Source: Bacillus sp. 491mf (GTDB taxonomy: Bacteria > Bacillota > Bacilli > Bacillales > Bacillaceae_G). From it: 64,000 nt of DNA. The notes beneath the pieces were generated by a model. It was not told the DNA's origin. It saw only the letters and a program-made list of their open reading frames with translations, and ran no database searches. The stretch is from the NCBI RefSeq assembly GCF_900112415.1, contig NZ_FOLV01000001.1:467683-531682 (forward strand), in the 5' to 3' direction. Shown here piece after piece: positions 1 through 64,000 of this stretch. The first letter of the stretch is position 1. Each line of letters starts with the position of its first letter. A program made the position numbers and the translations under genes.

Positions 1-69
1 TAAAAGGTTTTCAACAGTATGTAGGGAGAACTGATGAAAGACTAAATCAAATAGAAAAGGTGATTATTG

Positions 70-240
70 ATGAAAATAACAGCAAACGCAGAACTTTACG
101 CAAAAGTGGTGGAAGAACAACTAAGCGCAGCCAACCAAGAGAAAAACATTTATTTGGCTCGCGTAATCGAACTAGAAGCAGAAAATCAAAAGTTACGAGA
201 AGAAAATGAAAAGTTGAAACCAAAGTCTACTAATAAGTAA
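70..240 (+). CDS. Small phage coiled-coil protein (56 aa)
   Basis: ATG at 70 follows a good ribosome binding site (AAAGGTGA, about 7 nt upstream) and gives 56 residues. The second half is a Glu/Lys/Leu heptad-like stretch (RVIELEAENQKLREENEKL) that should form a short coiled coil. It lies 32 nt upstream of the lysis genes and is probably co-transcribed with them. Small coiled-coil proteins are common at this position in Bacillus phages, but I recognise no specific function. Confidence 0.6.
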   Translation: MKITANAELYAKVVEEQLSAANQEKNIYLARVIELEAENQKLREENEKLKPKSTNK

Positions 241-272
241 GGCTTTTTTATTTTGTATAAAGGAGTGGGAAA

Positions 273-554
273 ATGACAATTGAAATCGGAGTACTCGTTG
301 CAATAGTATCTGCGGCCGTTAGTTATTTTGGGTACTCACTAAATAAATCTAAAGTAATAAAATCAGATGGCCAACAAAGTGCAGAAATGAAAGCAGAACT
401 CGGATATATTCGTAAGGGAGTTGATGACATTCGAATTGACTTAAAAGCGAATGAGAAGCAAATGCAGCAGCTTGGTGAACGAATTACACGAGTTGAAGAG
501 AGTACAAAGCAAGCACATAAGAGGCTGGATAATTTAGAAAAGGAGACGAATTAA
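273..554 (+). CDS. Phage lysis-module membrane protein, XhlA-like layout
   Basis: 93 residues. One N-terminal transmembrane helix (about residues 5-23) is followed by a charged coiled coil (about 35-92). Membrane anchor plus coiled coil is the general layout of hemolysin XhlA-type proteins that assist holins, although XhlA itself carries its membrane helix at the C-terminus. The gene has a ribosome binding site (AAGGAGTGG) and ends 1 nt before the holin start, so it belongs to the lysis operon. The role in lysis is inferred from position. Confidence 0.6.
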   Translation: MTIEIGVLVAIVSAAVSYFGYSLNKSKVIKSDGQQSAEMKAELGYIRKGVDDIRIDLKANEKQMQQLGERITRVEESTKQAHKRLDNLEKETN

Positions 555-555
555 A

Positions 556-762
556 ATGAACAAAGAAAATATTAAAAAGCGTTTGCGCAACTGGAAAACA
601 TGGGTTGCGCTTTTTTCATGCCTTGGATTAATGTTACCTGTTTTTGGTGTTAAAGGTTTTGAAGGCGATTTAGAAAAGGTACAGCAAGCTGTTTACTTAT
701 TCGGTATTGCTTTAGGTATTTGGTCAGATCATGAAGAAGTTCAAGAAGGAGAGGATAAATAA
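556..762 (+). CDS. Phage holin, phiLC3 family
   Basis: 68 residues. A basic N-terminus (KKRLRNWKTWVAL) leads into one hydrophobic segment, a short loop and a second hydrophobic segment (VQQAVYLFGIALGIWSDHE). This is the phiLC3-type holin pattern. The family forms membrane lesions that release the endolysin at the end of the lytic cycle. The stop overlaps the lysin start by one base (TAATG), which suggests translational coupling. Confidence 0.85.
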   Translation: MNKENIKKRLRNWKTWVALFSCLGLMLPVFGVKGFEGDLEKVQQAVYLFGIALGIWSDHEEVQEGEDK

Positions 763-1781
763 TGACTAAAAAAATTATCGATATTTCAAAATACAATGAC
801 TCTATTAATTGGGACGTAGCTGCTTCTAATATTGATTTAGCAATCTGCCGTGTACAATATGGTTCAAATAAAGCTGATTATTTATACAAACAACACGTTG
901 AAAATTTAGAAGAACGAGGCATTCCACACGCTGCTTATGCTTATGGCTGCTATGTATCTGTGGAAGATGCAATTGTAGAGGCGAAGGACTTTATGAATCG
1001 TGTTAGCCCTAACGCTAAATTTTTAGTATTAGACGTTGAAGATGATACCCTATCAAGCTGTGGAGGCACTAATCTAGCAAAAGCTTCACAAGCGTTTATA
1101 GACACGTTAAAAGCAAAAGGATGGAAAGTAGGTTTCTATGTATCTCATCATATGTACGGCTCTTATGGATTACAAAATGTACAAGCTGATTTCTTATGGA
1201 TTCCTCGTTACGGTAAGAAACCTGCATATGCATGTGATATGTGGCAATATGCAGATAATGCAACTGGTGGGTATGTGGAAGGTATCGGCAACTGTGATGT
1301 AAATAAACTTATTGGCGATAAATCACTAGAATGGTTTATAGGAAATGATTCTCAACTTGCTCCTCCACAAGAAGATGTTTTAGGATACCTTACAACGACT
1401 GCTGATATAGCTAATATTCGTAAAGAACCTAATGTAAATTCATCTATTATGCGTCAAGCTACAAAAGGTCAAGGGCATACGTATTATGAATGGTCTTATG
1501 ATGGTTCTCATTTCTGGTATCGAGTAAATCCAGAAAACTGGATGCGTGATGATACAGCAAGTATCAATAAAGACGGTAAAAATCAAGGTGTCGTTTGGGT
1601 AAATGGTACTGACATCAATCTACGCAGAGGTGCATCCACTGGTGACCCTGTTATGAATAAAATTACAAAGCGTTCCGCTTATGAAGTGCATTATCGATAT
1701 GAGAACTGGATTTATGTAACAGGTGAAGGTGTTGAAGGTTGGATGTATTTTGATGAATCTTATGTAAGTTGGTTGAGATAA
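762..1781 (+). CDS. Phage endolysin, GH25 muramidase with SH3-like binding domains
   Basis: 339 residues. Residues 1-195 are a glycoside hydrolase family 25 barrel. It begins with DISKYND and carries the acidic pair of the active site in LVLDVEDD (D91, E93). GH25 enzymes cut the MurNAc-GlcNAc bond of peptidoglycan. Two SH3-like wall-binding repeats follow (about 205-270 and 275-339), each with the LR/IRxxP or NLRRG start typical of bacterial SH3 domains. There is no signal peptide, so export depends on the adjacent holin. It is the last gene of the lysis operon and ends just before a hairpin terminator. Confidence 0.92.
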   Translation: MTKKIIDISKYNDSINWDVAASNIDLAICRVQYGSNKADYLYKQHVENLEERGIPHAAYAYGCYVSVEDAIVEAKDFMNRVSPNAKFLVLDVEDDTLSSCGGTNLAKASQAFIDTLKAKGWKVGFYVSHHMYGSYGLQNVQADFLWIPRYGKKPAYACDMWQYADNATGGYVEGIGNCDVNKLIGDKSLEWFIGNDSQLAPPQEDVLGYLTTTADIANIRKEPNVNSSIMRQATKGQGHTYYEWSYDGSHFWYRVNPENWMRDDTASINKDGKNQGVVWVNGTDINLRRGASTGDPVMNKITKRSAYEVHYRYENWIYVTGEGVEGWMYFDESYVSWLR

Positions 1782-1820
1782 ACAAAGCGTATTTTATTTT
1801 TATTGCTCGTATATTTAATA

Positions 1821-1850
1821 AAGCCTCTGCTAATAATCTAGCGGAGGCTT
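1821..1850. terminator. Bidirectional terminator between lysin and the LXG cassette
   Basis: Ten-base inverted repeat AAGCCTCTGC / GCGGAGGCTT (one G-U pair) with a 10-nt loop. It lies between the convergent lysin and DUF4176 genes. Confidence 0.7.
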
Positions 1851-1874
1851 TAAATACCGTGAACACAATCAAAA

Positions 1875-2123
1875 CTACATTTCTAATAACTTCTCACGTA
1901 GAATTAATTCACTTTCAGTCATATAACCTCTATGTAATTCCTCTTCAATCTTATCATGATTAAAGCATAATACTTTTTCATCACCTAGATAACCAACAGG
2001 ATAAGGAACGCCTGCATAGTCAAAGTCACGTTTGTCTTCTGAAATAACCATTCTTCCAATAATCATAATGATTGGTTCTACTTCTTCTAATTTTACAACG
2101 GAGCCTATAGGTAATAGTTTCAT
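1875..2123 (-). CDS. DUF4176-type protein, LXG toxin accessory
   Basis: 82 residues starting MKLLPIGSVVKL and containing MIIGRM and a YAGVPYPVGYLG core, the pattern of the DUF4176 family. Members recur next to LXG toxins of the Firmicute type VII (Esx/Yuk) secretion system and are thought to act as accessory or chaperone proteins. The start follows GGAGAG directly after the stop of the upstream small membrane protein, so the two are co-transcribed. It is the last gene of the cassette. Confidence 0.75.
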   Translation of the reverse strand: MKLLPIGSVVKLEEVEPIIMIIGRMVISEDKRDFDYAGVPYPVGYLGDEKVLCFNHDKIEEELHRGYMTESELILREKLLEM

Positions 2124-2315
2124 TTACTTACTCTCCTTCTTCTTTTTAATGTATTTAAAGATATAATCTAGTGTTATTATTGAAGTAACTCCTACGGATA
2201 GTTGAATAACTGTAAAGATAGCCTTTTCTTTTTGAGAAGCAGTATTTATGCTCCATATTAACATAAGAGGAAAGAGTACTCCGATAATAGTAATGACTCT
2301 TAATGTTTTATTCAT
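2124..2315 (-). CDS. Small two-helix membrane protein, immunity candidate
   Basis: 63 residues with two hydrophobic segments (about 7-24 and 33-53) and a lysine-rich tail. No family recognised. It follows the LXG gene, where immunity proteins are usually encoded, and sits directly before the DUF4176 gene. A role in protecting the producer from the toxin is inference from position and topology. Confidence 0.6.
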   Translation of the reverse strand: MNKTLRVITIIGVLFPLMLIWSINTASQKEKAIFTVIQLSVGVTSIITLDYIFKYIKKKKESK

Positions 2316-2344
2316 AATTTAATTTCTCCAGTCTTATGTTAAAC

Positions 2345-2536
2345 CTATTTATTTATAAATTTATCATATATCGACCCAAGTAGCTTGTTAGCACCAAGTG
2401 AAAACGCTCCTAAAAGAAGTATACAAACAATAAATAAAATCTTTTTAGTTAATCCATAGGGAGAAAAGATAGCAAATACAAGAAATATAGAAATTGCAAT
2501 ACATATAATAATTTTACCTGATTTAAATGGACTCAT
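2345..2536 (-). CDS. Small two-helix membrane protein, immunity candidate
   Basis: The start MSPFKSGKI at 2536 is preferred over a longer in-frame reading that would overlap the toxin gene by 92 nt. It lies 1 nt after the toxin stop, and a GGAGG site sits inside the toxin 3' end. The 63-residue product has two hydrophobic helices (about 8-25 and 30-48). This one-base spacing to an LXG gene is what is expected of a cognate immunity gene, but no sequence family is recognised. Confidence 0.6.
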   Translation of the reverse strand: MSPFKSGKIIICIAISIFLVFAIFSPYGLTKKILFIVCILLLGAFSLGANKLLGSIYDKFINK

Positions 2537-4416
2537 ATTATTTTTTATCCTCCGGTTTTTCAAATTTAAGGAATCCACCCAGACCAAATCCTTCTCCTGG
2601 TGCGATATACCCACCTGTTTGTGCTCCAAGACTCAATTTGTATCCAAATGTACCTATACCTAGCTCACCTTTAGCTATCATATCTTTATCTCCTATAATT
2701 GGAATGAATTTCGGGAAATGAAAGATATTTAACTCTACTTCGTACTTATTTGTAGTAAGCTCTGCTCCCAGTTTCATCGTATATTGATCTACGCCAGACG
2801 CGAAGTTCCCTTCGAAAAATTTTTGTGTGATTGTAATGTCCTTCATAAATACACCGATAGGAGTAGTAATTGGGATTTTTGCCTTATAGGAATTCTCTAA
2901 TGCGGAAGCTTCTATCTTTCCACCAATAATTTTACCAGCAAGTAAATCATCTTTTATAGCGCCCAAAGAAAATGGCATGTTTATATCCATCTTTCCGGAC
3001 AGAGCTTTCATCGAAAATTCATCATTTCCCCCAATACGATTCTTTGTTTCTAACACAAAGCCTTCCGCTTCTCCTCCGAGTCGAGTTCCTTCTTTCCATT
3101 TTACTGTTCCTTTAAAAGTTTCATAGCTACCTTTAGCCTGCTTCTGATTTGAATCACTCGATTTTGCATTTGCTACCGTAGAATCTAACTTATCAGCTTT
3201 CCGAGCTTTATCTTCTGCAATTTTTTGGATAGGGGCTACCCAATCCATATTTAGTTCTTGTGTACTAAATGTCCCTGATGCGGAACTGAAACCTTTCCCG
3301 CTTTGAACTTCAGCAAGTCCTCGGGCAATGCTGGCAGCAAGTTGGATCGCTGTATCATAGTTACTACTAGAAGTATAATTAAATCGATGTAGATGGTCTA
3401 GTTTTTCCTGTAGTTTTCGCTTCATAGCATCAAACATGTCTACCATAACTTTCGTGCTTGGAAGGGTACTACTGATTCCTTCAATACCTGTTTTTGTTCG
3501 GTCAATTTGTCGCATTTGCTCTTTTATTTCTTCTTCAATGACATCTGTTGTAGCTACTTGTGATTGAAAATCGTTTGGAAAGGCATTATTTTGCCGGATT
3601 AATTCTTCACACAAGTAAATGATTCCTTGTGCTAAAGGTCGGAATGTTTGTGCAAAGAATGTTTTTGCACTGTCATAAGTTTGTCCTTGCAAAACCGCAT
3701 CGAACATAAAAGCATCAATCGCGCGACACGTTTCCTTATAAGTGTGTAATCACGAAATAGGAGGGTTATCAATTTGATGACAACAACTGATTGACCGAAA
3801 GTAGGAATGAAAGCCGTCAGGTTGAGCTGAAACTACTTGTCTAATACTCCTACATGCAAGGCGTGATAGTAGTTACAAATTGTATGAAGCTAGGTGAAGT
3901 CGGCTGAACAAAACCTAAGTGAGAAATCATATGGTAATGGATAGGTCGGGATGCTACAAAATATCTATGGTGAGAATGTCCAAACGGACTGGCGAACTTG
4001 CGAATATACGGGTCTAAATGCTTAATACATTAGAAATATGTATGTCGTTAATGACGACGTTATCTACCGAAAAGTAAGAGTGAATGATATGAAATTCGGA
4101 ACATCTAACGACGAGGATGTAACGATAACAGGCTTACAGCAAGCACCTAAGGATATATGTATAGCTAAGTCAATCGGAACGTGGTAAGCGAGAAACTGTC
4201 ACCAACGCCTACTAGCAGACAGGTGTATATAAGGTTCTAACGAACCGAAATTGCTTTATTCTTGTGAAGGTGGGGACACAGTACCGACGAAACATGTAAC
4301 AAATGTGGAGGGATAGTCCCTAGTCTTGTTCTTTGAAAACTAAATTAACTAGATGTAACTCACAGGATCGAGTAAGATGATGGGACTTTTCGTAAGAAAG
4401 GGGAATTAACACATCG

Positions 4417-6216
4417 GTGAGTACAACGTTACGGCATGCAGAGTATTACGATATGCAAAAAGTGTTTGATGATTTATATCATCGTAGCCAAAACAATGCT
4501 ACAAAAGGTATAAACCTATATAAACACATCATATCGAAAGAAAATATTCTACTGGCATATAGAAACATAAAGGCAAACAGTGGTTCTAAAACTAAAGGAA
4601 CAGATGGTATCACAATCAACCATTATAAAATGGAAGATGTAGATTCCTTCGTCGATAATATTAGAAAAGCTCTCACAAATTACAAACCAAACACGGTACG
4701 TAGGGTAGAGATACCTAAAGCAAATGGGAAGAAACGCCCATTAGGAATTCCTACAATGAGAGATAGATTGATTCAACAAATGTTCAAACAAGTTCTAGAA
4801 CCAATATGCGAAGCAAAATTCTACAAGCATTCATATGGATTCAGACCTAACAGGTCAACACATCATGCAATGGCTAGGTGTCAATTCTTGATAAATAGAG
4901 GGGGATATAGTCACGTAGTAGATATTGATATACAAGGTTTCTTTGATAACGTAAATCATTCCAAATTATTAAAACAACTATACAACATAGGTATAACTGA
5001 TAGAAGGGTACTGACAATCATCTCGAAAATGTTAAAAGCACCAATCAAAGGAGAAGGCATTCCTACAAAAGGAACTCCGCAAGGAGGAATCCTAAGTCCA
5101 TTACTTAGTAATGTCGTATTAAACGATTTGGATTGGTGGATATCTAGTCAGTGGGAGAATATCAAAACAAGAAAACCACATACAGTACAAACTAAAAACT
5201 ACCGTTTATCAAAAGCAAACCTGAAGAGAATGTATATAGTTAGGTATGCAGATGATTTTAAAATATTTACCAACAACCATCAATCTGCAACTAAAATATT
5301 CCATGCAGTGGAAGGATATCTCAAAAATCAATTAAACCTTAATATATCCAATGAAAAATCAACTATAACTAACCTAAAAAGAAAATCTTCGGATTTTCTA
5401 GGATTCTTTATCAAATCTGTAAAAAAGCGAAAAAGACATGTGGCAAACACACATATAAGCGAGAAAAAGAAAAAGGATATCCTTGAAAAAGCAAAAACAA
5501 GGATTAAAGCAATTCAGAAGAATCCAATAGCAAAAACAGTACAGAGTTATAACTCCTATGTGCTTGGTATCAAAAATTATTATAGAATCGCGACACATGT
5601 GAATATAGACTTTGCTGAAATAGCCTTTCGTCTCTCGAAAACCTTGTTTAATCGTCTAAAATCAATAGGAAAATATAAAATTCCTACCAACGCTAATATA
5701 TTATACAAAAAATTGCACAGGAACAATTTTAGAACCTTTGAAGTAGTAGGTAATCATGTATATCCACTAGCGGACATACAAACACGATTCCCTCAAAATT
5801 TCAGTCAAGACATATGTAATTATACTGAAAAAGGAAGACAAAAACTCATCAAAAGCTTAAAAGGTAACATTGCTAATGAAATACAAAAAATGTTGCTATC
5901 CTCCAGTAAAGGGAAAAACATGGAGTACACAGATAACAGAATATCGAGATATTCCATGCAAAATGGTAAATGTGCTGTCACAGGAATCTTTTTACTAGCT
6001 GATGATGCGCATTGCCATCACAAACTACCGAAAGATATAGGAGGAACTGACGAGTTCAATAACCTAATTATTGTACATGAATTTGTCCACAGACTGATAC
6101 ATGCTACAAATGAAGAGACGATTAGAAAATATATGAGAATACTTCAATTGAATGATAAACAATTGAAGAAAATAAACAAACTCCGTAAAGTTTGTAATCT
6201 AGTTGCTTTAGTATAA
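4417..6216 (+). CDS. ltrA: Group II intron reverse transcriptase/maturase with HNH endonuclease
   Basis: 599 residues from a GTG start preceded by AAGAAAGGGG. Domains in order: RT fingers/palm (about 60-330), with PLGIPTMRDRLIQQ, GFRPNRSTHHA, GTPQGGILSPLL and the catalytic YADD at 277-280; maturase/thumb domain X (about 350-470); C-terminal HNH domain (about 520-575) with CAVTG, a HCHH motif and NLIIVHEFVHRLIH. The protein splices its host intron and drives retrohoming by target-primed reverse transcription. All key residues are present and no stop interrupts it, so the element is probably still mobile. Confidence 0.95.
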   Translation: MSTTLRHAEYYDMQKVFDDLYHRSQNNATKGINLYKHIISKENILLAYRNIKANSGSKTKGTDGITINHYKMEDVDSFVDNIRKALTNYKPNTVRRVEIPKANGKKRPLGIPTMRDRLIQQMFKQVLEPICEAKFYKHSYGFRPNRSTHHAMARCQFLINRGGYSHVVDIDIQGFFDNVNHSKLLKQLYNIGITDRRVLTIISKMLKAPIKGEGIPTKGTPQGGILSPLLSNVVLNDLDWWISSQWENIKTRKPHTVQTKNYRLSKANLKRMYIVRYADDFKIFTNNHQSATKIFHAVEGYLKNQLNLNISNEKSTITNLKRKSSDFLGFFIKSVKKRKRHVANTHISEKKKKDILEKAKTRIKAIQKNPIAKTVQSYNSYVLGIKNYYRIATHVNIDFAEIAFRLSKTLFNRLKSIGKYKIPTNANILYKKLHRNNFRTFEVVGNHVYPLADIQTRFPQNFSQDICNYTEKGRQKLIKSLKGNIANEIQKMLLSSSKGKNMEYTDNRISRYSMQNGKCAVTGIFLLADDAHCHHKLPKDIGGTDEFNNLIIVHEFVHRLIHATNEETIRKYMRILQLNDKQLKKINKLRKVCNLVALV

Positions 6217-6228
6217 AAGGATAAGATG

Positions 6229-6307
6229 GAACGCCGTGTGCGGTGAAAGTCGCACGCACGGTGTTAAGCGGGGGAAAAGATGGAGATAACTTCAAAGTCT
6301 TACCTAT
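6229..6307 (+). ncRNA. Group II intron domains V and VI
   Basis: The stem GCCGTGTGCG-GTGAAAGTC-GCACGCACGGT has the shape and loop of the catalytic domain V. It is followed by AAGCGGGGGAAAAG and a hairpin (GATGGAGATAACTTC...) that holds the branch-point adenosine region of domain VI. It lies directly after the RT stop, as in mobile group II introns. Confidence 0.85.
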
Positions 6308-6410
6308 CGCAACGAATTGATGGCTTGTTCCATTCCTTGAATCGTTGCATTACACATAGCATTCATACTTTGTGTTTGAGCCTGGACCTCTCCTAGATAC
6401 ATGTTTAAAC

Positions 6411-6773
6411 TCATGATTTAACCTCCAATGTTAATTTTTGACGTTGATGGTGAAGGTCATTTTCTAGGTTGCTAAGGTTTTGTTTTTCTTTTAGTAACGT
6501 TTCTTTTTGGTCTTCCAATTCGTATGTAAGTTTTCGTTCAATTTGCCCTGTATCTTGACGCAGATTATGAAAAAATTGTCCTAGTTCTTTATCGTTATGC
6601 CAAGTTTCTAATAAAGGATCAAACAGTCGATAACTTTGACCTTTCCACTCATAAAAATTTGCTTCCGCCTGTTCTTGCTTTTGAATAGCACGTTGATTTT
6701 GATATTGGTCTTCAGATATAATTCTAAATTTATCATTTAGTTGATTGATTTGTTTTTGAATATCTAGACTCAT
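6411..6773 (-). CDS. DUF3958-type small helical protein, LXG secretion partner
   Basis: 120 residues, almost entirely helical and charged, with the short motif NFYEWKGQSYRLFDP in the centre. The pattern fits DUF3958 proteins. These occur between a WXG100-like gene and an LXG toxin gene and have been reported to bind the LXG domain as a targeting partner for the type VII secretion machine. Its TGA overlaps the toxin ATG (ATGA), so the pair is translationally coupled. The gene is intact although its presumed client is broken. Confidence 0.75.
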   Translation of the reverse strand: MSLDIQKQINQLNDKFRIISEDQYQNQRAIQKQEQAEANFYEWKGQSYRLFDPLLETWHNDKELGQFFHNLRQDTGQIERKLTYELEDQKETLLKEKQNLSNLENDLHHQRQKLTLEVKS

Positions 6774-6814
6774 TTTTTCACTCCTACTTTTCTATGTTCG
6801 TGTAGGTTGCTATA

Positions 6815-7099
6815 TCACTTGAAAATTTTTTGAAGTTCGTTATCCATACGCTCAAAATCTTGAGCTACAGAATGAATATTGTGAACTGCTTGTTGAAAGG
6901 CGCTATACAATTGTGTGGTTACATCTAAAGCTTGTTGATTTGCTTCTTGTACTTTGGAGTTGATAGATAACGTTGTACGTGATGATCTTGTTATGGATCT
7001 ACTTGTGGCACTTTGAATCGTATCAGCAGCGGTTCCCATTTGCGTAGCAATTTGTTGTGCTGTTTGAGAATTACTTTGAAATTGTCCCGTCGCTTGCAT
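6815..7099 (-). CDS. WXG100-like type VII secretion protein (TIGR04197/DUF3130-like)
   Basis: 94 residues, helical, Gln/Ser/Thr-rich, with two amphipathic helices around a central region (about 10-40 and 50-90) and no Trp-X-Gly turn. Features resemble the TIGR04197 (SACOL2603-type) family that heads LXG operons and, with DUF3958 proteins, brings the toxin to the EssC/YukB ATPase. It is the first gene of the cassette. An AGAGAGG sequence touches the ATG with no spacing, so the start is slightly uncertain. Confidence 0.75.
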   Translation of the reverse strand: MQATGQFQSNSQTAQQIATQMGTAADTIQSATSRSITRSSRTTLSINSKVQEANQQALDVTTQLYSAFQQAVHNIHSVAQDFERMDNELQKIFK

Positions 7100-7126
7100 C
7101 CTCTCTATATTTAATTAATTATGGAA

Positions 7127-7135
7127 ATTATACCA
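7127..7135 (-). promoter_or_regulatory. Candidate extended -10 promoter for the LXG cassette
   Basis: On the minus strand the sequence reads TGGTATAAT, an extended -10 (TGnTATAAT), about 28 nt upstream of the WXG-like gene. No good -35 box is visible, which is usual for extended -10 promoters. Confidence 0.45.
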
Positions 7136-7396
7136 TATTAGTAAATCATAGATGGATTACATTAATAAGAAATTTATACTATTTTTATATTTTATTAATA
7201 TCTACTAACTGGAATTTTACATATAAATTTAAAAGAGTAATAAAAGTAAATACAATAAAAAAGAAGAGAATAATCTCTTCTTTCTCATGCTCTTTTTTTG
7301 AGAAGATTTTACATAAAAATTAACCATAATTTTACACATCCTCAATGTTTAATTGTTAAAATTTTACACGAAATAACAATTAAGGGGAAGATTTTA

Positions 7397-7771
7397 GTGG
7401 AATTGACAGTAATCGATAAACAAAAGGTAACATCGTATTTAGTACAAGTATCTTATCTAGACAAAGATTTCTTGTTTCACATTCGGGAAATTGATGACAA
7501 CATAGATATTAATCTTATTGATGAAAATAAGAAATTTTTAACACCTGTTCCTGTTGAACTATTTCTTAGTAAACTTCTGAGCGAGGAAGATAAAGTGAAT
7601 TTTAGAAAGGTATATAGAAATATGTCTGGATTGGTATTATTAGAACCATTGACACGTGAGGAATCAATTTATGTAAGAGAAATGACAAAAGAAGAGGTTG
7701 TTGCATTTAGATATTTAGAAGATGCTTTTTCACGAGACTCAATGAATAAATTAGAAAGCCCTCTCATGTGA
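7397..7771 (+). CDS. Unknown protein at prophage right end (124 aa)
   Basis: The GTG start at 7397 follows AAGGGGA at 8-nt spacing; longer in-frame starts lack a ribosome binding site. The product is acidic, mixed alpha/beta and soluble, with no signal or membrane segment. No family recognised. It is the last gene before the prophage edge, transcribed away from the LXG cassette, and its stop codon lies inside the following terminator. A lysogenic-conversion or regulatory role is possible but unsupported. Confidence 0.6.
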   Translation: MELTVIDKQKVTSYLVQVSYLDKDFLFHIREIDDNIDINLIDENKKFLTPVPVELFLSKLLSEEDKVNFRKVYRNMSGLVLLEPLTREESIYVREMTKEEVVAFRYLEDAFSRDSMNKLESPLM

Positions 7772-7781
7772 GAAGGGCTTT
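7755..7781 (+). terminator. Rho-independent terminator
   Basis: Stem AAAGCCCTCTC / GAGAAGGGCTTT with a 4-nt loop, followed by a T-containing tail. The stop codon of the preceding gene lies in it. Confidence 0.75.
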
Positions 7782-7862
7782 GTATTATATAGCGAATTGA
7801 ACTTCTTGTGCATCGGAGATCTTATCATATAATTTTAAATGGAAGAAATAAAGAACGGTCGC

Positions 7863-7988
7863 TTATTTTGTTGTCACCCCATTGGTGTAAACTTTATCTT
7901 CCCATTTACTACAACTAGCAAAAATAATTCTCCGTGTTGAATTAATTTGAAATGAGTTGTTTTTAGAAAGAGGATAAATTAAATGTTT
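7863..7988 (-). pseudogene. Possible C-terminal coding remnant, unidentified
   Basis: On the minus strand 41 codons read coherently (ending RRIIFASCSKWEDKVYTN...) from a TAA at 7989 to a TAA at 7863, with no start or ribosome binding site. The composition is protein-like, so this may be the tail of a gene cut during prophage rearrangement. It could also be chance. Confidence 0.2.
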
Positions 7989-8045
7989 TTAAATAGAAAG
8001 TGAATTTAAAAGCTTGGTATCATAAGATTTGATGGTATATGAAGT

Positions 8046-8140
8046 GCTCACATTGTTGCTCACATTTTGCTCACAAACTATATAAAACTATATGAAAATA
8101 GACGAAAAAGTATTATTTTAATAAAATTAAAATGAAGAAC
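8046..8140. other. Candidate prophage attachment region with GCTCACA direct repeats
   Basis: Three GCTCACA copies at 8046, 8058 and 8069 (spacing 12 and 11 nt, about one helical turn) are followed by an ACTATATAAAACTATATGA tandem and an AT-rich tract. Such direct repeats resemble arm-type integrase sites. They sit exactly between phage cargo and core genes. The rest of 7989-8140 holds no gene that I can see. The left att copy is outside the window, so the core is not defined. Confidence 0.4.
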
Positions 8141-8187
8141 ATAAAACGCCAAAAACCTTTATTTATTAGGTTTTTTGGCGTTTTATA
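8141..8187. terminator. Terminator at the phage/chromosome junction
   Basis: Long stem ATAAAACGCCAAAAACCT / AGGTTTTTTGGCGTTTTAT around an ATTTATT loop, T-rich on both strands. It can stop transcription from either side. Confidence 0.75.
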
Positions 8188-8215
8188 GTGAATGGAATTA
8201 ACAGAATGAATTATT

Positions 8216-8560
8216 TTAAAAATGTTCATTCTTTTCCCAAGATTCAACGATATAATGAGCAACTGTTGGATTGTAACCTTTTCCAATTAAGTACGTGATT
8301 GCCGCAATTTCCGTCATAGCGTGTGATACGGATGTATATTTTGCTTCTTTTACCCCGTATTCTACCCAAGGTTTAACGAGGTTTAATACGGGGTGTTTTA
8401 AGTGTTGAAATTGTGCAGCATATTGCTGGATTTGTTGTTCAGTTGGTTCAGTTGGTATTGTAGGGCTGGCCTGTGGGAAGCGTGGATCATAATGATACTG
8501 GTATTGTGGTAGTGGTTCAGGATATGGTTGATAATAGGGTTGTTGTGAGTTGTAAAACAT
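8216..8560 (-). CDS. Conserved hypothetical protein, Tyr/Pro/Gln-rich N-terminus (114 aa)
   Basis: The start MFYNSQQPYYQPYPEP at 8560 follows GAAGGAGG at good spacing; the longer in-frame reading has no ribosome binding site. Residues 1-45 are rich in Tyr, Pro and Gln. Residues 50-114 form a compact helical domain (VEYGVKEAKYTSVSHAMTEI). The N-terminus resembles spore-coat-like low-complexity sequence, but the family is not recognised. It is transcribed divergently from the HD gene and is the first chromosomal gene beyond the prophage. Confidence 0.65.
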   Translation of the reverse strand: MFYNSQQPYYQPYPEPLPQYQYHYDPRFPQASPTIPTEPTEQQIQQYAAQFQHLKHPVLNLVKPWVEYGVKEAKYTSVSHAMTEIAAITYLIGKGYNPTVAHYIVESWEKNEHF

Positions 8561-8668
8561 TATTTTTCCTCCTTCATGACATAAGTACAACATATAATAT
8601 GGGCGGACAAGAAAATATGTGATGAAAAAATGAGGGCGTGTTACAATAGTGAATTGGGTGAAGATATT

Positions 8669-9316
8669 ATGAATAAACAAGAACAAATTAAAAAAACGAT
8701 TACATTTGTTAAAAACATATTGGAAAAAGATGCAAGTGGTCACGATTGGTACCATATTGAACGCGTACATAAATTAGCGATTGCGTTGTTTGAAAAAGAG
8801 GGTGGGAATCGCTTCGTTATTGAAATGGCAGCGTTACTTCACGACGTTGCAGATGAGAAGTTAAATGAAAGTGAAGAAGCAGGTATGAAGAAAGTGACAG
8901 ACTGGCTGGAGCAATTAGGTGTTAGCCAAGAAGATGCACGGCATATTGTTCATATTATTGCTAATATGTCTTATAAGGGTGGACATGGCGGAACTGTTGC
9001 GACGTTAGAAGGAGAAATTGTTCAAGATGCAGACCGACTTGATGCACTTGGAGCAATTGGGATTGCACGAACATTTGCTTATGGAGGTGCAAAGGGACGT
9101 TTACTGTATGACCCAAACACTCCACCGCGTGAAACGATGACGAAGGAAGAATATCGAAAAAGCGATGAACCATCACTAAATCATTTTTATGAAAAATTGT
9201 TGAAGTTAAAAGATTTAATGAATACAGATGCAGCGAAGGAAGAGGCAACAGAGCGTCATCGCTATATGGAGCAATTTATTGATCAATTTATGAAAGAGTG
9301 GAATGCACAAATATGA
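8669..9316 (+). CDS. ypgQ: HD-domain phosphohydrolase, YpgQ/YedJ type
   Basis: 215 residues from ATG 8669 (GGTGAAG upstream). HD superfamily metal ligands are visible: HDWYHIERV near the start, ALLHDVADEK in the middle (His-Asp pair) and a later QDADRLDALGA Asp. The family removes phosphates from nucleotides; B. subtilis YpgQ is a metal-dependent pyrophosphohydrolase acting on dNTPs. The stop overlaps the ABC-F start (ATGA), so the two are coupled. The ypgR homologue at 12577 supports the name. Confidence 0.85.
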   Translation: MNKQEQIKKTITFVKNILEKDASGHDWYHIERVHKLAIALFEKEGGNRFVIEMAALLHDVADEKLNESEEAGMKKVTDWLEQLGVSQEDARHIVHIIANMSYKGGHGGTVATLEGEIVQDADRLDALGAIGIARTFAYGGAKGRLLYDPNTPPRETMTKEEYRKSDEPSLNHFYEKLLKLKDLMNTDAAKEEATERHRYMEQFIDQFMKEWNAQI

Positions 9317-11205
9317 GAATGTTAACAGTTGAAAATGTATCGAAATCATATGGAGATAAACCATTATTTAATGGCCTATCTTTTAGTATTGCCGAAGGGC
9401 AGCGCGCTGGTATTATCGGTGTAAATGGAACAGGTAAGTCAACGCTATTAAAAATTATTGCGGGGGTAGAAATTCCAGATACAGGGGAAATGACGCATAC
9501 ACGTGGGTATACGATTAGTTATTTATCACAGCAACCAGATTTTAAAGAAAATTTAACTGTACTAGAGCAAGTGTTTCATGGTGATACACCGTTAATTCGT
9601 CTTCTTCGTGAGTATGAGCAAACATTATTGAACTTAGAAAAAAATCCAACAAGTGAAAAAGCGCAGGAGTCATTATTCGCAGTTCAGCAGCGTATGGATG
9701 CAATGAATGCTTGGGAAGCGAATGCAAATGCAAAATCATTGTTAACAAAGCTCGGTATTACTGATTTCTCTGCGGAAGTTGGGAATTTATCGGGCGGACA
9801 GAAAAAACGTATTGCGATGGCGCAATGTTTTATTCAAACACCAGATTTATTAATTTTAGACGAGCCGACGAACCATCTTGATCATGAAACGGTAGAATGG
9901 CTAGAAGAATATTTATCACGTTATACAGGAGCCGTTTTACTTGTTACGCATGATCGTTATTTTCTAGATCGTGTAACGAACCGTATTTTTGAATTAGAAA
10001 ATGGCAAGTTATATAGCTATGAAGGAAATTACGGTGCTTTTTTAGAAGCGAAAGCACTTCGAGAAGAACAAGAAATAGCGCAGGAAGCAAAGCGTCAAAA
10101 CTTATATCGCCGTGAACTTGCTTGGATTCGCCGCGGTGCGAAGGCACGCTCTACGAAGCAAAAGGCACGTATTCAGCGCTTTGAAGAATTGCAAAAGCAA
10201 GAAGGACCAAGTGCAAAACAAAACGTTGATATTGCACTTGGAGGCAGCCGACTTGGAAAGAAAGTATTGGAATTAAAAGATGTGACAAAAACATTTGGTG
10301 ATAAAACGGTTCTTCATCATTTCCAATATATAGTGAAACCAGGGGATCGTATCGGTATTATCGGTGCGAATGGCAGTGGGAAATCTTCTCTATTAAACAT
10401 GCTTGCTGGTAAAATCACACCGGACAGCGGTGAGATTGAAGTTGGGCAAACGGTAAAAATCGCATACTATACGCAAGAAAATGAAGATATGAATTTAAAT
10501 CAGCGGATGATTGAGTATATTAAAGAAGCAGCTGAAGTGATTCATACGACAGATGGAAAAACGATCAGTGCTTCGCAAATGTTAGAACGTTTCTTATTCG
10601 AACCGCACACACATGGTACACCGCTTAGCAAATTATCAGGTGGTGAAAAAAGAAGATTATATTTATTGCGTATTTTAATGGGAGAACCGAATGTTTTGCT
10701 TTTAGATGAGCCGACGAACGATTTAGATACGCAAACATTAACCGTGCTTGAGGATTATTTAGAAGAGTTTCCTGGTGTTGTCCTTACTGTTTCGCATGAT
10801 CGATATTTCCTTGATAAAATTGCAGAAGAGCTGTTTGTATTTGAAGGGGACGGAAACGTTCGCATCTTCTTTGGCAGCTATAGCGATTATTTAGATGAGA
10901 AAAAAGCACAAGAAGCATTATTAAAAGCAGAAGTTCAGAAAGAAAAGAAAGTAGAAGAAGCGCCAAAACAACAAAGAAAACGTAAGCTATCCTATAATGA
11001 ACAGCGTGAATGGGAAACGATTGAAGATAAAATCGCAGAATTAGAAGCGAAAATTGAAAGCATTACAGAAGAATTAGAAAAAGTGGGCGCTGATTATACG
11101 AAAGCGCAGCAACTCTCTGAAGAGCAGCAGCGAACAGAAGAAGAATTAGAACAGACTATGGAGCGTTGGAGTGAATTATCTGACATTGTAGAAGGATTAA
11201 AGTAA
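9313..11205 (+). CDS. yfmR: ABC-F family ribosome-associated ATPase, YfmR/Uup-like
   Basis: 630 residues. Two ABC domains carry Walker A (GVNGTGKST; GANGSGKSS), signature (LSGGQKKR; LSGGEKRR) and Walker B (LLILDEPTNHLD; VLLLDEPTNDLD), joined by an ABC-F linker rich in Arg/Lys (about 250-310). A C-terminal coiled coil of the Uup type lies at about 555-630. There are no membrane segments. ABC-F proteins act in the ribosomal E site; YfmR helps relieve stalled translation alongside EF-P. The ATG overlaps the HD gene stop. An alternative start (MLTVENV) lies two codons on. Confidence 0.88.
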   Translation: MRMLTVENVSKSYGDKPLFNGLSFSIAEGQRAGIIGVNGTGKSTLLKIIAGVEIPDTGEMTHTRGYTISYLSQQPDFKENLTVLEQVFHGDTPLIRLLREYEQTLLNLEKNPTSEKAQESLFAVQQRMDAMNAWEANANAKSLLTKLGITDFSAEVGNLSGGQKKRIAMAQCFIQTPDLLILDEPTNHLDHETVEWLEEYLSRYTGAVLLVTHDRYFLDRVTNRIFELENGKLYSYEGNYGAFLEAKALREEQEIAQEAKRQNLYRRELAWIRRGAKARSTKQKARIQRFEELQKQEGPSAKQNVDIALGGSRLGKKVLELKDVTKTFGDKTVLHHFQYIVKPGDRIGIIGANGSGKSSLLNMLAGKITPDSGEIEVGQTVKIAYYTQENEDMNLNQRMIEYIKEAAEVIHTTDGKTISASQMLERFLFEPHTHGTPLSKLSGGEKRRLYLLRILMGEPNVLLLDEPTNDLDTQTLTVLEDYLEEFPGVVLTVSHDRYFLDKIAEELFVFEGDGNVRIFFGSYSDYLDEKKAQEALLKAEVQKEKKVEEAPKQQRKRKLSYNEQREWETIEDKIAELEAKIESITEELEKVGADYTKAQQLSEEQQRTEEELEQTMERWSELSDIVEGLK

Positions 11206-11281
11206 AAACAAGCTGCATATGTTGAAATGTAAAGAGAAAACCTTTACACTATTTGGTAGAATCTATTTTAGGAGGGAAAAT

Positions 11282-12013
11282 ATGCGCACATCTAATCCAA
11301 TGTTAAAGAAAGATACGTTTCGTAAAGAGGGCGTAAGTACTTCAGCAATGACAGTCGGTGGTGCTGTTGCTAAAACGTTTATTATGCTCATATTGTTATT
11401 AGGAACGTCTGTGTACTCGTATATGCAGATGATGCAAAATAAAATGCAAATGCCAGTGTTATTTGGTGCATTAATTATTGCGACAATTATCGCATTTGTA
11501 GCGATATTCGTACCGCGTATTTCACCAATTACAGCACCAATTTATGCAGCAGTGGAAGGAATTGTTTTAGGCAGTATTTCCGCTATATATACAATGAAGT
11601 TTGGTGATTATATTATATTACACGCAGTGCTATTAACAATCTCTATTTTACTAGCAATGTTAGTGTTATATGCGACGCGTGTTGTGAAAGTGACTGATAA
11701 GTTCCGTACGGGTGTAATGGCAGCAACGTTTGGAATTGCGATTATGTATTTAACCGTTTTCGTTTTACAGCTATTTGGCGTGCCAGTTCCATTCTTACAT
11801 CAAGGCGGAACAATTGGTATCATTGTCAGCGCAGTTGTAATTGTTGTTGCTGCATTAAACTTAATGTTAGACTTCGATTTCATTGAAGGCGGTGCACGCG
11901 GCGGCGCTCCAAAATATATGGAGTGGTACGGTGCGATGGGCTTAATGATGACATTAGTTTGGTTATACTTAGAAATTTTACGTTTCGTTTCTTATTTTGT
12001 AAAAAATGATTAA
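11282..12013 (+). CDS. Bax inhibitor-1-like (BaxI_1/YccA-type) membrane protein
   Basis: 243 residues from ATG 11282 after AGGAGG. A short polar N-terminus (residues 1-30) is followed by seven hydrophobic helices. The sequence RIVSPITAPIY-like (RISPITAPIYAAVEGIVLGSIS) and DFDFIEGGARGGAPKYMEWY near the end are typical of the bacterial BaxI_1 group. Related proteins such as YetJ are pH-sensitive calcium leak channels, but the role of this group is not settled. It is a single gene with its own terminator. Confidence 0.85.
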   Translation: MRTSNPMLKKDTFRKEGVSTSAMTVGGAVAKTFIMLILLLGTSVYSYMQMMQNKMQMPVLFGALIIATIIAFVAIFVPRISPITAPIYAAVEGIVLGSISAIYTMKFGDYIILHAVLLTISILLAMLVLYATRVVKVTDKFRTGVMAATFGIAIMYLTVFVLQLFGVPVPFLHQGGTIGIIVSAVVIVVAALNLMLDFDFIEGGARGGAPKYMEWYGAMGLMMTLVWLYLEILRFVSYFVKND

Positions 12014-12020
12014 CGTACTG

Positions 12021-12057
12021 AAATCCTGCATGATTGTATCATGCAGGATTTCTTTTT
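12021..12057 (+). terminator. Rho-independent terminator
   Basis: AAATCCTGCATGAT / ATCATGCAGGATTT hairpin with a TGT loop and a CTTTTT tail after the Bax-inhibitor-like gene. Confidence 0.9.
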
Positions 12058-12165
12058 GGAATTTTATAGAGATAAAGACGCATTTTTATATGGAAAAATA
12101 TTTTTTTACATTTTTTACTACACATCTCGTTTTTTCTACAATAAAGAAAAAAACGAAGAGGTGAC

Positions 12166-12513
12166 ATGAATCGTATGATGAATCGAGTTGCGTTAATTGG
12201 CAGATTAACAAAGGATCCAGAGTTATTCTATACAAAGCAAGGAATTGCTTATGCACGTATATGTGTTGCGGTAAATAGAGGATTTCGTAATAGTTTAGGA
12301 GAGCAACAAGCAGATTTTATTCATTGCATGATTTGGCGGAAATCAGCGGAAAATGTAACAATGTACTGCAAAAAAGGGGAACTTGTTGGTATAACAGGAC
12401 ATATTCATACGAGTCAATACAATAATGAGAGTGGTAAGAGAATATATAAGACAGAAGTTGTGATTGAAAGAATTACATTTTTAGAGAAGAAAAAAGAGCA
12501 AGCACCTCAGTAG
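12166..12513 (+). CDS. ssbB: Single-stranded DNA-binding protein, short SsbB-type
   Basis: 115 residues forming one OB fold (NRVALIGRLTKDPELFYTKQG...) without the acidic C-terminal tail (DDDLPF) of the main replicative SSB; it ends EKKKEQAPQ. Length and missing tail match B. subtilis SsbB (YwpH), which protects incoming DNA during competence. The start follows GAGGTGAC. Strand exchange, competence or phage origin cannot be told apart from sequence alone. Confidence 0.85.
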   Translation: MNRMMNRVALIGRLTKDPELFYTKQGIAYARICVAVNRGFRNSLGEQQADFIHCMIWRKSAENVTMYCKKGELVGITGHIHTSQYNNESGKRIYKTEVVIERITFLEKKKEQAPQ

Positions 12514-12576
12514 GAGTCTTAATTGAGAACATGTTACAATACAGCTAAGAACAGCAATAAAGGAGAGAGAAATTAC

Positions 12577-13704
12577 GTGAGGATTAAAGGCATTGAACCG
12601 ACACCAAGTCCAAATACAATGAAGGTTATTTTAAATGAAGTACTACCAGCAGGAGCACGAAACAATTATACGCGTGATAATGCAATAGAGGCTCCAGAGA
12701 GAGTGCAGCAAATTTTGCAAATTGAAGGTGTAAAAGGTGTATATCATGTAGCGGACTTTTTAGCAGTAGAGCGTAATGCGAAATTTGACTGGAAACATAT
12801 TTTACAGCAAGTACGCGCGGTCTTCGGTGAAGAAGTCGTAACAGAGAGCGAACAAGAACAGAATGCCCATTTTGGGGAAGTGAAAGTGTTTATTCAAATG
12901 TTCTTTACCATTCCGATGCAAGTGAAACTAACCGATGGTACAACTGAAGAACGCGTAGGGTTACCAGACCGTTTTAAAGAAGCGATTATGAAAGTGCAAA
13001 TGACAGCGCCGAATGTTGTGAAAGAGCGTAAATGGATGGAGCAAAGTACACGTTATGGTAGTTTTGAAGAGATTGGAAAAGAAGTTGCGGAAGAGGTTGT
13101 TGCAACGTATCCAATCGATCGTGTAGAGGCAATTGTCCAAGAATTATTACAGCAGGCAGGGGAAGTAGAAGTAACGATTACAAAGCGTGAGCCATATAAA
13201 GTAACAGAGGAAATGATGAATGATTCTGATTGGACAAAACGCTATGCAGCGCTTGAACAAATGGATCCAACAGAAGAAGATATTCCTGTATTAGAGAAAG
13301 CGCTAGAAGATGAAAAAGTATCGATTCGCCGCTTAGCAACTGCTTATTTAGGAATGGTCAAAGGGGAACGTGTCTTGCCTTTACTCTATAAGGTATTATT
13401 AGATAAATCAGTTAGTGTACGCCGCACAGCAGGTGATTGCTTATCAGATATCGGTGATCCTGCTGCAATGTTTGTGATGATTAAAGCGTTAAAAGATTCA
13501 AGTAAACTTGTACGTTGGCGTGCGGCAATGTTTCTGTTTGAAATTGGTGACGAAAGTGCAATCCCAGCACTTCGCGTAGCGCAAGAGGATCCAGAATTTG
13601 AAGTAGCAATGCAAGCACGTTTAGCACTTGAACGTATTGAAGGCGGTGAAGAGGCTAAAGGTTCTGTATGGAAGCAAATGACGGAGTACAGAAAAGGGGA
13701 ATAA
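12577..13704 (+). CDS. ypgR: YpgR/CvfC-like protein: NifU N-terminal-like domain plus HEAT repeats
   Basis: 375 residues from GTG 12577 (AAAGGAGAG upstream). Residues 1-90 match the scaffold NfuA/NifU N-terminal-like domain (GIEPTPSPNTMKVILNE...ILQIEGVKGVYHVADF). The C-terminal half (about 215-365) contains HEAT/PBS-type helical repeats (VSIRRLATAYLG, VSVRRTAGDCLSDIGD, KLVRWRAAMFLFEIGD). Homologues are B. subtilis YpgR and staphylococcal conserved virulence factor C; the biochemical function is unknown. The DCC protein gene follows after 5 nt. Confidence 0.85.
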   Translation: MRIKGIEPTPSPNTMKVILNEVLPAGARNNYTRDNAIEAPERVQQILQIEGVKGVYHVADFLAVERNAKFDWKHILQQVRAVFGEEVVTESEQEQNAHFGEVKVFIQMFFTIPMQVKLTDGTTEERVGLPDRFKEAIMKVQMTAPNVVKERKWMEQSTRYGSFEEIGKEVAEEVVATYPIDRVEAIVQELLQQAGEVEVTITKREPYKVTEEMMNDSDWTKRYAALEQMDPTEEDIPVLEKALEDEKVSIRRLATAYLGMVKGERVLPLLYKVLLDKSVSVRRTAGDCLSDIGDPAAMFVMIKALKDSSKLVRWRAAMFLFEIGDESAIPALRVAQEDPEFEVAMQARLALERIEGGEEAKGSVWKQMTEYRKGE

Positions 13705-13709
13705 TAACT

Positions 13710-14093
13710 ATGATTGTCTTTTACGATAGTTGGTGCCCGATGTGTACAAAGGTTGCAAATCGAACGAAGGAACTAGATAAAAAAGGAAAAATAACATTTG
13801 TTTCGTTTCGCGATGAAGAAGTTGTTCAGCAATATTGTTTATCAGAAGAGATGCAGCAAAACATGGAGAAACATTTATACATTTATAAGGATGCCCGCTG
13901 GTATAAAGGGATTCAAAGTGTATATGTCTTAGCGAAAGTAATTCCAGCTTACTGGGCAATCGTACCTTTTATTAAACTATCAATTCTTTTCGGATTTGGT
14001 CATGTAGTATATGATTATATTGCAACAAAAAGGGAAATTGTCCCTGTTGGACATTGTAAAAATGGTGTTTGTGAAATCCCAAGGAAAAAATAA
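13710..14093 (+). CDS. DCC-family thiol-disulfide oxidoreductase-like protein
   Basis: 127 residues from ATG 13710; the ribosome binding site AAAAGGGGA lies in the end of ypgR. It opens with IVFYDSWCPMCTKVANR, the DxxCxxC signature of the DCC (DUF393, YuxK) family. Thioredoxin-like length, then a hydrophobic patch (about 75-105) and a C-terminal CKNGVCEIP pair of cysteines. The role is presumed redox chemistry. It precedes the bacilliredoxin gene, so a small thiol-redox group is plausible. Confidence 0.82.
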   Translation: MIVFYDSWCPMCTKVANRTKELDKKGKITFVSFRDEEVVQQYCLSEEMQQNMEKHLYIYKDARWYKGIQSVYVLAKVIPAYWAIVPFIKLSILFGFGHVVYDYIATKREIVPVGHCKNGVCEIPRKK

Positions 14094-14177
14094 GAAAGTC
14101 ATGATGTTTCTTTTGCGTCTAGTATTAGAGCGTGATATGATGAATTTGGAATGAAAGTTGAAGGAGAGATTGGTAAC

Positions 14178-14612
14178 ATGACAAATGCATACGAAGAATA
14201 TATGCGCCAAATGGTAATTCCGATGCGTCAAGAATTAGTACGCGCAGGATTTAAAGAATTAACAACGGCAGAAGGTGTCCAAGAATACATGGAAAATGCA
14301 GAAGGAACTACATTAGTTGTTGTGAACTCTGTTTGTGGTTGCGCAGCAGGTTTAGCGCGTCCATCAGCTGGTCAAGCGGTTGTGCGTTCTGAGAAGCAAC
14401 CTAACAACCTTGTTACTGTATTTGCAGGTCAAGATAAAGAGGCAACAGCGATGATGCGCTCTTACTTTGATGAAATTCCGCCATCTTCACCATCTATGGC
14501 ACTATTAAAAGGAAAAGAAGTTGTTCACTTCGTTCACCGTCATGAAATTGAAGGTGCAACAATGGAAGAGATTATTCAAAACTTAGAACAAGCTTTTGAA
14601 AAGCATTGCTAA
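14178..14612 (+). CDS. brxA: Bacilliredoxin BrxA/YphP type
   Basis: 144 residues with the CGC active site at C53-G54-C55 (NSVCGCAAGLARP), matching the bacilliredoxin C53-x-C55 motif. Bacilliredoxins remove bacillithiol from oxidised proteins in Firmicutes. The start after AGGAGAG is preferred over an upstream in-frame ATG. Proximity to ypgR/ypgQ matches the B. subtilis yphP neighbourhood, hence BrxA rather than BrxB (YqiW). Confidence 0.88.
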   Translation: MTNAYEEYMRQMVIPMRQELVRAGFKELTTAEGVQEYMENAEGTTLVVVNSVCGCAAGLARPSAGQAVVRSEKQPNNLVTVFAGQDKEATAMMRSYFDEIPPSSPSMALLKGKEVVHFVHRHEIEGATMEEIIQNLEQAFEKHC

Positions 14613-14637
14613 AAAGGGAGAGATTTTCTCCCTTTTT
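14611..14637 (+). terminator. Rho-independent terminator
   Basis: AAAAAGGGAGA / TCTCCCTTTTT hairpin starting at the bacilliredoxin stop. Confidence 0.85.
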
Positions 14638-14657
14638 CTTAGTATTGAGGTGAAAGA

Positions 14658-15434
14658 ATGATTGTAACGACAGCTGGACGAACAAATAAAGAAATGACTG
14701 CATATGCTGAAAAAATAGCAGCAGATTTGCAAAGTTCTTTTCTTGTGAGAAATGATCGTCCAATTTATGAATTACATGAGCAATATAAACAAGATGTACT
14801 TGTTGCAGGGAAAAATCGATTAGCGATTTACCCGCAAGGAACGGAAGAATCGTTCTTTTTTCATCCGAACTCAGCGATGTTTCGTGTGAAGCGATTAATG
14901 CGCGGTGAACATGATCCATTTCTGCAAGCTGCGCAGCTAGAAAAAGGGATGACGGTGTTAGATTGTACACTTGGCATGGCATCTGATAGCATTGTGGCAA
15001 GTTATGCTGTAGGAGAAGCAGGACAGGTCACTGGGTTAGAAGGTAATCGCTATATGGCGTATTTAATTGAAAAAGGTATTCAGCAGTGGGATGCAGGTGT
15101 AACAGAAATTACCGAAGCGATGCAGCGAATTACTGTAAAGCATACGGAGCATTTATCTTTTTTAGAGCAATGTGCTGATCATAGTTATGATGTCGTATAT
15201 TTAGATCCGATGTTTGAAGAAACAGTATTAGAATCTGATGGGATTCGTGGTTTAAAGCATTTTGCATTGTACAATGATATTACAAATGAGACAATTAAAG
15301 AGGCTAAGCGTGTAGCGCGAAAACGTGTTGTATTAAAGGATCATTTTCGCAGCATGCGTTTTGAAAAACATAACTTCTCAGTCTACAAACGAAAAAGCGC
15401 AAAATTTCATTTTGGTGTGATTGAAACTTGCTAA
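14658..15434 (+). CDS. Class I SAM-dependent methyltransferase, RsmJ-like (YpiP type)
   Basis: 258 residues. SAM-binding motif I is MTVLDCTLGMASDSIVAS, followed by motif II GQVTGLEGN and DVVYLDPMFEE (motif IV). The layout resembles RsmJ, the 16S rRNA G1516 methyltransferase, and B. subtilis YpiP. Whether rRNA is its substrate is inference. It is a single gene with AGGTGAAAG upstream and ends 47 nt before the argS T-box. Confidence 0.8.
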   Translation: MIVTTAGRTNKEMTAYAEKIAADLQSSFLVRNDRPIYELHEQYKQDVLVAGKNRLAIYPQGTEESFFFHPNSAMFRVKRLMRGEHDPFLQAAQLEKGMTVLDCTLGMASDSIVASYAVGEAGQVTGLEGNRYMAYLIEKGIQQWDAGVTEITEAMQRITVKHTEHLSFLEQCADHSYDVVYLDPMFEETVLESDGIRGLKHFALYNDITNETIKEAKRVARKRVVLKDHFRSMRFEKHNFSVYKRKSAKFHFGVIETC

Positions 15435-15480
15435 TTATTAGACAATATGTATAATAGATTATAATAAATTGTATAGAAAA

Positions 15481-15714
15481 TCTTGGATGAAGAGAGTAAT
15501 TATTTTCAGAAGCAAAAGCGAGCTAGGGACGGTGAAAGCCTAGTGCAGAGAAAATAATGAAGCGCACTTCGGAGATGCTGCTTGAACGGTATAGTAGAGT
15601 AAGCCGGGGCTCCCTAACCTCGTTATAAACGGGAAAGTGGTTCGTAATGAACAACAAGGGTGGTACCACGGGTGTAAACTCGTCTCTTTTTTAGAAAAGA
15701 GGCGAGTTTTTTTA
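15481..15714 (+). promoter_or_regulatory. T-box riboswitch of argS, specifier CGC (Arg)
   Basis: Stem I base GAAG (15489-15492)/CTTC (15567-15570) closes a specifier loop AGAGTA opposite GAAG-CGC-A, placing the Arg codon CGC at 15563-15565. The antiterminator T-box AGGGTGGTACCACGGGT is at 15657-15673. The competing terminator AACTCGTCTC...GAGGCGAGTT plus T run is at 15677-15714. Uncharged tRNA-Arg should stabilise the antiterminator and turn argS on. A possible promoter TAGACA-17-TAATAA is at 15439-15467. Confidence 0.93.
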
Positions 15715-15738
15715 TTGATAAAAAGGAGGAAGATACTG

Positions 15739-17427
15739 ATGGAATATAAAATGAAGTTTGCAAAGCATGTATTCGACGTATTAGAACCAGGTTTATCATT
15801 AGAACAAATTGCTGCTTTAATTGAAACACCAAAGCAAGATGAGTTTGGTGATGCAGCTTTTCCTTGTTTTACATTAGCAAAGCAATATAAAAAATCTCCA
15901 GCAGTTATTGCGCAGGAACTAGCAGATCAATTATCTCACCCATTTTTTACAAAAGTAGAAGCGGTTGGACCATATGTAAATGTGTTCTTTGATCGTCAAA
16001 CTGTTAGTAATGAAGTGTTAAATACAATATTAGACGGAAAAGAAGAATATGGACAGTTGTACTTTGGACAAGAAAAAACGGTTGTAATTGACTATTCATC
16101 TCCTAATATCGCGAAGCCGTTTTCGATGGGACATTTACGTTCTACAATGATTGGAAATGCATTAAAACAAATATGTGAAAAATGTGGTTTTGAAGTTGTA
16201 GGTATTAACTACGTTGGCGACTGGGGAACGCAGTTTGGAAAACTCATTACTGCTTATAAAAAATGGGGCGATGAAGAGCTTGTTAGAGAAGATCCGATTC
16301 GTGAGTTATTTAAGTTATATGTACGTTTTCATGAAGAAGTAAAAGAATATCCAATGCTTGAAGAAGAAGGTCGTGCCTGGTTTAAGAAACTGGAAGATGG
16401 CAACGAAGAAGCGGTATATTTGTGGAACTGGTTCCGTCATGAATCGTTAAAAGAATTCTCTCGCATTTATGAACTGCTTGGCGTAGAATTCTCGAATTTT
16501 CAAGGGGAAGCATTTTACAATGATAAGATGGATGATTTCGTTACGCTTCTAGAAGAAAAAGGTTTACTAGAAGAATCAGACGGAGCACAAGTTGTTAATT
16601 TAGAAGCAGAAGGAATGCCGCCATGTTTAATTAAAAAGTCAGATGGAGCTACTCTATATGCCACACGTGATTTAACAGCTGCACTATATCGTCAAAATAC
16701 GTATAAGTTTGATAAAGCTCTATATGTCGTTGGAGATGAACAAAGCTTACATTTCTCACAATTTTTCACTGTACTAAAGAAATTAGGATTCCAGTGGGTA
16801 GAAGGCATGTCTCACGTTCCATTTGGACTTATTTTAAAAGATGGTAAGAAAATGTCTACTCGTAAAGGGAAAGTTGTTTTACTAGAAGAGGTATTAGAAG
16901 AAGCAATTACGCTTGCAAAGCAAAATATTGAAGAGAAGAATCCTAACTTAAAGAAGAAAGCTGAAGTAGCGAGACAAGTCGGGGTTGGCGCAGTTATTTT
17001 CCATGACTTAAAAAACGAACGTATGCATAATATCGAATTTTCGCTTGAAAATATGTTGAAATTCGAAGGGGAAACAGGGCCATACGTACAATACACGCAT
17101 GCGCGTACTTGTTCGCTGTTGAAAAAAAGCGATATGGATATTGAAAAACAAGAATTACAGTTAACAGATGATATAAGCTGGACATTGATAAAACTGCTTC
17201 ATCGCTTCCCGCAAGTCATTGAAACAGCTTTTGCGAAATATGAGCCATCTCATATTGCAAAATATTTATTAGACGTGGCGCAAGCGTTTAACAAATATTA
17301 CGGTAACGTTCGTATTTTAGAAGAAAATGCAGAGAAAGAAAGTAGACTTGCACTTGTAAATGCGGTGGCTGTTGTATTAAAAGAAGGGTTACGATTACTT
17401 GGGATTGAAGCGCCTGAGGAGATGTAA
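15739..17427 (+). CDS. argS: Arginyl-tRNA synthetase
   Basis: 562 residues from ATG 15739 after AAAGGAGG; the longer in-frame reading would begin inside the T-box. Class I signatures: HIGH-like SMGHLRST and KMSKS-like KKMSTRKGKVV. An N-terminal Add1-like tRNA-binding domain (residues 1-90) and a C-terminal anticodon-binding domain (about 440-562) are present. It charges tRNA-Arg in the cytoplasm. It is alone in its unit and T-box controlled. B. cereus-group genomes usually carry two argS genes, and this appears to be the T-box-regulated one. Confidence 0.93.
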   Translation: MEYKMKFAKHVFDVLEPGLSLEQIAALIETPKQDEFGDAAFPCFTLAKQYKKSPAVIAQELADQLSHPFFTKVEAVGPYVNVFFDRQTVSNEVLNTILDGKEEYGQLYFGQEKTVVIDYSSPNIAKPFSMGHLRSTMIGNALKQICEKCGFEVVGINYVGDWGTQFGKLITAYKKWGDEELVREDPIRELFKLYVRFHEEVKEYPMLEEEGRAWFKKLEDGNEEAVYLWNWFRHESLKEFSRIYELLGVEFSNFQGEAFYNDKMDDFVTLLEEKGLLEESDGAQVVNLEAEGMPPCLIKKSDGATLYATRDLTAALYRQNTYKFDKALYVVGDEQSLHFSQFFTVLKKLGFQWVEGMSHVPFGLILKDGKKMSTRKGKVVLLEEVLEEAITLAKQNIEEKNPNLKKKAEVARQVGVGAVIFHDLKNERMHNIEFSLENMLKFEGETGPYVQYTHARTCSLLKKSDMDIEKQELQLTDDISWTLIKLLHRFPQVIETAFAKYEPSHIAKYLLDVAQAFNKYYGNVRILEENAEKESRLALVNAVAVVLKEGLRLLGIEAPEEM

Positions 17428-17462
17428 TAGATGTAAAAGAGAATTGCCCCTTTACAATTATT

Positions 17463-17652
17463 AATCTAAAGGGATAATGGACGTATTTATATCACGCCGT
17501 TGATTCAGAAGGGAACACCATTGATTTTTATTGAAGTAAATCAAGGGATAAACAAGCAGCCAAGTGCTTTTTCAAGAAAGCCTTGGCTTTTTTGTACGTT
17601 TCTAAACCTCGCGTAATAACAGCAGATAAAAAACCTGTAGGAATCTATTAGT
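17463..17652 (+). pseudogene. IS6-family (IS240-like) transposase relic
   Basis: Reading 17463-17652 in one frame gives WTYLYHAVDSEGNTIDFY, then a TGA, then SKSRDKQAAKCFFKKAL and VSKPRVITADKK. This is the core of IS6/IS240 transposases, including the first DDE aspartate (AVDSEGN) and the region of the second (ITADKK). In-frame stops (TAA 17475, TGA 17532, TAG 17650) and missing ends show an old, dead copy. The rest of 17428-17803 shows only the MerR promoter. Confidence 0.8.
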
Positions 17653-17750
17653 ATCCGTGTTCTTCTTCCTATATTTCCACAAGAACCTTTTTTATAAAGA
17701 GAAAATTAAATAACTTTATTATTCGTAAACAGAAAAAGGATTTTTTTATT

Positions 17751-17781
17751 TTGACATTAGGTTAACCCTATAGTTTATATT
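17751..17781 (+). promoter_or_regulatory. MerR-type promoter with long spacer and dyad operator
   Basis: TTGACA (17751-17756), a 19-bp spacer, then TATATT (17776-17781). The spacer holds GGTTAACC, an 8-bp perfect palindrome within TAGGTTAACCCTA. MerR-family activators characteristically bind such a dyad in an over-long 19-20 bp spacer. It lies 22 nt before the merR-like gene, so autoregulation is likely. Confidence 0.75.
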
Positions 17782-17803
17782 TGGAATAGAAAAGAGGGAT
17801 AGC

Positions 17804-18541
17804 ATGAAAGGAACAATTACAATAAATCAATTGGCTAGAATTTTTGACATTAGTCATCATCAAATAAGATATTACGAAGAAAAAGGGCTATTGTTTCCGT
17901 CCTATGTTGATAAAAATAAGTACAGAAAATATGCTCTTAAAGAAATTTATCAACTTGCCCAAATACTGATGTTACGAAATTTAAATATTTCAATTATTCA
18001 AATTAAAGATATATTTAAAACTTATCAAAAAAGAGAATACCTGAATCTATTAAATGAAAAATCGAATGAAATTATTGATGAAATCAAAAGGTTAACTGAA
18101 ATTCAAAAATCTATAGAATATCATATGAATAACTTGACAAAAGAAAAGATAGATTCAACAAAGTATGTAGAAAATATTCATTTGAAAAAAATTATTACAT
18201 TAAGAGCAGATGAGAATCTAACTGCAAAAGATGTTTATGAGATGAAGTTATCAACTTTATTGTTTGGTAATGATATCTTTTATGTTTTTGAAGAAGATAC
18301 GTATCACTTATGTATAAAAACAGATGGTAATGCAGATTTTGTAATGAAAGAGGGGCTATATAAATCATTATATATACATGGAGGAACGGATGAGGAGTTT
18401 GAGGAACGGTTACTTACTATTATTACTAAAGAGAACTTTCCGATATATGCCATAGAATATTCAAATGAAATTTTTATTAGTGGTGACATTCTTGAACTAG
18501 AAATTTTAATGCCGGCAAAGGGGGATGAAGATGATAATTAA
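17804..18541 (+). CDS. MerR-family transcriptional regulator
   Basis: 245 residues. The N-terminal winged helix (TINQLARIFDISHHQIRYYEE, residues 4-24) and YALKEIYQLAQILML are typical MerR motifs. A coiled-coil linker (about 75-115) leads to a C-terminal alpha/beta domain (about 125-245) like GyrI-type effector-binding domains. No metal-binding cysteines are visible, so it probably senses an organic ligand or drug. It overlaps the GNAT gene, forming an operon under the 19-bp-spacer promoter. Confidence 0.85.
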   Translation: MKGTITINQLARIFDISHHQIRYYEEKGLLFPSYVDKNKYRKYALKEIYQLAQILMLRNLNISIIQIKDIFKTYQKREYLNLLNEKSNEIIDEIKRLTEIQKSIEYHMNNLTKEKIDSTKYVENIHLKKIITLRADENLTAKDVYEMKLSTLLFGNDIFYVFEEDTYHLCIKTDGNADFVMKEGLYKSLYIHGGTDEEFEERLLTIITKENFPIYAIEYSNEIFISGDILELEILMPAKGDEDDN

Positions 18542-19139
18542 AGAAATCAATAAATATGATAAAAACGAAGAAGTTATGCTTTTGAGAGAGTCTTTCATTT
18601 CCAAATGGACAAAAATTTTAGGGACAAATGATAATCAAAAAATTGATATGTATTTAGAATCATACGATCAAATCACAGAAAAACGTTTTTCTGTGATTGA
18701 TGGTGATAATGGAATTGTAGGTATTTTTGGAGTAAATGCTTCGAATTTTCCCGAAAAGAACTTTAATAAAGAGAATAAGGATGGATATTTTCCTTTTTTG
18801 GAGAAACTTAGATGGAAATTAGCGATGAGGCTACTTTATACTAAGCCCCAAAAGGATGAACTATATTTAAGCTTTTTTGCAATTAATAAGAGATTTCGTG
18901 GTAAAGGATATGGGATGAAAATTTTAGACGAAGTAATGAAGATAGCAAAATTCGAAAATAAAAGTACAGTAAAGCTTTATGTGTCTCAAACGAATGAAAT
19001 TGCCATACACCTGTATCAGCGTTATGGTTTTAAAATACACAACACAGAAAGATATGTATTAACAAAATGGTTCTTAGGAGAAGAAAATTGGTTAGTAATG
19101 AAAAAGAAAGTGGAGGCAAGCGATGAAAAAAACAATTAA
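18531..19139 (+). CDS. GNAT-family N-acetyltransferase
   Basis: 202 residues from ATG 18531, which has AAGGGGG at proper spacing; an ATG at 18525 sits too close to it. The acetyl-CoA loop is RFRGKGYGMKIL (Q/RxxGxG/A) and the C-terminal fold carries AIHLYQRYGFK. The substrate cannot be told. Overlap with the MerR gene suggests acetylation of the compound the regulator senses, which is inference. Confidence 0.82.
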   Translation: MIIKEINKYDKNEEVMLLRESFISKWTKILGTNDNQKIDMYLESYDQITEKRFSVIDGDNGIVGIFGVNASNFPEKNFNKENKDGYFPFLEKLRWKLAMRLLYTKPQKDELYLSFFAINKRFRGKGYGMKILDEVMKIAKFENKSTVKLYVSQTNEIAIHLYQRYGFKIHNTERYVLTKWFLGEENWLVMKKKVEASDEKNN

Positions 19140-19188
19140 AAGCGTCACAATCATATTGTGTGTTGTGATTACTTCTCTAGCTAAGTAG
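19123..19188 (+). pseudogene. Truncated secreted-protein gene (21-codon signal-like stub)
   Basis: ATG 19123 has a strong TGGAGG site inside the GNAT 3' end and encodes MKKTIKSVTIILCVVITSLAK then TAG. It looks like the signal peptide of a secreted or membrane protein. In another frame the sequence continues sensibly (VGYFQYEKNMNIDVLG) before a hairpin, so the gene seems frameshifted and then cut off. It was the third gene of the MerR-GNAT operon. Confidence 0.55.
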
Positions 19189-19302
19189 GCTATTTTCAAT
19201 ATGAAAAGAATATGAACATAGATGTACTTGGTATACATCTATGTTCATATTTAAAATAGAACTAGAAATTTTATCTTCGTAACGGTGATAAAGTGAAACT
19301 TT

Positions 19303-19444
19303 AATCAGTGGGGGTTTTCTTCATCCCCCACTGATTATTAGTTGAACCAATCGGGCTTTTACGGGCAGTTTATCTCCCATCTAACTTCTTTGCATCCACT
19401 GAATTTTGAGGCGGGAGTATTACTGCCCGTTAATGCGGGATAAA
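19303..19444. repeat. B. cereus-group-like palindromic repeat, copy A
   Basis: A 12-bp hairpin AATCAGTGGGGG / CCCCCACTGATT (19303-19336) is followed by a second inverted repeat ACGGGCAGT (19361-19369) / ACTGCCCGT (19422-19430) with inner CTCCC/GGGAG. The stretch CTGAATTTTGAGGCGGGAG then TATTACTGCCC recurs at 49285-49313. Short palindromic interspersed repeats are known in this group (bcr families); assignment to a named family is not possible here. No gene is seen in 19189-19551. Confidence 0.65.
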
Positions 19445-19551
19445 TATAATTGCCAGAAAACTAATGTTTAGAATATGGAGATTCCAGTAACGATAATAAT
19501 TGTCGTAGTACAAATTGAAGGAGCATCAATTACTTTCTCTTCTTAATATAT

Positions 19552-20241
19552 CTATTTTTTTAGTAAATTTTTAAGCTCCAGCAAATTTGCAATTTCATAG
19601 GTAGGTTTTAATTCTGATGTATTTACAATTTGATTAGGGTTAAACCAACACGTATCTATCCCAAAATTGATTCCGCCTTGTATATCAGAAGTTAAACTAT
19701 CTCCTACCATCAATACTTTGCTTTTGTCAGTATGCTTTAAATTGTTTAAAGCGTGTTCAAATATTTTAGAATCTGGCTTCGATACCTCAACATCCTCGGA
19801 GACTACTATATCTTCAAAGAATTTTGCGATAATAGATTTCCGTATTCTATGATCTTGAACATCTTTGAGACCATTGGTAATGATAGAAAGTCTATAATCT
19901 TTATGGAGACTTTCTACAAGGTCTATACTTTCATCATATAAAAAAGATGCATGAGATAGATGTTTCATATATAATTGTGCAAATTTAACTTCATCAAATT
20001 CCGTATTTAATTTGTCGGACAACCGTTTAAATCTTTCAAAACTTAACTTTTTCTGAGTAATAAGCCCGTCCTCAAACTCTTTCCATATAGCTGTATTTAT
20101 TTCTTTGTATACTTCCAAATGATAACTTTCATCATATTCTATATGAAACGCCAGCATCGTATTTTTAAAAGCATCTTTTTCAGATTTTTTAAAATCAAAT
20201 AAAGTCTCATCTGCATCAAATATTATTACTTCGTACTTCAT
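19552..20241 (-). CDS. yjjG: YjjG-like noncanonical pyrimidine nucleotidase, HAD family
   Basis: 229 residues. HAD motif I is DADETLFDF (nucleophile D10 with the DxDET variant characteristic of YjjG), motif II SIITNG, motif III near KPDSKIFE and motif IV VGDSLTSDIQGG. The family (TIGR02254) dephosphorylates nucleoside monophosphates including damaged pyrimidines. It is a single gene on the minus strand with GGAGG before the ATG. Confidence 0.85.
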   Translation of the reverse strand: MKYEVIIFDADETLFDFKKSEKDAFKNTMLAFHIEYDESYHLEVYKEINTAIWKEFEDGLITQKKLSFERFKRLSDKLNTEFDEVKFAQLYMKHLSHASFLYDESIDLVESLHKDYRLSIITNGLKDVQDHRIRKSIIAKFFEDIVVSEDVEVSKPDSKIFEHALNNLKHTDKSKVLMVGDSLTSDIQGGINFGIDTCWFNPNQIVNTSELKPTYEIANLLELKNLLKK

Positions 20242-20379
20242 AGTAATCCTCCAAATATAGTTAGTTTTTGTAGTTTTCTTCTATAAAAAGTCTTATAAAC
20301 GTACTCATAATAGCTTTTGTTATACGCAAAATCCAGGTTTTACAATACTTAATAAATTACAGTATTTATTACGTGTTGT

Positions 20380-20397
20380 ATATGACATATGTCATAT
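20380..20397. promoter_or_regulatory. 18-bp perfect palindrome, probable operator
   Basis: ATATGACATATGTCATAT is a perfect 18-bp palindrome in the 300-bp gap between the divergent YjjG-like and PucR genes. A second inverted repeat TAATAAAT/ATTTATTA (20350-20371) lies just upstream. Position fits an operator for the PucR gene or cluster. The rest of 20242-20541 shows nothing else. Confidence 0.5.
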
Positions 20398-20541
20398 GTA
20401 GCAGAGATTATAAGAAGAATTGAGCAAAGGAAGATTATCTGTAATTAGCACTAATTATTTTTGATTAATTTTGAATTTTCAAATAAGATATTAATATATA
20501 TTAGAGTTAAAGTTTTTAAACTGTAAAGAGGTGCCGATAAA

Positions 20542-22131
20542 ATGAATACTGGGGTTGAATTATCAGTACAAGAAATTTTAAAGCATAAGCATTTTCAAAA
20601 TGCAGAAGTGATAGCAGGGAAAGCAGGCCTTTTCCGAACGGTAAAATGGATTCATATTATGGAAATACCTCGAATTGGAAATCTTTTAAATGGAAATGAG
20701 CTTATTCTTTCTACAGGGGTTGGATGGAAAGGAGATAAAGAAGTATTTCTTTCGTTACTTAAAGAGTTTATTTCCTCTAACGCTGCTGGGCTTTGTGTTG
20801 AATTAGGAATGTATATGACTGACGTACCACAAGAAATTATAGAATTTGCTGATCGTCATGATTTTCCATTAATAGTTTTCTATCATGAAGTACGGTTTGT
20901 TGATATTACACAAGATGTGCACACTCTTTTATTGAAGAAACACTATCAACTGATTTCAGATTTAGAAGTTTATTCACATCAGTTAAATCAGTTGCTTCTT
21001 ACATCTAATTCACAATCAAAAATCTTACAGCTGTTACATAATTATTTACAAATGACAGTAGTGTATTGTTCAAAAGAAGGTGAAATCCTAATTGTTTCCG
21101 AAAAAACATCTGATGAACAAGAGGAAATCATTAAACTTTTAAGGGAAGATAACATGCAAAATGACATGACTATTTTTTGTCAATCAATCCGAGCTTTAGA
21201 GAAAACATTTGCAGAACTCTTCGTTATTTCCAAATCCGAATTACATGGATTTGAATCACTTATAGTAGACCGAACTGCCACTGCGTTGGCGCAAAATTTA
21301 TTACGTGAGTTATATGTTGAAGAACGGAAAAAGGCTGATGAAATAGAATGGATTCAAAAATGGCTTGATGGAACACATAGTGAAGAACGAATTCATAGAT
21401 ACATTGCTGATCTTGAGCCGAACCTTAAAGTAAACGGCTGTATTGTACTACTCTGTAAAATCGAAGACTATGATCAAAAAAACTCGGATTTTACTTATTT
21501 AAAAATACTTTTTCGCTCTATATTTGAAAATCAAGGTTTCTTCCTTTTAACTACTGTAAGGAAAAATCAAATGATGTTCATATTGCTGAACAAGCGAAAA
21601 ACGGGTGATTGGAAATGGAGAGTCGAAGCGGGAATCAATCATTTGAAAAAAACAGAATTAATGGAAAAGTACAAGGCGGGTCAGATCCAATTTGGTGTCG
21701 GTAAGTTTATCGATAAACTAAGTCATGTAAGGAAGAGTTATCACACGGCACAAGAATCATTAATCATTCAGGAGAACATGCCAAAAGGGCACGAGAGTTA
21801 CTTTTATGATGACCTACATATCTTTCGTCTCGTATTAATAGCAGACGAACAAGGAGCACTTGATGATTTTATCTCTGATTATTTAGATCCTGTTCGCATT
21901 CATGATGAGAAGAATAACGGGAAACTAATGGAAACTTTAAAAGCTTATCTTAAATGCAATGGTTCCAAACAAGAAACAGCAACAAATTTATATATCGTTC
22001 GGCAGACTCTTTATCAACGACTTCAAAAAATAAATGAACTTTTAGGCGAAGATTTTATGGAGTTTCATAAACGACAAGCGATCGAATTTGCGATTACTGC
22101 ATATGATTACGTATCTGCTTCTAAATCGTAA
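20542..22131 (+). CDS. PucR-family transcriptional regulator
   Basis: 529 residues. The N-terminal PucR domain (about 8-125) is followed by a GAF/GGDEF-like central part and a C-terminal helix-turn-helix of the PucR/CdaR type (about 465-520: LKAYLKCNGSKQETATNLYI, VRQTLYQRLQKINELLG). In Bacillus such proteins activate catabolic genes for purines, amino acids or GABA in response to substrate. The aminotransferase and amidohydrolase downstream are the likely targets. It starts after AGAGGTG. Confidence 0.88.
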   Translation: MNTGVELSVQEILKHKHFQNAEVIAGKAGLFRTVKWIHIMEIPRIGNLLNGNELILSTGVGWKGDKEVFLSLLKEFISSNAAGLCVELGMYMTDVPQEIIEFADRHDFPLIVFYHEVRFVDITQDVHTLLLKKHYQLISDLEVYSHQLNQLLLTSNSQSKILQLLHNYLQMTVVYCSKEGEILIVSEKTSDEQEEIIKLLREDNMQNDMTIFCQSIRALEKTFAELFVISKSELHGFESLIVDRTATALAQNLLRELYVEERKKADEIEWIQKWLDGTHSEERIHRYIADLEPNLKVNGCIVLLCKIEDYDQKNSDFTYLKILFRSIFENQGFFLLTTVRKNQMMFILLNKRKTGDWKWRVEAGINHLKKTELMEKYKAGQIQFGVGKFIDKLSHVRKSYHTAQESLIIQENMPKGHESYFYDDLHIFRLVLIADEQGALDDFISDYLDPVRIHDEKNNGKLMETLKAYLKCNGSKQETATNLYIVRQTLYQRLQKINELLGEDFMEFHKRQAIEFAITAYDYVSASKS

Positions 22132-22361
22132 TTAAGTTTCACTTTATCGAATCTTTCTTAGCCATAAGGGAAGATCAAGTATGCTGAAACGCGTATTCTA
22201 TGACTTCTTTCTTTAGACTATTTGTAAATAAATCGATTGGATATCACCAAAATGTAGTGATTATCTCAAAAATCAATTTACATAATGTCTACTGAATGCG
22301 CTTTCTTGTTTAGATATAATAAATGCACAGGATTGTTATTTCAGAGCAGTAGGTTTTCATT

Positions 22362-22469
22362 GTGGTAGCAACTAACATTGCACAAACGCTAAAAAATTAC
22401 ATTGGTGGACAGTGGGGAGAATCTACAGGTAAACAAGTTGAAGAAAAAAATGTTAACAGCACAGTATGA
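22362..22469 (+). pseudogene. Aldehyde dehydrogenase, N-terminal stub only
   Basis: A GTG-initiated run of 35 codons reads VVATNIAQTLKNYIGGQWGE, then STGKQVEEKNVN, then ends at TGA. NYIGGQWxxSTG is the typical N-terminus of NAD-dependent (including methylmalonate-semialdehyde type) aldehyde dehydrogenases, which are about 480 residues long. The remaining 90 percent is missing and the aminotransferase start follows at once, so a deletion removed the gene body. The 22132-22361 gap is otherwise promoter-like AT-rich DNA. Confidence 0.7.
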
Positions 22470-22486
22470 AAGAAAGGGGAATAACT

Positions 22487-23827
22487 ATGCAAAAAATTGA
22501 CGAGCAACAAGAGCTTGTAAAAAAAGATGGGCAATACGTTTGGCATGCAATGCGCCGTTATAATGCAGGTGCTCCTTCAATGATTATAACAGATGCAAAA
22601 GGATCGAAAGTAACTGATATTGAAGGGAATTGTTATTTAGATGGCATGTCTGGTTTATGGAGTGTGAATGTTGGCTATGGCCGTAAAGAGCTTGCGGAAG
22701 CAGCTTACCAACAGCTTTTAGATGTCCCATATTTTCCATTATCCCAAAGTCACGTACCAGCTATTCAATTAGCAGAGAAGTTAAATGAATGGCTTGGTGA
22801 TGAATATGTCATCTTCTTCTCCAATAGTGGCTCTGAAGCGAATGAAACAGCGTTTAAAATTGCCCGCCAGTATCATCAGCAGTTCGGTGAATACAATCGC
22901 TATAAATTTATTTCACGTTATCGCGCTTATCACGGCAATTCAATGGGTGCTCTTGCTGCAACGGGGCAAGCGCAGCGTAAGTATAAATATGAACCGTTAG
23001 GACAAGGTTTTTTACATGTTGCACCGCCTGATTCTTATCGTCATACGAAAGAAGAAAATCTTAAGTTTGCTGAAGAAATCGATCGTGTCATTACGTGGGA
23101 GTTAAAAGAAACCGTTGCCGCAGTCATTATGGAACCGATTATTAGCGGCGGAGGTGTACTTATGCCCCCTGAAGACTATATGAAGAAAGTAAAAGCAATT
23201 TGTGAAAAGCATGGTGTACTTCTTATTGTGGATGAAGTAATTTGCGGCTTTGGTAGAACAGGAGAAAAATTTGGGTTTATGCATTATGGTGTAAAACCAG
23301 ACATTATCACAATGGCAAAAGGACTAACGAGTTCTTATCTTCCATTATCTGCAACCGCTGTAAGAAAAAATATTTATGAAGCGTTTAAAGGAACGGAAGA
23401 ATATGATCACCTTCGTCATGTGAATACATTCGGTGGACATCCAGCGAGCTGTGCAGTTGCACTGAAAAATCTAGAGATTATGGAGCGGGAAGACCTCATT
23501 GAAAATGCAAGGGTTTTAGGTGCGCGTTTCCTTAGTGAATTGTCGGAATTAAAAAATTATCCATATGTCGGCGATGTACGGGGTAAAGGGTTTTTAATAG
23601 GGATTGAGCTCGTTGAAGATAAAAAAACGAAACAGCCGGCAGATATACAGAAGGTCAATACTGTAATTGAATCTTGTAAAAAGCAAGGATTGATCATTGG
23701 TAAAAACGGTGATACGGTTGCAGGATATAACAATGTACTCATGCTTGCTCCGCCATTAAACATTACAGAAGAAGACTTTGAATTTATCGTTAGAACAATT
23801 AAAAAAGCAGTAGCGGAACTTGAATAG
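22487..23827 (+). CDS. Class III PLP aminotransferase (omega-amino acid--pyruvate type)
   Basis: 446 residues from ATG 22487 (GAAAGGGG upstream). Fold-type I features: FFSNSGSEANETAFKIAR (cofactor phosphate), AYHGNSMGALAATG, VDEVICGFGRTG (Asp contacting the pyridine N) and the PLP lysine in TMAKGLTSSY. Related enzymes move amino groups from beta-alanine, GABA or similar amines to pyruvate. The adjacent ALDH stub suggests it once fed an aldehyde to that enzyme. The exact substrate is unknown. Confidence 0.88.
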   Translation: MQKIDEQQELVKKDGQYVWHAMRRYNAGAPSMIITDAKGSKVTDIEGNCYLDGMSGLWSVNVGYGRKELAEAAYQQLLDVPYFPLSQSHVPAIQLAEKLNEWLGDEYVIFFSNSGSEANETAFKIARQYHQQFGEYNRYKFISRYRAYHGNSMGALAATGQAQRKYKYEPLGQGFLHVAPPDSYRHTKEENLKFAEEIDRVITWELKETVAAVIMEPIISGGGVLMPPEDYMKKVKAICEKHGVLLIVDEVICGFGRTGEKFGFMHYGVKPDIITMAKGLTSSYLPLSATAVRKNIYEAFKGTEEYDHLRHVNTFGGHPASCAVALKNLEIMEREDLIENARVLGARFLSELSELKNYPYVGDVRGKGFLIGIELVEDKKTKQPADIQKVNTVIESCKKQGLIIGKNGDTVAGYNNVLMLAPPLNITEEDFEFIVRTIKKAVAELE

Positions 23828-23891
23828 GTTTAATCTAAATTAATAAGACGATAAAAAACTTAGAAATGATACAGTGTGAACAAGTACATTA

Positions 23892-24056
23892 ATGAGAAAT
23901 GCACTTGTTTACATTGTTTATTTTGAATTGGTTGCGTTTATTGCTTTGTTTGTAAATACGATTATCATGCTGGGAGTCAGCATGATAACACGAAAGCTTG
24001 AAGAGGGTCATCAGTTGTTTGTTCAAAAAGAAGAGACAAAAAAAACAATGATGTAA
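23892..24056 (+). CDS. Small membrane peptide or transporter 3' remnant (54 aa)
   Basis: ATG 23892 opens 54 codons with one long hydrophobic helix (LVYIVYFELVAFIALFVNTI...) and a charged tail (RKLEEGHQLFVQKEE). There is no ribosome binding site. The pattern looks like the last helix and tail of a solute transporter, which would fit a catabolic cluster, but it could be a genuine small protein. It lies between the aminotransferase and amidohydrolase genes. Confidence 0.35.
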   Translation: MRNALVYIVYFELVAFIALFVNTIIMLGVSMITRKLEEGHQLFVQKEETKKTMM

Positions 24057-24068
24057 GGGGGAGTTAAA

Positions 24069-25685
24069 ATGGCAGATCATGTGTTTTTAAACGGTGAAGT
24101 TATTACAGTCGATGACCAAAACAGAATTTTGGAAGCGGTTGCGATAGAAGGGAATCAAATTATTGCAGTTGGTACAAACGAGGAAATAAAGAAATATATT
24201 CATGACAGCACGCATGTCATAAATTTGGAAGGAAAGAGTTTACTGCCTGGTTTCATTGATTCCCATTTGCACATGGCAATTATCGGAACGAATAAGCTCG
24301 GCATTGATTTTAAAGAAATGCATTTGACATCCATACGTGATTTTCTGGCAAAGGGGAAAGAAGCGGCGAATCGGATCCCTAAAGGGGAATGGATTCGGGC
24401 ATGGGGGTTTAATGAAAATATAATTGAAGAAAAGCGGTTTCCGACAAGATGGGAGCTTGACGAAATTTCCCGGGAGCATCCAATTATCGTAGGACGTACT
24501 TGCGGTCACATTTCGGTAGTAAACAGCAAAGCACTTGAATTAGCTGGCTTATCTCAAAGTACTCCTAATCCGGAGGGGGGAATCATTGGGCGGGATGAAA
24601 ACAGTGAACTTAACGGACTGTTATATGAAACCGCTCATATGAGTATGTATGCACTCGCGCAATTTTCCGAAGAGGAACTGATCAACGGGCTTATTCTAGC
24701 TAGTAATGAGTTTGTTAAATTAGGAATAACGAGTATTCATGATGCGGGCTCATACGGTGCTTCCGTATTTAGGGCCATGCAGAAAGCGGTTGCTTCTGGT
24801 GCTGTGAAGACACGGATTTATGCCATGATCTGTGAACTGAACCATCCTGAAATTTACATTAAGAAAATGATAGATGCCGGTATTTTGTCAGGAGCGGGGA
24901 ACGAGTGGTTTAAAATTGGTCCTGCAAAGATATTTATGGATGGTGCGAGCACCGGTCCGACAATTGCGACGAGGGAACCATACACAAGTAATCCGAATGA
25001 TTGTGGAATTCTTTACTATAGTCAGGAGCAACTAGATGAGATATTAGGAGAAGCACACGAAAAAGGATTTCAAATTACAGCACATGCACAGGGAGATCGC
25101 GCAATTGATATGTTACTTACTTGTATGGAGCGTGCACTGGAAAAATATCCGCGGTCAAATCACCGGCACCGGATTGAACATGCGGGGCTGGCAATGCCGG
25201 ACTTATTGACTCGCATGAAGAAGTTAGGAGTCATTCCGATTCCTAATCCTGGGTTCTTCTATGAGTTTGGGGAAGGGTATATAAAACATTATGGTGAACG
25301 AGTAAATCATATGTATCCCCTTCGTGATTACATTGATGCTGGTGTCATTGCTGCAGCTGCTTCAGATAGCCCGGTTATCATGCCAGACCCACTTCATGGT
25401 ATTCATGTCGCTGTTAACCGCTTAAGTTCATCGGGGCAGGAGGTCGGAGCCAACCAGCGGATTAGCGTTTTGGAAGCTATTAAACTCTTTACATGGAATG
25501 GCGCTTACGCAAGTTTTGAGGAAAAGATGAAAGGCAGCATCGAAGTAGGAAAACTTGCAGATTTAGTTGTTTTGGATAAGGCGATTTTAAATGTTCCTCA
25601 TGAACAAATCAAAGACATACAGGCTGAATTGACCATGCTAGACGGTAAAATTGTATTTCAGCATTCAACTTCTTTAATCGGATAG
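24069..25685 (+). CDS. Metal-dependent amidohydrolase, YtcJ-like (amidohydrolase 3)
   Basis: 538 residues. Metal-binding motif GFIDSHLHM at about 57-65, later histidines in TAHAQGDRAID and RIEHAGLA, and a catalytic Asp in ASDSPVIM. The composite urease-like beta domain is formed by both termini (NGEVITVDDQN; ADLVVLDKAIL). Family members hydrolyse N-formyl or amide bonds. Start ATG after AAGGGGGAG. GC content is visibly higher than in neighbouring genes, suggesting recent transfer with the cluster. Confidence 0.85.
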   Translation: MADHVFLNGEVITVDDQNRILEAVAIEGNQIIAVGTNEEIKKYIHDSTHVINLEGKSLLPGFIDSHLHMAIIGTNKLGIDFKEMHLTSIRDFLAKGKEAANRIPKGEWIRAWGFNENIIEEKRFPTRWELDEISREHPIIVGRTCGHISVVNSKALELAGLSQSTPNPEGGIIGRDENSELNGLLYETAHMSMYALAQFSEEELINGLILASNEFVKLGITSIHDAGSYGASVFRAMQKAVASGAVKTRIYAMICELNHPEIYIKKMIDAGILSGAGNEWFKIGPAKIFMDGASTGPTIATREPYTSNPNDCGILYYSQEQLDEILGEAHEKGFQITAHAQGDRAIDMLLTCMERALEKYPRSNHRHRIEHAGLAMPDLLTRMKKLGVIPIPNPGFFYEFGEGYIKHYGERVNHMYPLRDYIDAGVIAAAASDSPVIMPDPLHGIHVAVNRLSSSGQEVGANQRISVLEAIKLFTWNGAYASFEEKMKGSIEVGKLADLVVLDKAILNVPHEQIKDIQAELTMLDGKIVFQHSTSLIG

Positions 25686-25770
25686 CGTATAACTTTGTCC
25701 CACTATTTGATGGCAGTAAGACCCAAAATTTTAAGGTTAAAGCAAGGAAGATAGGTAAGGGATAACTGTT

Positions 25771-25800
25771 GGAAGCTTCATTTTATAAAATGAAGCTTCC
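25771..25800. terminator. Terminator hairpin after the amidohydrolase
   Basis: GGAAGCTTCATTTTA/TAAAATGAAGCTTCC is a perfect 30-nt palindrome followed by a T-rich tail. Confidence 0.8.
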
Positions 25801-25807
25801 AAATTGT

Positions 25808-26036
25808 TTATCTTTTTGTTCTTTTTTTCATGACCTTTGCTAAAACTTCAATCCAAGGTTTAAGTGACGATGGACAGAAGCGAGAGTAAGTTCAAAGTGC
25901 TCATGAAAATCTTTGTTCTATCTTGTTTTTGGGCTAGTTGTTTGGTGATTTTTGATGTAAACTGATTTATAGGAAGGACTCTTTTCTGTGAATTTAGTGG
26001 GGTTGCTCAATCCTACAAAGAAAAGAGCTTCTTTTT
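25808..26036 (-). other. Possible insertion-sequence relic in a 460-bp gene-free gap
   Basis: On the minus strand short coherent runs appear in different frames (SLKPWIEVLAKVMKKRTKR ending at 25808; LSNPTKFTEKSPSYKSVY near 25950-26020). An imperfect inverted repeat (AGGACTCTTTTCT / AGAAAAGAGCTTCT) followed by a T run lies at 25975-26036. This looks like a decayed transposase fragment, but no family can be named. The T-rich hairpin may also act as a terminator. Confidence 0.25.
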
Positions 26037-26145
26037 TTACGTTTTTATTTATTTACACAAAATATTTTATACTTTTTAGAGATTTGAATAAAACAACAAC
26101 AAATCAATTAAACTTTTAATTTAAATATATTAGGGGATAACAATT

Positions 26146-28467
26146 ATGAGTAAAAATAATACGTTAAAGGTATGTAGTAAATCAGTTGCGGTGATCGGAG
26201 TAACTGGGGCATGTTTATTTTTATCAGAGCCAACGGTTATAAAAGCTGAAAACAATATAAAAGTACAAGATAATCAAGTTGGTGGAAACATACAAGGTAA
26301 AGATATTGAATCAAATGAACAGCAAGATAATGGTGTTAAACAAGAACAATCGCAAGAAAATAGTATGAAAAAAGATAATTCACAAACTGACGGAGTTAAA
26401 GCGAATACTACACAAAATCTACAAGATAGTAATATTAAATCAGAAAATGTACAGGGTGTAGATGTAGAATCAAATAGTCAACAAGATAACAGTGCTAAAT
26501 CATATAACATGCAAAGTAATGAGGTCAAAACACAGTTAGATAATAAATCATCTAACTCGCAACCTAACACAACAAATGTACAAGAGGCTCAAATTATTGA
26601 GTTTTCACAAGGTAATGGTATTTGGTCTGTACCATATGGGTTACAAGGTGCAAGCTATATTGATTCTACAAATAAGTATGCAGGAAAAATAGTTCAATTG
26701 ATTCAAAAAATGATAGTAAATAATGCAACTTGGTATCAATTTAGTGTAGACGGTAAAACGATAGGTTGGTTAGATAGTAAAGTATTAAGTAAATTATCGA
26801 ACATACAAGAAATAAATCAAGACTCTATAATGGGTGCGACAAATAATAATGGTATTTGGTCTTTACCGTATGGTGTTAAGGGTGCAAACTATGTAGGTAC
26901 TTCAGACAAATATGCATACGATAACATTAAATTAATAGCAAAAGCAAATTTTGGAGATACAACTTGGTATCAATTTAGTGTAGACGGTAAAGTAATAGGT
27001 TGGGTTGATGGTAAAGCATTAGACAAAGATGGAGCACAACCTGCTAATTTCTCTGTAACAATTGGAAATACAAACAGTAATGGGGTATGGTCAAAACCTT
27101 ATGGTGTGACGGGGGCTCAATATTTAGGTTCAACTAATGATTATGCTTATCAAACATTACAAGTAATAAAGACAGTTAAAAAGGGAGCTACAACCTGGTA
27201 TCAAGTTAAAAATGATAAAGGGATAGTAGGTTGGATAGATGGTGATAAAGCTGTAACTGACCTGGAAAATTTACCGATTGAAAATAGTTCAGCACTCATT
27301 GGTGGTTCTGCAAAACCTTCTGACGGCATTTGGAGTGTACCATATGGGGAGTATGGTGCTAACTGGATTGCATCAGTAAGTGATTATAGCTTTAGACAAG
27401 TTAAAGTTATCCAAAAAATAAAGAAAAATAATGTTGTGTGGAGTAAGATCAAATTAGAGGATAAAGTACTAGGTTGGATTGATTCAAGAACATTATCTAA
27501 TCTTGTGATTAATGAAGAAAATAAAACTGTATTATTAGGAGATACATACGGTCATTCTGTTTGGACTTTACCTTATGGTGAAGAGAACGCTAAATATGTA
27601 GGTTCTGCAAATAATTATGTAAATAAACCTATTAAAGTAATTGGTAGTTTTACTAGAGAACAAACAGTTTGGTATCATTTTATGGTAGACGGTAAAGAAG
27701 TTGGTTGGATTGACTCTAAAACAGTTTCTAATGCATCTAACATAATAGAAATGAATGAGACTTATCATATAGAAAATAATCAAGGTCATGCAGTATGGAC
27801 TAGACCTTACGGAATGCAAAATGCTTCTTTTGTAGGTTCGGCTTCAGATTTTATTCATAAAAACTTGAATGTGAAATTATCTGTAAATTATAATGGTGTC
27901 ACATGGTATGGTTTTAAAAACTCTAAAGGTAATTTAAATTGGATAGATAGTAGAGCAGTTGTACAAGGTTCTGCTTACCCGTATTTGGATGTACCAATTA
28001 TTAGTCAACGTGACCCTTATATTCCAGCAAGGAATTTAGTATCCGGTTGTGAGATAACGTCAGTAGCGATGATGTTACAATATGCAGGTGCGAACGTAGA
28101 TAAAGTTCAACTTGCATACGAAATGCCATATTCTAGTTTTGATCCCAATCAAGGTTTTGTAGGAAATCCTTTCGGTAAAGGTTGGACTATATATCCTCCA
28201 GCTTTAATGGATTTAGTACGTAAATACACAGGTAGTGCAATAAATCTAACTGGTTTAGAAATAAAAAGCAATTTAGACGCTGGGAAACCTGTTGTCGTTT
28301 GGATGACTATGCATGGTTTTACAGTCCATGCTATTACGCTTGTAGGGTATGATGAAAACTATTTTTATTATAACGATCCTTGGACTGGTGAGAAAAACGC
28401 TTCTATGTATTGGTCTGACTTTTATAACAATTGGTCTACACAAAATAGACGAGCTATTTCATATTAG
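26146..28467 (+). CDS. Secreted GW-repeat protein with C-terminal C39-like cysteine peptidase
   Basis: 773 residues. Signal peptide (about 1-33, ending VIKAEN). Residues 36-145 form a hydrophilic Gln/Asn/Asp-rich stretch of 10-11-residue degenerate repeats such as QQDNGVKQEQS and QQDNSAKSYNM. Six GW/SH3-like modules of about 75 residues follow (150-610), each with G(I/V)WS.PYG and usually VIGW.DSK; the sixth has NW in place of GW. The C-terminal peptidase_C39_2-type domain (615-773) shows C635 (SGCEITSVAMM), H728 (TVHAITLVGY) and D744 (NDPWTG). GW modules bind lipoteichoic acid, so the protein is probably held on the cell surface. Substrate unknown. Confidence 0.85.
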   Translation: MSKNNTLKVCSKSVAVIGVTGACLFLSEPTVIKAENNIKVQDNQVGGNIQGKDIESNEQQDNGVKQEQSQENSMKKDNSQTDGVKANTTQNLQDSNIKSENVQGVDVESNSQQDNSAKSYNMQSNEVKTQLDNKSSNSQPNTTNVQEAQIIEFSQGNGIWSVPYGLQGASYIDSTNKYAGKIVQLIQKMIVNNATWYQFSVDGKTIGWLDSKVLSKLSNIQEINQDSIMGATNNNGIWSLPYGVKGANYVGTSDKYAYDNIKLIAKANFGDTTWYQFSVDGKVIGWVDGKALDKDGAQPANFSVTIGNTNSNGVWSKPYGVTGAQYLGSTNDYAYQTLQVIKTVKKGATTWYQVKNDKGIVGWIDGDKAVTDLENLPIENSSALIGGSAKPSDGIWSVPYGEYGANWIASVSDYSFRQVKVIQKIKKNNVVWSKIKLEDKVLGWIDSRTLSNLVINEENKTVLLGDTYGHSVWTLPYGEENAKYVGSANNYVNKPIKVIGSFTREQTVWYHFMVDGKEVGWIDSKTVSNASNIIEMNETYHIENNQGHAVWTRPYGMQNASFVGSASDFIHKNLNVKLSVNYNGVTWYGFKNSKGNLNWIDSRAVVQGSAYPYLDVPIISQRDPYIPARNLVSGCEITSVAMMLQYAGANVDKVQLAYEMPYSSFDPNQGFVGNPFGKGWTIYPPALMDLVRKYTGSAINLTGLEIKSNLDAGKPVVVWMTMHGFTVHAITLVGYDENYFYYNDPWTGEKNASMYWSDFYNNWSTQNRRAISY

Positions 28468-28474
28468 AGTATTG

Positions 28475-28506
28475 GGTAGAGTTTAAAGAATGACTCTACC
28501 TTTTTA
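28475..28506 (+). terminator. Rho-independent terminator
   Basis: GGTAGAGT / ACTCTACC with a 10-nt loop and TTTTTAT tail. Nothing else is seen in 28507-28748. Confidence 0.8.
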
Positions 28507-28748
28507 TATGAATGAATAAAAAAGGTTAGTGTCAATCAGTATTTCAACGAAATAAATTTTAGATATATACTATTTTTAATGATTGTTTCACAAAATTTCT
28601 CTTTATTTCGTCATGTTGTTTTTATAGAATGCGTTCTTCATTGTACAAAAGTGCCCCCCTTGTTTCGGTATCACAAGAAAAGATTATTTTAATAAGCGTC
28701 CAAAACAGGGGGAATAACGGCTAATAAGAAAGTAAAAACATCATATAA

Positions 28749-28985
28749 TTAATTATCAAAAAATCCTAACGCATATTTTACTCCCTCATGAATATCACTT
28801 GTTTCGTATCCTGCTAATTCTTCATTGGTAATTTGCATTCTCACATTTTCTAATTCGTAGCCACTGTCTAAATCGATATTCAACAGCACCTCATATCCAT
28901 CAGTAGTAACGTTTGTTTCTATAATGTTGAAGGTTTGAATGGCTGTACCTGTTTCATATTCGATTGGCTCTAAAAAATCTGACAT
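28749..28985 (-). CDS. Hypothetical protein (78 aa)
   Basis: MSDFLEPIEYETGTA at 28985 is preferred to an earlier in-frame Met because GTGGTG sits just upstream. The 78-residue acidic product is probably a small beta-rich fold (VLLNIDLDSGYELENVRMQI). No family recognised. It is alone, transcribed away from ileS. Confidence 0.5.
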   Translation of the reverse strand: MSDFLEPIEYETGTAIQTFNIIETNVTTDGYEVLLNIDLDSGYELENVRMQITNEELAGYETSDIHEGVKYALGFFDN

Positions 28986-29139
28986 AAAAACACCACTTTT
29001 CCTGATAATAACCATCTTTGGTTCTTTCAGTAGTTTAACCATGCGGCATGCTGTTATTCGTGTAACGTTCTTAAAGATGTAGAATGAAGTAGTAAATAAA
29101 GATGAAATAAATGCAACTCAGAAAAAATTTCTAAATTAA

Positions 29140-29169
29140 TTGACAATTGCTGCTCTATTGGAATAAAAT
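29140..29169 (+). promoter_or_regulatory. Promoter of the ileS T-box unit
   Basis: TTGACA (29140-29145), 18-bp spacer, TAAAAT (29164-29169), close to the sigma-A consensus. The T-box leader starts about 20 nt downstream. Confidence 0.65.
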
Positions 29170-29189
29170 AACTGATAATAAAAGTATAC

Positions 29190-29452
29190 AAATCTGATGA
29201 CGAGAACGAGTAAAATGTATCACTGTTCCCCAGAGAGCCGGTGCTTTGCTGAAAGCCGGTGTTCGGTATATATTTGAAAATCATCTCCGAGGAGTCGAAC
29301 TGAACATAGTAAGTTCGAACGGTTGTCTACCGTTACAAGGAACGCGTATGATTGTACGTTGCTGAGTGCTATTGATGAACGATTGATCAATAGAAGTAGG
29401 GTGGTAGCGCGGGTAAACCCGTCCCTAATGATTAGGGACGGGTTTTTTGTGT
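29190..29452 (+). promoter_or_regulatory. T-box riboswitch of ileS, specifier ATC (Ile)
   Basis: GAGA (29202-29205)/TCTC (29284-29287) closes the specifier loop ACGAGTA opposite GAAA-ATC-A, placing the Ile codon ATC at 29280-29282. T-box AGGGTGGTAGCGCGGGT is at 29398-29414. The terminator AACCCGTCCCTAA/TTAGGGACGGGTT plus T run is at 29416-29450. Uncharged tRNA-Ile should allow read-through. Confidence 0.93.
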
Positions 29453-29484
29453 ACTTTTAATTATTTCTTAAGGAGTGATTGTAG

Positions 29485-32400
29485 ATGAAAAAGGTAGATG
29501 TGAAAGAAGCAGCTGTAAGGAGAGAAGTACGAATTCGCAAGCAATGGAATGAACAGGATACCTTTATGCAATCGATTCGAAATCGTGAAGGTGCACAATC
29601 TTTCGTATTTTATGAAGGACCGCCAACTGCGAATGGACTTCCGCATGTCGGTCATGCCCTAGGGAGGACCATTAAAGATCTAGTTGCAAGATATAAAACG
29701 ATGACAGGATATAAAGTGGTGCGTAAGGCTGGGTGGGATACACATGGATTACCAGTGGAATTAGGCGTTGAAAAACAGCTCGGTATTTCTGGTAAGCATG
29801 ATATTGAAAAGTACGGTGTAGAAGCTTTTTTAGCAAAATGTAAAGAGAGTGTATTTACGTATGAAAAGCAGTGGCGTGAGTTTACAGAGAGTATTGGGTA
29901 CTGGGTTGATATGGATGCGCCGTATATCACGTTAGATAATTCCTATATTGAAAGTGTTTGGCATGTTCTTGGGACGATTCATGAAAAAGGATTGCTGTAT
30001 AAAGGTCACCGCGTTTCTCCATATTGCCCAAGCTGCCAAACGTCATTGAGTTCACATGAGGTTGCGCAAGGATATAAAACGGTGAAGGATTTAAGTGCAA
30101 CAGTTAAATTTCAGCTTACAGATCGGGAAAGCGAGTATATTCTCGGCTGGACAACAACGCCATGGACGCTTCCAGCTAATGTAGCGCTAGCAGTTCATCC
30201 TGAGATGGAATATGTGAGGGCCCAGCAAGGAGCAGCTGTATATATTGTTGCGAAAGAGTTAGCAAAAGATGTACTGCAGCAAGAGTATAACGTGCTATCT
30301 GTTCACAGGGGAAGTGAGTTAATAGGCCTTTCTTACGTACCGCCATTTCAATTTGCAGAAGTTACAAATGGTCATTATGTCGTAAATGCTGATTTTGTCA
30401 CAGCTAATAGCGGTACTGGAATTGTTCATATTGCACCTGCATACGGGGAAGATGATTATAAAGTAGTCCAAGAGCATGGTCTATCATTTGTGAATGTTGT
30501 CAGCGAGAAGGGAGAATATACATCCGAAGTTCCTTTTTTACAAGGGAAATTTGTAAAAGAGTGTGATGTTGATATTGTTCGCTATTTAGCTGAGCATGGT
30601 CTTCTTTATCATAAGGAGAAGTATGAGCATAGTTATCCGCACTGTTGGCGCTGTGATTCACCGCTACTTTATTATGCAAATGAAAGCTGGTTCATTCGAA
30701 CAACTGCTTTAAAAGAGCAATTTTTACAAAATAATAATGAAGTAACTTGGCATCCAGAGCATATTCAACATGGCCGGTTTGGTAATTTCTTAGAAAACAT
30801 GGTTGATTGGAACATTAGTCGAAAACGATATTGGGGTACACCGCTTAATGTGTGGGAGTGTGAAGCTTGTCATCATCAATTTGCGCCGAAAAGCATTGAA
30901 GAATTAAGAAAATATGCAATTGGCACGGTTGATGAAAATATTGAACTGCATAAACCGTATGTAGATAAAGTGAAAATCAGTTGTTTAAAATGCGGTGAAA
31001 CAATGAAACGGACACCAGAAGTAATTGATGTTTGGTTTGATAGCGGTTCAATGCCGTTTGCGCAGTACCATTATCCATTTGAAAATAAAGATGTATTTGA
31101 AAAGCAATTTCCAGCGGATGTTATTGCTGAAGGAATTGATCAGACGCGAGGCTGGTTTTATAGCTTACTTGCAGTGTCTACGCTGTATACTGGAAGAGCT
31201 CCGTATAAGCGTGTATTATCACTTGGGCATGTGTTGGATGAAAATGGGCAAAAGATGTCAAAGAGTAAAGGGAATGCGTTAGACCCAGTAGATTTAGTAG
31301 AGAAATTTGGAGCGGATGCCTTGCGATGGGCACTTCTTGTAGATAGTGCACCGTGGAATCCAAAGCGATTTTCAGAACGAACTGTACAAGAAGCAAAATC
31401 AAAACTCGTAGATACGTTGTTAAATGTATACAGTTTTTACGTATTGTACGCGGATTTAGATGGATACAATCCAAAACAAGAATATCATACAAAGAAAACA
31501 AAACTAGATGAATGGGTATTATCGAGACTGCATAGTACGATTCAAAAAGTAAGCATCGCTTTAGAAGATTATCAATTTACAACAGCTGCGCGTGAAATAG
31601 CATTATTAGTGGAAGAAGTAAGTAATTGGTATGTAAGACGTTCGCGTAATCGTTTTTGGGCATCTGGTATGGATGCTGAAAAAGCGGCAGCATACACGAC
31701 ACTTCACGAAGTACTTGTTACGATTAGTAAGTTGCTTGCACCGTTCACACCATTTTTAGCAGAGGATATTCATTTTCATTTAGAAGGTAGCAGTGTTCAT
31801 TTAGCAGATTATCCAGTATGTGAAGAAGGGCTAATTCAAATACAGCTTGAAAGAGAGATGGCAGCTGTTTTACAAGTAGTTGAGCTTGGACGTAGCATTC
31901 GTAATCAACATACATTAAAAGTAAAACAGCCATTAGCAAAACTAGTTGTATTTGAGAATACGAAGCAAGAAATGGATTGGAATTCTTATAAAGAGATTGT
32001 AATGGATGAGTTAAACGTGAAAGAAGTGACAATCGAACATAGTGAAGCGGATTATATATCATATCAGTTAAAATTAAACTTTAAACAAGCAGGCCCGAAA
32101 TTCGGAAAACAAATTAATACGGTCAATCATTGGTTGCAAAATGTATCTAATGAGGAAGTAAAAGTGTTTCTAAAAGATGAAAATGGAGCATGTCAATTGT
32201 CGTCTGGAGAAGTTGTCATAGTAACATTAGAAGATGTGTTTATTGAAAAAGTACCGAAAACAGGATTTGCTGATGCTACGAACGGAGTATATACCGTTAT
32301 GATGGATACGCATGTAACGGATGAATTGCTTCAAGAAGGAATGGCGCGAGAATTTATTCGCGCTGTACAGGAATATCGCAAACAATTGAATTTGCCAGTA

Positions 32401-32589
32401 AATTTGCGAGTAGACATTGAAGTTGAATGTGACGAGGAATTACAGGATGTAATGATGAAGTATAAAGAATTACTGCGAGAAAACTTACTAATGAAACAAT
32501 TATTCATCAAGGAAAAGGTGCAACAAGCAGAAAAAATTCAAATAGGGAATAAGCAGGTATTAATTCATCTTCGAGCGAACGAAATATAA
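29485..32589 (+). CDS. ileS: Isoleucyl-tRNA synthetase, second (IleS2) type
   Basis: 1034 residues. Signatures: [16 protein letters not shown] (HIGH-like), [13 protein letters not shown] (CP1 editing domain), and [14 protein letters not shown] (KMSKS). The long C-terminal part and the [12 protein letters not shown] type match the eukaryote-like IleRS2 class, which naturally resists mupirocin and occurs as a second copy in some Bacillus. Cysteine pairs CPSC, CWRCD, CEAC and CLKC suggest zinc binding. It charges tRNA-Ile. Single gene under its own T-box with AAGGAGTG before the start. Confidence 0.92.
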
Positions 32590-32598
32590 GAGAAGAAA

Positions 32599-32625
32599 AA
32601 CAGAGTGTACGCTCTGTTTTTTCTT
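32599..32625 (+). terminator. Rho-independent terminator of ileS
   Basis: AACAGAG / CTCTGTT hairpin with a TTTTTTC tail. Confidence 0.85.
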
Positions 32626-32702
32626 TTAAAGAAAATGTGAAAAAACATTGTAAGTTCTATACCAAGTATATACAATTATGAAAAAAAGAATGGAGTGAAA
32701 AG

Positions 32703-35700
32703 ATGCGAGATTTTGAGGAATTAAGGGTATTTGTAAAAAAGAAAGAATTTTTAAATGGTTTATCGGAAATTCAAAACGAAATTGAGGAAATAAGAGCAAA
32801 AAAATCCTTTTCGTATATAAAGAAATATCTAGGAGAAATTTCTTCTGAAGAAGATTTTTATACACTTATTCAATTGTTGGATGAAGGCTTAATGCCATCT
32901 TATAGTACATTTATAGTGCGGTATGCACATCGTCGTTTTAATAGTTTTCGGACGCTTACTTGGTTTTGTGATGATTTAATTGATGAACGAAAATCATTAG
33001 ATGCAGAGGATTTGTTAAAAGAGGCGTTGCAAAAAGAAAGTCATGCTGTTAAAAAAGAGCATCTTGCAAAGGCATATTTCGTATTAGCGCGTTGCGTACT
33101 TGAAATGCGTCGTTATGAGGAAGCTTATACATATATGAAGAAAGCAGACGAATTAAGTGAAATTCCGATCTTTGATAAATGGGGTTACTTCTATTTATTT
33201 AAAGGCGATTGGCTAAAGGCAGAAGAAGTACTGCGAAAAGGAATGACTTTTTCGGAATGTGCAGATACGTCAACTTATTTACTAGCTGAGTTGTATTCTA
33301 TGAAAGGAGAACATGAAGAATCCTTACAAATCATTACGGAAGCGATGAGGAAATTCCCACAAGTTCCGTTCTTTTATTTAGAAAAGACTAAAAGGTTATA
33401 TGATCAAAAAGCATATGATGAGTTGAGCAAAGTTTTACGTGAAGTTCAAAAGTTGTTGCCATTTCATAGTTATCAACCATATTTCTCACAAATTTGGGCG
33501 GAATTCTATTATATGAAAGGTGATTGGACTTCTCTGCAAACATTGTTAGAAAACGAGAAAAGTTTAAAAGATTCTCCTTATCATAACGCACTTCGTATCA
33601 CTGAGAAAAAAGAAGTGATGCTTTCTATTGTACCTGTCGTGCAGAAAGATAACTATTGCGTACCTGCAAGTGTAGAAATGATATTAAAGCTTTTTGGAAA
33701 TCGCAAAACGCAAGATGAAATTGCTAAGCATATTTTTGATGGGATAGGATCGAAGTTATCAAAAACAGTAGAATACGTGGAAGCAAACGGTTATAAAAGT
33801 CGCTTCTTTGTAGGTACAGTTGACGTGTATAAAAAATTTATCGATGCTGGCGTTCCCATTTTGCTTAGTGTTGATATAGATCATGTTTCACATGTACAAT
33901 TGGTAGTTGGTTATAATGATCAGCTGCAAGTTTTATATATTCAAGATCCAAATTTTGCAGAGCGCATACTTGTTACATATGAAGAATTTGTTAAGCAGCA
34001 TGTCAATACAAACTACTTATCTATCGCAATTGTTCCGAAAGAGAAAAGTGAGCTTCTTTCTTTACTATGTGAAGAAGATGATTATTATTTCCGGCGCATC
34101 TTTTCATTAACAGATCAAATGGAATTTGCTGAACGTGACGATGTGGAAAATTTATTAAGGCTTCTACACGAGCATAAAGAAAATCCGTATACATGGCTAT
34201 ATGCGATTAAGCATTTAGATTTACAAGATGGAAAAGAGTTTGTATATAACTGTGCGAAGCGTGCTTTACATGCTTATCCCGAATCCGATTATGTAAAGCT
34301 TCATACAGCGCAATGTTTTGTACGTATCGAAGAACTAGAACAAGCGTATACAGTATTAGAACAAGTGAATCATAAAATTGCGAATCCATTCTATCATTTT
34401 ACGCAAGGACGCATTGCATTCGATGAATCACGTTATGATGATATGATTGCTAACTTTCGTGCGTCGCTTCAGCTAGACCCTGATCAGCCCGTAGCTTGGA
34501 GTTATATGGCTATTGGATATATGTATTTAGATGATTTAGAACAGGCTTTAAAGTATTCATCTATTGCAACGTGTCGTCATGAAGATCGTTTTGTTTTTGT
34601 TAATCATGCCCTTATTTTAACGGATGGCGGCCATGATGAAGAAGCATATGAAGTGTTTACTATGTTGTTAAAACAGTATAAACGAGACGGATTTGTTTGG
34701 TGTGAGCGTGCTCGGTGTGCTCATAAATTAGGAAAGATAAGATCGGCAATTCGCGGACTTCAAGTTGGTAAGGAATTGGATCGTCAATTACCGCTACCAT
34801 ATATCATGTTAGCTGATATTTATGAAGCAGAATTAGATGATGAAAGGAAAGCAGAAGAAGTTTTACTAGAAGGAATGCAGAATGATGTTCAATCAGCTGC
34901 GTTATATGTGAAATTAGGTGACCTTTATTTAGAGCGAGAACAATATGAAAAAGCACTGGAAATGTATGAAGGCGGGCTTCAATGTGACGAGGAAGAAATA
35001 TCCTGTCATATAGGAATCAGTGAAGTTTACATGAAACAAAAAGGCTATGAAACAGGAAAACAATATATTTTTAGATTGAAAGAACAATTTATTGAAGATA
35101 GCGACTTCCTTATTAATGCTGGAAAGATATTATGGAACGCAGCTATAGATCAAAATATCGAACAAAAAGAAGTTGAATCAGCTTTACTGATTATGGAAGA
35201 AGGAATCGTTTGTATACAAAGTAATTTCCGAGATGCACTAGAAATGTATGTATCGCAGCTTGAAGATACACCATTTTTACAAAGAGGAATTTCATTTTTA
35301 CGTACGTTAGTTGAAAAAGATAATTGCAATATAGATTATTTATGTTATTTAGGCATTTTACAGGAATCTGCAGGGAATTATAAGAAAGCTATTCAGCTGT
35401 ATGAGCAAGCGACGCAGATCACTGAAGATCCATTCCCGCATTTTAGGCTCGGAGAAGTGTATAAAACATTGGAAGAATGGGATCAAGCAAAAACAGCGTA
35501 TTTACAATGCGTGAAACAAGATTCTACTTTCGCAATGGCACATTTGAAATTGGCTGAAATTTACTATGTTGAAGAAGATTTAGAAAACGAACAGCATTAC
35601 ATGTTTGAAGGTTGTAAAAATGCTCCTTTATTAGTAAATATGGAACATTTAGCGAATATTTCAGTAAAAACTGGGCGTCATGGGGAACTGATTACGGTTT

Positions 35701-36911
35701 TAAACAAAAAGAAAGGAATTATTTCTGAGTCATGGCGTCTAAATAGCCTTGCATATGTGTACGGGGCAACTGGTGATGGCCAGAAAGAACGGGCTTATAT
35801 AGAGCAGGCGCTGGCAAAGGGAAATAATCATGAAGAAATATTACATCATTATGCGAAAATATTACTTGCTTCGGATGAAAAAGAAGGCCTGAACGTTATT
35901 GAGAAGCTTATTTTGAAAAATGTCCACAATGAAGAAGTGTATGTAACGTATATAGAAGAATTGCGAAAGCGAAGAAAAAGTATAAGTAATAGTTTAGGCG
36001 ATTTAGACATATCAAAAGAAGAAAAAAGCTATGCGTTTATGTATGCAGCTTCTGCACTTGAACAAAGATTTTTGGAACAGATGGAGCAAGAAGAACAAAC
36101 AGGAGCATTTTTCACAAAAATATATCACCGCATTCGAAAACGTGCAAATGATGTACTTTCTTTTACATCTATTATTGATTTGTATGAAACGGCAATCCGC
36201 CTAAATCAAGAAAACGGCGCAGCGGTACAACGATTTGCTCACTTTTATGTAAATGGTGATCTCATTGATGATGCAATTAAAACATTACGTAAGTCGCTCG
36301 GGAAACATTGGAATTATGAAGTTGCACATCAATTTATTATGCTGCTCCTAGAGCATGCAGATGATAATGAAGCAAGGCTACAAGAGGCATTACGTGAAAC
36401 GGAGCGCATATTACAAGAAAGACCGATTGACGCATCGATTCGAATGCTGGAGGGTACGATATTACTAGATTTACAAAGGGAAAAAGAAGGAGAATATATT
36501 CTTCGTACTTTAGCAGAAGATGTTCCGATGATGAGTGGAAGCTTTATACATTTAGGTGCCCTTTACAATAATCAAGGTCGTTACCGAGAAGCTATTGCTA
36601 TATTAGAAAAAGGATTAGCGCATCATCCAGAAGAAGATGAACTATATATCGGACTTGGGGTTTCTCATCATTTAAATGGTGATACAGAAAGAGCGTTGCA
36701 GCTCATGAATGATGTGTTATCAATGGATGAATCACATTTAAATGCTAGATATAATAAAGCATGTTATTTAGCTGTATTGAATCGAAATGAAGAAGCGACC
36801 GTTGAATTAGAGCGCGTATTGCAAGAAGATGAAAGCGGCTATTTTGCAGAATTAATGGAAGAGGACCCAGATTTAATACGTATTAAAAAGTATGTAAAGC
36901 AGTATACTTGA
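32703..36911 (+). CDS. Giant TPR protein with embedded C39-like cysteine peptidase domain
   Basis: 1402 residues, no signal peptide or membrane helix, so cytoplasmic. An N-terminal helical/TPR part (1-300) is followed by a papain-like C39-type domain (about 305-450) with VVQKDNYCVPASVEMIL (C319), HVSHVQLVVGY (H397) and YIQDPN (D415), which is a complete triad. The rest (450-1402) is a long array of tetratricopeptide-like helical pairs (YVKLGDLYLEREQYEKALEMY and FPHFRLGEVYKTLEEWDQAK are the clearest). Such superhelices bind proteins or peptides, so this could be a protease with a built-in substrate clamp. No characterised homologue comes to mind. It is monocistronic between ileS and the aspS T-box. 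Confidence 0.85.
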   Translation: MRDFEELRVFVKKKEFLNGLSEIQNEIEEIRAKKSFSYIKKYLGEISSEEDFYTLIQLLDEGLMPSYSTFIVRYAHRRFNSFRTLTWFCDDLIDERKSLDAEDLLKEALQKESHAVKKEHLAKAYFVLARCVLEMRRYEEAYTYMKKADELSEIPIFDKWGYFYLFKGDWLKAEEVLRKGMTFSECADTSTYLLAELYSMKGEHEESLQIITEAMRKFPQVPFFYLEKTKRLYDQKAYDELSKVLREVQKLLPFHSYQPYFSQIWAEFYYMKGDWTSLQTLLENEKSLKDSPYHNALRITEKKEVMLSIVPVVQKDNYCVPASVEMILKLFGNRKTQDEIAKHIFDGIGSKLSKTVEYVEANGYKSRFFVGTVDVYKKFIDAGVPILLSVDIDHVSHVQLVVGYNDQLQVLYIQDPNFAERILVTYEEFVKQHVNTNYLSIAIVPKEKSELLSLLCEEDDYYFRRIFSLTDQMEFAERDDVENLLRLLHEHKENPYTWLYAIKHLDLQDGKEFVYNCAKRALHAYPESDYVKLHTAQCFVRIEELEQAYTVLEQVNHKIANPFYHFTQGRIAFDESRYDDMIANFRASLQLDPDQPVAWSYMAIGYMYLDDLEQALKYSSIATCRHEDRFVFVNHALILTDGGHDEEAYEVFTMLLKQYKRDGFVWCERARCAHKLGKIRSAIRGLQVGKELDRQLPLPYIMLADIYEAELDDERKAEEVLLEGMQNDVQSAALYVKLGDLYLEREQYEKALEMYEGGLQCDEEEISCHIGISEVYMKQKGYETGKQYIFRLKEQFIEDSDFLINAGKILWNAAIDQNIEQKEVESALLIMEEGIVCIQSNFRDALEMYVSQLEDTPFLQRGISFLRTLVEKDNCNIDYLCYLGILQESAGNYKKAIQLYEQATQITEDPFPHFRLGEVYKTLEEWDQAKTAYLQCVKQDSTFAMAHLKLAEIYYVEEDLENEQHYMFEGCKNAPLLVNMEHLANISVKTGRHGELITVLNKKKGIISESWRLNSLAYVYGATGDGQKERAYIEQALAKGNNHEEILHHYAKILLASDEKEGLNVIEKLILKNVHNEEVYVTYIEELRKRRKSISNSLGDLDISKEEKSYAFMYAASALEQRFLEQMEQEEQTGAFFTKIYHRIRKRANDVLSFTSIIDLYETAIRLNQENGAAVQRFAHFYVNGDLIDDAIKTLRKSLGKHWNYEVAHQFIMLLLEHADDNEARLQEALRETERILQERPIDASIRMLEGTILLDLQREKEGEYILRTLAEDVPMMSGSFIHLGALYNNQGRYREAIAILEKGLAHHPEEDELYIGLGVSHHLNGDTERALQLMNDVLSMDESHLNARYNKACYLAVLNRNEEATVELERVLQEDESGYFAELMEEDPDLIRIKKYVKQYT

Positions 36912-37009
36912 TGAATTTCGGGAAAGCTTATAGCAAGATTATATCGGATGAATTAAAGAAGTTAGAGAAATAACCTTTCAAATAATTTAAAAAAATAAAG
37001 AAAAACTAC

Positions 37010-37038
37010 TTGCATTTCGTCGTTCGAAAGGATAGAAT
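37010..37038 (+). promoter_or_regulatory. Promoter of the aspS T-box unit
   Basis: TTGCAT (37010-37015), 17-bp spacer, TAGAAT (37033-37038), placed about 20 nt before the T-box stem I. The gap 36912-37009 is otherwise empty. Confidence 0.6.
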
Positions 37039-37057
37039 ATTCCGTAAATATAAAAAA

Positions 37058-37280
37058 CGATGAGCAGGAAAAGTACATCGTGAACTGATCTACAGAGAGC
37101 AATCGGTAGCTGAGAAGATTGCGGTGCAGCGTGATGGAAAGACACCTGTGAGTGTTATTTTGAACGTGAACAACTAGTAAAAGTAAACGGAACCTACCGT
37201 TATCAGGCGAAAAGTGGTCAATGTGACAATTTGGGTGGTACCGCGGTGAAATCCGTCCCTTTTATAGGGGCGGATTTTTG
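37058..37280 (+). promoter_or_regulatory. T-box riboswitch of aspS, specifier GAC (Asp)
   Basis: CAGG/CCTG closes the specifier loop AAAAGTA opposite GAAA-GAC-A, so the specifier is the Asp codon GAC at 37141-37143. The same geometry holds in the Arg and Ile T-boxes of this window. AGAGAGC and the GCAATC/GATTGC apical stem are typical of stem I. The T-box TGGGTGGTACCGCGG is at 37232-37246. The terminator AAATCCGTCCCT/AGGGGCGGATTT plus T run is at 37249-37279. Confidence 0.9.
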
Positions 37281-37306
37281 TATTCTTTGAAAGGAGGTGA
37301 GCGGCC

Positions 37307-37405
37307 GTGGATGATGATGATAACGATAATAATAAATTTATAATCATACAATTCATTATAGGAGGCGAAAAGTATGAGTCAACAGATGAAGCGGTCGCTT
37401 ATTAG
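37307..37405 (+). CDS. Putative Asp/Asn-rich leader peptide of aspS (32 aa)
   Basis: GTG 37307 follows AAAGGAGGTGA with GGAGG 9 nt upstream. It reads V-D-D-D-D-N-D-N-N-K-F-I-I-I and continues until TAG at 37403, overlapping the aspS start (37374) by 32 nt in another frame. It lies after the T-box terminator, so it is made only when the riboswitch lets transcription through. A 6-bp A/T hairpin TATAAT/ATTATA (37339-37360) abuts the aspS ribosome binding site (GGAGG 37361-37365). A ribosome slowed on the Asp/Asn codons would cover this hairpin. The function as an attenuator is inference; the ORF, its Shine-Dalgarno and the codon run are seen directly. Confidence 0.5.
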   Translation: MDDDDNDNNKFIIIQFIIGGEKYESTDEAVAY

Positions 37406-38666
37406 CGAATGTACACCGCATGAAACAGTTGTATTACAAGGATGGGTAAAAAAAATACGGCATCTAGGGAATATTAGCTTTTTATTACTTCGTGATCGAA
37501 CAGGCGTCATGCAATGCGTACTTGAACAAGAATGGGCAGGATATAAAGTAGAAGTAGAAAGTGTTGTGCAAGTGACAGGAAAAGTAATTGAGACAGATAA
37601 AACGAAACTTGGAGTAGAGTTATTAGTTGAAGATGTAAAGCTCATAAATGGTGCGGAGCCAATCCCGTTTGAAGTGAATAAAAAGAAGCTGCAGGTCGGT
37701 TTAGATCAAATGTTACATTCGCGAACGGTATCACTTCGGCATGAACAAGTGCAAGCGATTTTTACAATTAAATCAATGTTTGCACATGCTTTTAGCGAAT
37801 ATTTACTACAACACGATTTTACAAGAATTTTCACACCGAAAATTGTTTCGCAAGGAGCGGAAGGCGGAGCAAACGTATTTCAGTTTCAATATTTTGAAAA
37901 AGAAGCATATTTAGCACAATCACCACAGTTTTATAAGCAAATGATGGTTGCGGGTGGATTAGAACGTGTTTTTGAAGTGGCGCCTGTATACCGCGCTGAA
38001 CATCACAATTCATCTCGTCATTTAAACGAATACATTTCCTTAGACGTCGAACTTGCATTTATTGAAGATTTTTATGAAGTAATGCAGCTTGAAACGGATG
38101 TACTTCGGTATATGTTTGAAAAAGTAAAACAAAATTGCGTAAAGGAGTTACAGTTGCTTCAAATTGAAATTCCGGTTATTACAGACATTCCAAAATTAAC
38201 GGTAACAGAAGCGCAAACGATTTTACAAAAAGAGTATCGAAAAGAGTCCCCAATAGGAGATCTAGATTCAGAAGGAGAAAAGTTGCTTGGGAAGTATATA
38301 AAAGAAACATACGATAGTGATTTTGTCTTTATCACTCATTATCCGAAAGAAACACGTCCGATGTATACAATGCCAAATCAAGAGAATCCTTCCGTCACAG
38401 ACTCTTTTGATTTGTTGTATAAAGGATTAGAAATTACATCAGGTGCGCAGCGTATTCACAACTATGATATGTTAGTTCGCTCCTTTGAAGAAAAGGGATT
38501 ACATGTAGAAAACTTTCAATCGTATATTGATACATTCCGATATGGGTGTCCGCCGCATGGTGGGTTCGCGATTGGATTAGAACGACTTGTATATAAATTT
38601 TTAAACTTATCAAATGTTCGTGAAGCGAGTGCATTTCCGAGAGACTGTACGAGGTTAGTACCGTAA
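37374..38666 (+). CDS. aspS: Archaeal-type aspartyl-tRNA synthetase, possibly non-discriminating
   Basis: 430 residues, much shorter than the usual bacterial AspRS (about 590) because the GAD insertion domain is missing. An N-terminal OB fold (VVLQGWVKKIRHLGNISFLLLRD) is followed by the class II core with motif 2 (VFEVAPVYRAEHHNSSRHLNE) and motif 3 (GFAIGLERLVYKFLNL). This is the archaeal/eukaryotic-like AspRS2 form found as a second synthetase in some Firmicutes. AspRS2 enzymes often charge both tRNA-Asp and tRNA-Asn. Control by an Asp T-box and a possible Asp/Asn leader peptide fits. ATG 37374 has GGAGGCG upstream. Confidence 0.88.
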   Translation: MSQQMKRSLISECTPHETVVLQGWVKKIRHLGNISFLLLRDRTGVMQCVLEQEWAGYKVEVESVVQVTGKVIETDKTKLGVELLVEDVKLINGAEPIPFEVNKKKLQVGLDQMLHSRTVSLRHEQVQAIFTIKSMFAHAFSEYLLQHDFTRIFTPKIVSQGAEGGANVFQFQYFEKEAYLAQSPQFYKQMMVAGGLERVFEVAPVYRAEHHNSSRHLNEYISLDVELAFIEDFYEVMQLETDVLRYMFEKVKQNCVKELQLLQIEIPVITDIPKLTVTEAQTILQKEYRKESPIGDLDSEGEKLLGKYIKETYDSDFVFITHYPKETRPMYTMPNQENPSVTDSFDLLYKGLEITSGAQRIHNYDMLVRSFEEKGLHVENFQSYIDTFRYGCPPHGGFAIGLERLVYKFLNLSNVREASAFPRDCTRLVP

Positions 38667-38679
38667 TATAAAATGAAAC

Positions 38680-38711
38680 AATCCCCGGTTTGTGTACCGG
38701 GGATTTGTTAT
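38680..38711 (+). terminator. Rho-independent terminator of aspS
   Basis: AATCCCCGGT / ACCGGGGATT hairpin with a 6-nt loop, then TTGTTA. Confidence 0.8.
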
Positions 38712-38724
38712 GGAGGAACTATTT

Positions 38725-39522
38725 TCAATTCGTAATCGAAATAATCCACAATATCCAATGAGCTCCTGGTACAAAAAGAAGCTGAGCTAGTAATGTTCCA
38801 AAAAATCTAGAAATCATAAGCTATCCGTACATTTTCCCCATTGTTTCTGCACCGTTTTCTTTTTGGAGAGCTCGTTCTGTTAATAGTGCAATCCGTGGGT
38901 CTAATAGTACCGTTAATAAGATTGTTGCAAATCCGTTAACGAGGCCGGAAGCTGTACTTGCCTTCGTTGCGTAAGTAGGATTTAAAAAAGAAGCGTATAA
39001 AGCAGAAAGAACGCCTGCCGTATAAATAGCGGTAGCAAACATATTAATGAGCATAATTCGCTTTGGAATGCCGCCAACTCTCATCCGGTGAATCATTTGC
39101 AACTTTGGAAAACGGACATATTTTTTTGTGTATTTTAGTTTTTGAATGTTATTTGTTTTCATCATACGTATAAAAGAACCATCTGTTTCAAAGTTTTGAA
39201 TCACATAGCCAAATAGTTTTGTAAGAGTTGGATACAAAAAGATAGCTAGTAATGTACCGAATGAGGCAGCGAATAAAATAAGATGAAATGTTCCTTTTAA
39301 ATCGATAGAATCGTCTAGTCTTGCTTGATCGACAATACCGCCAACTAAAAAAGCTTGCAGCAAGTTAGATGTTCTCGCAACAAGTAATACAATTCCAACT
39401 ACAGATAACGAAACAGCAATCTTTTTTAATCGAATGCCTGCAAGTCGGATGCTATAAGAACTTGTTTCTACTGCATGAATAATAATTGTAAAAACTACTA
39501 TGATAATTAATTTTGTCGTCAT
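38725..39522 (-). pseudogene. amj: Lipid II flippase Amj, interrupted by one in-frame amber codon
   Basis: The reading frame from 39522 encodes a polytopic membrane protein of the Amj (YdaH) family (ETSSYSIRLAGIRLKKIAVS, ARTSNLLQAFLVGGIVD). It stops at a TAG (38821-38823) after residue 233. The same frame then continues LMISRFFGTLLAQLLFVPG...IISITN to a TGA at 38725, giving 265 codons, close to the usual length of about 270. Amj is the alternate lipid II flippase that can replace MurJ. The lost part is the final membrane helix. No frameshift is needed, so a point mutation is the simplest cause. A 233-residue product may still be made. Confidence 0.75.
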
Positions 39523-39705
39523 ATGTATTCACCATCTATTAAAATTTGGAAAATAAATCTAATCATACAGGATGAAAAGGATTTTGTATATATTGATTTT
39601 TATTAAAAAAAGTTTGCTCGAAAGTTATTGACTGAATATTTACATTAAAATGATTGTTTTGTAAAATGGTGAGAGTTGTGGTTAAGATGATAAGGGGGGA
39701 TAGGG

Positions 39706-40347
39706 ATGAAAACATATTACAGTAACCGTGCAAAGAGCTATGAAGAAGTATATTTTCGAGATGACCCTATTAGGCAAACAGAATTAATGGAAATAAAAGA
39801 TGTTTTGAAAGAAAAGTTTGTAGGGAGGGATGTACTCGAGGTTGCTTGTGGTACAGGATACTGGACGCAATATGTTGCTAAAACAGCTCAGCACATTACT
39901 GCGATTGATTACGCAGAAGAAGTACTAACTTTAGCGAAAGAAAAGCAGCTTTTGCCATCGAAAGTTTCTTTTGTACAAGGAAATGCATATAAACTAAATC
40001 AGTTAGCAAAAACATTTAATGGAGCATACGCAAATTTTTGGTTTTCTCATATCCCGAAAGAAAATATTTTTCCCTTTTTAGAACAGTTTCATGAGGTTTT
40101 AGAACGAGGTTCGATTGTGTGTATGGTCGATAATATGTATAACGAAGGAATTGGTGGAACACTTATTTCTAAGCCAAATGATGAAAATACATATAAAATT
40201 CGCCCATTAGCAGATGGCCAGCAGTATGAAATTATAAAAAATTATTATTCGAAAGAAGAGCTTACAGCTATTTTTGAACCATTTGCAGTAGATTTAGAGA
40301 TTCATATGAATAAATGTTTTTGGAGCGTAACATATAAAGTAAAGTGA
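39706..40347 (+). CDS. Class I SAM-dependent methyltransferase
   Basis: 213 residues. Motif I is VLEVACGTGYWTQYVAK, then ITAIDYAEEVL (acidic ribose-binding residue) and VSFVQGNAY. A small-molecule methyltransferase fold with no extra domain; substrate unknown. The start follows GGGGGATAGGG. The HAD gene begins 14 nt after its stop, so the two are probably co-transcribed. Confidence 0.85.
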   Translation: MKTYYSNRAKSYEEVYFRDDPIRQTELMEIKDVLKEKFVGRDVLEVACGTGYWTQYVAKTAQHITAIDYAEEVLTLAKEKQLLPSKVSFVQGNAYKLNQLAKTFNGAYANFWFSHIPKENIFPFLEQFHEVLERGSIVCMVDNMYNEGIGGTLISKPNDENTYKIRPLADGQQYEIIKNYYSKEELTAIFEPFAVDLEIHMNKCFWSVTYKVK

Positions 40348-40361
40348 GTGGAGGGAAATAT

Positions 40362-41018
40362 ATGTATACAACTTTTTTATTCGATTTAGATGGCACATTA
40401 ACAGATCCCAAAGAAGGAATTGTCAATTCAGTCATATATGCCTTGCGAAAAATGGGGATAGATGAGCAGGATCATAACAAATTACTTACTTTTATCGGTC
40501 CGCCGATTCAACATTCATTTGCGAATATATATGGAATGAATGAAGAACAAGTAACAGATGCAGTCACGCATTACCGTGAATATTTTAAAACGAAGGGAAT
40601 GTTTGAAAATCATGTATATGAGCATATTCCTAGTATTTTACAAGATTTAAAGGATGCGGGGAAGCGATTGTTTGTGGCAACGTCTAAGCCAACTATATTT
40701 GCAAAACAAATTTTGGAACACTTTCAGATGGCGCATTATTTTGAAGAGATTGTCGGTAGTAATTTAGATGGAACACGCATTGCAAAGGCAGAAATAATTC
40801 AGCATATTTTACATACATATGATGATTTAGAGAAAGAGCATGTAGTTATGGTAGGCGATCGAGAGCATGATATAATTGGCGCGTGTCAAGTTGGTATTGA
40901 TTCTATCGGAGTCTTATATGGGTACGGTAGTAAAGGAGAATTAGTGGAAGCAGGAGCTACTCATATTAGTAAAGATGTAGAAGGTTTAAAGAATTTTCAT
41001 TATGCGGTAAACAAGTAA
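40362..41018 (+). CDS. HAD-family hydrolase, Gph/5'-nucleotidase-like
   Basis: 218 residues from ATG 40362 (GGAGGG at 7-nt spacing; an upstream in-frame ATG lacks a site). Motifs: FLFDLDGTLTDPKEG (nucleophile Asp), VATSKP (motif II), KAEIIQ and VMVGDREHDIIGA (motif IV). The four-helix cap resembles phosphoglycolate phosphatase and related nucleotidases. Substrate uncertain. Confidence 0.85.
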   Translation: MYTTFLFDLDGTLTDPKEGIVNSVIYALRKMGIDEQDHNKLLTFIGPPIQHSFANIYGMNEEQVTDAVTHYREYFKTKGMFENHVYEHIPSILQDLKDAGKRLFVATSKPTIFAKQILEHFQMAHYFEEIVGSNLDGTRIAKAEIIQHILHTYDDLEKEHVVMVGDREHDIIGACQVGIDSIGVLYGYGSKGELVEAGATHISKDVEGLKNFHYAVNK

Positions 41019-41027
41019 CAGATTGAA

Positions 41028-41056
41028 AAGATAAGGTCATTTCCTTATCTTTTTTA
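41028..41056 (+). terminator. Rho-independent terminator
   Basis: AAGATAAGG / CCTTATCTT hairpin followed by TTTTTATA. Confidence 0.85.
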
Positions 41057-41182
41057 TATAGGTGTTATGGAAAATGACTATATTCGATGCTTGAAAGAGG
41101 AATTTCATTTATAAAGTGGAATTTTACTAAATAAACTGAAAATTCTATAAATATTTCCTCGGAAATTAGAAAGGAGAAAATC

Positions 41183-42622
41183 ATGGAATTAGTCATTATT
41201 TTACTGGCACTTAGTATGCTTATGTTTGTGGCATATCGCGGATTTTCTGTTATTTTATTCGCACCTATTTGTGCACTGTTTGCTGTTTTGTTAACAGAGC
41301 CGACTTATGTTTTACCTTTTTTCTCAAACATTTTTATGGAGAAAATGGTTGGTTTCATTAAATTATATTTCCCAGTGTTTTTGTTAGGAGCGATTTTCGG
41401 AAAAGTAGTTGAGATGTCAGGAATCGCAGAGTCTATCGCAAAAACGATTATCCAAATTGTTGGGGTGAAACGAACGATTCTGGCGATTGTATTAATGGGG
41501 GCAATTTTAACATATAGTGGTGTTAGTGTATTTGTAGTGGCATTTGCTATTTTTCCATTTGCAGCTAATTTGTTTCGTGAAGCAAATATACCGAAACGAC
41601 TCATTCCAGGTACAATTGCACTTGGTGTGCTTACGTTTACAATGGACGCGCTTCCAGGAACACCGCAAATTCAAAATGTTATTCCGACAACATTTTTCAA
41701 GACAGACATTTATGCTGGCCCGTTATTAGGAATTACAGGAGCTATTTTTATTTTTATTGTCGGTATGGTGTATTTAGAAAGTCGACGTCAGAGAGCAGAA
41801 GCGCAAGGTGAAGGGTATTTTGGATTTGGGGATGGACATACGGAAATGGCAGCATCCATCGAAGCAGAACAAGGTGTAAAACAAGCACTCCCACCGACTG
41901 AAATTACCCCATTTCGACAAGTGCTTGCCTTCGTACCGCTTATTTTAGTTGGTGTCATGAATAAAATTTTTACAATTACTATTCCAAAATGGTATCCAAG
42001 TGGCTTTGATTTTGCGTCAATTGGTTTGAAAAGTTTTGGGAAAGTAGAATTATCTGGGGTGCTTGGGGTATGGTCAGTAGAATTAGCACTTATCACAGGG
42101 ATTATTGCGACACTTCTATTAAATTGGAAACGTGTATTTGTAGACTTTCAAACAGGATTAAATGCTAGTATTGGCGGCGCGCTACTAGCAGCTATGAATA
42201 CAGGTGCAGAATATGGATTTGGTGGTGTAATTGCCTCTCTCCCAGGATTTGGTGTAATTCGTGATGGTATTTCAACTACTTTTACAAATCCACTTATTAA
42301 CGGAGCCATTACAACAAATGTACTTGCAGGTATAACAGGATCGGCTTCTGGGGGGATGGGGATCGCATTGAGCGCAATGTCTGATAAGTATATTGCAGCT
42401 GCAGAACAATTCCAAATCCCGTTAGAAGTGATGCATCGCATTATAGCAATGGCATCAGGTGGAATGGATACATTGCCGCATAACGGAGCAGTTATTACAT
42501 TACTTGCAGTAACTGGATTAACTCATAAACAATCATATCGGGATATCTTTGCAATTACAATTATTAAAACGGTAGCTGTATTTGTTGTAATTGGCATGCA
42601 TAGCTTAACAGGTCTTATATAA
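41183..42622 (+). CDS. GntP-family permease
   Basis: 479 residues with about 12 hydrophobic helices. Features of the GntP/CitMHS-like group: GAIFGKVVEMSGIAESIA, SGVSVFVVAFAIFPFA, DALPGTPQIQNVIP and a late SGGMDTLPHNGAVITLLAVTG. The family imports organic acids such as gluconate or related hydroxy acids with protons. No catabolic genes are adjacent, so the substrate cannot be set. AAAGGAG precedes the ATG. Confidence 0.85.
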   Translation: MELVIILLALSMLMFVAYRGFSVILFAPICALFAVLLTEPTYVLPFFSNIFMEKMVGFIKLYFPVFLLGAIFGKVVEMSGIAESIAKTIIQIVGVKRTILAIVLMGAILTYSGVSVFVVAFAIFPFAANLFREANIPKRLIPGTIALGVLTFTMDALPGTPQIQNVIPTTFFKTDIYAGPLLGITGAIFIFIVGMVYLESRRQRAEAQGEGYFGFGDGHTEMAASIEAEQGVKQALPPTEITPFRQVLAFVPLILVGVMNKIFTITIPKWYPSGFDFASIGLKSFGKVELSGVLGVWSVELALITGIIATLLLNWKRVFVDFQTGLNASIGGALLAAMNTGAEYGFGGVIASLPGFGVIRDGISTTFTNPLINGAITTNVLAGITGSASGGMGIALSAMSDKYIAAAEQFQIPLEVMHRIIAMASGGMDTLPHNGAVITLLAVTGLTHKQSYRDIFAITIIKTVAVFVVIGMHSLTGLI

Positions 42623-42625
42623 CCT

Positions 42626-42664
42626 TCAAAAAGAAGAGAGCACTACATCCTCTCTTCTTTTTGA
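42626..42664 (+). terminator. Rho-independent terminator
   Basis: CAAAAAGAAGAGAG / CTCTCTTCTTTTTG hairpin just after the permease stop. Confidence 0.85.
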
Positions 42665-42757
42665 TTTATAATATTATTATGTAAACTGAAATATTATTCA
42701 TGGAAAGTATTCAGAAAATATATTATAATGTAAGTGGTTACAAAAAGGGGGGATACG

Positions 42758-43231
42758 ATGTTTTCGTTACAACCGATCGCTTTTGTACATAATGAACGAA
42801 TCAATGTAGAAGATGATTTGTGGGGAGAAATTGAATCTGTTATTGAGTTGACAGATTTGTATACAGAAGAGAGTTTGCAAGGGGTTGAACAATTTTCACA
42901 TATTGAAGTGATTTTTTATTTTAATAGAGTGAGAGAAGAGAACATTCAGTATACAGCAAGACATCCTCGAAATAATGAAGAGTATCCGAAAGTAGGTATT
43001 TTTGCACAGCGGGGGAAAAATCGTCCGAATCGATTAGGTGCTACGATTGTAAAAGTAGTACGAAGAGAAGGAAAGCGCTTAGTTGTGCAAGGATTAGATG
43101 CGATTGATGGTACCCCTATTTTAGATATGAAACCAGTTATGAAAGAGTTTTTGCCAAAAGAAGAAATTAAGCAGCCAGATTGGGCAACGGATTTAATGAA
43201 GAATTACTGGAAAGGAAGCGAAGAGAAGTGA
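42758..43231 (+). CDS. trmO: TrmO-like tRNA (t6A37) methyltransferase
   Basis: 157 residues from ATG 42758 after AAGGGGGG. The single UPF0066/TsaA domain has IGFV-like start (LQPIAFVHNER), RHPRNNEEYPKVGIFAQRGKNRPNRLG and VQGLDAIDGTPILDMKP. Members use SAM to methylate the t6A of tRNA at position 37. The length matches the core domain without the E. coli C-terminal extension. The stop overlaps the GNAT start (GTGA). Confidence 0.85.
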   Translation: MFSLQPIAFVHNERINVEDDLWGEIESVIELTDLYTEESLQGVEQFSHIEVIFYFNRVREENIQYTARHPRNNEEYPKVGIFAQRGKNRPNRLGATIVKVVRREGKRLVVQGLDAIDGTPILDMKPVMKEFLPKEEIKQPDWATDLMKNYWKGSEEK

Positions 43232-43668
43232 AAATATATCAAGCAACTATGGAAGACTTACAAGGAGTAGCATCATTATTTAATGAGTACCGCATGTTTT
43301 ATAGACAAGATTCTAATATTGAAGGAGCAGAACAATTTTTACGTGAACGTATGGAGCGAAAAGAATCCGTTATCTTTGTAGCAGTAGAAGATGGGAAGTA
43401 CTTTGGGTTTACGCAGCTGTATCCTTCTTTTTCTTCTGTTTCAATGAAAGAGCTGTGGATATTAAATGATTTATTTGTACGAAGTGAGGCAAGAGGAACG
43501 GGAGTAGGGAAACAATTGTTAGCAAAGGCTAAGCAATTTGCAGTGGAGACAGGGGCAAAAGGATTGAAGCTCCAAACGGAAGTAGATAATGCCGCGGCGC
43601 AGCATTTATATGTAGGCAACGGTTATATAAGAGATGATCGCTATTTCCATTATGAATTAACTTTATAA
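43228..43668 (+). CDS. GNAT-family N-acetyltransferase
   Basis: 146 residues from GTG 43228, coupled to trmO by a 4-nt overlap. Acetyl-CoA motif is RSEARGTGVGKQLLAKA, followed by LKLQTEVDNAAAQHLYVGNGY. It resembles small-molecule or protein N-acetyltransferases; the substrate is unknown. Confidence 0.82.
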   Translation: MKIYQATMEDLQGVASLFNEYRMFYRQDSNIEGAEQFLRERMERKESVIFVAVEDGKYFGFTQLYPSFSSVSMKELWILNDLFVRSEARGTGVGKQLLAKAKQFAVETGAKGLKLQTEVDNAAAQHLYVGNGYIRDDRYFHYELTL

Positions 43669-43712
43669 AAATCGTAACAACTCAGTCACTCTATGAAAAA
43701 AAGGCGGAAAAG

Positions 43713-43860
43713 CATTTTTCTAAATGGTCGAGAGGGACTGGCTATGTATAGTAGCGGTCAGGGCCTTTTCCTGCCACGCGCAAAGTTTAAAAACATAGAA
43801 AGACAGCAAGGTGTAGGTCCATTTTTACCTTCGTGGCAGCAATCTATATGCTGAAAAATG
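43713..43860. other. Structured intergenic element (ncRNA or mobile repeat candidate)
   Basis: Within the 463-bp gap 43669-44131, the segment closes with CATTTTTC (43713-43720)/GAAAAATG (43853-43860). It has a perfect 8-bp pair CTGCCACG (43771-43778)/CGTGGCAG (43832-43839). CTATGT (43742-43747)/ACATAG (43793-43798) crosses that pair as in a pseudoknot. AGGT/ACCT closes a small hairpin at 43815-43830. GC content is higher than the flanks. TTTAT occurs on both sides (43662, 43871), which is reminiscent of bcr1-type repeats of this group. Neither an ncRNA family nor bcr1 can be confirmed here. The remaining 43861-44091 shows nothing clear. Confidence 0.45.
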
Positions 43861-44091
43861 AAAATAACTTTTTATAGGTCAGTATATTTCTACTTACATC
43901 ATACTCCTTACCAAACTTCTAAATGAAATGTATGGCTGGGTAGTTACTAAAAATCCATATATGACTAGTGATATATATACAAGCATATTGTGATTCGTTT
44001 TCATAACATATGAATATGTAAGGATAAGCTTTTTATAAAGAGATAGTTTTCGTATTTTTGCAGTGAGGTATGCAAAGCGAGTGGAATGACT

Positions 44092-44131
44092 AAAACAGCA
44101 ATGCCGTTTATCCGGTATTGCTGTTTTATTT
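44092..44131. terminator. Bidirectional terminator
   Basis: AAAACAGCAATGCCG / CGGTATTGCTGTTTT hairpin (one mismatch) directly after the stop of the minus-strand HAD gene, T-rich on both strands. Confidence 0.8.
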
Positions 44132-44671
44132 TTATATAGAATGTGAAAAGAGCCATGAAACAGCGTCTTCTAAATTTGTGGCAATATAATCAGCATTCAT
44201 GTCCGACCACTTATGACGGTACGTATGCAGTGCATCGTACCCGGCACCTGTTTGAACTAAAATTGTTGTGGCACCGACTTTTATACCTGCAACAATATCG
44301 CTCCACCGATCACCGATTACAACGCATTTCGTTAAATCAAGATGATGATTTTTCGCTGCTTGAAGAAGCATTCCTGTTTCAGGCTTACGACAACTGCAGC
44401 CATCACTATGCCGGTGCGGACAAAGATAAATATCATCAAAACCGAAAGCTTCTAATTCTTGAATAAAGTCTTCGGTTGTTGCTTTTTCATCAGCAATGCC
44501 AGGTTGGTTTGTAAAGGAAAAAAGTTGTATGTTTTGTGCTTTTAGTTGATTTAGAGCCATCTCCGAAAATGGGAATAACTGAAATTCTCCGGGATAATGA
44601 ATGGTTGTATCACCGCCAATTGTACCGTCACGGTCGATGAAAATAGCTTCGATGTTCCGTTTATTTGTCAT
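44132..44671 (-). CDS. HAD-IIIA hydrolase, GmhB/histidinol-phosphatase-like
   Basis: 179 residues. Motif I AIFIDRDGTIGGD, motif II FSFTNQPGIA, a zinc-binding loop CPHRHSDGCSCRKP (Cys-His-Cys-Cys) and motif IV VIGDRWSDIVAG. This layout matches D-glycero-D-manno-heptose-1,7-bisphosphate phosphatase and histidinol-phosphate phosphatase. No heptose or histidine genes are nearby, so the substrate is open. Confidence 0.85.
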   Translation of the reverse strand: MTNKRNIEAIFIDRDGTIGGDTTIHYPGEFQLFPFSEMALNQLKAQNIQLFSFTNQPGIADEKATTEDFIQELEAFGFDDIYLCPHRHSDGCSCRKPETGMLLQAAKNHHLDLTKCVVIGDRWSDIVAGIKVGATTILVQTGAGYDALHTYRHKWSDMNADYIATNLEDAVSWLFSHSI

Positions 44672-44890
44672 AGTAAATATCCTTTCTCGTCGTTTGTTAG
44701 AAATATTTTATAAAACGGTGTACATGGAGTAACAAAAAATAGTTTGAGCTCAGAATATAAAGTATTCTACTATTGAGATTATTTTCCTGCATATGAATGG
44801 TATCTTTGCTATGGTTTATATTTTTCCTATAAAAATATGTTATTATTTTCATAGGAATATATTGTATTTTTTGTAAAGAGAGGGATACAC

Positions 44891-45601
44891 GTGCTACAAG
44901 TTCATATAAAATCAGCTGGATACGAATATAGAGAGCAAACGATACATAATATCGCCTTTTCAATTGAACAAGGTGAACTAGTTGCTTTAATTGGTGCAAA
45001 CGGAGCAGGAAAAAGTACAACGATAAAAGCGATTCTTGGCTTATTGGCGCATATGGACGGGAAAGTCTCATTTGGAGAAAAAAAGAATCCGTATGCCTAT
45101 GTACCAGAACATCCGACGTATTATGATTACTTAACGTTATGGGAACATATTGAACTATTAATGGCTGCTAAGGATGTTAAATCAGGGAGCTGGGAAATAC
45201 AAGCTGAAGAGTTGTTACATACATTTCGGATGGACAAGCATAAGCATGAATATTTATCGAAGTTTTCAAAAGGAATGAAACAAAAATCAATGCTCATTTT
45301 AGCTTTTTTAACAAAGCCAGACTTTTATATTATTGACGAACCATTTATTGGATTAGACCCGACAGCAACTCGCGATTTTCTCAACTTTTTGTATAAAGAA
45401 AAGGAGCGCGGAGCTGGCATTTTACTGTGCACACATGTGTTAGATACGGCAGAAAGAATATGTGAGCGGTTCTTATTAATTTCAGAAGGAACGTTATTTG
45501 CAAATGGAGATTTACGTAGTATTCAAACACTTGCTGACATGCCAGAAGGCACATTGTTAGATTGTTTTGATGTGATTGTAAGGCGGGAGCAACATGATTA
45601 G
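44891..45601 (+). CDS. ABC transporter ATP-binding protein, EcsA-like
   Basis: 236 residues from a GTG start. Walker A GANGAGKSTT, signature FSKGMKQKS (variant of LSGGQ), Walker B DFYIIDEPFIGLDP, and the switch His in LLCTHVLD. The signature FSKGMKQK is typical of EcsA-type exporters. It overlaps the membrane subunit gene by 8 nt. An inverted repeat TTCCTAT/ATAGGAA (44824-44857) lies in the upstream region. Confidence 0.85.
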   Translation: MLQVHIKSAGYEYREQTIHNIAFSIEQGELVALIGANGAGKSTTIKAILGLLAHMDGKVSFGEKKNPYAYVPEHPTYYDYLTLWEHIELLMAAKDVKSGSWEIQAEELLHTFRMDKHKHEYLSKFSKGMKQKSMLILAFLTKPDFYIIDEPFIGLDPTATRDFLNFLYKEKERGAGILLCTHVLDTAERICERFLLISEGTLFANGDLRSIQTLADMPEGTLLDCFDVIVRREQHD

Positions 45602-46811
45602 AAAATTATTTTATAAGAGACTATTTCATGAATTAAAACGAAAATGGAAAGCGGTACGTTCTGTTGTTGATTGGACAATCGCATTATATGCAGTTGTTCC
45701 AGCACTTGTATTTAGCTGGATATACTACACTTCACTTTGGAAAAATGGACCAGAAAATGAAGATGTGCTCTATTTATCTATCGGACTTTTTATCTTTTAC
45801 AGTACAACGTTTTCAAGAAGTGTACGTTCATTTTTGGAACAAGCGGACAGTTTGTTTTTAATTCAATTTCCAGATTGGATGAAACAAATGATGAAATATG
45901 GAATGCTATATTCATCTTGTCGTATTTGTTTCACAAGTGCACTAGTAACATTACTATTCCTACCAATCTTTTTGAAAAGTCTACATGGAACAGGCTTACA
46001 AGCTGTTCTCTGTTTTATCTTTTTGACTTGCTTTCGTTTCATGCTCTCCTTGCTGCAACGGTATATTGATATTCGGTTTCATAAACAGTGGCAAGTGATT
46101 ATTATTAAAAATATTCTCTTTTTTATAAGCGTTGTATATGTAGGAATGGCATGTAGATATATATTACAGCAGTCTTTTTACACGATTTTGTTCTTTCTCC
46201 TTCTATTTATCATAAGTTTTTTCTTATTAAAAGCAAAAATGGAGTACCATCGCTTCTTCTTTAAAGAAATTGAAAAAGAACAAGCAGAGGGAATGAGATG
46301 GACAACACAAATTATGACACTTGGAGGTCAAGTACAAAAACCTACAAACGCAGCGAAGCCGTGGTTATTTCCGCGTTCTAAACGAATATTGCTAGGAAAA
46401 AGTAATGATGCAAGAATCATTGAAGCTTTTTTAAAGGAATATTTTCGTTCGGGTGATGCAGGTGGTTTTTACATTCGTATCCTTCTTATTAGTACAAGTA
46501 CAATTTGGGTTGCTCCGTGGTGGCTTGCTGCAATTGTTGTTTCGTTTGCATTGTTTGCAATATTTCGTTACTCAAGAGACATATGGAAAGTTTTTTCTGG
46601 CAAACTATATTTACAACTATATTGTTCAGAAGGAAAGAAACTATGGCTGTCGCAGAAAGCAAAGGCATATCTCATTTTGCCAGCTTTATGTGTTTACGGC
46701 ATTACGACATTAGCTCAATTTTATATGATCCCTGCTGTGATGTGCGCAGGAGTCACCATTGGACTAACAGTGTGGATTTTATTTATTCCTAATAAAAAAA
46801 GAGCTAGATAG
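45594..46811 (+). CDS. ABC transporter membrane subunit, EcsB-like
   Basis: 405 residues with about eight hydrophobic segments, opening FYKRLFHELKRKWKAVRSVVDWTIA-like and containing RYIDIRFHKQWQVII and FPRSKRILLGKSNDARIIEAF, the pattern of EcsB. EcsAB affects secretion, protein processing and competence in B. subtilis; this seems to be an additional paralogue. It is coupled to the ATPase gene. Confidence 0.8.
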   Translation: MIRKLFYKRLFHELKRKWKAVRSVVDWTIALYAVVPALVFSWIYYTSLWKNGPENEDVLYLSIGLFIFYSTTFSRSVRSFLEQADSLFLIQFPDWMKQMMKYGMLYSSCRICFTSALVTLLFLPIFLKSLHGTGLQAVLCFIFLTCFRFMLSLLQRYIDIRFHKQWQVIIIKNILFFISVVYVGMACRYILQQSFYTILFFLLLFIISFFLLKAKMEYHRFFFKEIEKEQAEGMRWTTQIMTLGGQVQKPTNAAKPWLFPRSKRILLGKSNDARIIEAFLKEYFRSGDAGGFYIRILLISTSTIWVAPWWLAAIVVSFALFAIFRYSRDIWKVFSGKLYLQLYCSEGKKLWLSQKAKAYLILPALCVYGITTLAQFYMIPAVMCAGVTIGLTVWILFIPNKKRAR

Positions 46812-46820
46812 ATCTTTTTT
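46794..46820 (+). terminator. Terminator hairpin
   Basis: AAAAAAGA / TCTTTTTT hairpin at the 3' end of the EcsB-like gene. It is weak and A/T only. Nothing else is seen in 46821-47057. Confidence 0.45.
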
Positions 46821-47057
46821 GTTAATCCGTAATCGACACATACATAACAAAGATTAGAACGCAAATGCTAACGGCTGAAAAGAGAAGGTCAAGTCCCCCT
46901 AGTCAGATCAAGGTATATTATTTATTATATGAAATCTTACTATTTCATATTCAAATGATGTTAACGTAAATAAATTTGTAAAGTGCAAAAATTGGCATCA
47001 TTTTGTATAATAGAAGAAATCGTTATAAAAATATAAAAAGAAAGGGAGGGATACAAC

Positions 47058-47633
47058 ATGCCAAATTGGATGAAAAAGACACTCGTCGCGTTAATTACTG
47101 TATTTACATTTGGATTAGTAACACCTCCTTCTGTACTGCTTGATACTGCCAAAGCGGACAAGCCTACAAAACAACAAAATTTAGAGCAACCGTCGTTTAT
47201 ACTGGATGAAAAATCAAGCGATATAAGTTCAGAATCATTTCTTTTCTATGCGATGCAAGAGGCTGAGAGACAATCGATGGAGAAATTCGGATCGAAAATT
47301 GGCCCAGTAATTGAAGATGAGTTTAAAGATGTTATATTGCCGAAAATAGAAGAAGCAATTGCAAACCTTGCGAATAACACACCGGAAGATTCACTGCAGT
47401 CTTTAGCAATTTCGCAAAAACCGGCCGGTGGGAAAAATGAAAAGATTTTTCATGTGTATAATACAAAAACTGGGAATGACTTACTTCGTTTTCACGTAAG
47501 AAGAGATCATCCACCGCAAGATGGTTACTATTTTAATTTTCATTACCATTGTTATGATGACGATTTTACAGGACACCACGAGCTTGGTGATATTTATTGG
47601 AATACGAATACACCGCCAAAATGGCTGTCATAG
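47058..47633 (+). CDS. ypjP: YpjP-like secreted protein
   Basis: 191 residues. Signal peptide (about 1-33: KKTLVALITVFTFGLVTPPSV...). The mature part ends in a Tyr/His/Asp-rich block (DDDFTGHHELGDIYWN) characteristic of YpjP proteins, whose function is unknown. In B. subtilis ypjP lies beside thyB-dfrA; here 9 kb separate it from thyA. GGGAGGG precedes the ATG. Confidence 0.8.
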   Translation: MPNWMKKTLVALITVFTFGLVTPPSVLLDTAKADKPTKQQNLEQPSFILDEKSSDISSESFLFYAMQEAERQSMEKFGSKIGPVIEDEFKDVILPKIEEAIANLANNTPEDSLQSLAISQKPAGGKNEKIFHVYNTKTGNDLLRFHVRRDHPPQDGYYFNFHYHCYDDDFTGHHELGDIYWNTNTPPKWLS

Positions 47634-47639
47634 AAAAAG

Positions 47640-47672
47640 GAGAACAAGGAGATATACCTTGTTCTTTTTTTG
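47640..47672 (+). terminator. Rho-independent terminator
   Basis: GAGAACAAGG / CCTTGTTCTT hairpin followed by TTTTTTTG. Confidence 0.9.
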
Positions 47673-47748
47673 TGAATAAAAGGATATATCAGTTTGGAAG
47701 AGAATTCTTAAGTATAAAAAATATAAATGATAACAAGGAGCCTTTGTA

Positions 47749-48378
47749 ATGAGTAAATATATTATGTTTGATTTTGATGGTACGTTAGTGGATTCTAAAG
47801 ATATTTTTATCCCTATTTTCAATGAAATAGCGGAGAAACACCGTTTTAAACAGGTAAGAGAAGAGGATGTTGAAGCATTGAGGAAGTTATCAATTCCAGA
47901 GAGGTGTAAATTGCTTCATGTGCCCCTGTATAAAATCCCTATGATAGCATTAGAATTTTATAAATTATATCAACCATCGATTCAAAATCTTACTTTGTTC
48001 GATGGAATCATAGATGTGTTACAGACGTTGAAAGAAAGTGGATATGAAATTGTCATTGTATCCTCAAACGCAGAGGAGCATATTCGCGAATTTTTACGTC
48101 AGAATGAAATTGATTTTATCCAAGATGTTTTTTGTTCTAACAATATTTTCGGAAAAGACAAGATGATAAAGAAATTTTTAAAAGCAAAGAAACTGAAAAG
48201 TTCAGATGTAATTTACGTAGGAGATGAGCTTCGAGACATCGTATCTTGTAAAAAAATTGGTGTAGAAGTGATTTGGGTAAGCTGGGGATATGATGTGATA
48301 GAAACAGTTCAGGTTGAATCTCCGAATTACATTGTCAATGAGCCAGAAGAAATTGTAAGTGTTGTACATTCGAAATAG
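47749..48378 (+). CDS. HAD-family hydrolase (phosphoglycolate phosphatase-like)
   Basis: 209 residues. Motif I YIMFDFDGTLVDSKD, motif II VIVSSNAEE, motif IV VIYVGDELRDIVSCKKIG. An alpha-helical cap lies between about 20 and 85. Substrate unknown. AAGGAG precedes the ATG. The VOC gene follows after 20 nt and may be co-transcribed. Confidence 0.82.
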   Translation: MSKYIMFDFDGTLVDSKDIFIPIFNEIAEKHRFKQVREEDVEALRKLSIPERCKLLHVPLYKIPMIALEFYKLYQPSIQNLTLFDGIIDVLQTLKESGYEIVIVSSNAEEHIREFLRQNEIDFIQDVFCSNNIFGKDKMIKKFLKAKKLKSSDVIYVGDELRDIVSCKKIGVEVIWVSWGYDVIETVQVESPNYIVNEPEEIVSVVHSK

Positions 48379-48398
48379 AAAATTGATAGGAAAGGGAA

Positions 48399-48800
48399 AT
48401 GGGGAGTATGCCAGAGAAAACGTTTGAACCAGGTATTCATCACATTGAGTTTTGGGTAGCAAACTTAGCGGAATCGATTGAATTTTATCGGCAATTATTT
48501 TCGATTATTGGCTGGAAACAACTAAATGAAACAGCCTTTAGTACAGGGGAAACAGAGATATATTTTAAGGAGATTCGTGTAGAGCTTGTACGAACATTAG
48601 GGCCAAGACATATTTGTTACCAGGCAATGAATCGCTCTGTAGTTGATGAAGTAGCAAGTTTTTTGCATAATGTGCAAGCTACAATCATTCGGGGACCGAT
48701 AGAAGTGAAAGAGTATTCAGAAGGATATTATACGGTAGATTTTTATGATCCAAACGGTTACATAGTAGAAGTTGTGTATGCGCCGAATATGGAGATGTAA
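48399..48800 (+). CDS. VOC (glyoxalase/bleomycin-resistance) superfamily protein
   Basis: 133 residues with two beta-alpha-beta-beta-beta halves: HHIEFWVANLAESIEFYRQLF and the closing TVDFYDPNGYIVEVVYAP, which carries the typical metal Glu (VEVVY). Such proteins are glyoxalases, dioxygenases or antibiotic-binding proteins; the reaction is unknown. The start could also be the Met at 48408. Confidence 0.8.
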   Translation: MGSMPEKTFEPGIHHIEFWVANLAESIEFYRQLFSIIGWKQLNETAFSTGETEIYFKEIRVELVRTLGPRHICYQAMNRSVVDEVASFLHNVQATIIRGPIEVKEYSEGYYTVDFYDPNGYIVEVVYAPNMEM

Positions 48801-48884
48801 ATGTAAACAAACCATAATTAGAAGAGATTATCATGTTTATCTAGTGATTTTTCAATGAATTTTAAATACAAATAAAAACGATCA

Positions 48885-48930
48885 AAAGGCCATCTACTAA
48901 TATCCATAAATTAGCGGATGGGTCTTTTGT
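48885..48930. terminator. Terminator hairpin
   Basis: AAAAGGCCATCTACTAAT pairs imperfectly with ATTAGCGGATGGGTCTTTT, followed by T-rich DNA. The stretch 48931-49078 shows nothing. Confidence 0.6.
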
Positions 48931-49078
48931 GTATGAATATACTGTGACACGAGACATACAGAAAAAATAGTTTTGATCACGAAATGATTCCGATTTTAAC
49001 ATCATTAATGAATTGATTTTATTTTTCCACTACATAATTAAGATGTTCCCATCATTAATATGAAATTACTAACCACGT

Positions 49079-49235
49079 TTTTTCGTTAATTTCTTTACAA
49101 TAAAATAGAAAACAGCAAGACACACAGCAGCTATAGCAAAATCTTTCACATAAGGGCCAGCTACTTCGTTAATATTCTGCCATTTTTCACCTACCACATA
49201 CAAAATTTTAAACGTACTAAAAAAATATCGCTTCC
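49079..49235 (-). pseudogene. DedA-family membrane protein, 3' relic
   Basis: The minus strand reads RYFFSTFKILYVVGEKWQN, then INEVAGPYVKDFAIAAV...KKLTKKRG to a TAG at 49079-49081. This is the C-terminal part of a DedA-type protein (GE.W..I, PY.K, last helix, basic tail). The upstream three quarters are missing and the copy-B repeat (49251-49330) begins where the coding sense is lost. DedA proteins are flippase-like membrane proteins. Confidence 0.6.
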
Positions 49236-49250
49236 TAAAAGATACTTTGG

Positions 49251-49330
49251 AGATAGGTAGCGTTCCTATCTTCTTTGTTTTCGCTGAATTTTGAGGTGGG
49301 AGTATTACTGCCCACGAATAGCGGGATAAA
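49251..49330. repeat. B. cereus-group-like palindromic repeat, copy B
   Basis: AGATAGG/CCTATCT hairpin, then TTCTTTGTTTTCGCTGAATT, TTGAGGTGGGAGTATTACTG and CCCACGAATAGCGGGATAAA. The segment CTGAATTTTGAGGYGGGAG plus TATTACTGCCC and GCGGGATAAA match copy A (19390-19444) in the same orientation. A compensatory change (GGTGGG.../CCCACG here, GGCGGG.../CCCGTT there) is visible. Confidence 0.65.
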
Positions 49331-49395
49331 AATAATTTACGAACATATATTCTTTTGTTAAAATTTACATAGGATAATATGGGGGTGGATTCGAT

Positions 49396-50421
49396 ATGGA
49401 ATTAAGGGATATAAATATTTCAGAACGTATGGAGCACTATAATGTATCTGGTTTAAGTATTGCTTTCATTGAAAATGGTGCGATACATATGACAAAAGAA
49501 TTTGGTGTCATGAAAGCGGGAACGAATAGAAGGGTAAACAATCATTCTATTTTTAATGCTTGTTCGATTAGTAAGTTCTTAACAGCGATGTTAGTATTAA
49601 AATTAACCGACCAAGGTATCTTTCATTTAGATGAGGATATAAATAATAGACTTACATCTTGGAAGGTTCCTGAAAATGAATATACGCAAAATAATAAAGT
49701 TACGTTACGAACATTACTTAGCCATCAATCTGGAATAATCGATCCTGAAGGGAGTTTTTGCGAATATAATTCCACTCTAGGCGAACCTGCAATGGTTGAA
49801 TTATTAGAAGGAAAAACACCGTATTGTAAAGAGCGAATTGAAGTACAATATGAACCGGAAAGTGACTTTCAATATTCCGATGCAGGTTTTTGTATTATAC
49901 AGCAAGTAATAGAAGATGTTTGTGATAAATCTTTCGTGGAATTAATGGATGAACAGATATTTGAACCGTTACATATGAAAAACAGTACATACAAACAAAC
50001 AACATTAACAGGAAACAATATACAATTTTCTTGTGGACATAATAAAAAAGGTGAAGTCGTTTCTAGTGAATATCCGATTTATCCATATCCAGCAGCTGCC
50101 GGACTTTGGACAACGCCAACAGATTTAGCAATTTTAGTAATTGAAGTTGTGAACTCGTTAAAAGGTAAAAGTAAAATTGGTCTTTCTGAAAGTAAGGCAA
50201 AGGAACTTATTAGCTCACAAGGTTGTAAAGAATGGGCGGGGCTAGGCGTTTTTCTAGATGGTATAGGACAAGAAATTGAATTTTCTTCACTTGGTTGGGG
50301 AATTGGATTTCAATGTATGATCGTTGCTTATCCATATTTAGAAACAGGTGTGGTTATTATGACAAATACCGATTTAGGAGTTCATCAAATGGAGGGCATT
50401 ATTGGAGAGATTTTGAAATAG
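49396..50421 (+). CDS. Beta-lactamase-family serine hydrolase, cytoplasmic
   Basis: 341 residues. Class C beta-lactamase/esterase fold: active-site SISK (Ser-x-x-Lys in NACSISKFLTAMLVLKL), YSDAGF as the Tyr motif and SLGWGIGF near the end. There is no signal peptide or lipobox, so it probably acts inside the cell on esters or peptides rather than protecting the wall. It starts 43 nt before... the AraC-type gene follows 34 nt after its stop, so the two may be linked. Confidence 0.82.
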   Translation: MELRDINISERMEHYNVSGLSIAFIENGAIHMTKEFGVMKAGTNRRVNNHSIFNACSISKFLTAMLVLKLTDQGIFHLDEDINNRLTSWKVPENEYTQNNKVTLRTLLSHQSGIIDPEGSFCEYNSTLGEPAMVELLEGKTPYCKERIEVQYEPESDFQYSDAGFCIIQQVIEDVCDKSFVELMDEQIFEPLHMKNSTYKQTTLTGNNIQFSCGHNKKGEVVSSEYPIYPYPAAAGLWTTPTDLAILVIEVVNSLKGKSKIGLSESKAKELISSQGCKEWAGLGVFLDGIGQEIEFSSLGWGIGFQCMIVAYPYLETGVVIMTNTDLGVHQMEGIIGEILK

Positions 50422-50455
50422 GGTGAATATTTATAATGAAAAGGAAGGTTAACTA

Positions 50456-51316
50456 TTGAAAATCAGGCAAGGAGAATATGAAGAAATAAAATTACGTGAT
50501 CGAATTCCAGGAATGGTTGAATATATAGAGGATACAATGTTTTCAACTGATTTTCACGATTATATTCCTCCTCACTGGCATAGAAGTATTGAAATTAGCC
50601 TAGTAGTATATGGAGAAATTTTTTTGTATGTGAATGGGCAAAAAAAGAAAGTATCAGCTGGTGAATTCATTTTTGTAAACAGTGGAGATGTTCATGAATT
50701 TGAAAAAATTGAAAATACAAGTTGTGCAGTAATGATGTTAATTATTTCCTATGAATTTCTTAAAGAGGTAAATGAAGATTTTGATAAATACAGATTTAAT
50801 ATAAAAGACTCAGTTGTTCAGAAAACAAACCTTCAAAAAATATTTTTTGAGTTAAAGGAATTAGTAACAAATTCTGATGATTTAAGTTATATAAAAATTA
50901 ATAGTTTGATTTATGAAATCGTTTATATTTTATTACGATACTGTAAAGATGGGGAGAATGTAGAAAATGATTTTCAACTGGGGAATAGACAGAAGGAGAT
51001 GATTACGTATATTTATGAACATTACGATGAAGAACTTAAATTGAAAGATGTAGCTAAACATTTTTTTGTAAGTGAAGAACACTTTTCCCGTATGTTCAAA
51101 AAATCCTTTGGATCAAATTTCACCTCTTTTTTAACGAGATACAGGCTCTATAAAGCTTATGAAGATATTATCAGTAGCACAAATTCTATACAAGATATAG
51201 CAATAAAACACGGATTTCCAAATGTAAAATCATTTATTTCACAGTTTAAAGAAAAATATGGATATACGCCATTACAGTATAGAAAAAATATCATATCAAA
51301 AAACGACAATAATTGA
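50456..51316 (+). CDS. AraC-family transcriptional regulator with cupin sensor
   Basis: 286 residues from TTG 50456, chosen because AAGGAAGG lies 7 nt upstream. An N-terminal cupin (IPPHWHRSIEISLVVYGEIF, VSAGEFIFVNSGDVHEF) is followed by two helix-turn-helices at about 190-280 (LKLKDVAKHFFVSEEHFSRMFKK; SIQDIAIKHGFPNVKSFISQFK). The HWH and GDVHEF pattern is typical of sugar-sensing AraC proteins. Likely targets are the flanking hydrolase genes. Confidence 0.87.
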   Translation: MKIRQGEYEEIKLRDRIPGMVEYIEDTMFSTDFHDYIPPHWHRSIEISLVVYGEIFLYVNGQKKKVSAGEFIFVNSGDVHEFEKIENTSCAVMMLIISYEFLKEVNEDFDKYRFNIKDSVVQKTNLQKIFFELKELVTNSDDLSYIKINSLIYEIVYILLRYCKDGENVENDFQLGNRQKEMITYIYEHYDEELKLKDVAKHFFVSEEHFSRMFKKSFGSNFTSFLTRYRLYKAYEDIISSTNSIQDIAIKHGFPNVKSFISQFKEKYGYTPLQYRKNIISKNDNN

Positions 51317-51472
51317 ATCAAATAGGAACAACAATAAAAATACGTTTCATGTTACATTTTGTACATGGAACGTATTTTTATTTAGTAATAGTAAATGAAG
51401 TAAGATGCAATCGGACCTATGTGATTATTCGATGAAATGAAAGCGCTTAAATTAAGAGAGGATGAATACTAG

Positions 51473-52582
51473 ATGACTAGAAAATATGACTTAGATCTTT
51501 TAGAAAAAATTCAAGAAAAACAAGAAACTATCATTGTACAAGGGGCAGAAGTCTTAGTAAAAAACATACCGGATTGCGATGAAAAAGGAGCGATGGATCC
51601 ACGTCTTTATAAAGACACCAAGGTTCAAATGAATGTAATGAGGTTTATGCCTAAAAATATGATGAAAATGGATGCTTCTGAAAAGTCAGTAAAGAATATG
51701 AGAAAACAATTTAATGGTATTAAAAGTGTTCCAATTGTCACTAAAGACATTAATATTACGCATAAAACAGTTGAAGCAGAAGATGGATATGGTATTCCGA
51801 TAAGAATTTATAATAGCATTTCTAAACGAGAGAATGCGCCAATTCTATACTTTATTCATGGTGGAGGATTCATGGCGGGATCACCTGACGTGGTAGAAGA
51901 ACTTGTAAAATTGATAGTAGAAAAAACAGATATATTAGCCATTTCTGTAGATTATCGATTAGCTCCAGAAAATCCTTTTCCAATTGGGCACACAGATTGT
52001 TACACTACTTTAAAGTGGATTTATGAGAATGCTGACACATTAGGTGGTGACAAAAATAATATCTTTGTGGCCGGTGATAGTGCAGGAGGGAACTTAACGC
52101 AGTATTGTACAACCAGGGATATGGAAGATGGCGGGAAGTACGTTAAGGGGCAGTTGCTTCTATATCCTACAATTAATATGTGTAACTATGAAGATGAATT
52201 TTATTCTTGGAGTATAGATAAGTATGAAATTGCTCCTAAGTATAAAAAAGGATTAGAAAAAATGCTTAATATAATGCATTCATTGGTCGGAAATATGTCA
52301 GAAATACTTGGTACGCAAGAAATTAATACTAAGTATTTAAGTCCATATGTTGATGTATCACCGGATTATCCAAGTACATTTATTACGGTAGGAGAACATG
52401 ATTTTTTAATGATAGAATGTTTAGCGTATGCAGCTAAGTTGGCTAAAAAAGGAGTTGAAACTGAGACAGTCCTCTATCGTGGTTTGGGGCACGCTTATGG
52501 AGATAATGTAGGCGTCTATCCTCAAAGTGAAGATTTAGCAATTGAGATGGGGAATTTTATATTGAAGCATAGTGGGAAGTAG
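51473..52582 (+). CDS. Alpha/beta hydrolase of the hormone-sensitive-lipase (esterase) type
   Basis: 369 residues. Oxyanion motif HGGGFMAGS, nucleophile elbow GDSAGGN, later Asp (VGEHDFLMIE) and His (RGLGHAYGD) complete the triad. Residues 1-100 form an N-terminal extension. Typical activity is hydrolysis of short-chain esters. AGAGAGGATG precedes the start. The PAP2 gene follows after 5 nt, so they form an operon. Confidence 0.87.
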   Translation: MTRKYDLDLLEKIQEKQETIIVQGAEVLVKNIPDCDEKGAMDPRLYKDTKVQMNVMRFMPKNMMKMDASEKSVKNMRKQFNGIKSVPIVTKDINITHKTVEAEDGYGIPIRIYNSISKRENAPILYFIHGGGFMAGSPDVVEELVKLIVEKTDILAISVDYRLAPENPFPIGHTDCYTTLKWIYENADTLGGDKNNIFVAGDSAGGNLTQYCTTRDMEDGGKYVKGQLLLYPTINMCNYEDEFYSWSIDKYEIAPKYKKGLEKMLNIMHSLVGNMSEILGTQEINTKYLSPYVDVSPDYPSTFITVGEHDFLMIECLAYAAKLAKKGVETETVLYRGLGHAYGDNVGVYPQSEDLAIEMGNFILKHSGK

Positions 52583-52587
52583 GGTGA

Positions 52588-53409
52588 ATGATGAAAAATA
52601 GAAAAGTGATACTTATTCCAGTTTTCGCTATTTTACTATGTATCTTTGCCTTTACAGACCTACAGATATCCAATAGTCTATATCAACCAACTAATAAGAT
52701 TGCTCTCTTTTTACAAGGTGTAGGAGAAATTCCAGCGATGCTTATTGCTTTATTTTCTAGTATGTATTTATTTAAAACTAGAATGAATAAAGGTTCAAGA
52801 GAGTATTATCTTTCTGGGATTGGTTACGGCATAGTCATTCTTTTGTTCGCTTTAATAGCTTCAGTTATGCTGGTAAATTATTTTCCTATTTCAAAATTTT
52901 TAATACCGATTTTTATGAGTTGTTTTATTGGTGCTTGCTATATGATTTCCAAATCATGGAGTAAATATGATAATCCTAGATTAAGAGATGTAGCATTAAT
53001 CGGATTATTAAGTGTAGTCATCGTGTTAATTACATTTAATCTAATGAAACTAGGGTGGGGTAGAGAACGTTATCGTCATATGGTTTCTATTGGATCTTTC
53101 GAAGGGTTTTCAAGATGGTTTATACCTCAAGGAATTACAAAAAGTGATGATTTTATGTCATTTCCTTCAGGTCATAGTGCTAATGCAGCGTTAGTCATTT
53201 GGCTCAGTTTATTGCCAGAAGCTTTTGCTTCATTAAAGAACAAAAAAATAGGTATTTGGATTTTCATTCTTATGTGGATGTTACTAGTACCAATTAGTCG
53301 CATTGTAATGGGAGCTCATTTTGCTTCAGATGTTACAGTTGGAGTTGCGATTTCATTAATTGTTTTTATGTCTCTGAAAAAAATTATATGGAGAGATAAG
53401 AAAAATTAA
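52588..53409 (+). CDS. PAP2-family membrane phosphatase
   Basis: 273 residues with about seven hydrophobic helices. The three acid-phosphatase motifs are KLGWGRERYR (K-x6-R-P variant with Tyr), PSGHSANA and SRIVMGAHFASDV. The family dephosphorylates lipid phosphates such as undecaprenyl pyrophosphate or phosphatidate at the membrane surface. An ATG at 52591 is an equally good start. Co-transcribed with the esterase. Confidence 0.85.
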   Translation: MMKNRKVILIPVFAILLCIFAFTDLQISNSLYQPTNKIALFLQGVGEIPAMLIALFSSMYLFKTRMNKGSREYYLSGIGYGIVILLFALIASVMLVNYFPISKFLIPIFMSCFIGACYMISKSWSKYDNPRLRDVALIGLLSVVIVLITFNLMKLGWGRERYRHMVSIGSFEGFSRWFIPQGITKSDDFMSFPSGHSANAALVIWLSLLPEAFASLKNKKIGIWIFILMWMLLVPISRIVMGAHFASDVTVGVAISLIVFMSLKKIIWRDKKN

Positions 53410-53541
53410 TTATCGAACTTTCTATCTTTGTATCCGAAAAATGGGTTATTAGTAGTCAAAAATGAGGTTGTATAGAGGGCTTATTAACTAAAAAAGTACA
53501 TCACTATATATAATTAAATAGACTATATTAATAAGGGGTTT

Positions 53542-53578
53542 TATGCTCAATATATGAGCATACATCCTCTTTTTTTTC
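53542..53578 (+). terminator. Rho-independent terminator
   Basis: TATGCTCA / TGAGCATA hairpin followed by a run of eight T. The rest of 53410-53743 holds no gene that I can see. Confidence 0.75.
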
Positions 53579-53743
53579 ATACATATTAGATTTGGGCCAA
53601 TGGTTTTTTACGATTTTATATGGTTTAGAGGGAGCTGGTCATTCAAATGAATGTTGAAAATAAAAAAAAGAAGATACATATTCGAGCCTCAAAACTCATA
53701 TTTAGTAACGATTGATGGAAATTAAATTTTGGAGGCTATAATA

Positions 53744-55123
53744 ATGAATGAAAAACCCCATAGACAGAGGCAAACTTTATTAGAGGAAAGCCAATATGAG
53801 AATCGAGACCTCTCCAATGAGCCAGCCCGACTTCATTCCCAGACAATCGGCTCTAGGGGACCTGTACTGGAACAAGATGGTGTACTACACGAAGCCTTAC
53901 AAGAATTTATTCATGAAAAGATTTTAGAAAGACCTGTTCATGCAAAAGGATTTGGTGCATTTGGGTATTTTCAAACGATATATTCGATGTCCGAACATAC
54001 AAAACTGAGCTTTTTACAAAACCCTAATCAGAAAGTTCCTGTTATGGTTCGCTTTTCGTTAGCTGTAAGTATGAAAGGAACACCTGATACATCTAGAAAT
54101 GTAAGTGGTTTTTCCACAAAATTTTATACAGAAGAAGGCGTTTTTGACCTTTTATGTAATCACATTCCTGTCTTTTCTGTTCGTGATGCAGTGCGATTTC
54201 CGGAATTTATTAAAGCACTCTTACCCTCACCAAAAAACAATTTAATTGACCCTAATAGAGTTTGGAGCTTTGTAGCAAGAGCGCCTGAATCGATTCATTT
54301 TGTTGTACGTTTATACTCTGATGCTGGTACGATAAAAAGTTTTCGCCACATTCCAGGACATAGTGTAAATACATATGTTTGGAGAAATGCTCAAGGTATT
54401 AGAAAGTACGTTAAATACCATTGGTACCCATTTGACGGTGTACAATACATTGGTCGCGAAGAAGCAAATAAACTTGCCGCTGAAAATCCTGATTATGCTG
54501 GTAAAGATTTATACGATGCGATTGCGGGTGGTAAATCGGTGGAATATGGCTTATATGTCCAGCTCATGGACCCAAAGGATGAAGCAAATCTTTCTTATGA
54601 TCCTTTAGACGATACTAAAGTATGGGATGAAAAAGAGTATCCCCTAATACCAGTAGGCAAAATGGTATTAAATAAAAATCCTGATAATTATATGAAACAA
54701 GTAGAAAAAGTAGCCTTCTCCGTTTCTAATTTACTAGACGGCGCAGAATTATCTGATGATAAAATACTGCAGGGCCGTGCCAATATTTATAGTGATTCTC
54801 AAAGAAGAAGAATTGGAACTGAATTTCGTAAATTACCGGTTAATCAACAGCAAAATTGGACACCAGCTAATCAAATTACAAGTGGCGCTGGGAGATATGT
54901 TGAAGGCAAACTAGAAAGAACTTCTATAACAAAGCAAGACGATTTTGGGCAGGCTGGAGAATTCTATACGAGGTTAACTCAAATAGAAAGAGAACATCTT
55001 GCTGAAAATTTAGCTAGTGATTTGAAAGTTATATCTGATGATATTAGAAATAAAGTTATGGAGTATTTCAATAAAGTATCATCTGACTTAGCAAAGAGAA
55101 TTGAGATTGAAATGAAAAAGTAG
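53744..55123 (+). CDS. Divergent catalase (monofunctional heme type)
   Basis: 459 residues from ATG 53744 (GGAGGCT at 6-nt spacing). Distal His H66 in ERPVHAKGFGAFGYF, catalytic Asn N139 in LLCNHIPVFSVRD, and heme ligand Tyr Y349 with R345 in GRANIYSDSQRRRIG are all present. Several usually fixed positions differ: CNH for GNN, SGFSTKFYT for RGFAVKFYT, SVRD for FIRD. It decomposes hydrogen peroxide in clade-typical enzymes; activity here is likely but not certain. It is alone, with its own terminator. Confidence 0.85.
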   Translation: MNEKPHRQRQTLLEESQYENRDLSNEPARLHSQTIGSRGPVLEQDGVLHEALQEFIHEKILERPVHAKGFGAFGYFQTIYSMSEHTKLSFLQNPNQKVPVMVRFSLAVSMKGTPDTSRNVSGFSTKFYTEEGVFDLLCNHIPVFSVRDAVRFPEFIKALLPSPKNNLIDPNRVWSFVARAPESIHFVVRLYSDAGTIKSFRHIPGHSVNTYVWRNAQGIRKYVKYHWYPFDGVQYIGREEANKLAAENPDYAGKDLYDAIAGGKSVEYGLYVQLMDPKDEANLSYDPLDDTKVWDEKEYPLIPVGKMVLNKNPDNYMKQVEKVAFSVSNLLDGAELSDDKILQGRANIYSDSQRRRIGTEFRKLPVNQQQNWTPANQITSGAGRYVEGKLERTSITKQDDFGQAGEFYTRLTQIEREHLAENLASDLKVISDDIRNKVMEYFNKVSSDLAKRIEIEMKK

Positions 55124-55147
55124 TGTATTTTTAAATGAAATAAAAAA

Positions 55148-55196
55148 TTCTTAGTCAACTAAAGCATTCGATAGTTGACTAAGAACTTTTTGTTTT
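55148..55196. terminator. Bidirectional terminator
   Basis: TTCTTAGTCAACTA / TAGTTGACTAAGAA perfect 14-bp stem with a 10-nt loop and T run, between convergent catalase and serine hydrolase genes. Confidence 0.9.
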
Positions 55197-55222
55197 TGAG
55201 AAAAGTTACAAAAATAAAAATT

Positions 55223-56680
55223 CTAGTTATTTATTTTTGTAAACAAAAGCGGCTTCGTGCTTAACGTTGCTGGGAGATGTACTTTCAGTTCGTGCAGTTC
55301 ACCTGCTGGATTCATTTCATAAGAAATTAATATGTCCATTTCTACTTGGAAAACATTCCATTTCGTATTGAACATATCATAGTGGTGATGGTTCATTTCA
55401 ATGTTGAATGACGCAAATTTAAAATATAATGATTCATTTCGTCTGTGTACTTCAATTGTACCGTAAGCAGGGTGTTCGAACGTTCCGATATAATCTTTTA
55501 ACGGATGAGAAAGAACAGTTTCCTTTACTTGTGGTAGTGGTTTGTTCATTTCTTTCATCATTTCTGTAAACTTTTCCGTATTTTCTATCGCACGTTTATG
55601 CCAATTGATTGGTTCTAATCCAAGCAATTCATCATAAATTTGATGTGCAAGATAAGGAGGGAGTAATGTGTTACCGCGGTTCGTTAACACGACAATACCA
55701 ATATTATGTTCTGGCATAAAGGAAACAAATGCTGAGAATCCGTCAATATTCCCGCCATGATGGATTTCTTTATGGCCGCGATAGGCAGTAATAAACCAGC
55801 CAAGACCGTAACTGTTTACTGGAGTTTCTGGCACAGTGAACATTGGGTCATCTGGAATCGGGATATGCGGTGTATACATTTGCTCAAGCAGATTATGTGA
55901 AAGTAGTTCATGTTCGCCAATTTTTCCTTTATTTAAATGAAGTAATACCCATTTTGCCATATCTTCTATATTAGAATTCATACATCCAGCGGCACCGATT
56001 GTATCAAGGTTGCAAAAAGGTACTTCTGTTATGTTTCCATCTTTCTCGATGTAAGGAAGTGCATGGTCATTTGATTTTTGTGAAGTGGTAACTGAGAAGT
56101 TTGTATGTTCCATTTGAAGTGGGGTTAAAATATGTTCTGTTGTATATTGTTCCCATGTTTCATTTGTAATGTTTTCTGCAATAGAACTAATTGTGGCATA
56201 CATTAAGTTGTTATATAAAAATGCTGTGCGGAACGGTGCATCAAGCTCTAAGTGGCGAATGTTGTCAACGATATTTTTTCTACTTAAGGAGGCTGCGTAC
56301 CATAGTAAATCGTGGCGACTGACACCGGTGCGGTGAGATGCTAGGTCGCGAGCTGTTGTTTGTGCGCTTGCTAGTGGCTCATGAAGTGAAAAAGTTGGAA
56401 TATACGTTTGGACAGTTGTATCCCAATTAAATTTTTGCTGCTGCGCAAGTAAGCTTAAAGAAAAAGTACCAAAAGCTTTTGTTGCTGAACCGATTGCAAA
56501 TAATGTTTTGGGGGTAACTGGTTTTTTATTTTTTGTATCGCGGTACCCATAGCCCTCAGAGAATACTACTTCTCCATTTTTTACGATGGCCACTGCCGCT
56601 CCTGGGACGTTCAAATCTTTCATCATATTTTGGATCTTCGTATGTAATTTACTTGTAAGAGGCAATTCAGTTTTTTGCAT
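55223..56680 (-). CDS. Beta-lactamase-family serine hydrolase with DUF3471-like C-terminus
   Basis: 485 residues from ATG 56680 (GGAGGG upstream); an earlier in-frame Met lacks a site. Residues 10-345 form a class C-like domain with SATK (IGSATKAFGTF), YNN (FLYNNLMYATISS) and HHGG (EIHHGGNIDGF). The last 110 residues form a lipocalin-like beta domain (DYIGTFEHPAYGTIEVHRR). There is no signal peptide. Members act as esterases or D-amino-acid peptidases; the substrate is unknown. Confidence 0.85.
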   Translation of the reverse strand: MQKTELPLTSKLHTKIQNMMKDLNVPGAAVAIVKNGEVVFSEGYGYRDTKNKKPVTPKTLFAIGSATKAFGTFSLSLLAQQQKFNWDTTVQTYIPTFSLHEPLASAQTTARDLASHRTGVSRHDLLWYAASLSRKNIVDNIRHLELDAPFRTAFLYNNLMYATISSIAENITNETWEQYTTEHILTPLQMEHTNFSVTTSQKSNDHALPYIEKDGNITEVPFCNLDTIGAAGCMNSNIEDMAKWVLLHLNKGKIGEHELLSHNLLEQMYTPHIPIPDDPMFTVPETPVNSYGLGWFITAYRGHKEIHHGGNIDGFSAFVSFMPEHNIGIVVLTNRGNTLLPPYLAHQIYDELLGLEPINWHKRAIENTEKFTEMMKEMNKPLPQVKETVLSHPLKDYIGTFEHPAYGTIEVHRRNESLYFKFASFNIEMNHHHYDMFNTKWNVFQVEMDILISYEMNPAGELHELKVHLPATLSTKPLLFTKINN

Positions 56681-56950
56681 TGTAAACCCTCCACTCATAT
56701 ATTATTTACTTCCGCACTATAGTTTCTCGAAACAGATAGGAAATCCCTTTTTCCTTTTATGGGTAATATTGACAAAAATATGTCAGATTTTGAACGTGAA
56801 AAAATTTTAAAATACTGAGTTTCTGCGCGTGTATTCTATATGAAAGAGTATTTTACTAAAAAGGCCATGTGAAATTCAAAGGCATATATGATAAACTCCA
56901 TATAGGAAAAAATAATGTTACATAATGCAATTGTGAAAGAAGGTTACTTG

Positions 56951-57907
56951 ATGAAACACGCAGAGTATGAATATTTAAATATGTGCCATCATGTTATGGA
57001 AAACGGTACGAGAAAAGAAGATCGCACTGGTACAGGAACAGTATCTGTATTTGGGTATCAAATGCGCTTTGATTTAAGTCAAGGTTTTCCGTTACTTACG
57101 ACAAAACGTGTGCCGTTTCGTTTAGTAGCGAGCGAACTTCTTTGGTTTATGAAAGGTGATACAAACATTCGTTATTTGCTGCAGCATAATAATAATATTT
57201 GGAACGAATGGGCGTTTAAGAACTGGGTAGAGAGCGATGCATATACTGGTCCAGATATGACGGATTTTGGGCTTCGTTCCCAGCAAGATGAAGAGTTTAA
57301 TAAGCAATACGAAGAGCAAATGGAATTGTTTAAAACAAAGGTGTTAGAAGATGATGAGTTTGCAAAGAGTTACGGTAATTTAGGAGATGTGTATGGGAAG
57401 CAGTGGCGTGCATGGAAAACGACTGCCGGAGAAACACTTGATCAATTACAAGATGTAATTAATATGATTAAGAAAAATCCTGATTCCCGCCGCCTTATTG
57501 TGTCTGCATGGAATCCAGAAGATATACCAAGTATGGCATTGCCGCCTTGTCATACGTTATTCCAGTTTTATGTGGCTGACGGAAAATTATCTTGTCAGTT
57601 ATATCAACGCAGCGGTGATATTTTCCTTGGCATTCCGTTTAATATAGCGAGTTATTCTTTATTAACACATTTAATTGCCCATGAGTGTGGCTTAGAGGTA
57701 GGAGAATTCGTTCATACAATTGGTGATGCTCATATTTACACAAATCATTTTGAACAAGTGAAAACACAATTGGCACGTGAACCACGTCCATTCCCAACGT
57801 TAAAGCTAAATCCAGATGTGAAGTCTATCTTTGATTTTGAAATGAGTGATCTTGTGTTAGAAGGATACGATCCACATCCAGCAATTAAAGCACCAGTAGC
57901 TGTGTAA
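56951..57907 (+). CDS. thyA: Thymidylate synthase
   Basis: 318 residues from [10 protein letters not shown] at 56951. Catalytic C200 in [13 protein letters not shown], folate/dUMP residues in [14 protein letters not shown]-like start ([10 protein letters not shown]) and [18 protein letters not shown] 318-residue length reflects the roughly 50-residue insert seen in Bacillus/Lactobacillus ThyA. It converts dUMP and methylene-THF to dTMP and DHF. dfrA follows after 20 nt and regenerates THF, so the operon is functional pathway pairing. Confidence 0.95.
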
Positions 57908-57927
57908 ATAAAAATAGGGGGATAAAT

Positions 57928-58416
57928 ATGATTTCATTACTTGTAGCAATGGATAAAAATCGACTAATCGGTAAAGACAATCAATTACCTTGGCATCTTC
58001 CAGCAGATTTGGCGTACTTTAAAAAAGTAACGATGGGTCATCCGATTATTATGGGACGAAAAACGTTTGAATCGATTGGCAGACCATTACCTGGCAGAAC
58101 AAATATAATTTTAACCCGTAATCAAAATTATAAAATGGAAGGCTGTGAAGTCATTCATTCTATTGATGACGTGAAGAAAATGGACGAGCAAATGATTGAT
58201 GAACTCTTTGTAATTGGCGGTGCAGAAATTTTTAAAGAAGTGCTTCCTTTTGCCGATCGCTTGTATATTACTAAAATTGAAGAGGTATTTGAAGGTGACA
58301 CATTTTTCCCAGAAATAAACGATAATGAGTGGGAAGAAATATCTGTAATACAAGGCGTGACAGATGAGAAAAATCCATATACATATGCTTATCATGTGTA
58401 TGGTAGAAGAAAATAA
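57928..58416 (+). CDS. dfrA: Dihydrofolate reductase
   Basis: 162 residues. Canonical DHFR: MISLLVAMDKNRLIGKDNQL, PWHLPADLAYFKKVT (substrate Asp/Glu loop), MGRKTFESIGRPLPGR (NADPH) and VIGGAEIFKEVLP. It reduces DHF to THF and is the trimethoprim target. GGGGGAT precedes the start; downstream of thyA in one operon. Confidence 0.95.
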   Translation: MISLLVAMDKNRLIGKDNQLPWHLPADLAYFKKVTMGHPIIMGRKTFESIGRPLPGRTNIILTRNQNYKMEGCEVIHSIDDVKKMDEQMIDELFVIGGAEIFKEVLPFADRLYITKIEEVFEGDTFFPEINDNEWEEISVIQGVTDEKNPYTYAYHVYGRRK

Positions 58417-58421
58417 GAGAG

Positions 58422-58453
58422 AGAAGATTGGTGTGTTACATACCAATCTTCTT
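58422..58453. terminator. Bidirectional terminator
   Basis: AGAAGATTGGT / ACCAATCTTCT hairpin serves the convergent dfrA and MFS genes; the MFS stop codon lies in the loop. Confidence 0.85.
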
Positions 58454-59662
58454 TTGCTGTTGGCGGCGATGAAATTTCTTTAGTAAAGTAATGCAGAGAG
58501 GAAGTAGCATACAGAATCCTGTTACAAAAAAGGCTGTTTTTAAGTTAAAGATATCATGTAGTAGTCCAGATAAATAAGCTCCTATTCCTCCGCCCACAAC
58601 AGCGAGTAAGGTCCATGTTGCAAATACCCGCCCTAAATACTGTTCTTCGCATGACTGCTGAATGTAGATTTGTGCCAATGCAACACTTTGATTAAAGGTA
58701 ATGCCTAGTAAAAAGGTCGCAATGATGCTAAGAGCTGAAGAAGGAACAACTAATAAAAAAAATAAAATGCCGCTAATACTTATGAATTTCATATAAGCTT
58801 TCTTATTGTTTAGTTGTTCTCGGTATTTTGATACTTGCATTGCTCCGAGTATACCGCCAAAAGCAAAAACTGCTAAATATATTCCCATACTCCCAAGTTT
58901 AATCGTGCTCCAATAACGGTTACTCAGTTCTAGCACTAACACTTCAAAAACTTTTCCACTAAATGCAATTGGAGTCATGAATAAGAGAATATATAAGAGA
59001 TTTTTATTCATGAAGACGTATTGAAATCCTTTTAGGGCGTTTATGTGGAAAGGCAGTTGATGTTGCTTTTCTTGTGCTCCAAATTGCACAAAGGAAATAC
59101 AGATAAAACTAACAAGAAAAGAAATGGCATCTAGAATAAATAAAAATTGTAAATTTCCATTTGTTATTGTATAAATGCTTGTAGCAAGAAGTGGCCCTAA
59201 TATGATAGTAATTTGTCCTAATATTGCATTACATGAGTTAGAAATATGTAGCGGTGTTTGAGATGAAATTTGCTTAAAGGAAGCTTTTGCCGCTGGATCA
59301 AAGAAGCGATTGATTATTTGAGAAATAGAGGAAAGAATAAGTAAAAGCCATATGTAGTTTGATGGATTTAAAAAAATAAAACAAAAAGAAGTAGCCGCAC
59401 TTGCGATATCTGTAAATAATATAATCTTTTTCCCGCCATACAAATCAGCGGCTATACCGCCTAACGGAATAGTAAGTAAACTTGCAATACCGCGGATTAT
59501 CCACAGGAGACCGACTGAAGATAAAGTATTAGTAAACATGTATGCTGCAATAGATTGTGCGAAGAATGAGAAATGATTCCCAAGGTTAGAAATAAATCTC
59601 CCCAAAAAGTATATACAGAGATTCCTATCTTTTCTAAGCACATGCCACAATTTTAGATCCAC
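58436..59662 (-). CDS. MFS transporter
   Basis: 408 residues with about 12 transmembrane helices. The early motif GGIAADLYGGKKIILFTDI matches the conserved loop between helices 2 and 3 of the MFS drug/antiporter group, and LGRVFATWTLLAVVGGGIGA fits the second half. Arg-rich tail. Probably an efflux pump (MFS_3/MDR type); substrate unknown. No regulator gene adjoins it. Confidence 0.85.
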   Translation of the reverse strand: MDLKLWHVLRKDRNLCIYFLGRFISNLGNHFSFFAQSIAAYMFTNTLSSVGLLWIIRGIASLLTIPLGGIAADLYGGKKIILFTDIASAATSFCFIFLNPSNYIWLLLILSSISQIINRFFDPAAKASFKQISSQTPLHISNSCNAILGQITIILGPLLATSIYTITNGNLQFLFILDAISFLVSFICISFVQFGAQEKQHQLPFHINALKGFQYVFMNKNLLYILLFMTPIAFSGKVFEVLVLELSNRYWSTIKLGSMGIYLAVFAFGGILGAMQVSKYREQLNNKKAYMKFISISGILFFLLVVPSSALSIIATFLLGITFNQSVALAQIYIQQSCEEQYLGRVFATWTLLAVVGGGIGAYLSGLLHDIFNLKTAFFVTGFCMLLPLCITLLKKFHRRQQQKKIGM

Positions 59663-59844
59663 TCCTTTTTGATTCTATATTAAGAAAAGAAAAAATAAAA
59701 ACAAAGTCTTATATAAAAAATTTCTGAATGTTATAATGGTATTATAAAGAACGGCGCATAGTGCGTCGTTTTTTTTGTTGGATTAAATTTATAAAATTGG
59801 ATTTTTATAGTATGATAGTATTGAAATATAAAGGAGGAAAAAAT

Positions 59845-61836
59845 GTGAAAAAGATATGGGGAATACTTCTTATTTTTTCATTGCTACTAGTAGTAGGCTG
59901 TGGGAAAGAAGAGAAGCCAGAACAAGCGATGGATACATATGTAAAAGCATGGAATGACAAAAAGTTTGATAAAATGTATGATCAGTTATCAAAAGAGGCA
60001 AAGCAGTCCATTTCAAAAGATGATTTTGTAAAGAAATATGAAAATGTGTATACAGGAATTGCAGTGAAAAATTTAAAAGTTGCTGCAGAACCGAAAAAAG
60101 AAGACAAAAAAGATGAGAAAGACAATGCGAATGTACCTTTTAAAGTTAGTATGGATACAATTGGTGGGAAAATCTCATTTGAAAATGAGGCAAAACTTGT
60201 GAAAGAAAAAGATGGAGATAAGGACGTCTGGAAAGTGGATTGGAATCCATCATTTATTTTTCCAACTATGAAACAAGATGATAAAGTGCTTGTTCAGTCG
60301 TTTTTGCCAAAGCGCGGTGAAATTTATGATCGAAATGGAAGCGGATTGGCTACAAATGGGAAAGGTGCAGAAGTTGGAGTTGTACCTGGGAAATTAGGCG
60401 AATCAGCACAGCAAACGAAAGACACGTTAGCGAAATTATTACATATGTCAGTTGAAGATATCGAAAAGAAATTAACAGCGAAGTGGGTACAACCAAGTTA
60501 CTATGTGCCACTTTCTATTTTACCAGAAGGTGCAAATGAAAATGATTATATTTCAATGCATGGTGTAGCGATACGTACAGTAAATGCTCGGACATATCCT
60601 TTAGGAGAAGCTGCCGCTCATTTAACGGGCTATATGGGTAAAGTAAATGCAGAGGATTTGAAAAAATTAGAAGAAAAAGGCTATAAGGCTGATGAGCCGA
60701 TTGGCAAAACAGGTCTTGAAAATGTTTTTGAAGAAAAACTCCGTGGTGAAAAAGGCGGACGTGTTTATATTGCCGATGCAAAAGGAAAAGAATTAAAAGA
60801 GCTTGCTAAAAAACAAGCGAAAGATGGCGAAAATATCACACTTACAATTGATGGGAACTTACAACAAAAAATTTATGCGGAAATGAAGGGAGAAGCGGGT
60901 TCAAGTGCAGCAGTCCATCCGAAAACAGGGGAAACATTAGCGCTTGTAAGTAGTCCATCATACAATCCGAATGTTTATATGAGAGAGTCAGCGAAAGCAG
61001 AGCGAGAAGCTTTAAACAATGATCCGAAAAAGCCGATGACAAATCGCTTTACACAAGTATACGCACCGGGCTCAGTTTTCAAACCAATTACAGGAGCAAT
61101 TGGTCTTGAAACAAAAGCACTTGACCCGAAAGAATCTCTTAAAATTGATGGTGTAAAATGGGCAAAAGATTCTTCTTGGGGTAACTATTATGTAACGCGA
61201 GTAAAAGATGCAAATCCAGTAGATTTTGAAAAAGCAATGATGTATTCCGATAACATTTATTTTGCACAAGAAGCATTGAAAATTGGTAAAGATAAATTTA
61301 CAGAAGAAGCGAAGAAATTTGGATTAGGTGAAAAGTTACCAATTGAATATGGATTTGCAACGTCGCAAATCGCAAAAGATGGCATAAAAGGTGATATTGA
61401 ACTTGCAGATACAGGATATGGTCAAGGAAAAGTTTTAATGTCATCTCTACACGTTGCACTATCGTATGCGCCAATTGTAAATGAAGGGAATATTCCATCT
61501 CCGCATCTTGTGAAAGATGATAAGCTAGTAAAGGCGTGGAAAGAAAAAGTGGTATCTAAAGAGAACAATGATATTTTGAAAAACTCTTTAATAAAAGTTG
61601 TGAATGATCCAGAAGGAACAGGTAAGATTGCAAAATTAGATGGTATTACACTTGCTGGAAAAACAGGAACAGCTGAATTAAAAGAATCAAAAGATGCTGA
61701 TGGAAAAGAGTTAGGATGGTTTGTTGCATTTGATGCAAATTCTCCAAATATGATTATTGCAATGATGATTGAAGATGTAAAAGGAAGAGGCGGAAGTAGT
61801 ATTCCGGCTGAGAAAGTAAAGCATGTGTTTCAATAG
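59845..61836 (+). CDS. Class B penicillin-binding lipoprotein, MecA/PBP3-like
   Basis: 663 residues from GTG 59845 (AAAGGAGG upstream). Lipobox signal LLLVVGCGKE (lipid Cys at about 22). An N-terminal NTF2-like MecA_N domain (about 28-140) is followed by the PBP dimerisation domain (150-330) and the transpeptidase domain with S410-x-x-K413 (PGSVFKPIT), S468-D-N (YSDNIYF) and K606-T-G (AGKTGTAEL). It crosslinks peptidoglycan outside the membrane. MecA_N-containing forms often bind beta-lactams weakly. Single gene with its own terminator. Confidence 0.92.
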   Translation: MKKIWGILLIFSLLLVVGCGKEEKPEQAMDTYVKAWNDKKFDKMYDQLSKEAKQSISKDDFVKKYENVYTGIAVKNLKVAAEPKKEDKKDEKDNANVPFKVSMDTIGGKISFENEAKLVKEKDGDKDVWKVDWNPSFIFPTMKQDDKVLVQSFLPKRGEIYDRNGSGLATNGKGAEVGVVPGKLGESAQQTKDTLAKLLHMSVEDIEKKLTAKWVQPSYYVPLSILPEGANENDYISMHGVAIRTVNARTYPLGEAAAHLTGYMGKVNAEDLKKLEEKGYKADEPIGKTGLENVFEEKLRGEKGGRVYIADAKGKELKELAKKQAKDGENITLTIDGNLQQKIYAEMKGEAGSSAAVHPKTGETLALVSSPSYNPNVYMRESAKAEREALNNDPKKPMTNRFTQVYAPGSVFKPITGAIGLETKALDPKESLKIDGVKWAKDSSWGNYYVTRVKDANPVDFEKAMMYSDNIYFAQEALKIGKDKFTEEAKKFGLGEKLPIEYGFATSQIAKDGIKGDIELADTGYGQGKVLMSSLHVALSYAPIVNEGNIPSPHLVKDDKLVKAWKEKVVSKENNDILKNSLIKVVNDPEGTGKIAKLDGITLAGKTGTAELKESKDADGKELGWFVAFDANSPNMIIAMMIEDVKGRGGSSIPAEKVKHVFQ

Positions 61837-61842
61837 TAATCG

Positions 61843-61885
61843 AAAAGGAGTTGTCTCGTTTATAAGCGAGACAACTCCTTTTTAT
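61843..61885 (+). terminator. Rho-independent terminator
   Basis: AAAGGAGTTGTCTCG / CGAGACAACTCCTTT 15-bp stem with a T-rich tail. Confidence 0.92.
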
Positions 61886-61923
61886 ATAGTTATTTACTTA
61901 CTAAAAAAAAGCAACTATTTTTC

Positions 61924-61964
61924 TTGACAAGAAATCGTATATTAGGTATTATTACTTACGTAAG
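61924..61964 (+). promoter_or_regulatory. azoR promoter with palindromic operator
   Basis: TTGACA (61924-61929), 17-bp spacer, TATTAT (61947-61952), then the palindrome CTTACGTAAG (61955-61964) at the expected transcription start. An operator at +1 suggests repression. Bacillus azoreductase genes are typically repressed by thiol-sensing DUF24/MarR-type regulators (YodB, CatR); assigning this site to one is inference. Confidence 0.65.
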
Positions 61965-62026
61965 ATAAGTGATTTACTTTTTTGTTAAAAATCTCGAATT
62001 AAAGATATGTTGAAAAAGGGAGCGAA

Positions 62027-62668
62027 ATGAACATGACAAAAGTATTATTTATTACAGCAAATCCAAATCCAGCAGAAGTATCATTTGGTATGGCAGTAGG
62101 AGAAGCGTTTATTGAAGCTTATAAACAAGCAAATCCACAAGATGAAGTGTTAACAATTGATTTATTCCATACAAGCGTACCTACAATTGATGGCGAAGTA
62201 TTTGCCGCTTGGGGCAAACTTGGTGCAGGAGAAGGATTTGAGACATTAAGTGAAAGCCAACAACAAAAAATTGCGGCAATGAACGGAAACCTAGAAACAT
62301 TTATGCACGCAGATAAATATGTATTTGTAACACCAATGTGGAATTTAAGCTATCCACCGGTTGTAAAAGCATACTTAGATAATATATCAATTGCAGGTAA
62401 AACATTTAAATATACTGAAAATGGTCCAATTGGTTTATTAGAAGGCAAAAAAGCTCTTCATATCCAAGCGACAGGCGGCGTGTATTCTGAAGGTCCATAC
62501 GCGGGAGTAGACTTTGGTCGTAACCACTTAAAAGCGATGTTAAACTTCATGGGTGTAACGGATGTAGAGTATATCGCAGTAGAAGGTATGAGTGCAAACC
62601 CTGCACAAGCACATGAAATTAAAGAACAAGCTATTGAAAAAGCACAAGAATTAGCAAAACAATTTTAA
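62027..62668 (+). CDS. azoR: FMN-dependent NADH-azoreductase
   Basis: 213 residues, flavodoxin-like fold. Phosphate loop near TANPNPAEVSFGMAVG, FMN-contacting PMWNLSYPPVVKAYLDNI, and ATGGVYSEGP. The family reduces quinones and azo bonds by two electrons and protects against quinone stress. Start after AAAGGGAGCG; monocistronic. Confidence 0.92.
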   Translation: MNMTKVLFITANPNPAEVSFGMAVGEAFIEAYKQANPQDEVLTIDLFHTSVPTIDGEVFAAWGKLGAGEGFETLSESQQQKIAAMNGNLETFMHADKYVFVTPMWNLSYPPVVKAYLDNISIAGKTFKYTENGPIGLLEGKKALHIQATGGVYSEGPYAGVDFGRNHLKAMLNFMGVTDVEYIAVEGMSANPAQAHEIKEQAIEKAQELAKQF

Positions 62669-62683
62669 TCTATTATATTATGA

Positions 62684-62717
62684 AAAATGTCCAAACGCTT
62701 GTCGCTTGGACATTTTT
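62684..62717 (+). terminator. Rho-independent terminator
   Basis: AAATGTCCAAACG / CGCTTGGACATTT hairpin (one mismatch) with TTTTTTC tail. Confidence 0.88.
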
Positions 62718-62781
62718 TCTTCTTTTTCCTGCGTTTGTCTAGTATAATAAAAAACGGAATGACAATATGTGGGGGTTCTAT

Positions 62782-63501
62782 ATGATTCAAACAGTTTTTA
62801 AGATTTTATACTTAATTTTAATTGTAATTGGTATTACGCCAAGAATGTGGCGTATAAAAGGAAAGTTACATACATTATCACCGCAAGAGAAAGATAAGTT
62901 GGTGTATAAAACAACAAATTGGTTCGGCAAGAAGATGATTCGAGTAGTTGGATCAACAGTACAAGTGAATGGACTAGAAAATGTGCCACAAGATAAGCCG
63001 GTACTCGTTGTAAGTAATCATCAAAGTGACATGGATATTCCTATTTTACTAGGTTATTTAAACAAACCAATTGGATTCGTTTCGAAAGCAGAAATTAAAA
63101 AGTTTCCACTTGTACCAACGTGGATGGAAATGATGAATTGTGTATTTATGGATCGCAAAAATCGCCGTCAATCGGTGCAGGCCATTAAAGATGGGATTGA
63201 ACTGTTAAAACAAGGGCATTCTATCGTTATTTTCCCAGAAGGAACTCGTAGTAAAGGTAATAAAATGGGAGAATTTAAGGCTGGTAGTTTCCATCTTGCT
63301 GTAAAAGCAGGTGTAGCAATTTTACCTGTAACATTGGATGGAACGTATAAAATGTTTGAAGCAAATGGCAATCGAATGAAGCCTGCGCATGCAACAGTCA
63401 CAATTTCGAAACCAATTACAGCAGAACAATATGAAAATATGGATATTAAAGAATTAACGAAATATACACAAGATATTATAGAAAGTCAGTTGCAAAAGTA
63501 A
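62782..63501 (+). CDS. plsC: 1-acyl-sn-glycerol-3-phosphate acyltransferase
   Basis: 239 residues from ATG 62782 (GGGGG upstream). N-terminal membrane helix (about 5-22). Acyltransferase motif I NHQSDMD (H-x4-D), KAEIKKFPLV (II), FPEGTRSKG (III) and VAILPVTLDG (IV). It adds the second acyl chain to make phosphatidic acid. Single gene. Confidence 0.9.
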   Translation: MIQTVFKILYLILIVIGITPRMWRIKGKLHTLSPQEKDKLVYKTTNWFGKKMIRVVGSTVQVNGLENVPQDKPVLVVSNHQSDMDIPILLGYLNKPIGFVSKAEIKKFPLVPTWMEMMNCVFMDRKNRRQSVQAIKDGIELLKQGHSIVIFPEGTRSKGNKMGEFKAGSFHLAVKAGVAILPVTLDGTYKMFEANGNRMKPAHATVTISKPITAEQYENMDIKELTKYTQDIIESQLQK

Positions 63502-63580
63502 GGAAAAAAAGGTCTCAGCTATCATATAGAGGCCACTGAAAAACTTCCGTTTTTCATCTCATAAAACATATGTAAAACAA

Positions 63581-63624
63581 AAAAGGCGACCTTTCGTTCA
63601 GTTTTGAACGAAAGGTCGCCTTTC
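63581..63624. terminator. Long palindrome between plsC and the IS
   Basis: AAAAGGCGACCTTTCGTTCA / TGAACGAAAGGTCGCCTTT forms a near-perfect 19-bp stem. It can terminate plsC and shields or ends the transposase transcript. It may be part of the IS end region. Confidence 0.8.
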
Positions 63625-63638
63625 TCTCTATACTTTTG

Positions 63639-64000
63639 TTACTGTTTCCCTTTTAATAATGTCATAATTCGTTTTAAATTAACTGCGAATATGGCCATCG
63701 CCCCTTGCATTCGCATGCCAATAAGACCCGAGGAAGATGCCACATCATACCCATGTCTATGTTTGAGTTCACTATTTTTCGCTTCAATTTTATAGCGCTC
63801 TTTTGCTTTTTCTTTGAACAGCTCGCTTTCTTGAAAAGTTTTTTGTTTACTATGTTCTGTTGAGTGGATCGTGACTGAATACGTTTTTGATTTTGCGCCT
63901 TCTTTATAACAGCCTTCTTTAAAAGGGCATCGTTTACATTTTTCTATATCAAAGTAATAGGTATCTCTCTGACTTTTACCTGTATTTTTCTTTCCTTCTC
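63639..64000 (-). CDS. IS1182-family transposase, C-terminal part (runs off the window)
   Basis: The minus strand from 64000 to the TAA at 63639 encodes about 119 residues without a stop: FDIEKCKRCPFKEGCYKEG (cysteine-rich motif), then ERYKIEAKNSELKHRHGYDV with the likely DDE glutamate, and IFAVNLKRIMTLLKGKQ. This is the C-terminus of IS1182/IS5-like DDE transposases. The IS edge may be near 63530 (GGCCACTGAAAAACTTCC). Completeness cannot be judged. Confidence 0.85.
   Translation of the reverse strand, partial: EGKKNTGKSQRDTYYFDIEKCKRCPFKEGCYKEGAKSKTYSVTIHSTEHSKQKTFQESELFKEKAKERYKIEAKNSELKHRHGYDVASSSGLIGMRMQGAMAIFAVNLKRIMTLLKGKQ

Follow-up and report, generated by a model that had tools for sequence, protein, structure and literature searches.

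The region upstream of aspS2 in the window (the whole analysed stretch of DNA, 64,000 nucleotides) is probably a two-stage tRNA sensor, in which a leader open reading frame (ORF) overlapping the start of aspS2 is stacked on a T-box riboswitch; from the comparison of related loci, we assign this reading a probability of approximately 0.6. The order of elements in the window is T-box, terminator, a strong Shine-Dalgarno (SD) sequence, a GTG codon, eight Asp/Asn codons, and an ORF continuing across the SD and ATG of aspS. The T-box, the run of cognate codons, the overlap with aspS, a long-range helix, and the geometry of a ribosome placed on the leader can be read from the DNA itself. The features are as follows:

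37051..37263, + strand: T-box riboswitch (RF00230), covariance-model match of 142.9 bits
37248..37278, + strand: intrinsic terminator of the T-box, preceding the leader ORF
37290..37300, + strand: leader SD, AAAGGAGGTGA
37296..37308, + strand: 5' arm of the long-range helix (leader SD, spacer, and start codon)
37307..37405, + strand: leader ORF of 32 aa, from GTG at 37307 to TAG at 37405, covering the aspS start
37310..37333, + strand: Asp/Asn codon run (codons 2–9), GAT GAT GAT GAT AAC GAT AAT AAT
37360..37365, + strand: aspS SD, AGGAGG, within the leader ORF
37374..38666, + strand: aspS2, archaeal-type aspartate--tRNA(Asn) ligase, 430 aa
37391..37403, + strand: 3' arm of the long-range helix (aspS nucleotides +18 to +30, codons 6–10)

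The element upstream of the leader is an ordinary Asp T-box. In the window, the covariance-model match to RF00230 is accompanied by an antiterminator motif and a terminator, and the specifier, assigned by its place in the specifier loop (loop pattern GAA...XXXA, given in the accessible text of PMC5794164), is GAC (Asp, 37141-37143). The antiterminator motif was present in 38 of 38 leader-bearing loci (described below), and the specifier was GAC, cognate to aspS, in all 38, where it was recognized in 30 loci by pattern and in 8 by eye. Compared with RF00230, the Asp T-box is the same, and the leader ORF and the helix are additional. Two further T-boxes in the window (29188-29429 and 15475-15690) precede apparent ileS and argS genes, as judged by eye, and the intervals between terminator and gene at these two sites have no visible leader ORF. 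Group II intron pieces also occur in the window (3782-3960 and 6229-6313).

The earlier note had described an SD, a GTG at 37307, and a series of Asp/Asn codons after the T-box terminator, all of which were confirmed at those positions, as was the overlap of the ORF with the aspS start in another frame (aspS ATG at 37374, leader TAG at 37405). Among the 116 combinations of SD and start codon in the window, at least 7 Asp/Asn residues in codons 2–9 were found only at GTG 37307, which accounts for three of the 116, and none of the 5469 combinations in 60 simulated Markov-1 windows had as many. On these two counts, a chance origin of the run was rejected. The possibility that the leader belongs to a known peptide family was rejected, as the window leader peptide had no NCBIfam match and the three leader peptides tried against Pfam had no match there.

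To examine the conservation of the leader, we compared 39 non-redundant loci with an archaeal-type aspS of the Bacillus/Paenibacillus type, one of them the locus in the window. These loci derive from an AspRS protein scan that gave at least 80 loci and from additional genomes; the closest AspRS to that of the window among the matches listed has 77% protein identity. An SD, a start codon, and an Asp/Asn run lie between an Asp (GAC) T-box and aspS in 38 of the 39 loci, a count that overstates independence because the loci are interrelated. An SD with a cognate codon run upstream of the gene, as expected of leader-peptide control of the rtpA type, was found in these 38. The leader was detected by script in 36 loci and by eye in 2 (L138 and L139, which the SD pattern of the script missed). 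The only locus without a leader (L096), whose AspRS is 42% identical to that of the window, had no detectable T-box either. As judged from these loci, the leader is conserved in several Bacillus- and Paenibacillus-type genera.

The rows excluded from this set were repeat fetches, a contig-split pair (L092/L117), decayed aspS2 copies (L108 and L140), and AsnRS loci (L085-L088). The leader is present in one half of the contig-split pair (L117). Both decayed copies retain the Asp leader; the T-box is kept in L108, below the Rfam cut-off, and is not recognizable by eye just upstream in L140.

A degenerate pattern of SD, start codon, and run gave 18 matches in 17 of 24 genomes picked for having aspS2, of which 16 lie at intact aspS2 genes (by coordinates), 1 at a contig-split locus, and 1 at a decayed aspS2 copy; variant leaders are present in the other 7 genomes. 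In the family of Paenibacillus mendelii (L009), the pattern occurred in 7 of 245 genomes, always at aspS2 and once at a decayed copy, and in a phylum-wide search it occurred in 1 of 329 genomes, the seed itself. The reversed-pattern controls had zero matches in the 24-genome, 245-genome, and 329-genome searches. In these searches, the leader pattern was found only at aspS2.

The other 64 aspS2 loci among the matches listed (L017-L080, mostly Clostridia) were analysed separately from the 39-locus set. A similar scan found the leader in none of them, its one flag (L047) being the aspS start itself, without an SD, and all 20 that were scanned for a T-box have one. The T-box is therefore shared between the mostly clostridial loci and those of Bacillus/Paenibacillus type, and the leader has no counterpart in the former, which suggests that the leader either was gained in the branch of Bacillus/Paenibacillus type or has been lost elsewhere. 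In three of the 64 loci (L017, L018, and L019), an apparent second antiterminator/terminator module was seen by eye 3' of the T-box, in place of the leader ORF.

The codon run is Asp-specific rather than merely acidic, because codons 2–12 of 36 leaders (n = 396) comprise 237 Asp, 78 Asn, and 18 Gly codons and only 6 Glu codons. Asp dominates codons 2–8, and Asn is common already at codon 7 and rises from codon 9. GAT and GAC interchange at most run positions, and therefore the residue, not the DNA, is conserved; a bare GAT repeat was rejected, as GAT and GAC are mixed and maintained across genera. Outside the run, the GGTGA part of the leader SD is invariant (30 rows of alignment A1, described below), and the peptide sequence 3' of the run is variable among leaders. 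The run of L099 appears to be repeat-expanded.

The aspS2 product matches the NCBIfam aspartate--tRNA(Asn) ligase PRK05159 with 607.7 bits (cut-off of 353) and scores 194.9 against the bacterial-type AspRS model, below the cut-off of that model (373.85). The ligase match fits the Asp-then-Asn order of the leader run. A His in the GWVH motif is a mark of non-discriminating AspRS. The GWV motif of aspS in the window (37440-37460) reads GWVKKIR, and that of the Paenibacillus-type loci is mostly GWVH..R; therefore, the tRNA specificity of AspRS may differ between the window-type and Paenibacillus-type clades.

The leader frame is open beyond the aspS start codon in 37 of the 38 loci, compared with 12.6 open loci expected from shuffles; a stop before the aspS start occurs only in L095, where the leader ends 14 nt before aspS. 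In the interval from the run to the aspS start, stops interrupt the other two frames in 31 and in 17 of these 38 loci. The aspS gene is found in any frame relative to the leader and is out of frame in 33 loci. The position of the leader stop is not conserved, ranging from +17 to +194 relative to the aspS start (+32 in the window, +35 in the Lederbergia-type loci, and +17 in L138 and L139), and the leader is fused to aspS in 5 loci. Because the leader frame is kept open though the aspS frame varies, the conserved property is that a ribosome completing the leader must traverse the aspS start. In the 5 in-frame loci (L005, L006, L099, L129, and L135), a run-through ribosome could yield an extended enzyme with the Asp run as an N-terminal extension.

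The earlier note had proposed that the switch is a 6-bp hairpin adjoining the GGAGG of aspS. We rejected this local hairpin (37339-37344 with 37355-37360, all A-U) on stability and consensus folding: its stretch folds at -0.7 kcal/mol (z -0.24), and it is absent from the consensus folds of both clade alignments. The fold of 37281-37405 is dominated by the long-range helix, which the earlier note had not described (z -3.2; 0 of 200 shuffles were as stable), and unguided RNAalifold folding of both clade alignments, A2 (13 loci) and A3 (17 loci), yielded no consensus structure other than this helix. The 2 clade alignments replaced a MAFFT alignment of 30 of the 38 loci (A1), which misplaces the 3' arm because the aspS N-termini differ in length; 8 near-duplicate or hard-to-align loci were left out of A2 and A3 (L005, L089, L095, L097, L099, L100, L120, and L132).

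The pairing energy of the helix beats synonymous-codon draws in 37 of the 38 loci (z -1.7 to -5.5, mean z -3.2), and therefore the helix is not explained by protein and codon constraint; in L095, there is no helix above the codon-constrained expectation (z -0.4). The register of the helix relative to a conserved Arg codon of aspS is constant within two bases in 37 of the 38 loci. Within the SD-to-start spacer, 84 of 94 positions are paired in 18 unique combinations, compared with 57.0 after permutation (0 of 10000 permutations reached the observed value), and the remaining 10 positions are mismatches found in several loci. In A2, 98.5% of the helix cells pair, compared with 33-48% in slid registers, and the cells paired and the covariation score were each reached by 1 of 500 shuffles. 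Two of the five measures were less distinctive: both-side changes, found in 3 of the 10 pairs of A2, and further pair types were each also reached by 51 of 500 shuffles. Changes on both sides occur in only 1 of 11 pairs in A3. When 3' arms were swapped between loci, the own arm was top-ranked in only 11 of the 38, probably because the SD and start parts are shared.

In modelled energies, the helix clearly shuts the leader, whose opening would cost a mean of 15.9 kcal/mol, and only doubtfully shuts aspS. The doubt concerning aspS arises because, with the 5' arm masked, the start region of aspS is only modestly cheaper to open in the model (a mean of 7.5 instead of 9.5 kcal/mol, with a gain in 31 loci and a loss in 7), and the modelled exposure of the aspS SD and start does not rise (0.50 to 0.46). 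Since the helix in these models mainly locks the leader and has a modest effect on the aspS start region, we take the helix to be the gate of the leader and the ribosome traffic over the aspS start to be the main lever.

Translation of the leader, ribosome stalling on it, and the direction of the aspS response are inferred from this comparative anatomy. In the first stage, the T-box would permit transcriptional read-through once uncharged tRNA-Asp accumulates. In the second, the overlapping leader, in which Asp codons predominate at the beginning and Asn codons follow, would monitor during translation how much charged tRNA is available. Under a shortage of Asp-tRNA, a ribosome would stall early in the leader and mask the leader SD and start (the 5' arm), so that the long-range helix stays open, the aspS SD is left uncovered, and aspS is translated. 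With ample Asp-tRNA, leader ribosomes would pass the aspS SD, the start codon, and the 3' arm and compete with aspS initiation, and behind these running ribosomes the helix would re-form and close the leader. The geometry is consistent with this scheme: for an assumed footprint of -15 to +16 from the P site, a ribosome with any Asp codon of the run in its A site is clear of the aspS SD in 38 of 38 loci, and in 35 of 38 it is clear over the whole run, partly because the run sits near the leader start. Early stalls would, with the same footprint, cover the 5' arm of the helix.

A second, translation-level sensor for aspS2 is likely, because the cognate-codon leader is conserved together with the Asp T-box, and the proposal that a leader rich in cognate codons forms a second sensing layer is supported in this respect. 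The leader would sense Asp-tRNA and perhaps Asn-tRNA. The earlier interpretation as a whole is partly supported. A further element would be a feedback: the leader ribosome-binding site is locked into early aspS codons, and translation of aspS itself would open the leader that can shut aspS, because aspS ribosomes must melt the helix. The complete scheme, in which two stacked tRNA sensors (the T-box and the leader reading Asp- and Asn-tRNA) are combined with an aspS translation that unlocks its own brake, a brake released when charged tRNA is short, is offered as a tentative model that is rather less probable than the two-stage sensor by itself. Transcription attenuation by the leader was rejected: from the leader to aspS +60, none of the 38 loci had a terminator-like site by a strict criterion, whose sensitivity is limited, a similar one having found the upstream terminator in only 19 of the 38. 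A transcriptional role of the leader is thus unlikely.

Other accounts of the leader are less likely. Its nascent acidic chain might pause or abort ribosomes through intrinsic ribosome destabilization or EttA-type pausing and tune aspS independently of charging; EttA-dependent pausing is described in the accessible text of PMC11282234, the run begins at codon 2, and acidic codons of a short upstream ORF can act in this way, as Asp2 and Glu5 of mgtQ promote mgtB translation (PMC8092293, accessible text). This is improbable given the composition of the run (237 Asp and 78 uncharged Asn against 6 Glu), and the run residue matches both the downstream enzyme and the T-box specifier; an acidic-residue effect was rejected as the whole story, Glu being nearly absent. 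It is also unlikely that translation of the leader promotes that of aspS, either because its ribosomes open the helix together with the start region of aspS or through reinitiation after nearby termination. Such coupling would agree with leaders that enter aspS and in several cases stop soon after its start, and with the ppe2 upstream ORF, which lies beside a B12 riboswitch and whose translation is essential for PPE2 expression (PMC11260477, accessible text). Against this, the stop position is unconserved, as described above, aspS possesses its own SD, and coupling alone leaves the Asp/Asn codons unexplained.

A less probable account than either is that the main role of the strong leader SD, of the helix, or of a ribosome stalled close to the processed 5' end is to guard the mRNA against decay. 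Ribosome-stabilized 5' ends are known in Bacillus, and the strong SD shortly after the T-box terminator, together with a stable helix, would suit this function, but it requires neither a cognate run nor an ORF open past the aspS start. Least probable by far is a coding function of the leader, either for an N-terminal extension of AspRS or for an acidic peptide with a function of its own: the in-frame arrangement of L005, L006, L099, L129, and L135 favours an extension, but the leader is out of frame with aspS in 33 of 38 loci, the sequence after the run varies, and the NCBIfam search (window) and the Pfam search (three leaders) gave no match. The two-stage sensor is the reading that we compare with known systems below.

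Similar to the trp, his, and ilv-leu attenuators, the leader is a short ORF with a run of cognate codons; unlike the trp/his-type attenuators, it is not followed by a terminator-like site that could be found, and it is located behind a T-box. Leader-peptide attenuators of Gram-positive bacteria are predicted, in the accessible texts, for his in the B. cereus group (PMC9413887) and for ilv-leu in S. aureus (PMC5794164), and the search for the his leaders of the B. cereus group covered operons controlled by neither a T-box nor HisR (PMC9413887, accessible text). With mgtQ and its acidic residues (PMC8092293) and with the riboswitch-adjacent metE and ppe2 upstream ORFs (PMC11260477), as presented in the accessible texts, the leader shares the design of a short ORF that would tune the next gene; it differs from them in its signal, its Asp-specific codons, and its overlap with the gene start. 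A literature search by titles and abstract openings, mostly outside subscription journals, found no Asp leader before aspS; a survey of T-boxes (PMC2494555) makes no mention of a leader peptide (term count of 0), and a T-box review (PMC7583486) does not use the word "peptide".

The comparison with rtpA (anti-TRAP, at operon) of B. subtilis rests on layout, not on sequence kinship. Chen and Yanofsky (2003/2004) reportedly described an rtpA leader with consecutive Trp codons that ends just before the SD of the gene, and a ribosome finishing this leader is said to block that SD. A leader stop in such a position is not the arrangement found here, 37 of 38 leaders running past the aspS start. According to the accessible texts, rtpA is controlled by a Trp T-box and by tRNA-dependent ribosome stalling that governs translation (PMC11255114), both the transcription and the translation levels being induced by uncharged tRNA-Trp (PMC4027176), which contradicts the belief expressed in the earlier note that no pairing of a T-box with a leader peptide had been described. 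If our reading is true, aspS2 would be the second case of control by a T-box and a leader peptide and the first on a synthetase gene found in the literature searched, with a new layout of an ORF overlapping the gene start and a long-range helix formed by the codons of the gene itself. One mRNA would have two different ways of sensing tRNA-Asp and could perhaps respond to tRNA-Asn as well, which the GAC specifier should not read, and RNA pairing would seem able to constrain which codons are used at the beginning of a synthetase gene. As in rtpA (accessible text of PMC11255114), a T-box would act on transcription, and a leader with cognate codons, on which ribosomes would stall, would act on downstream translation; unlike in rtpA, the aspS2 region involves Asp/Asn codons, a synthetase gene, a leader reaching across the gene start, and a covarying helix in which the ribosome-binding site of the leader is concealed.
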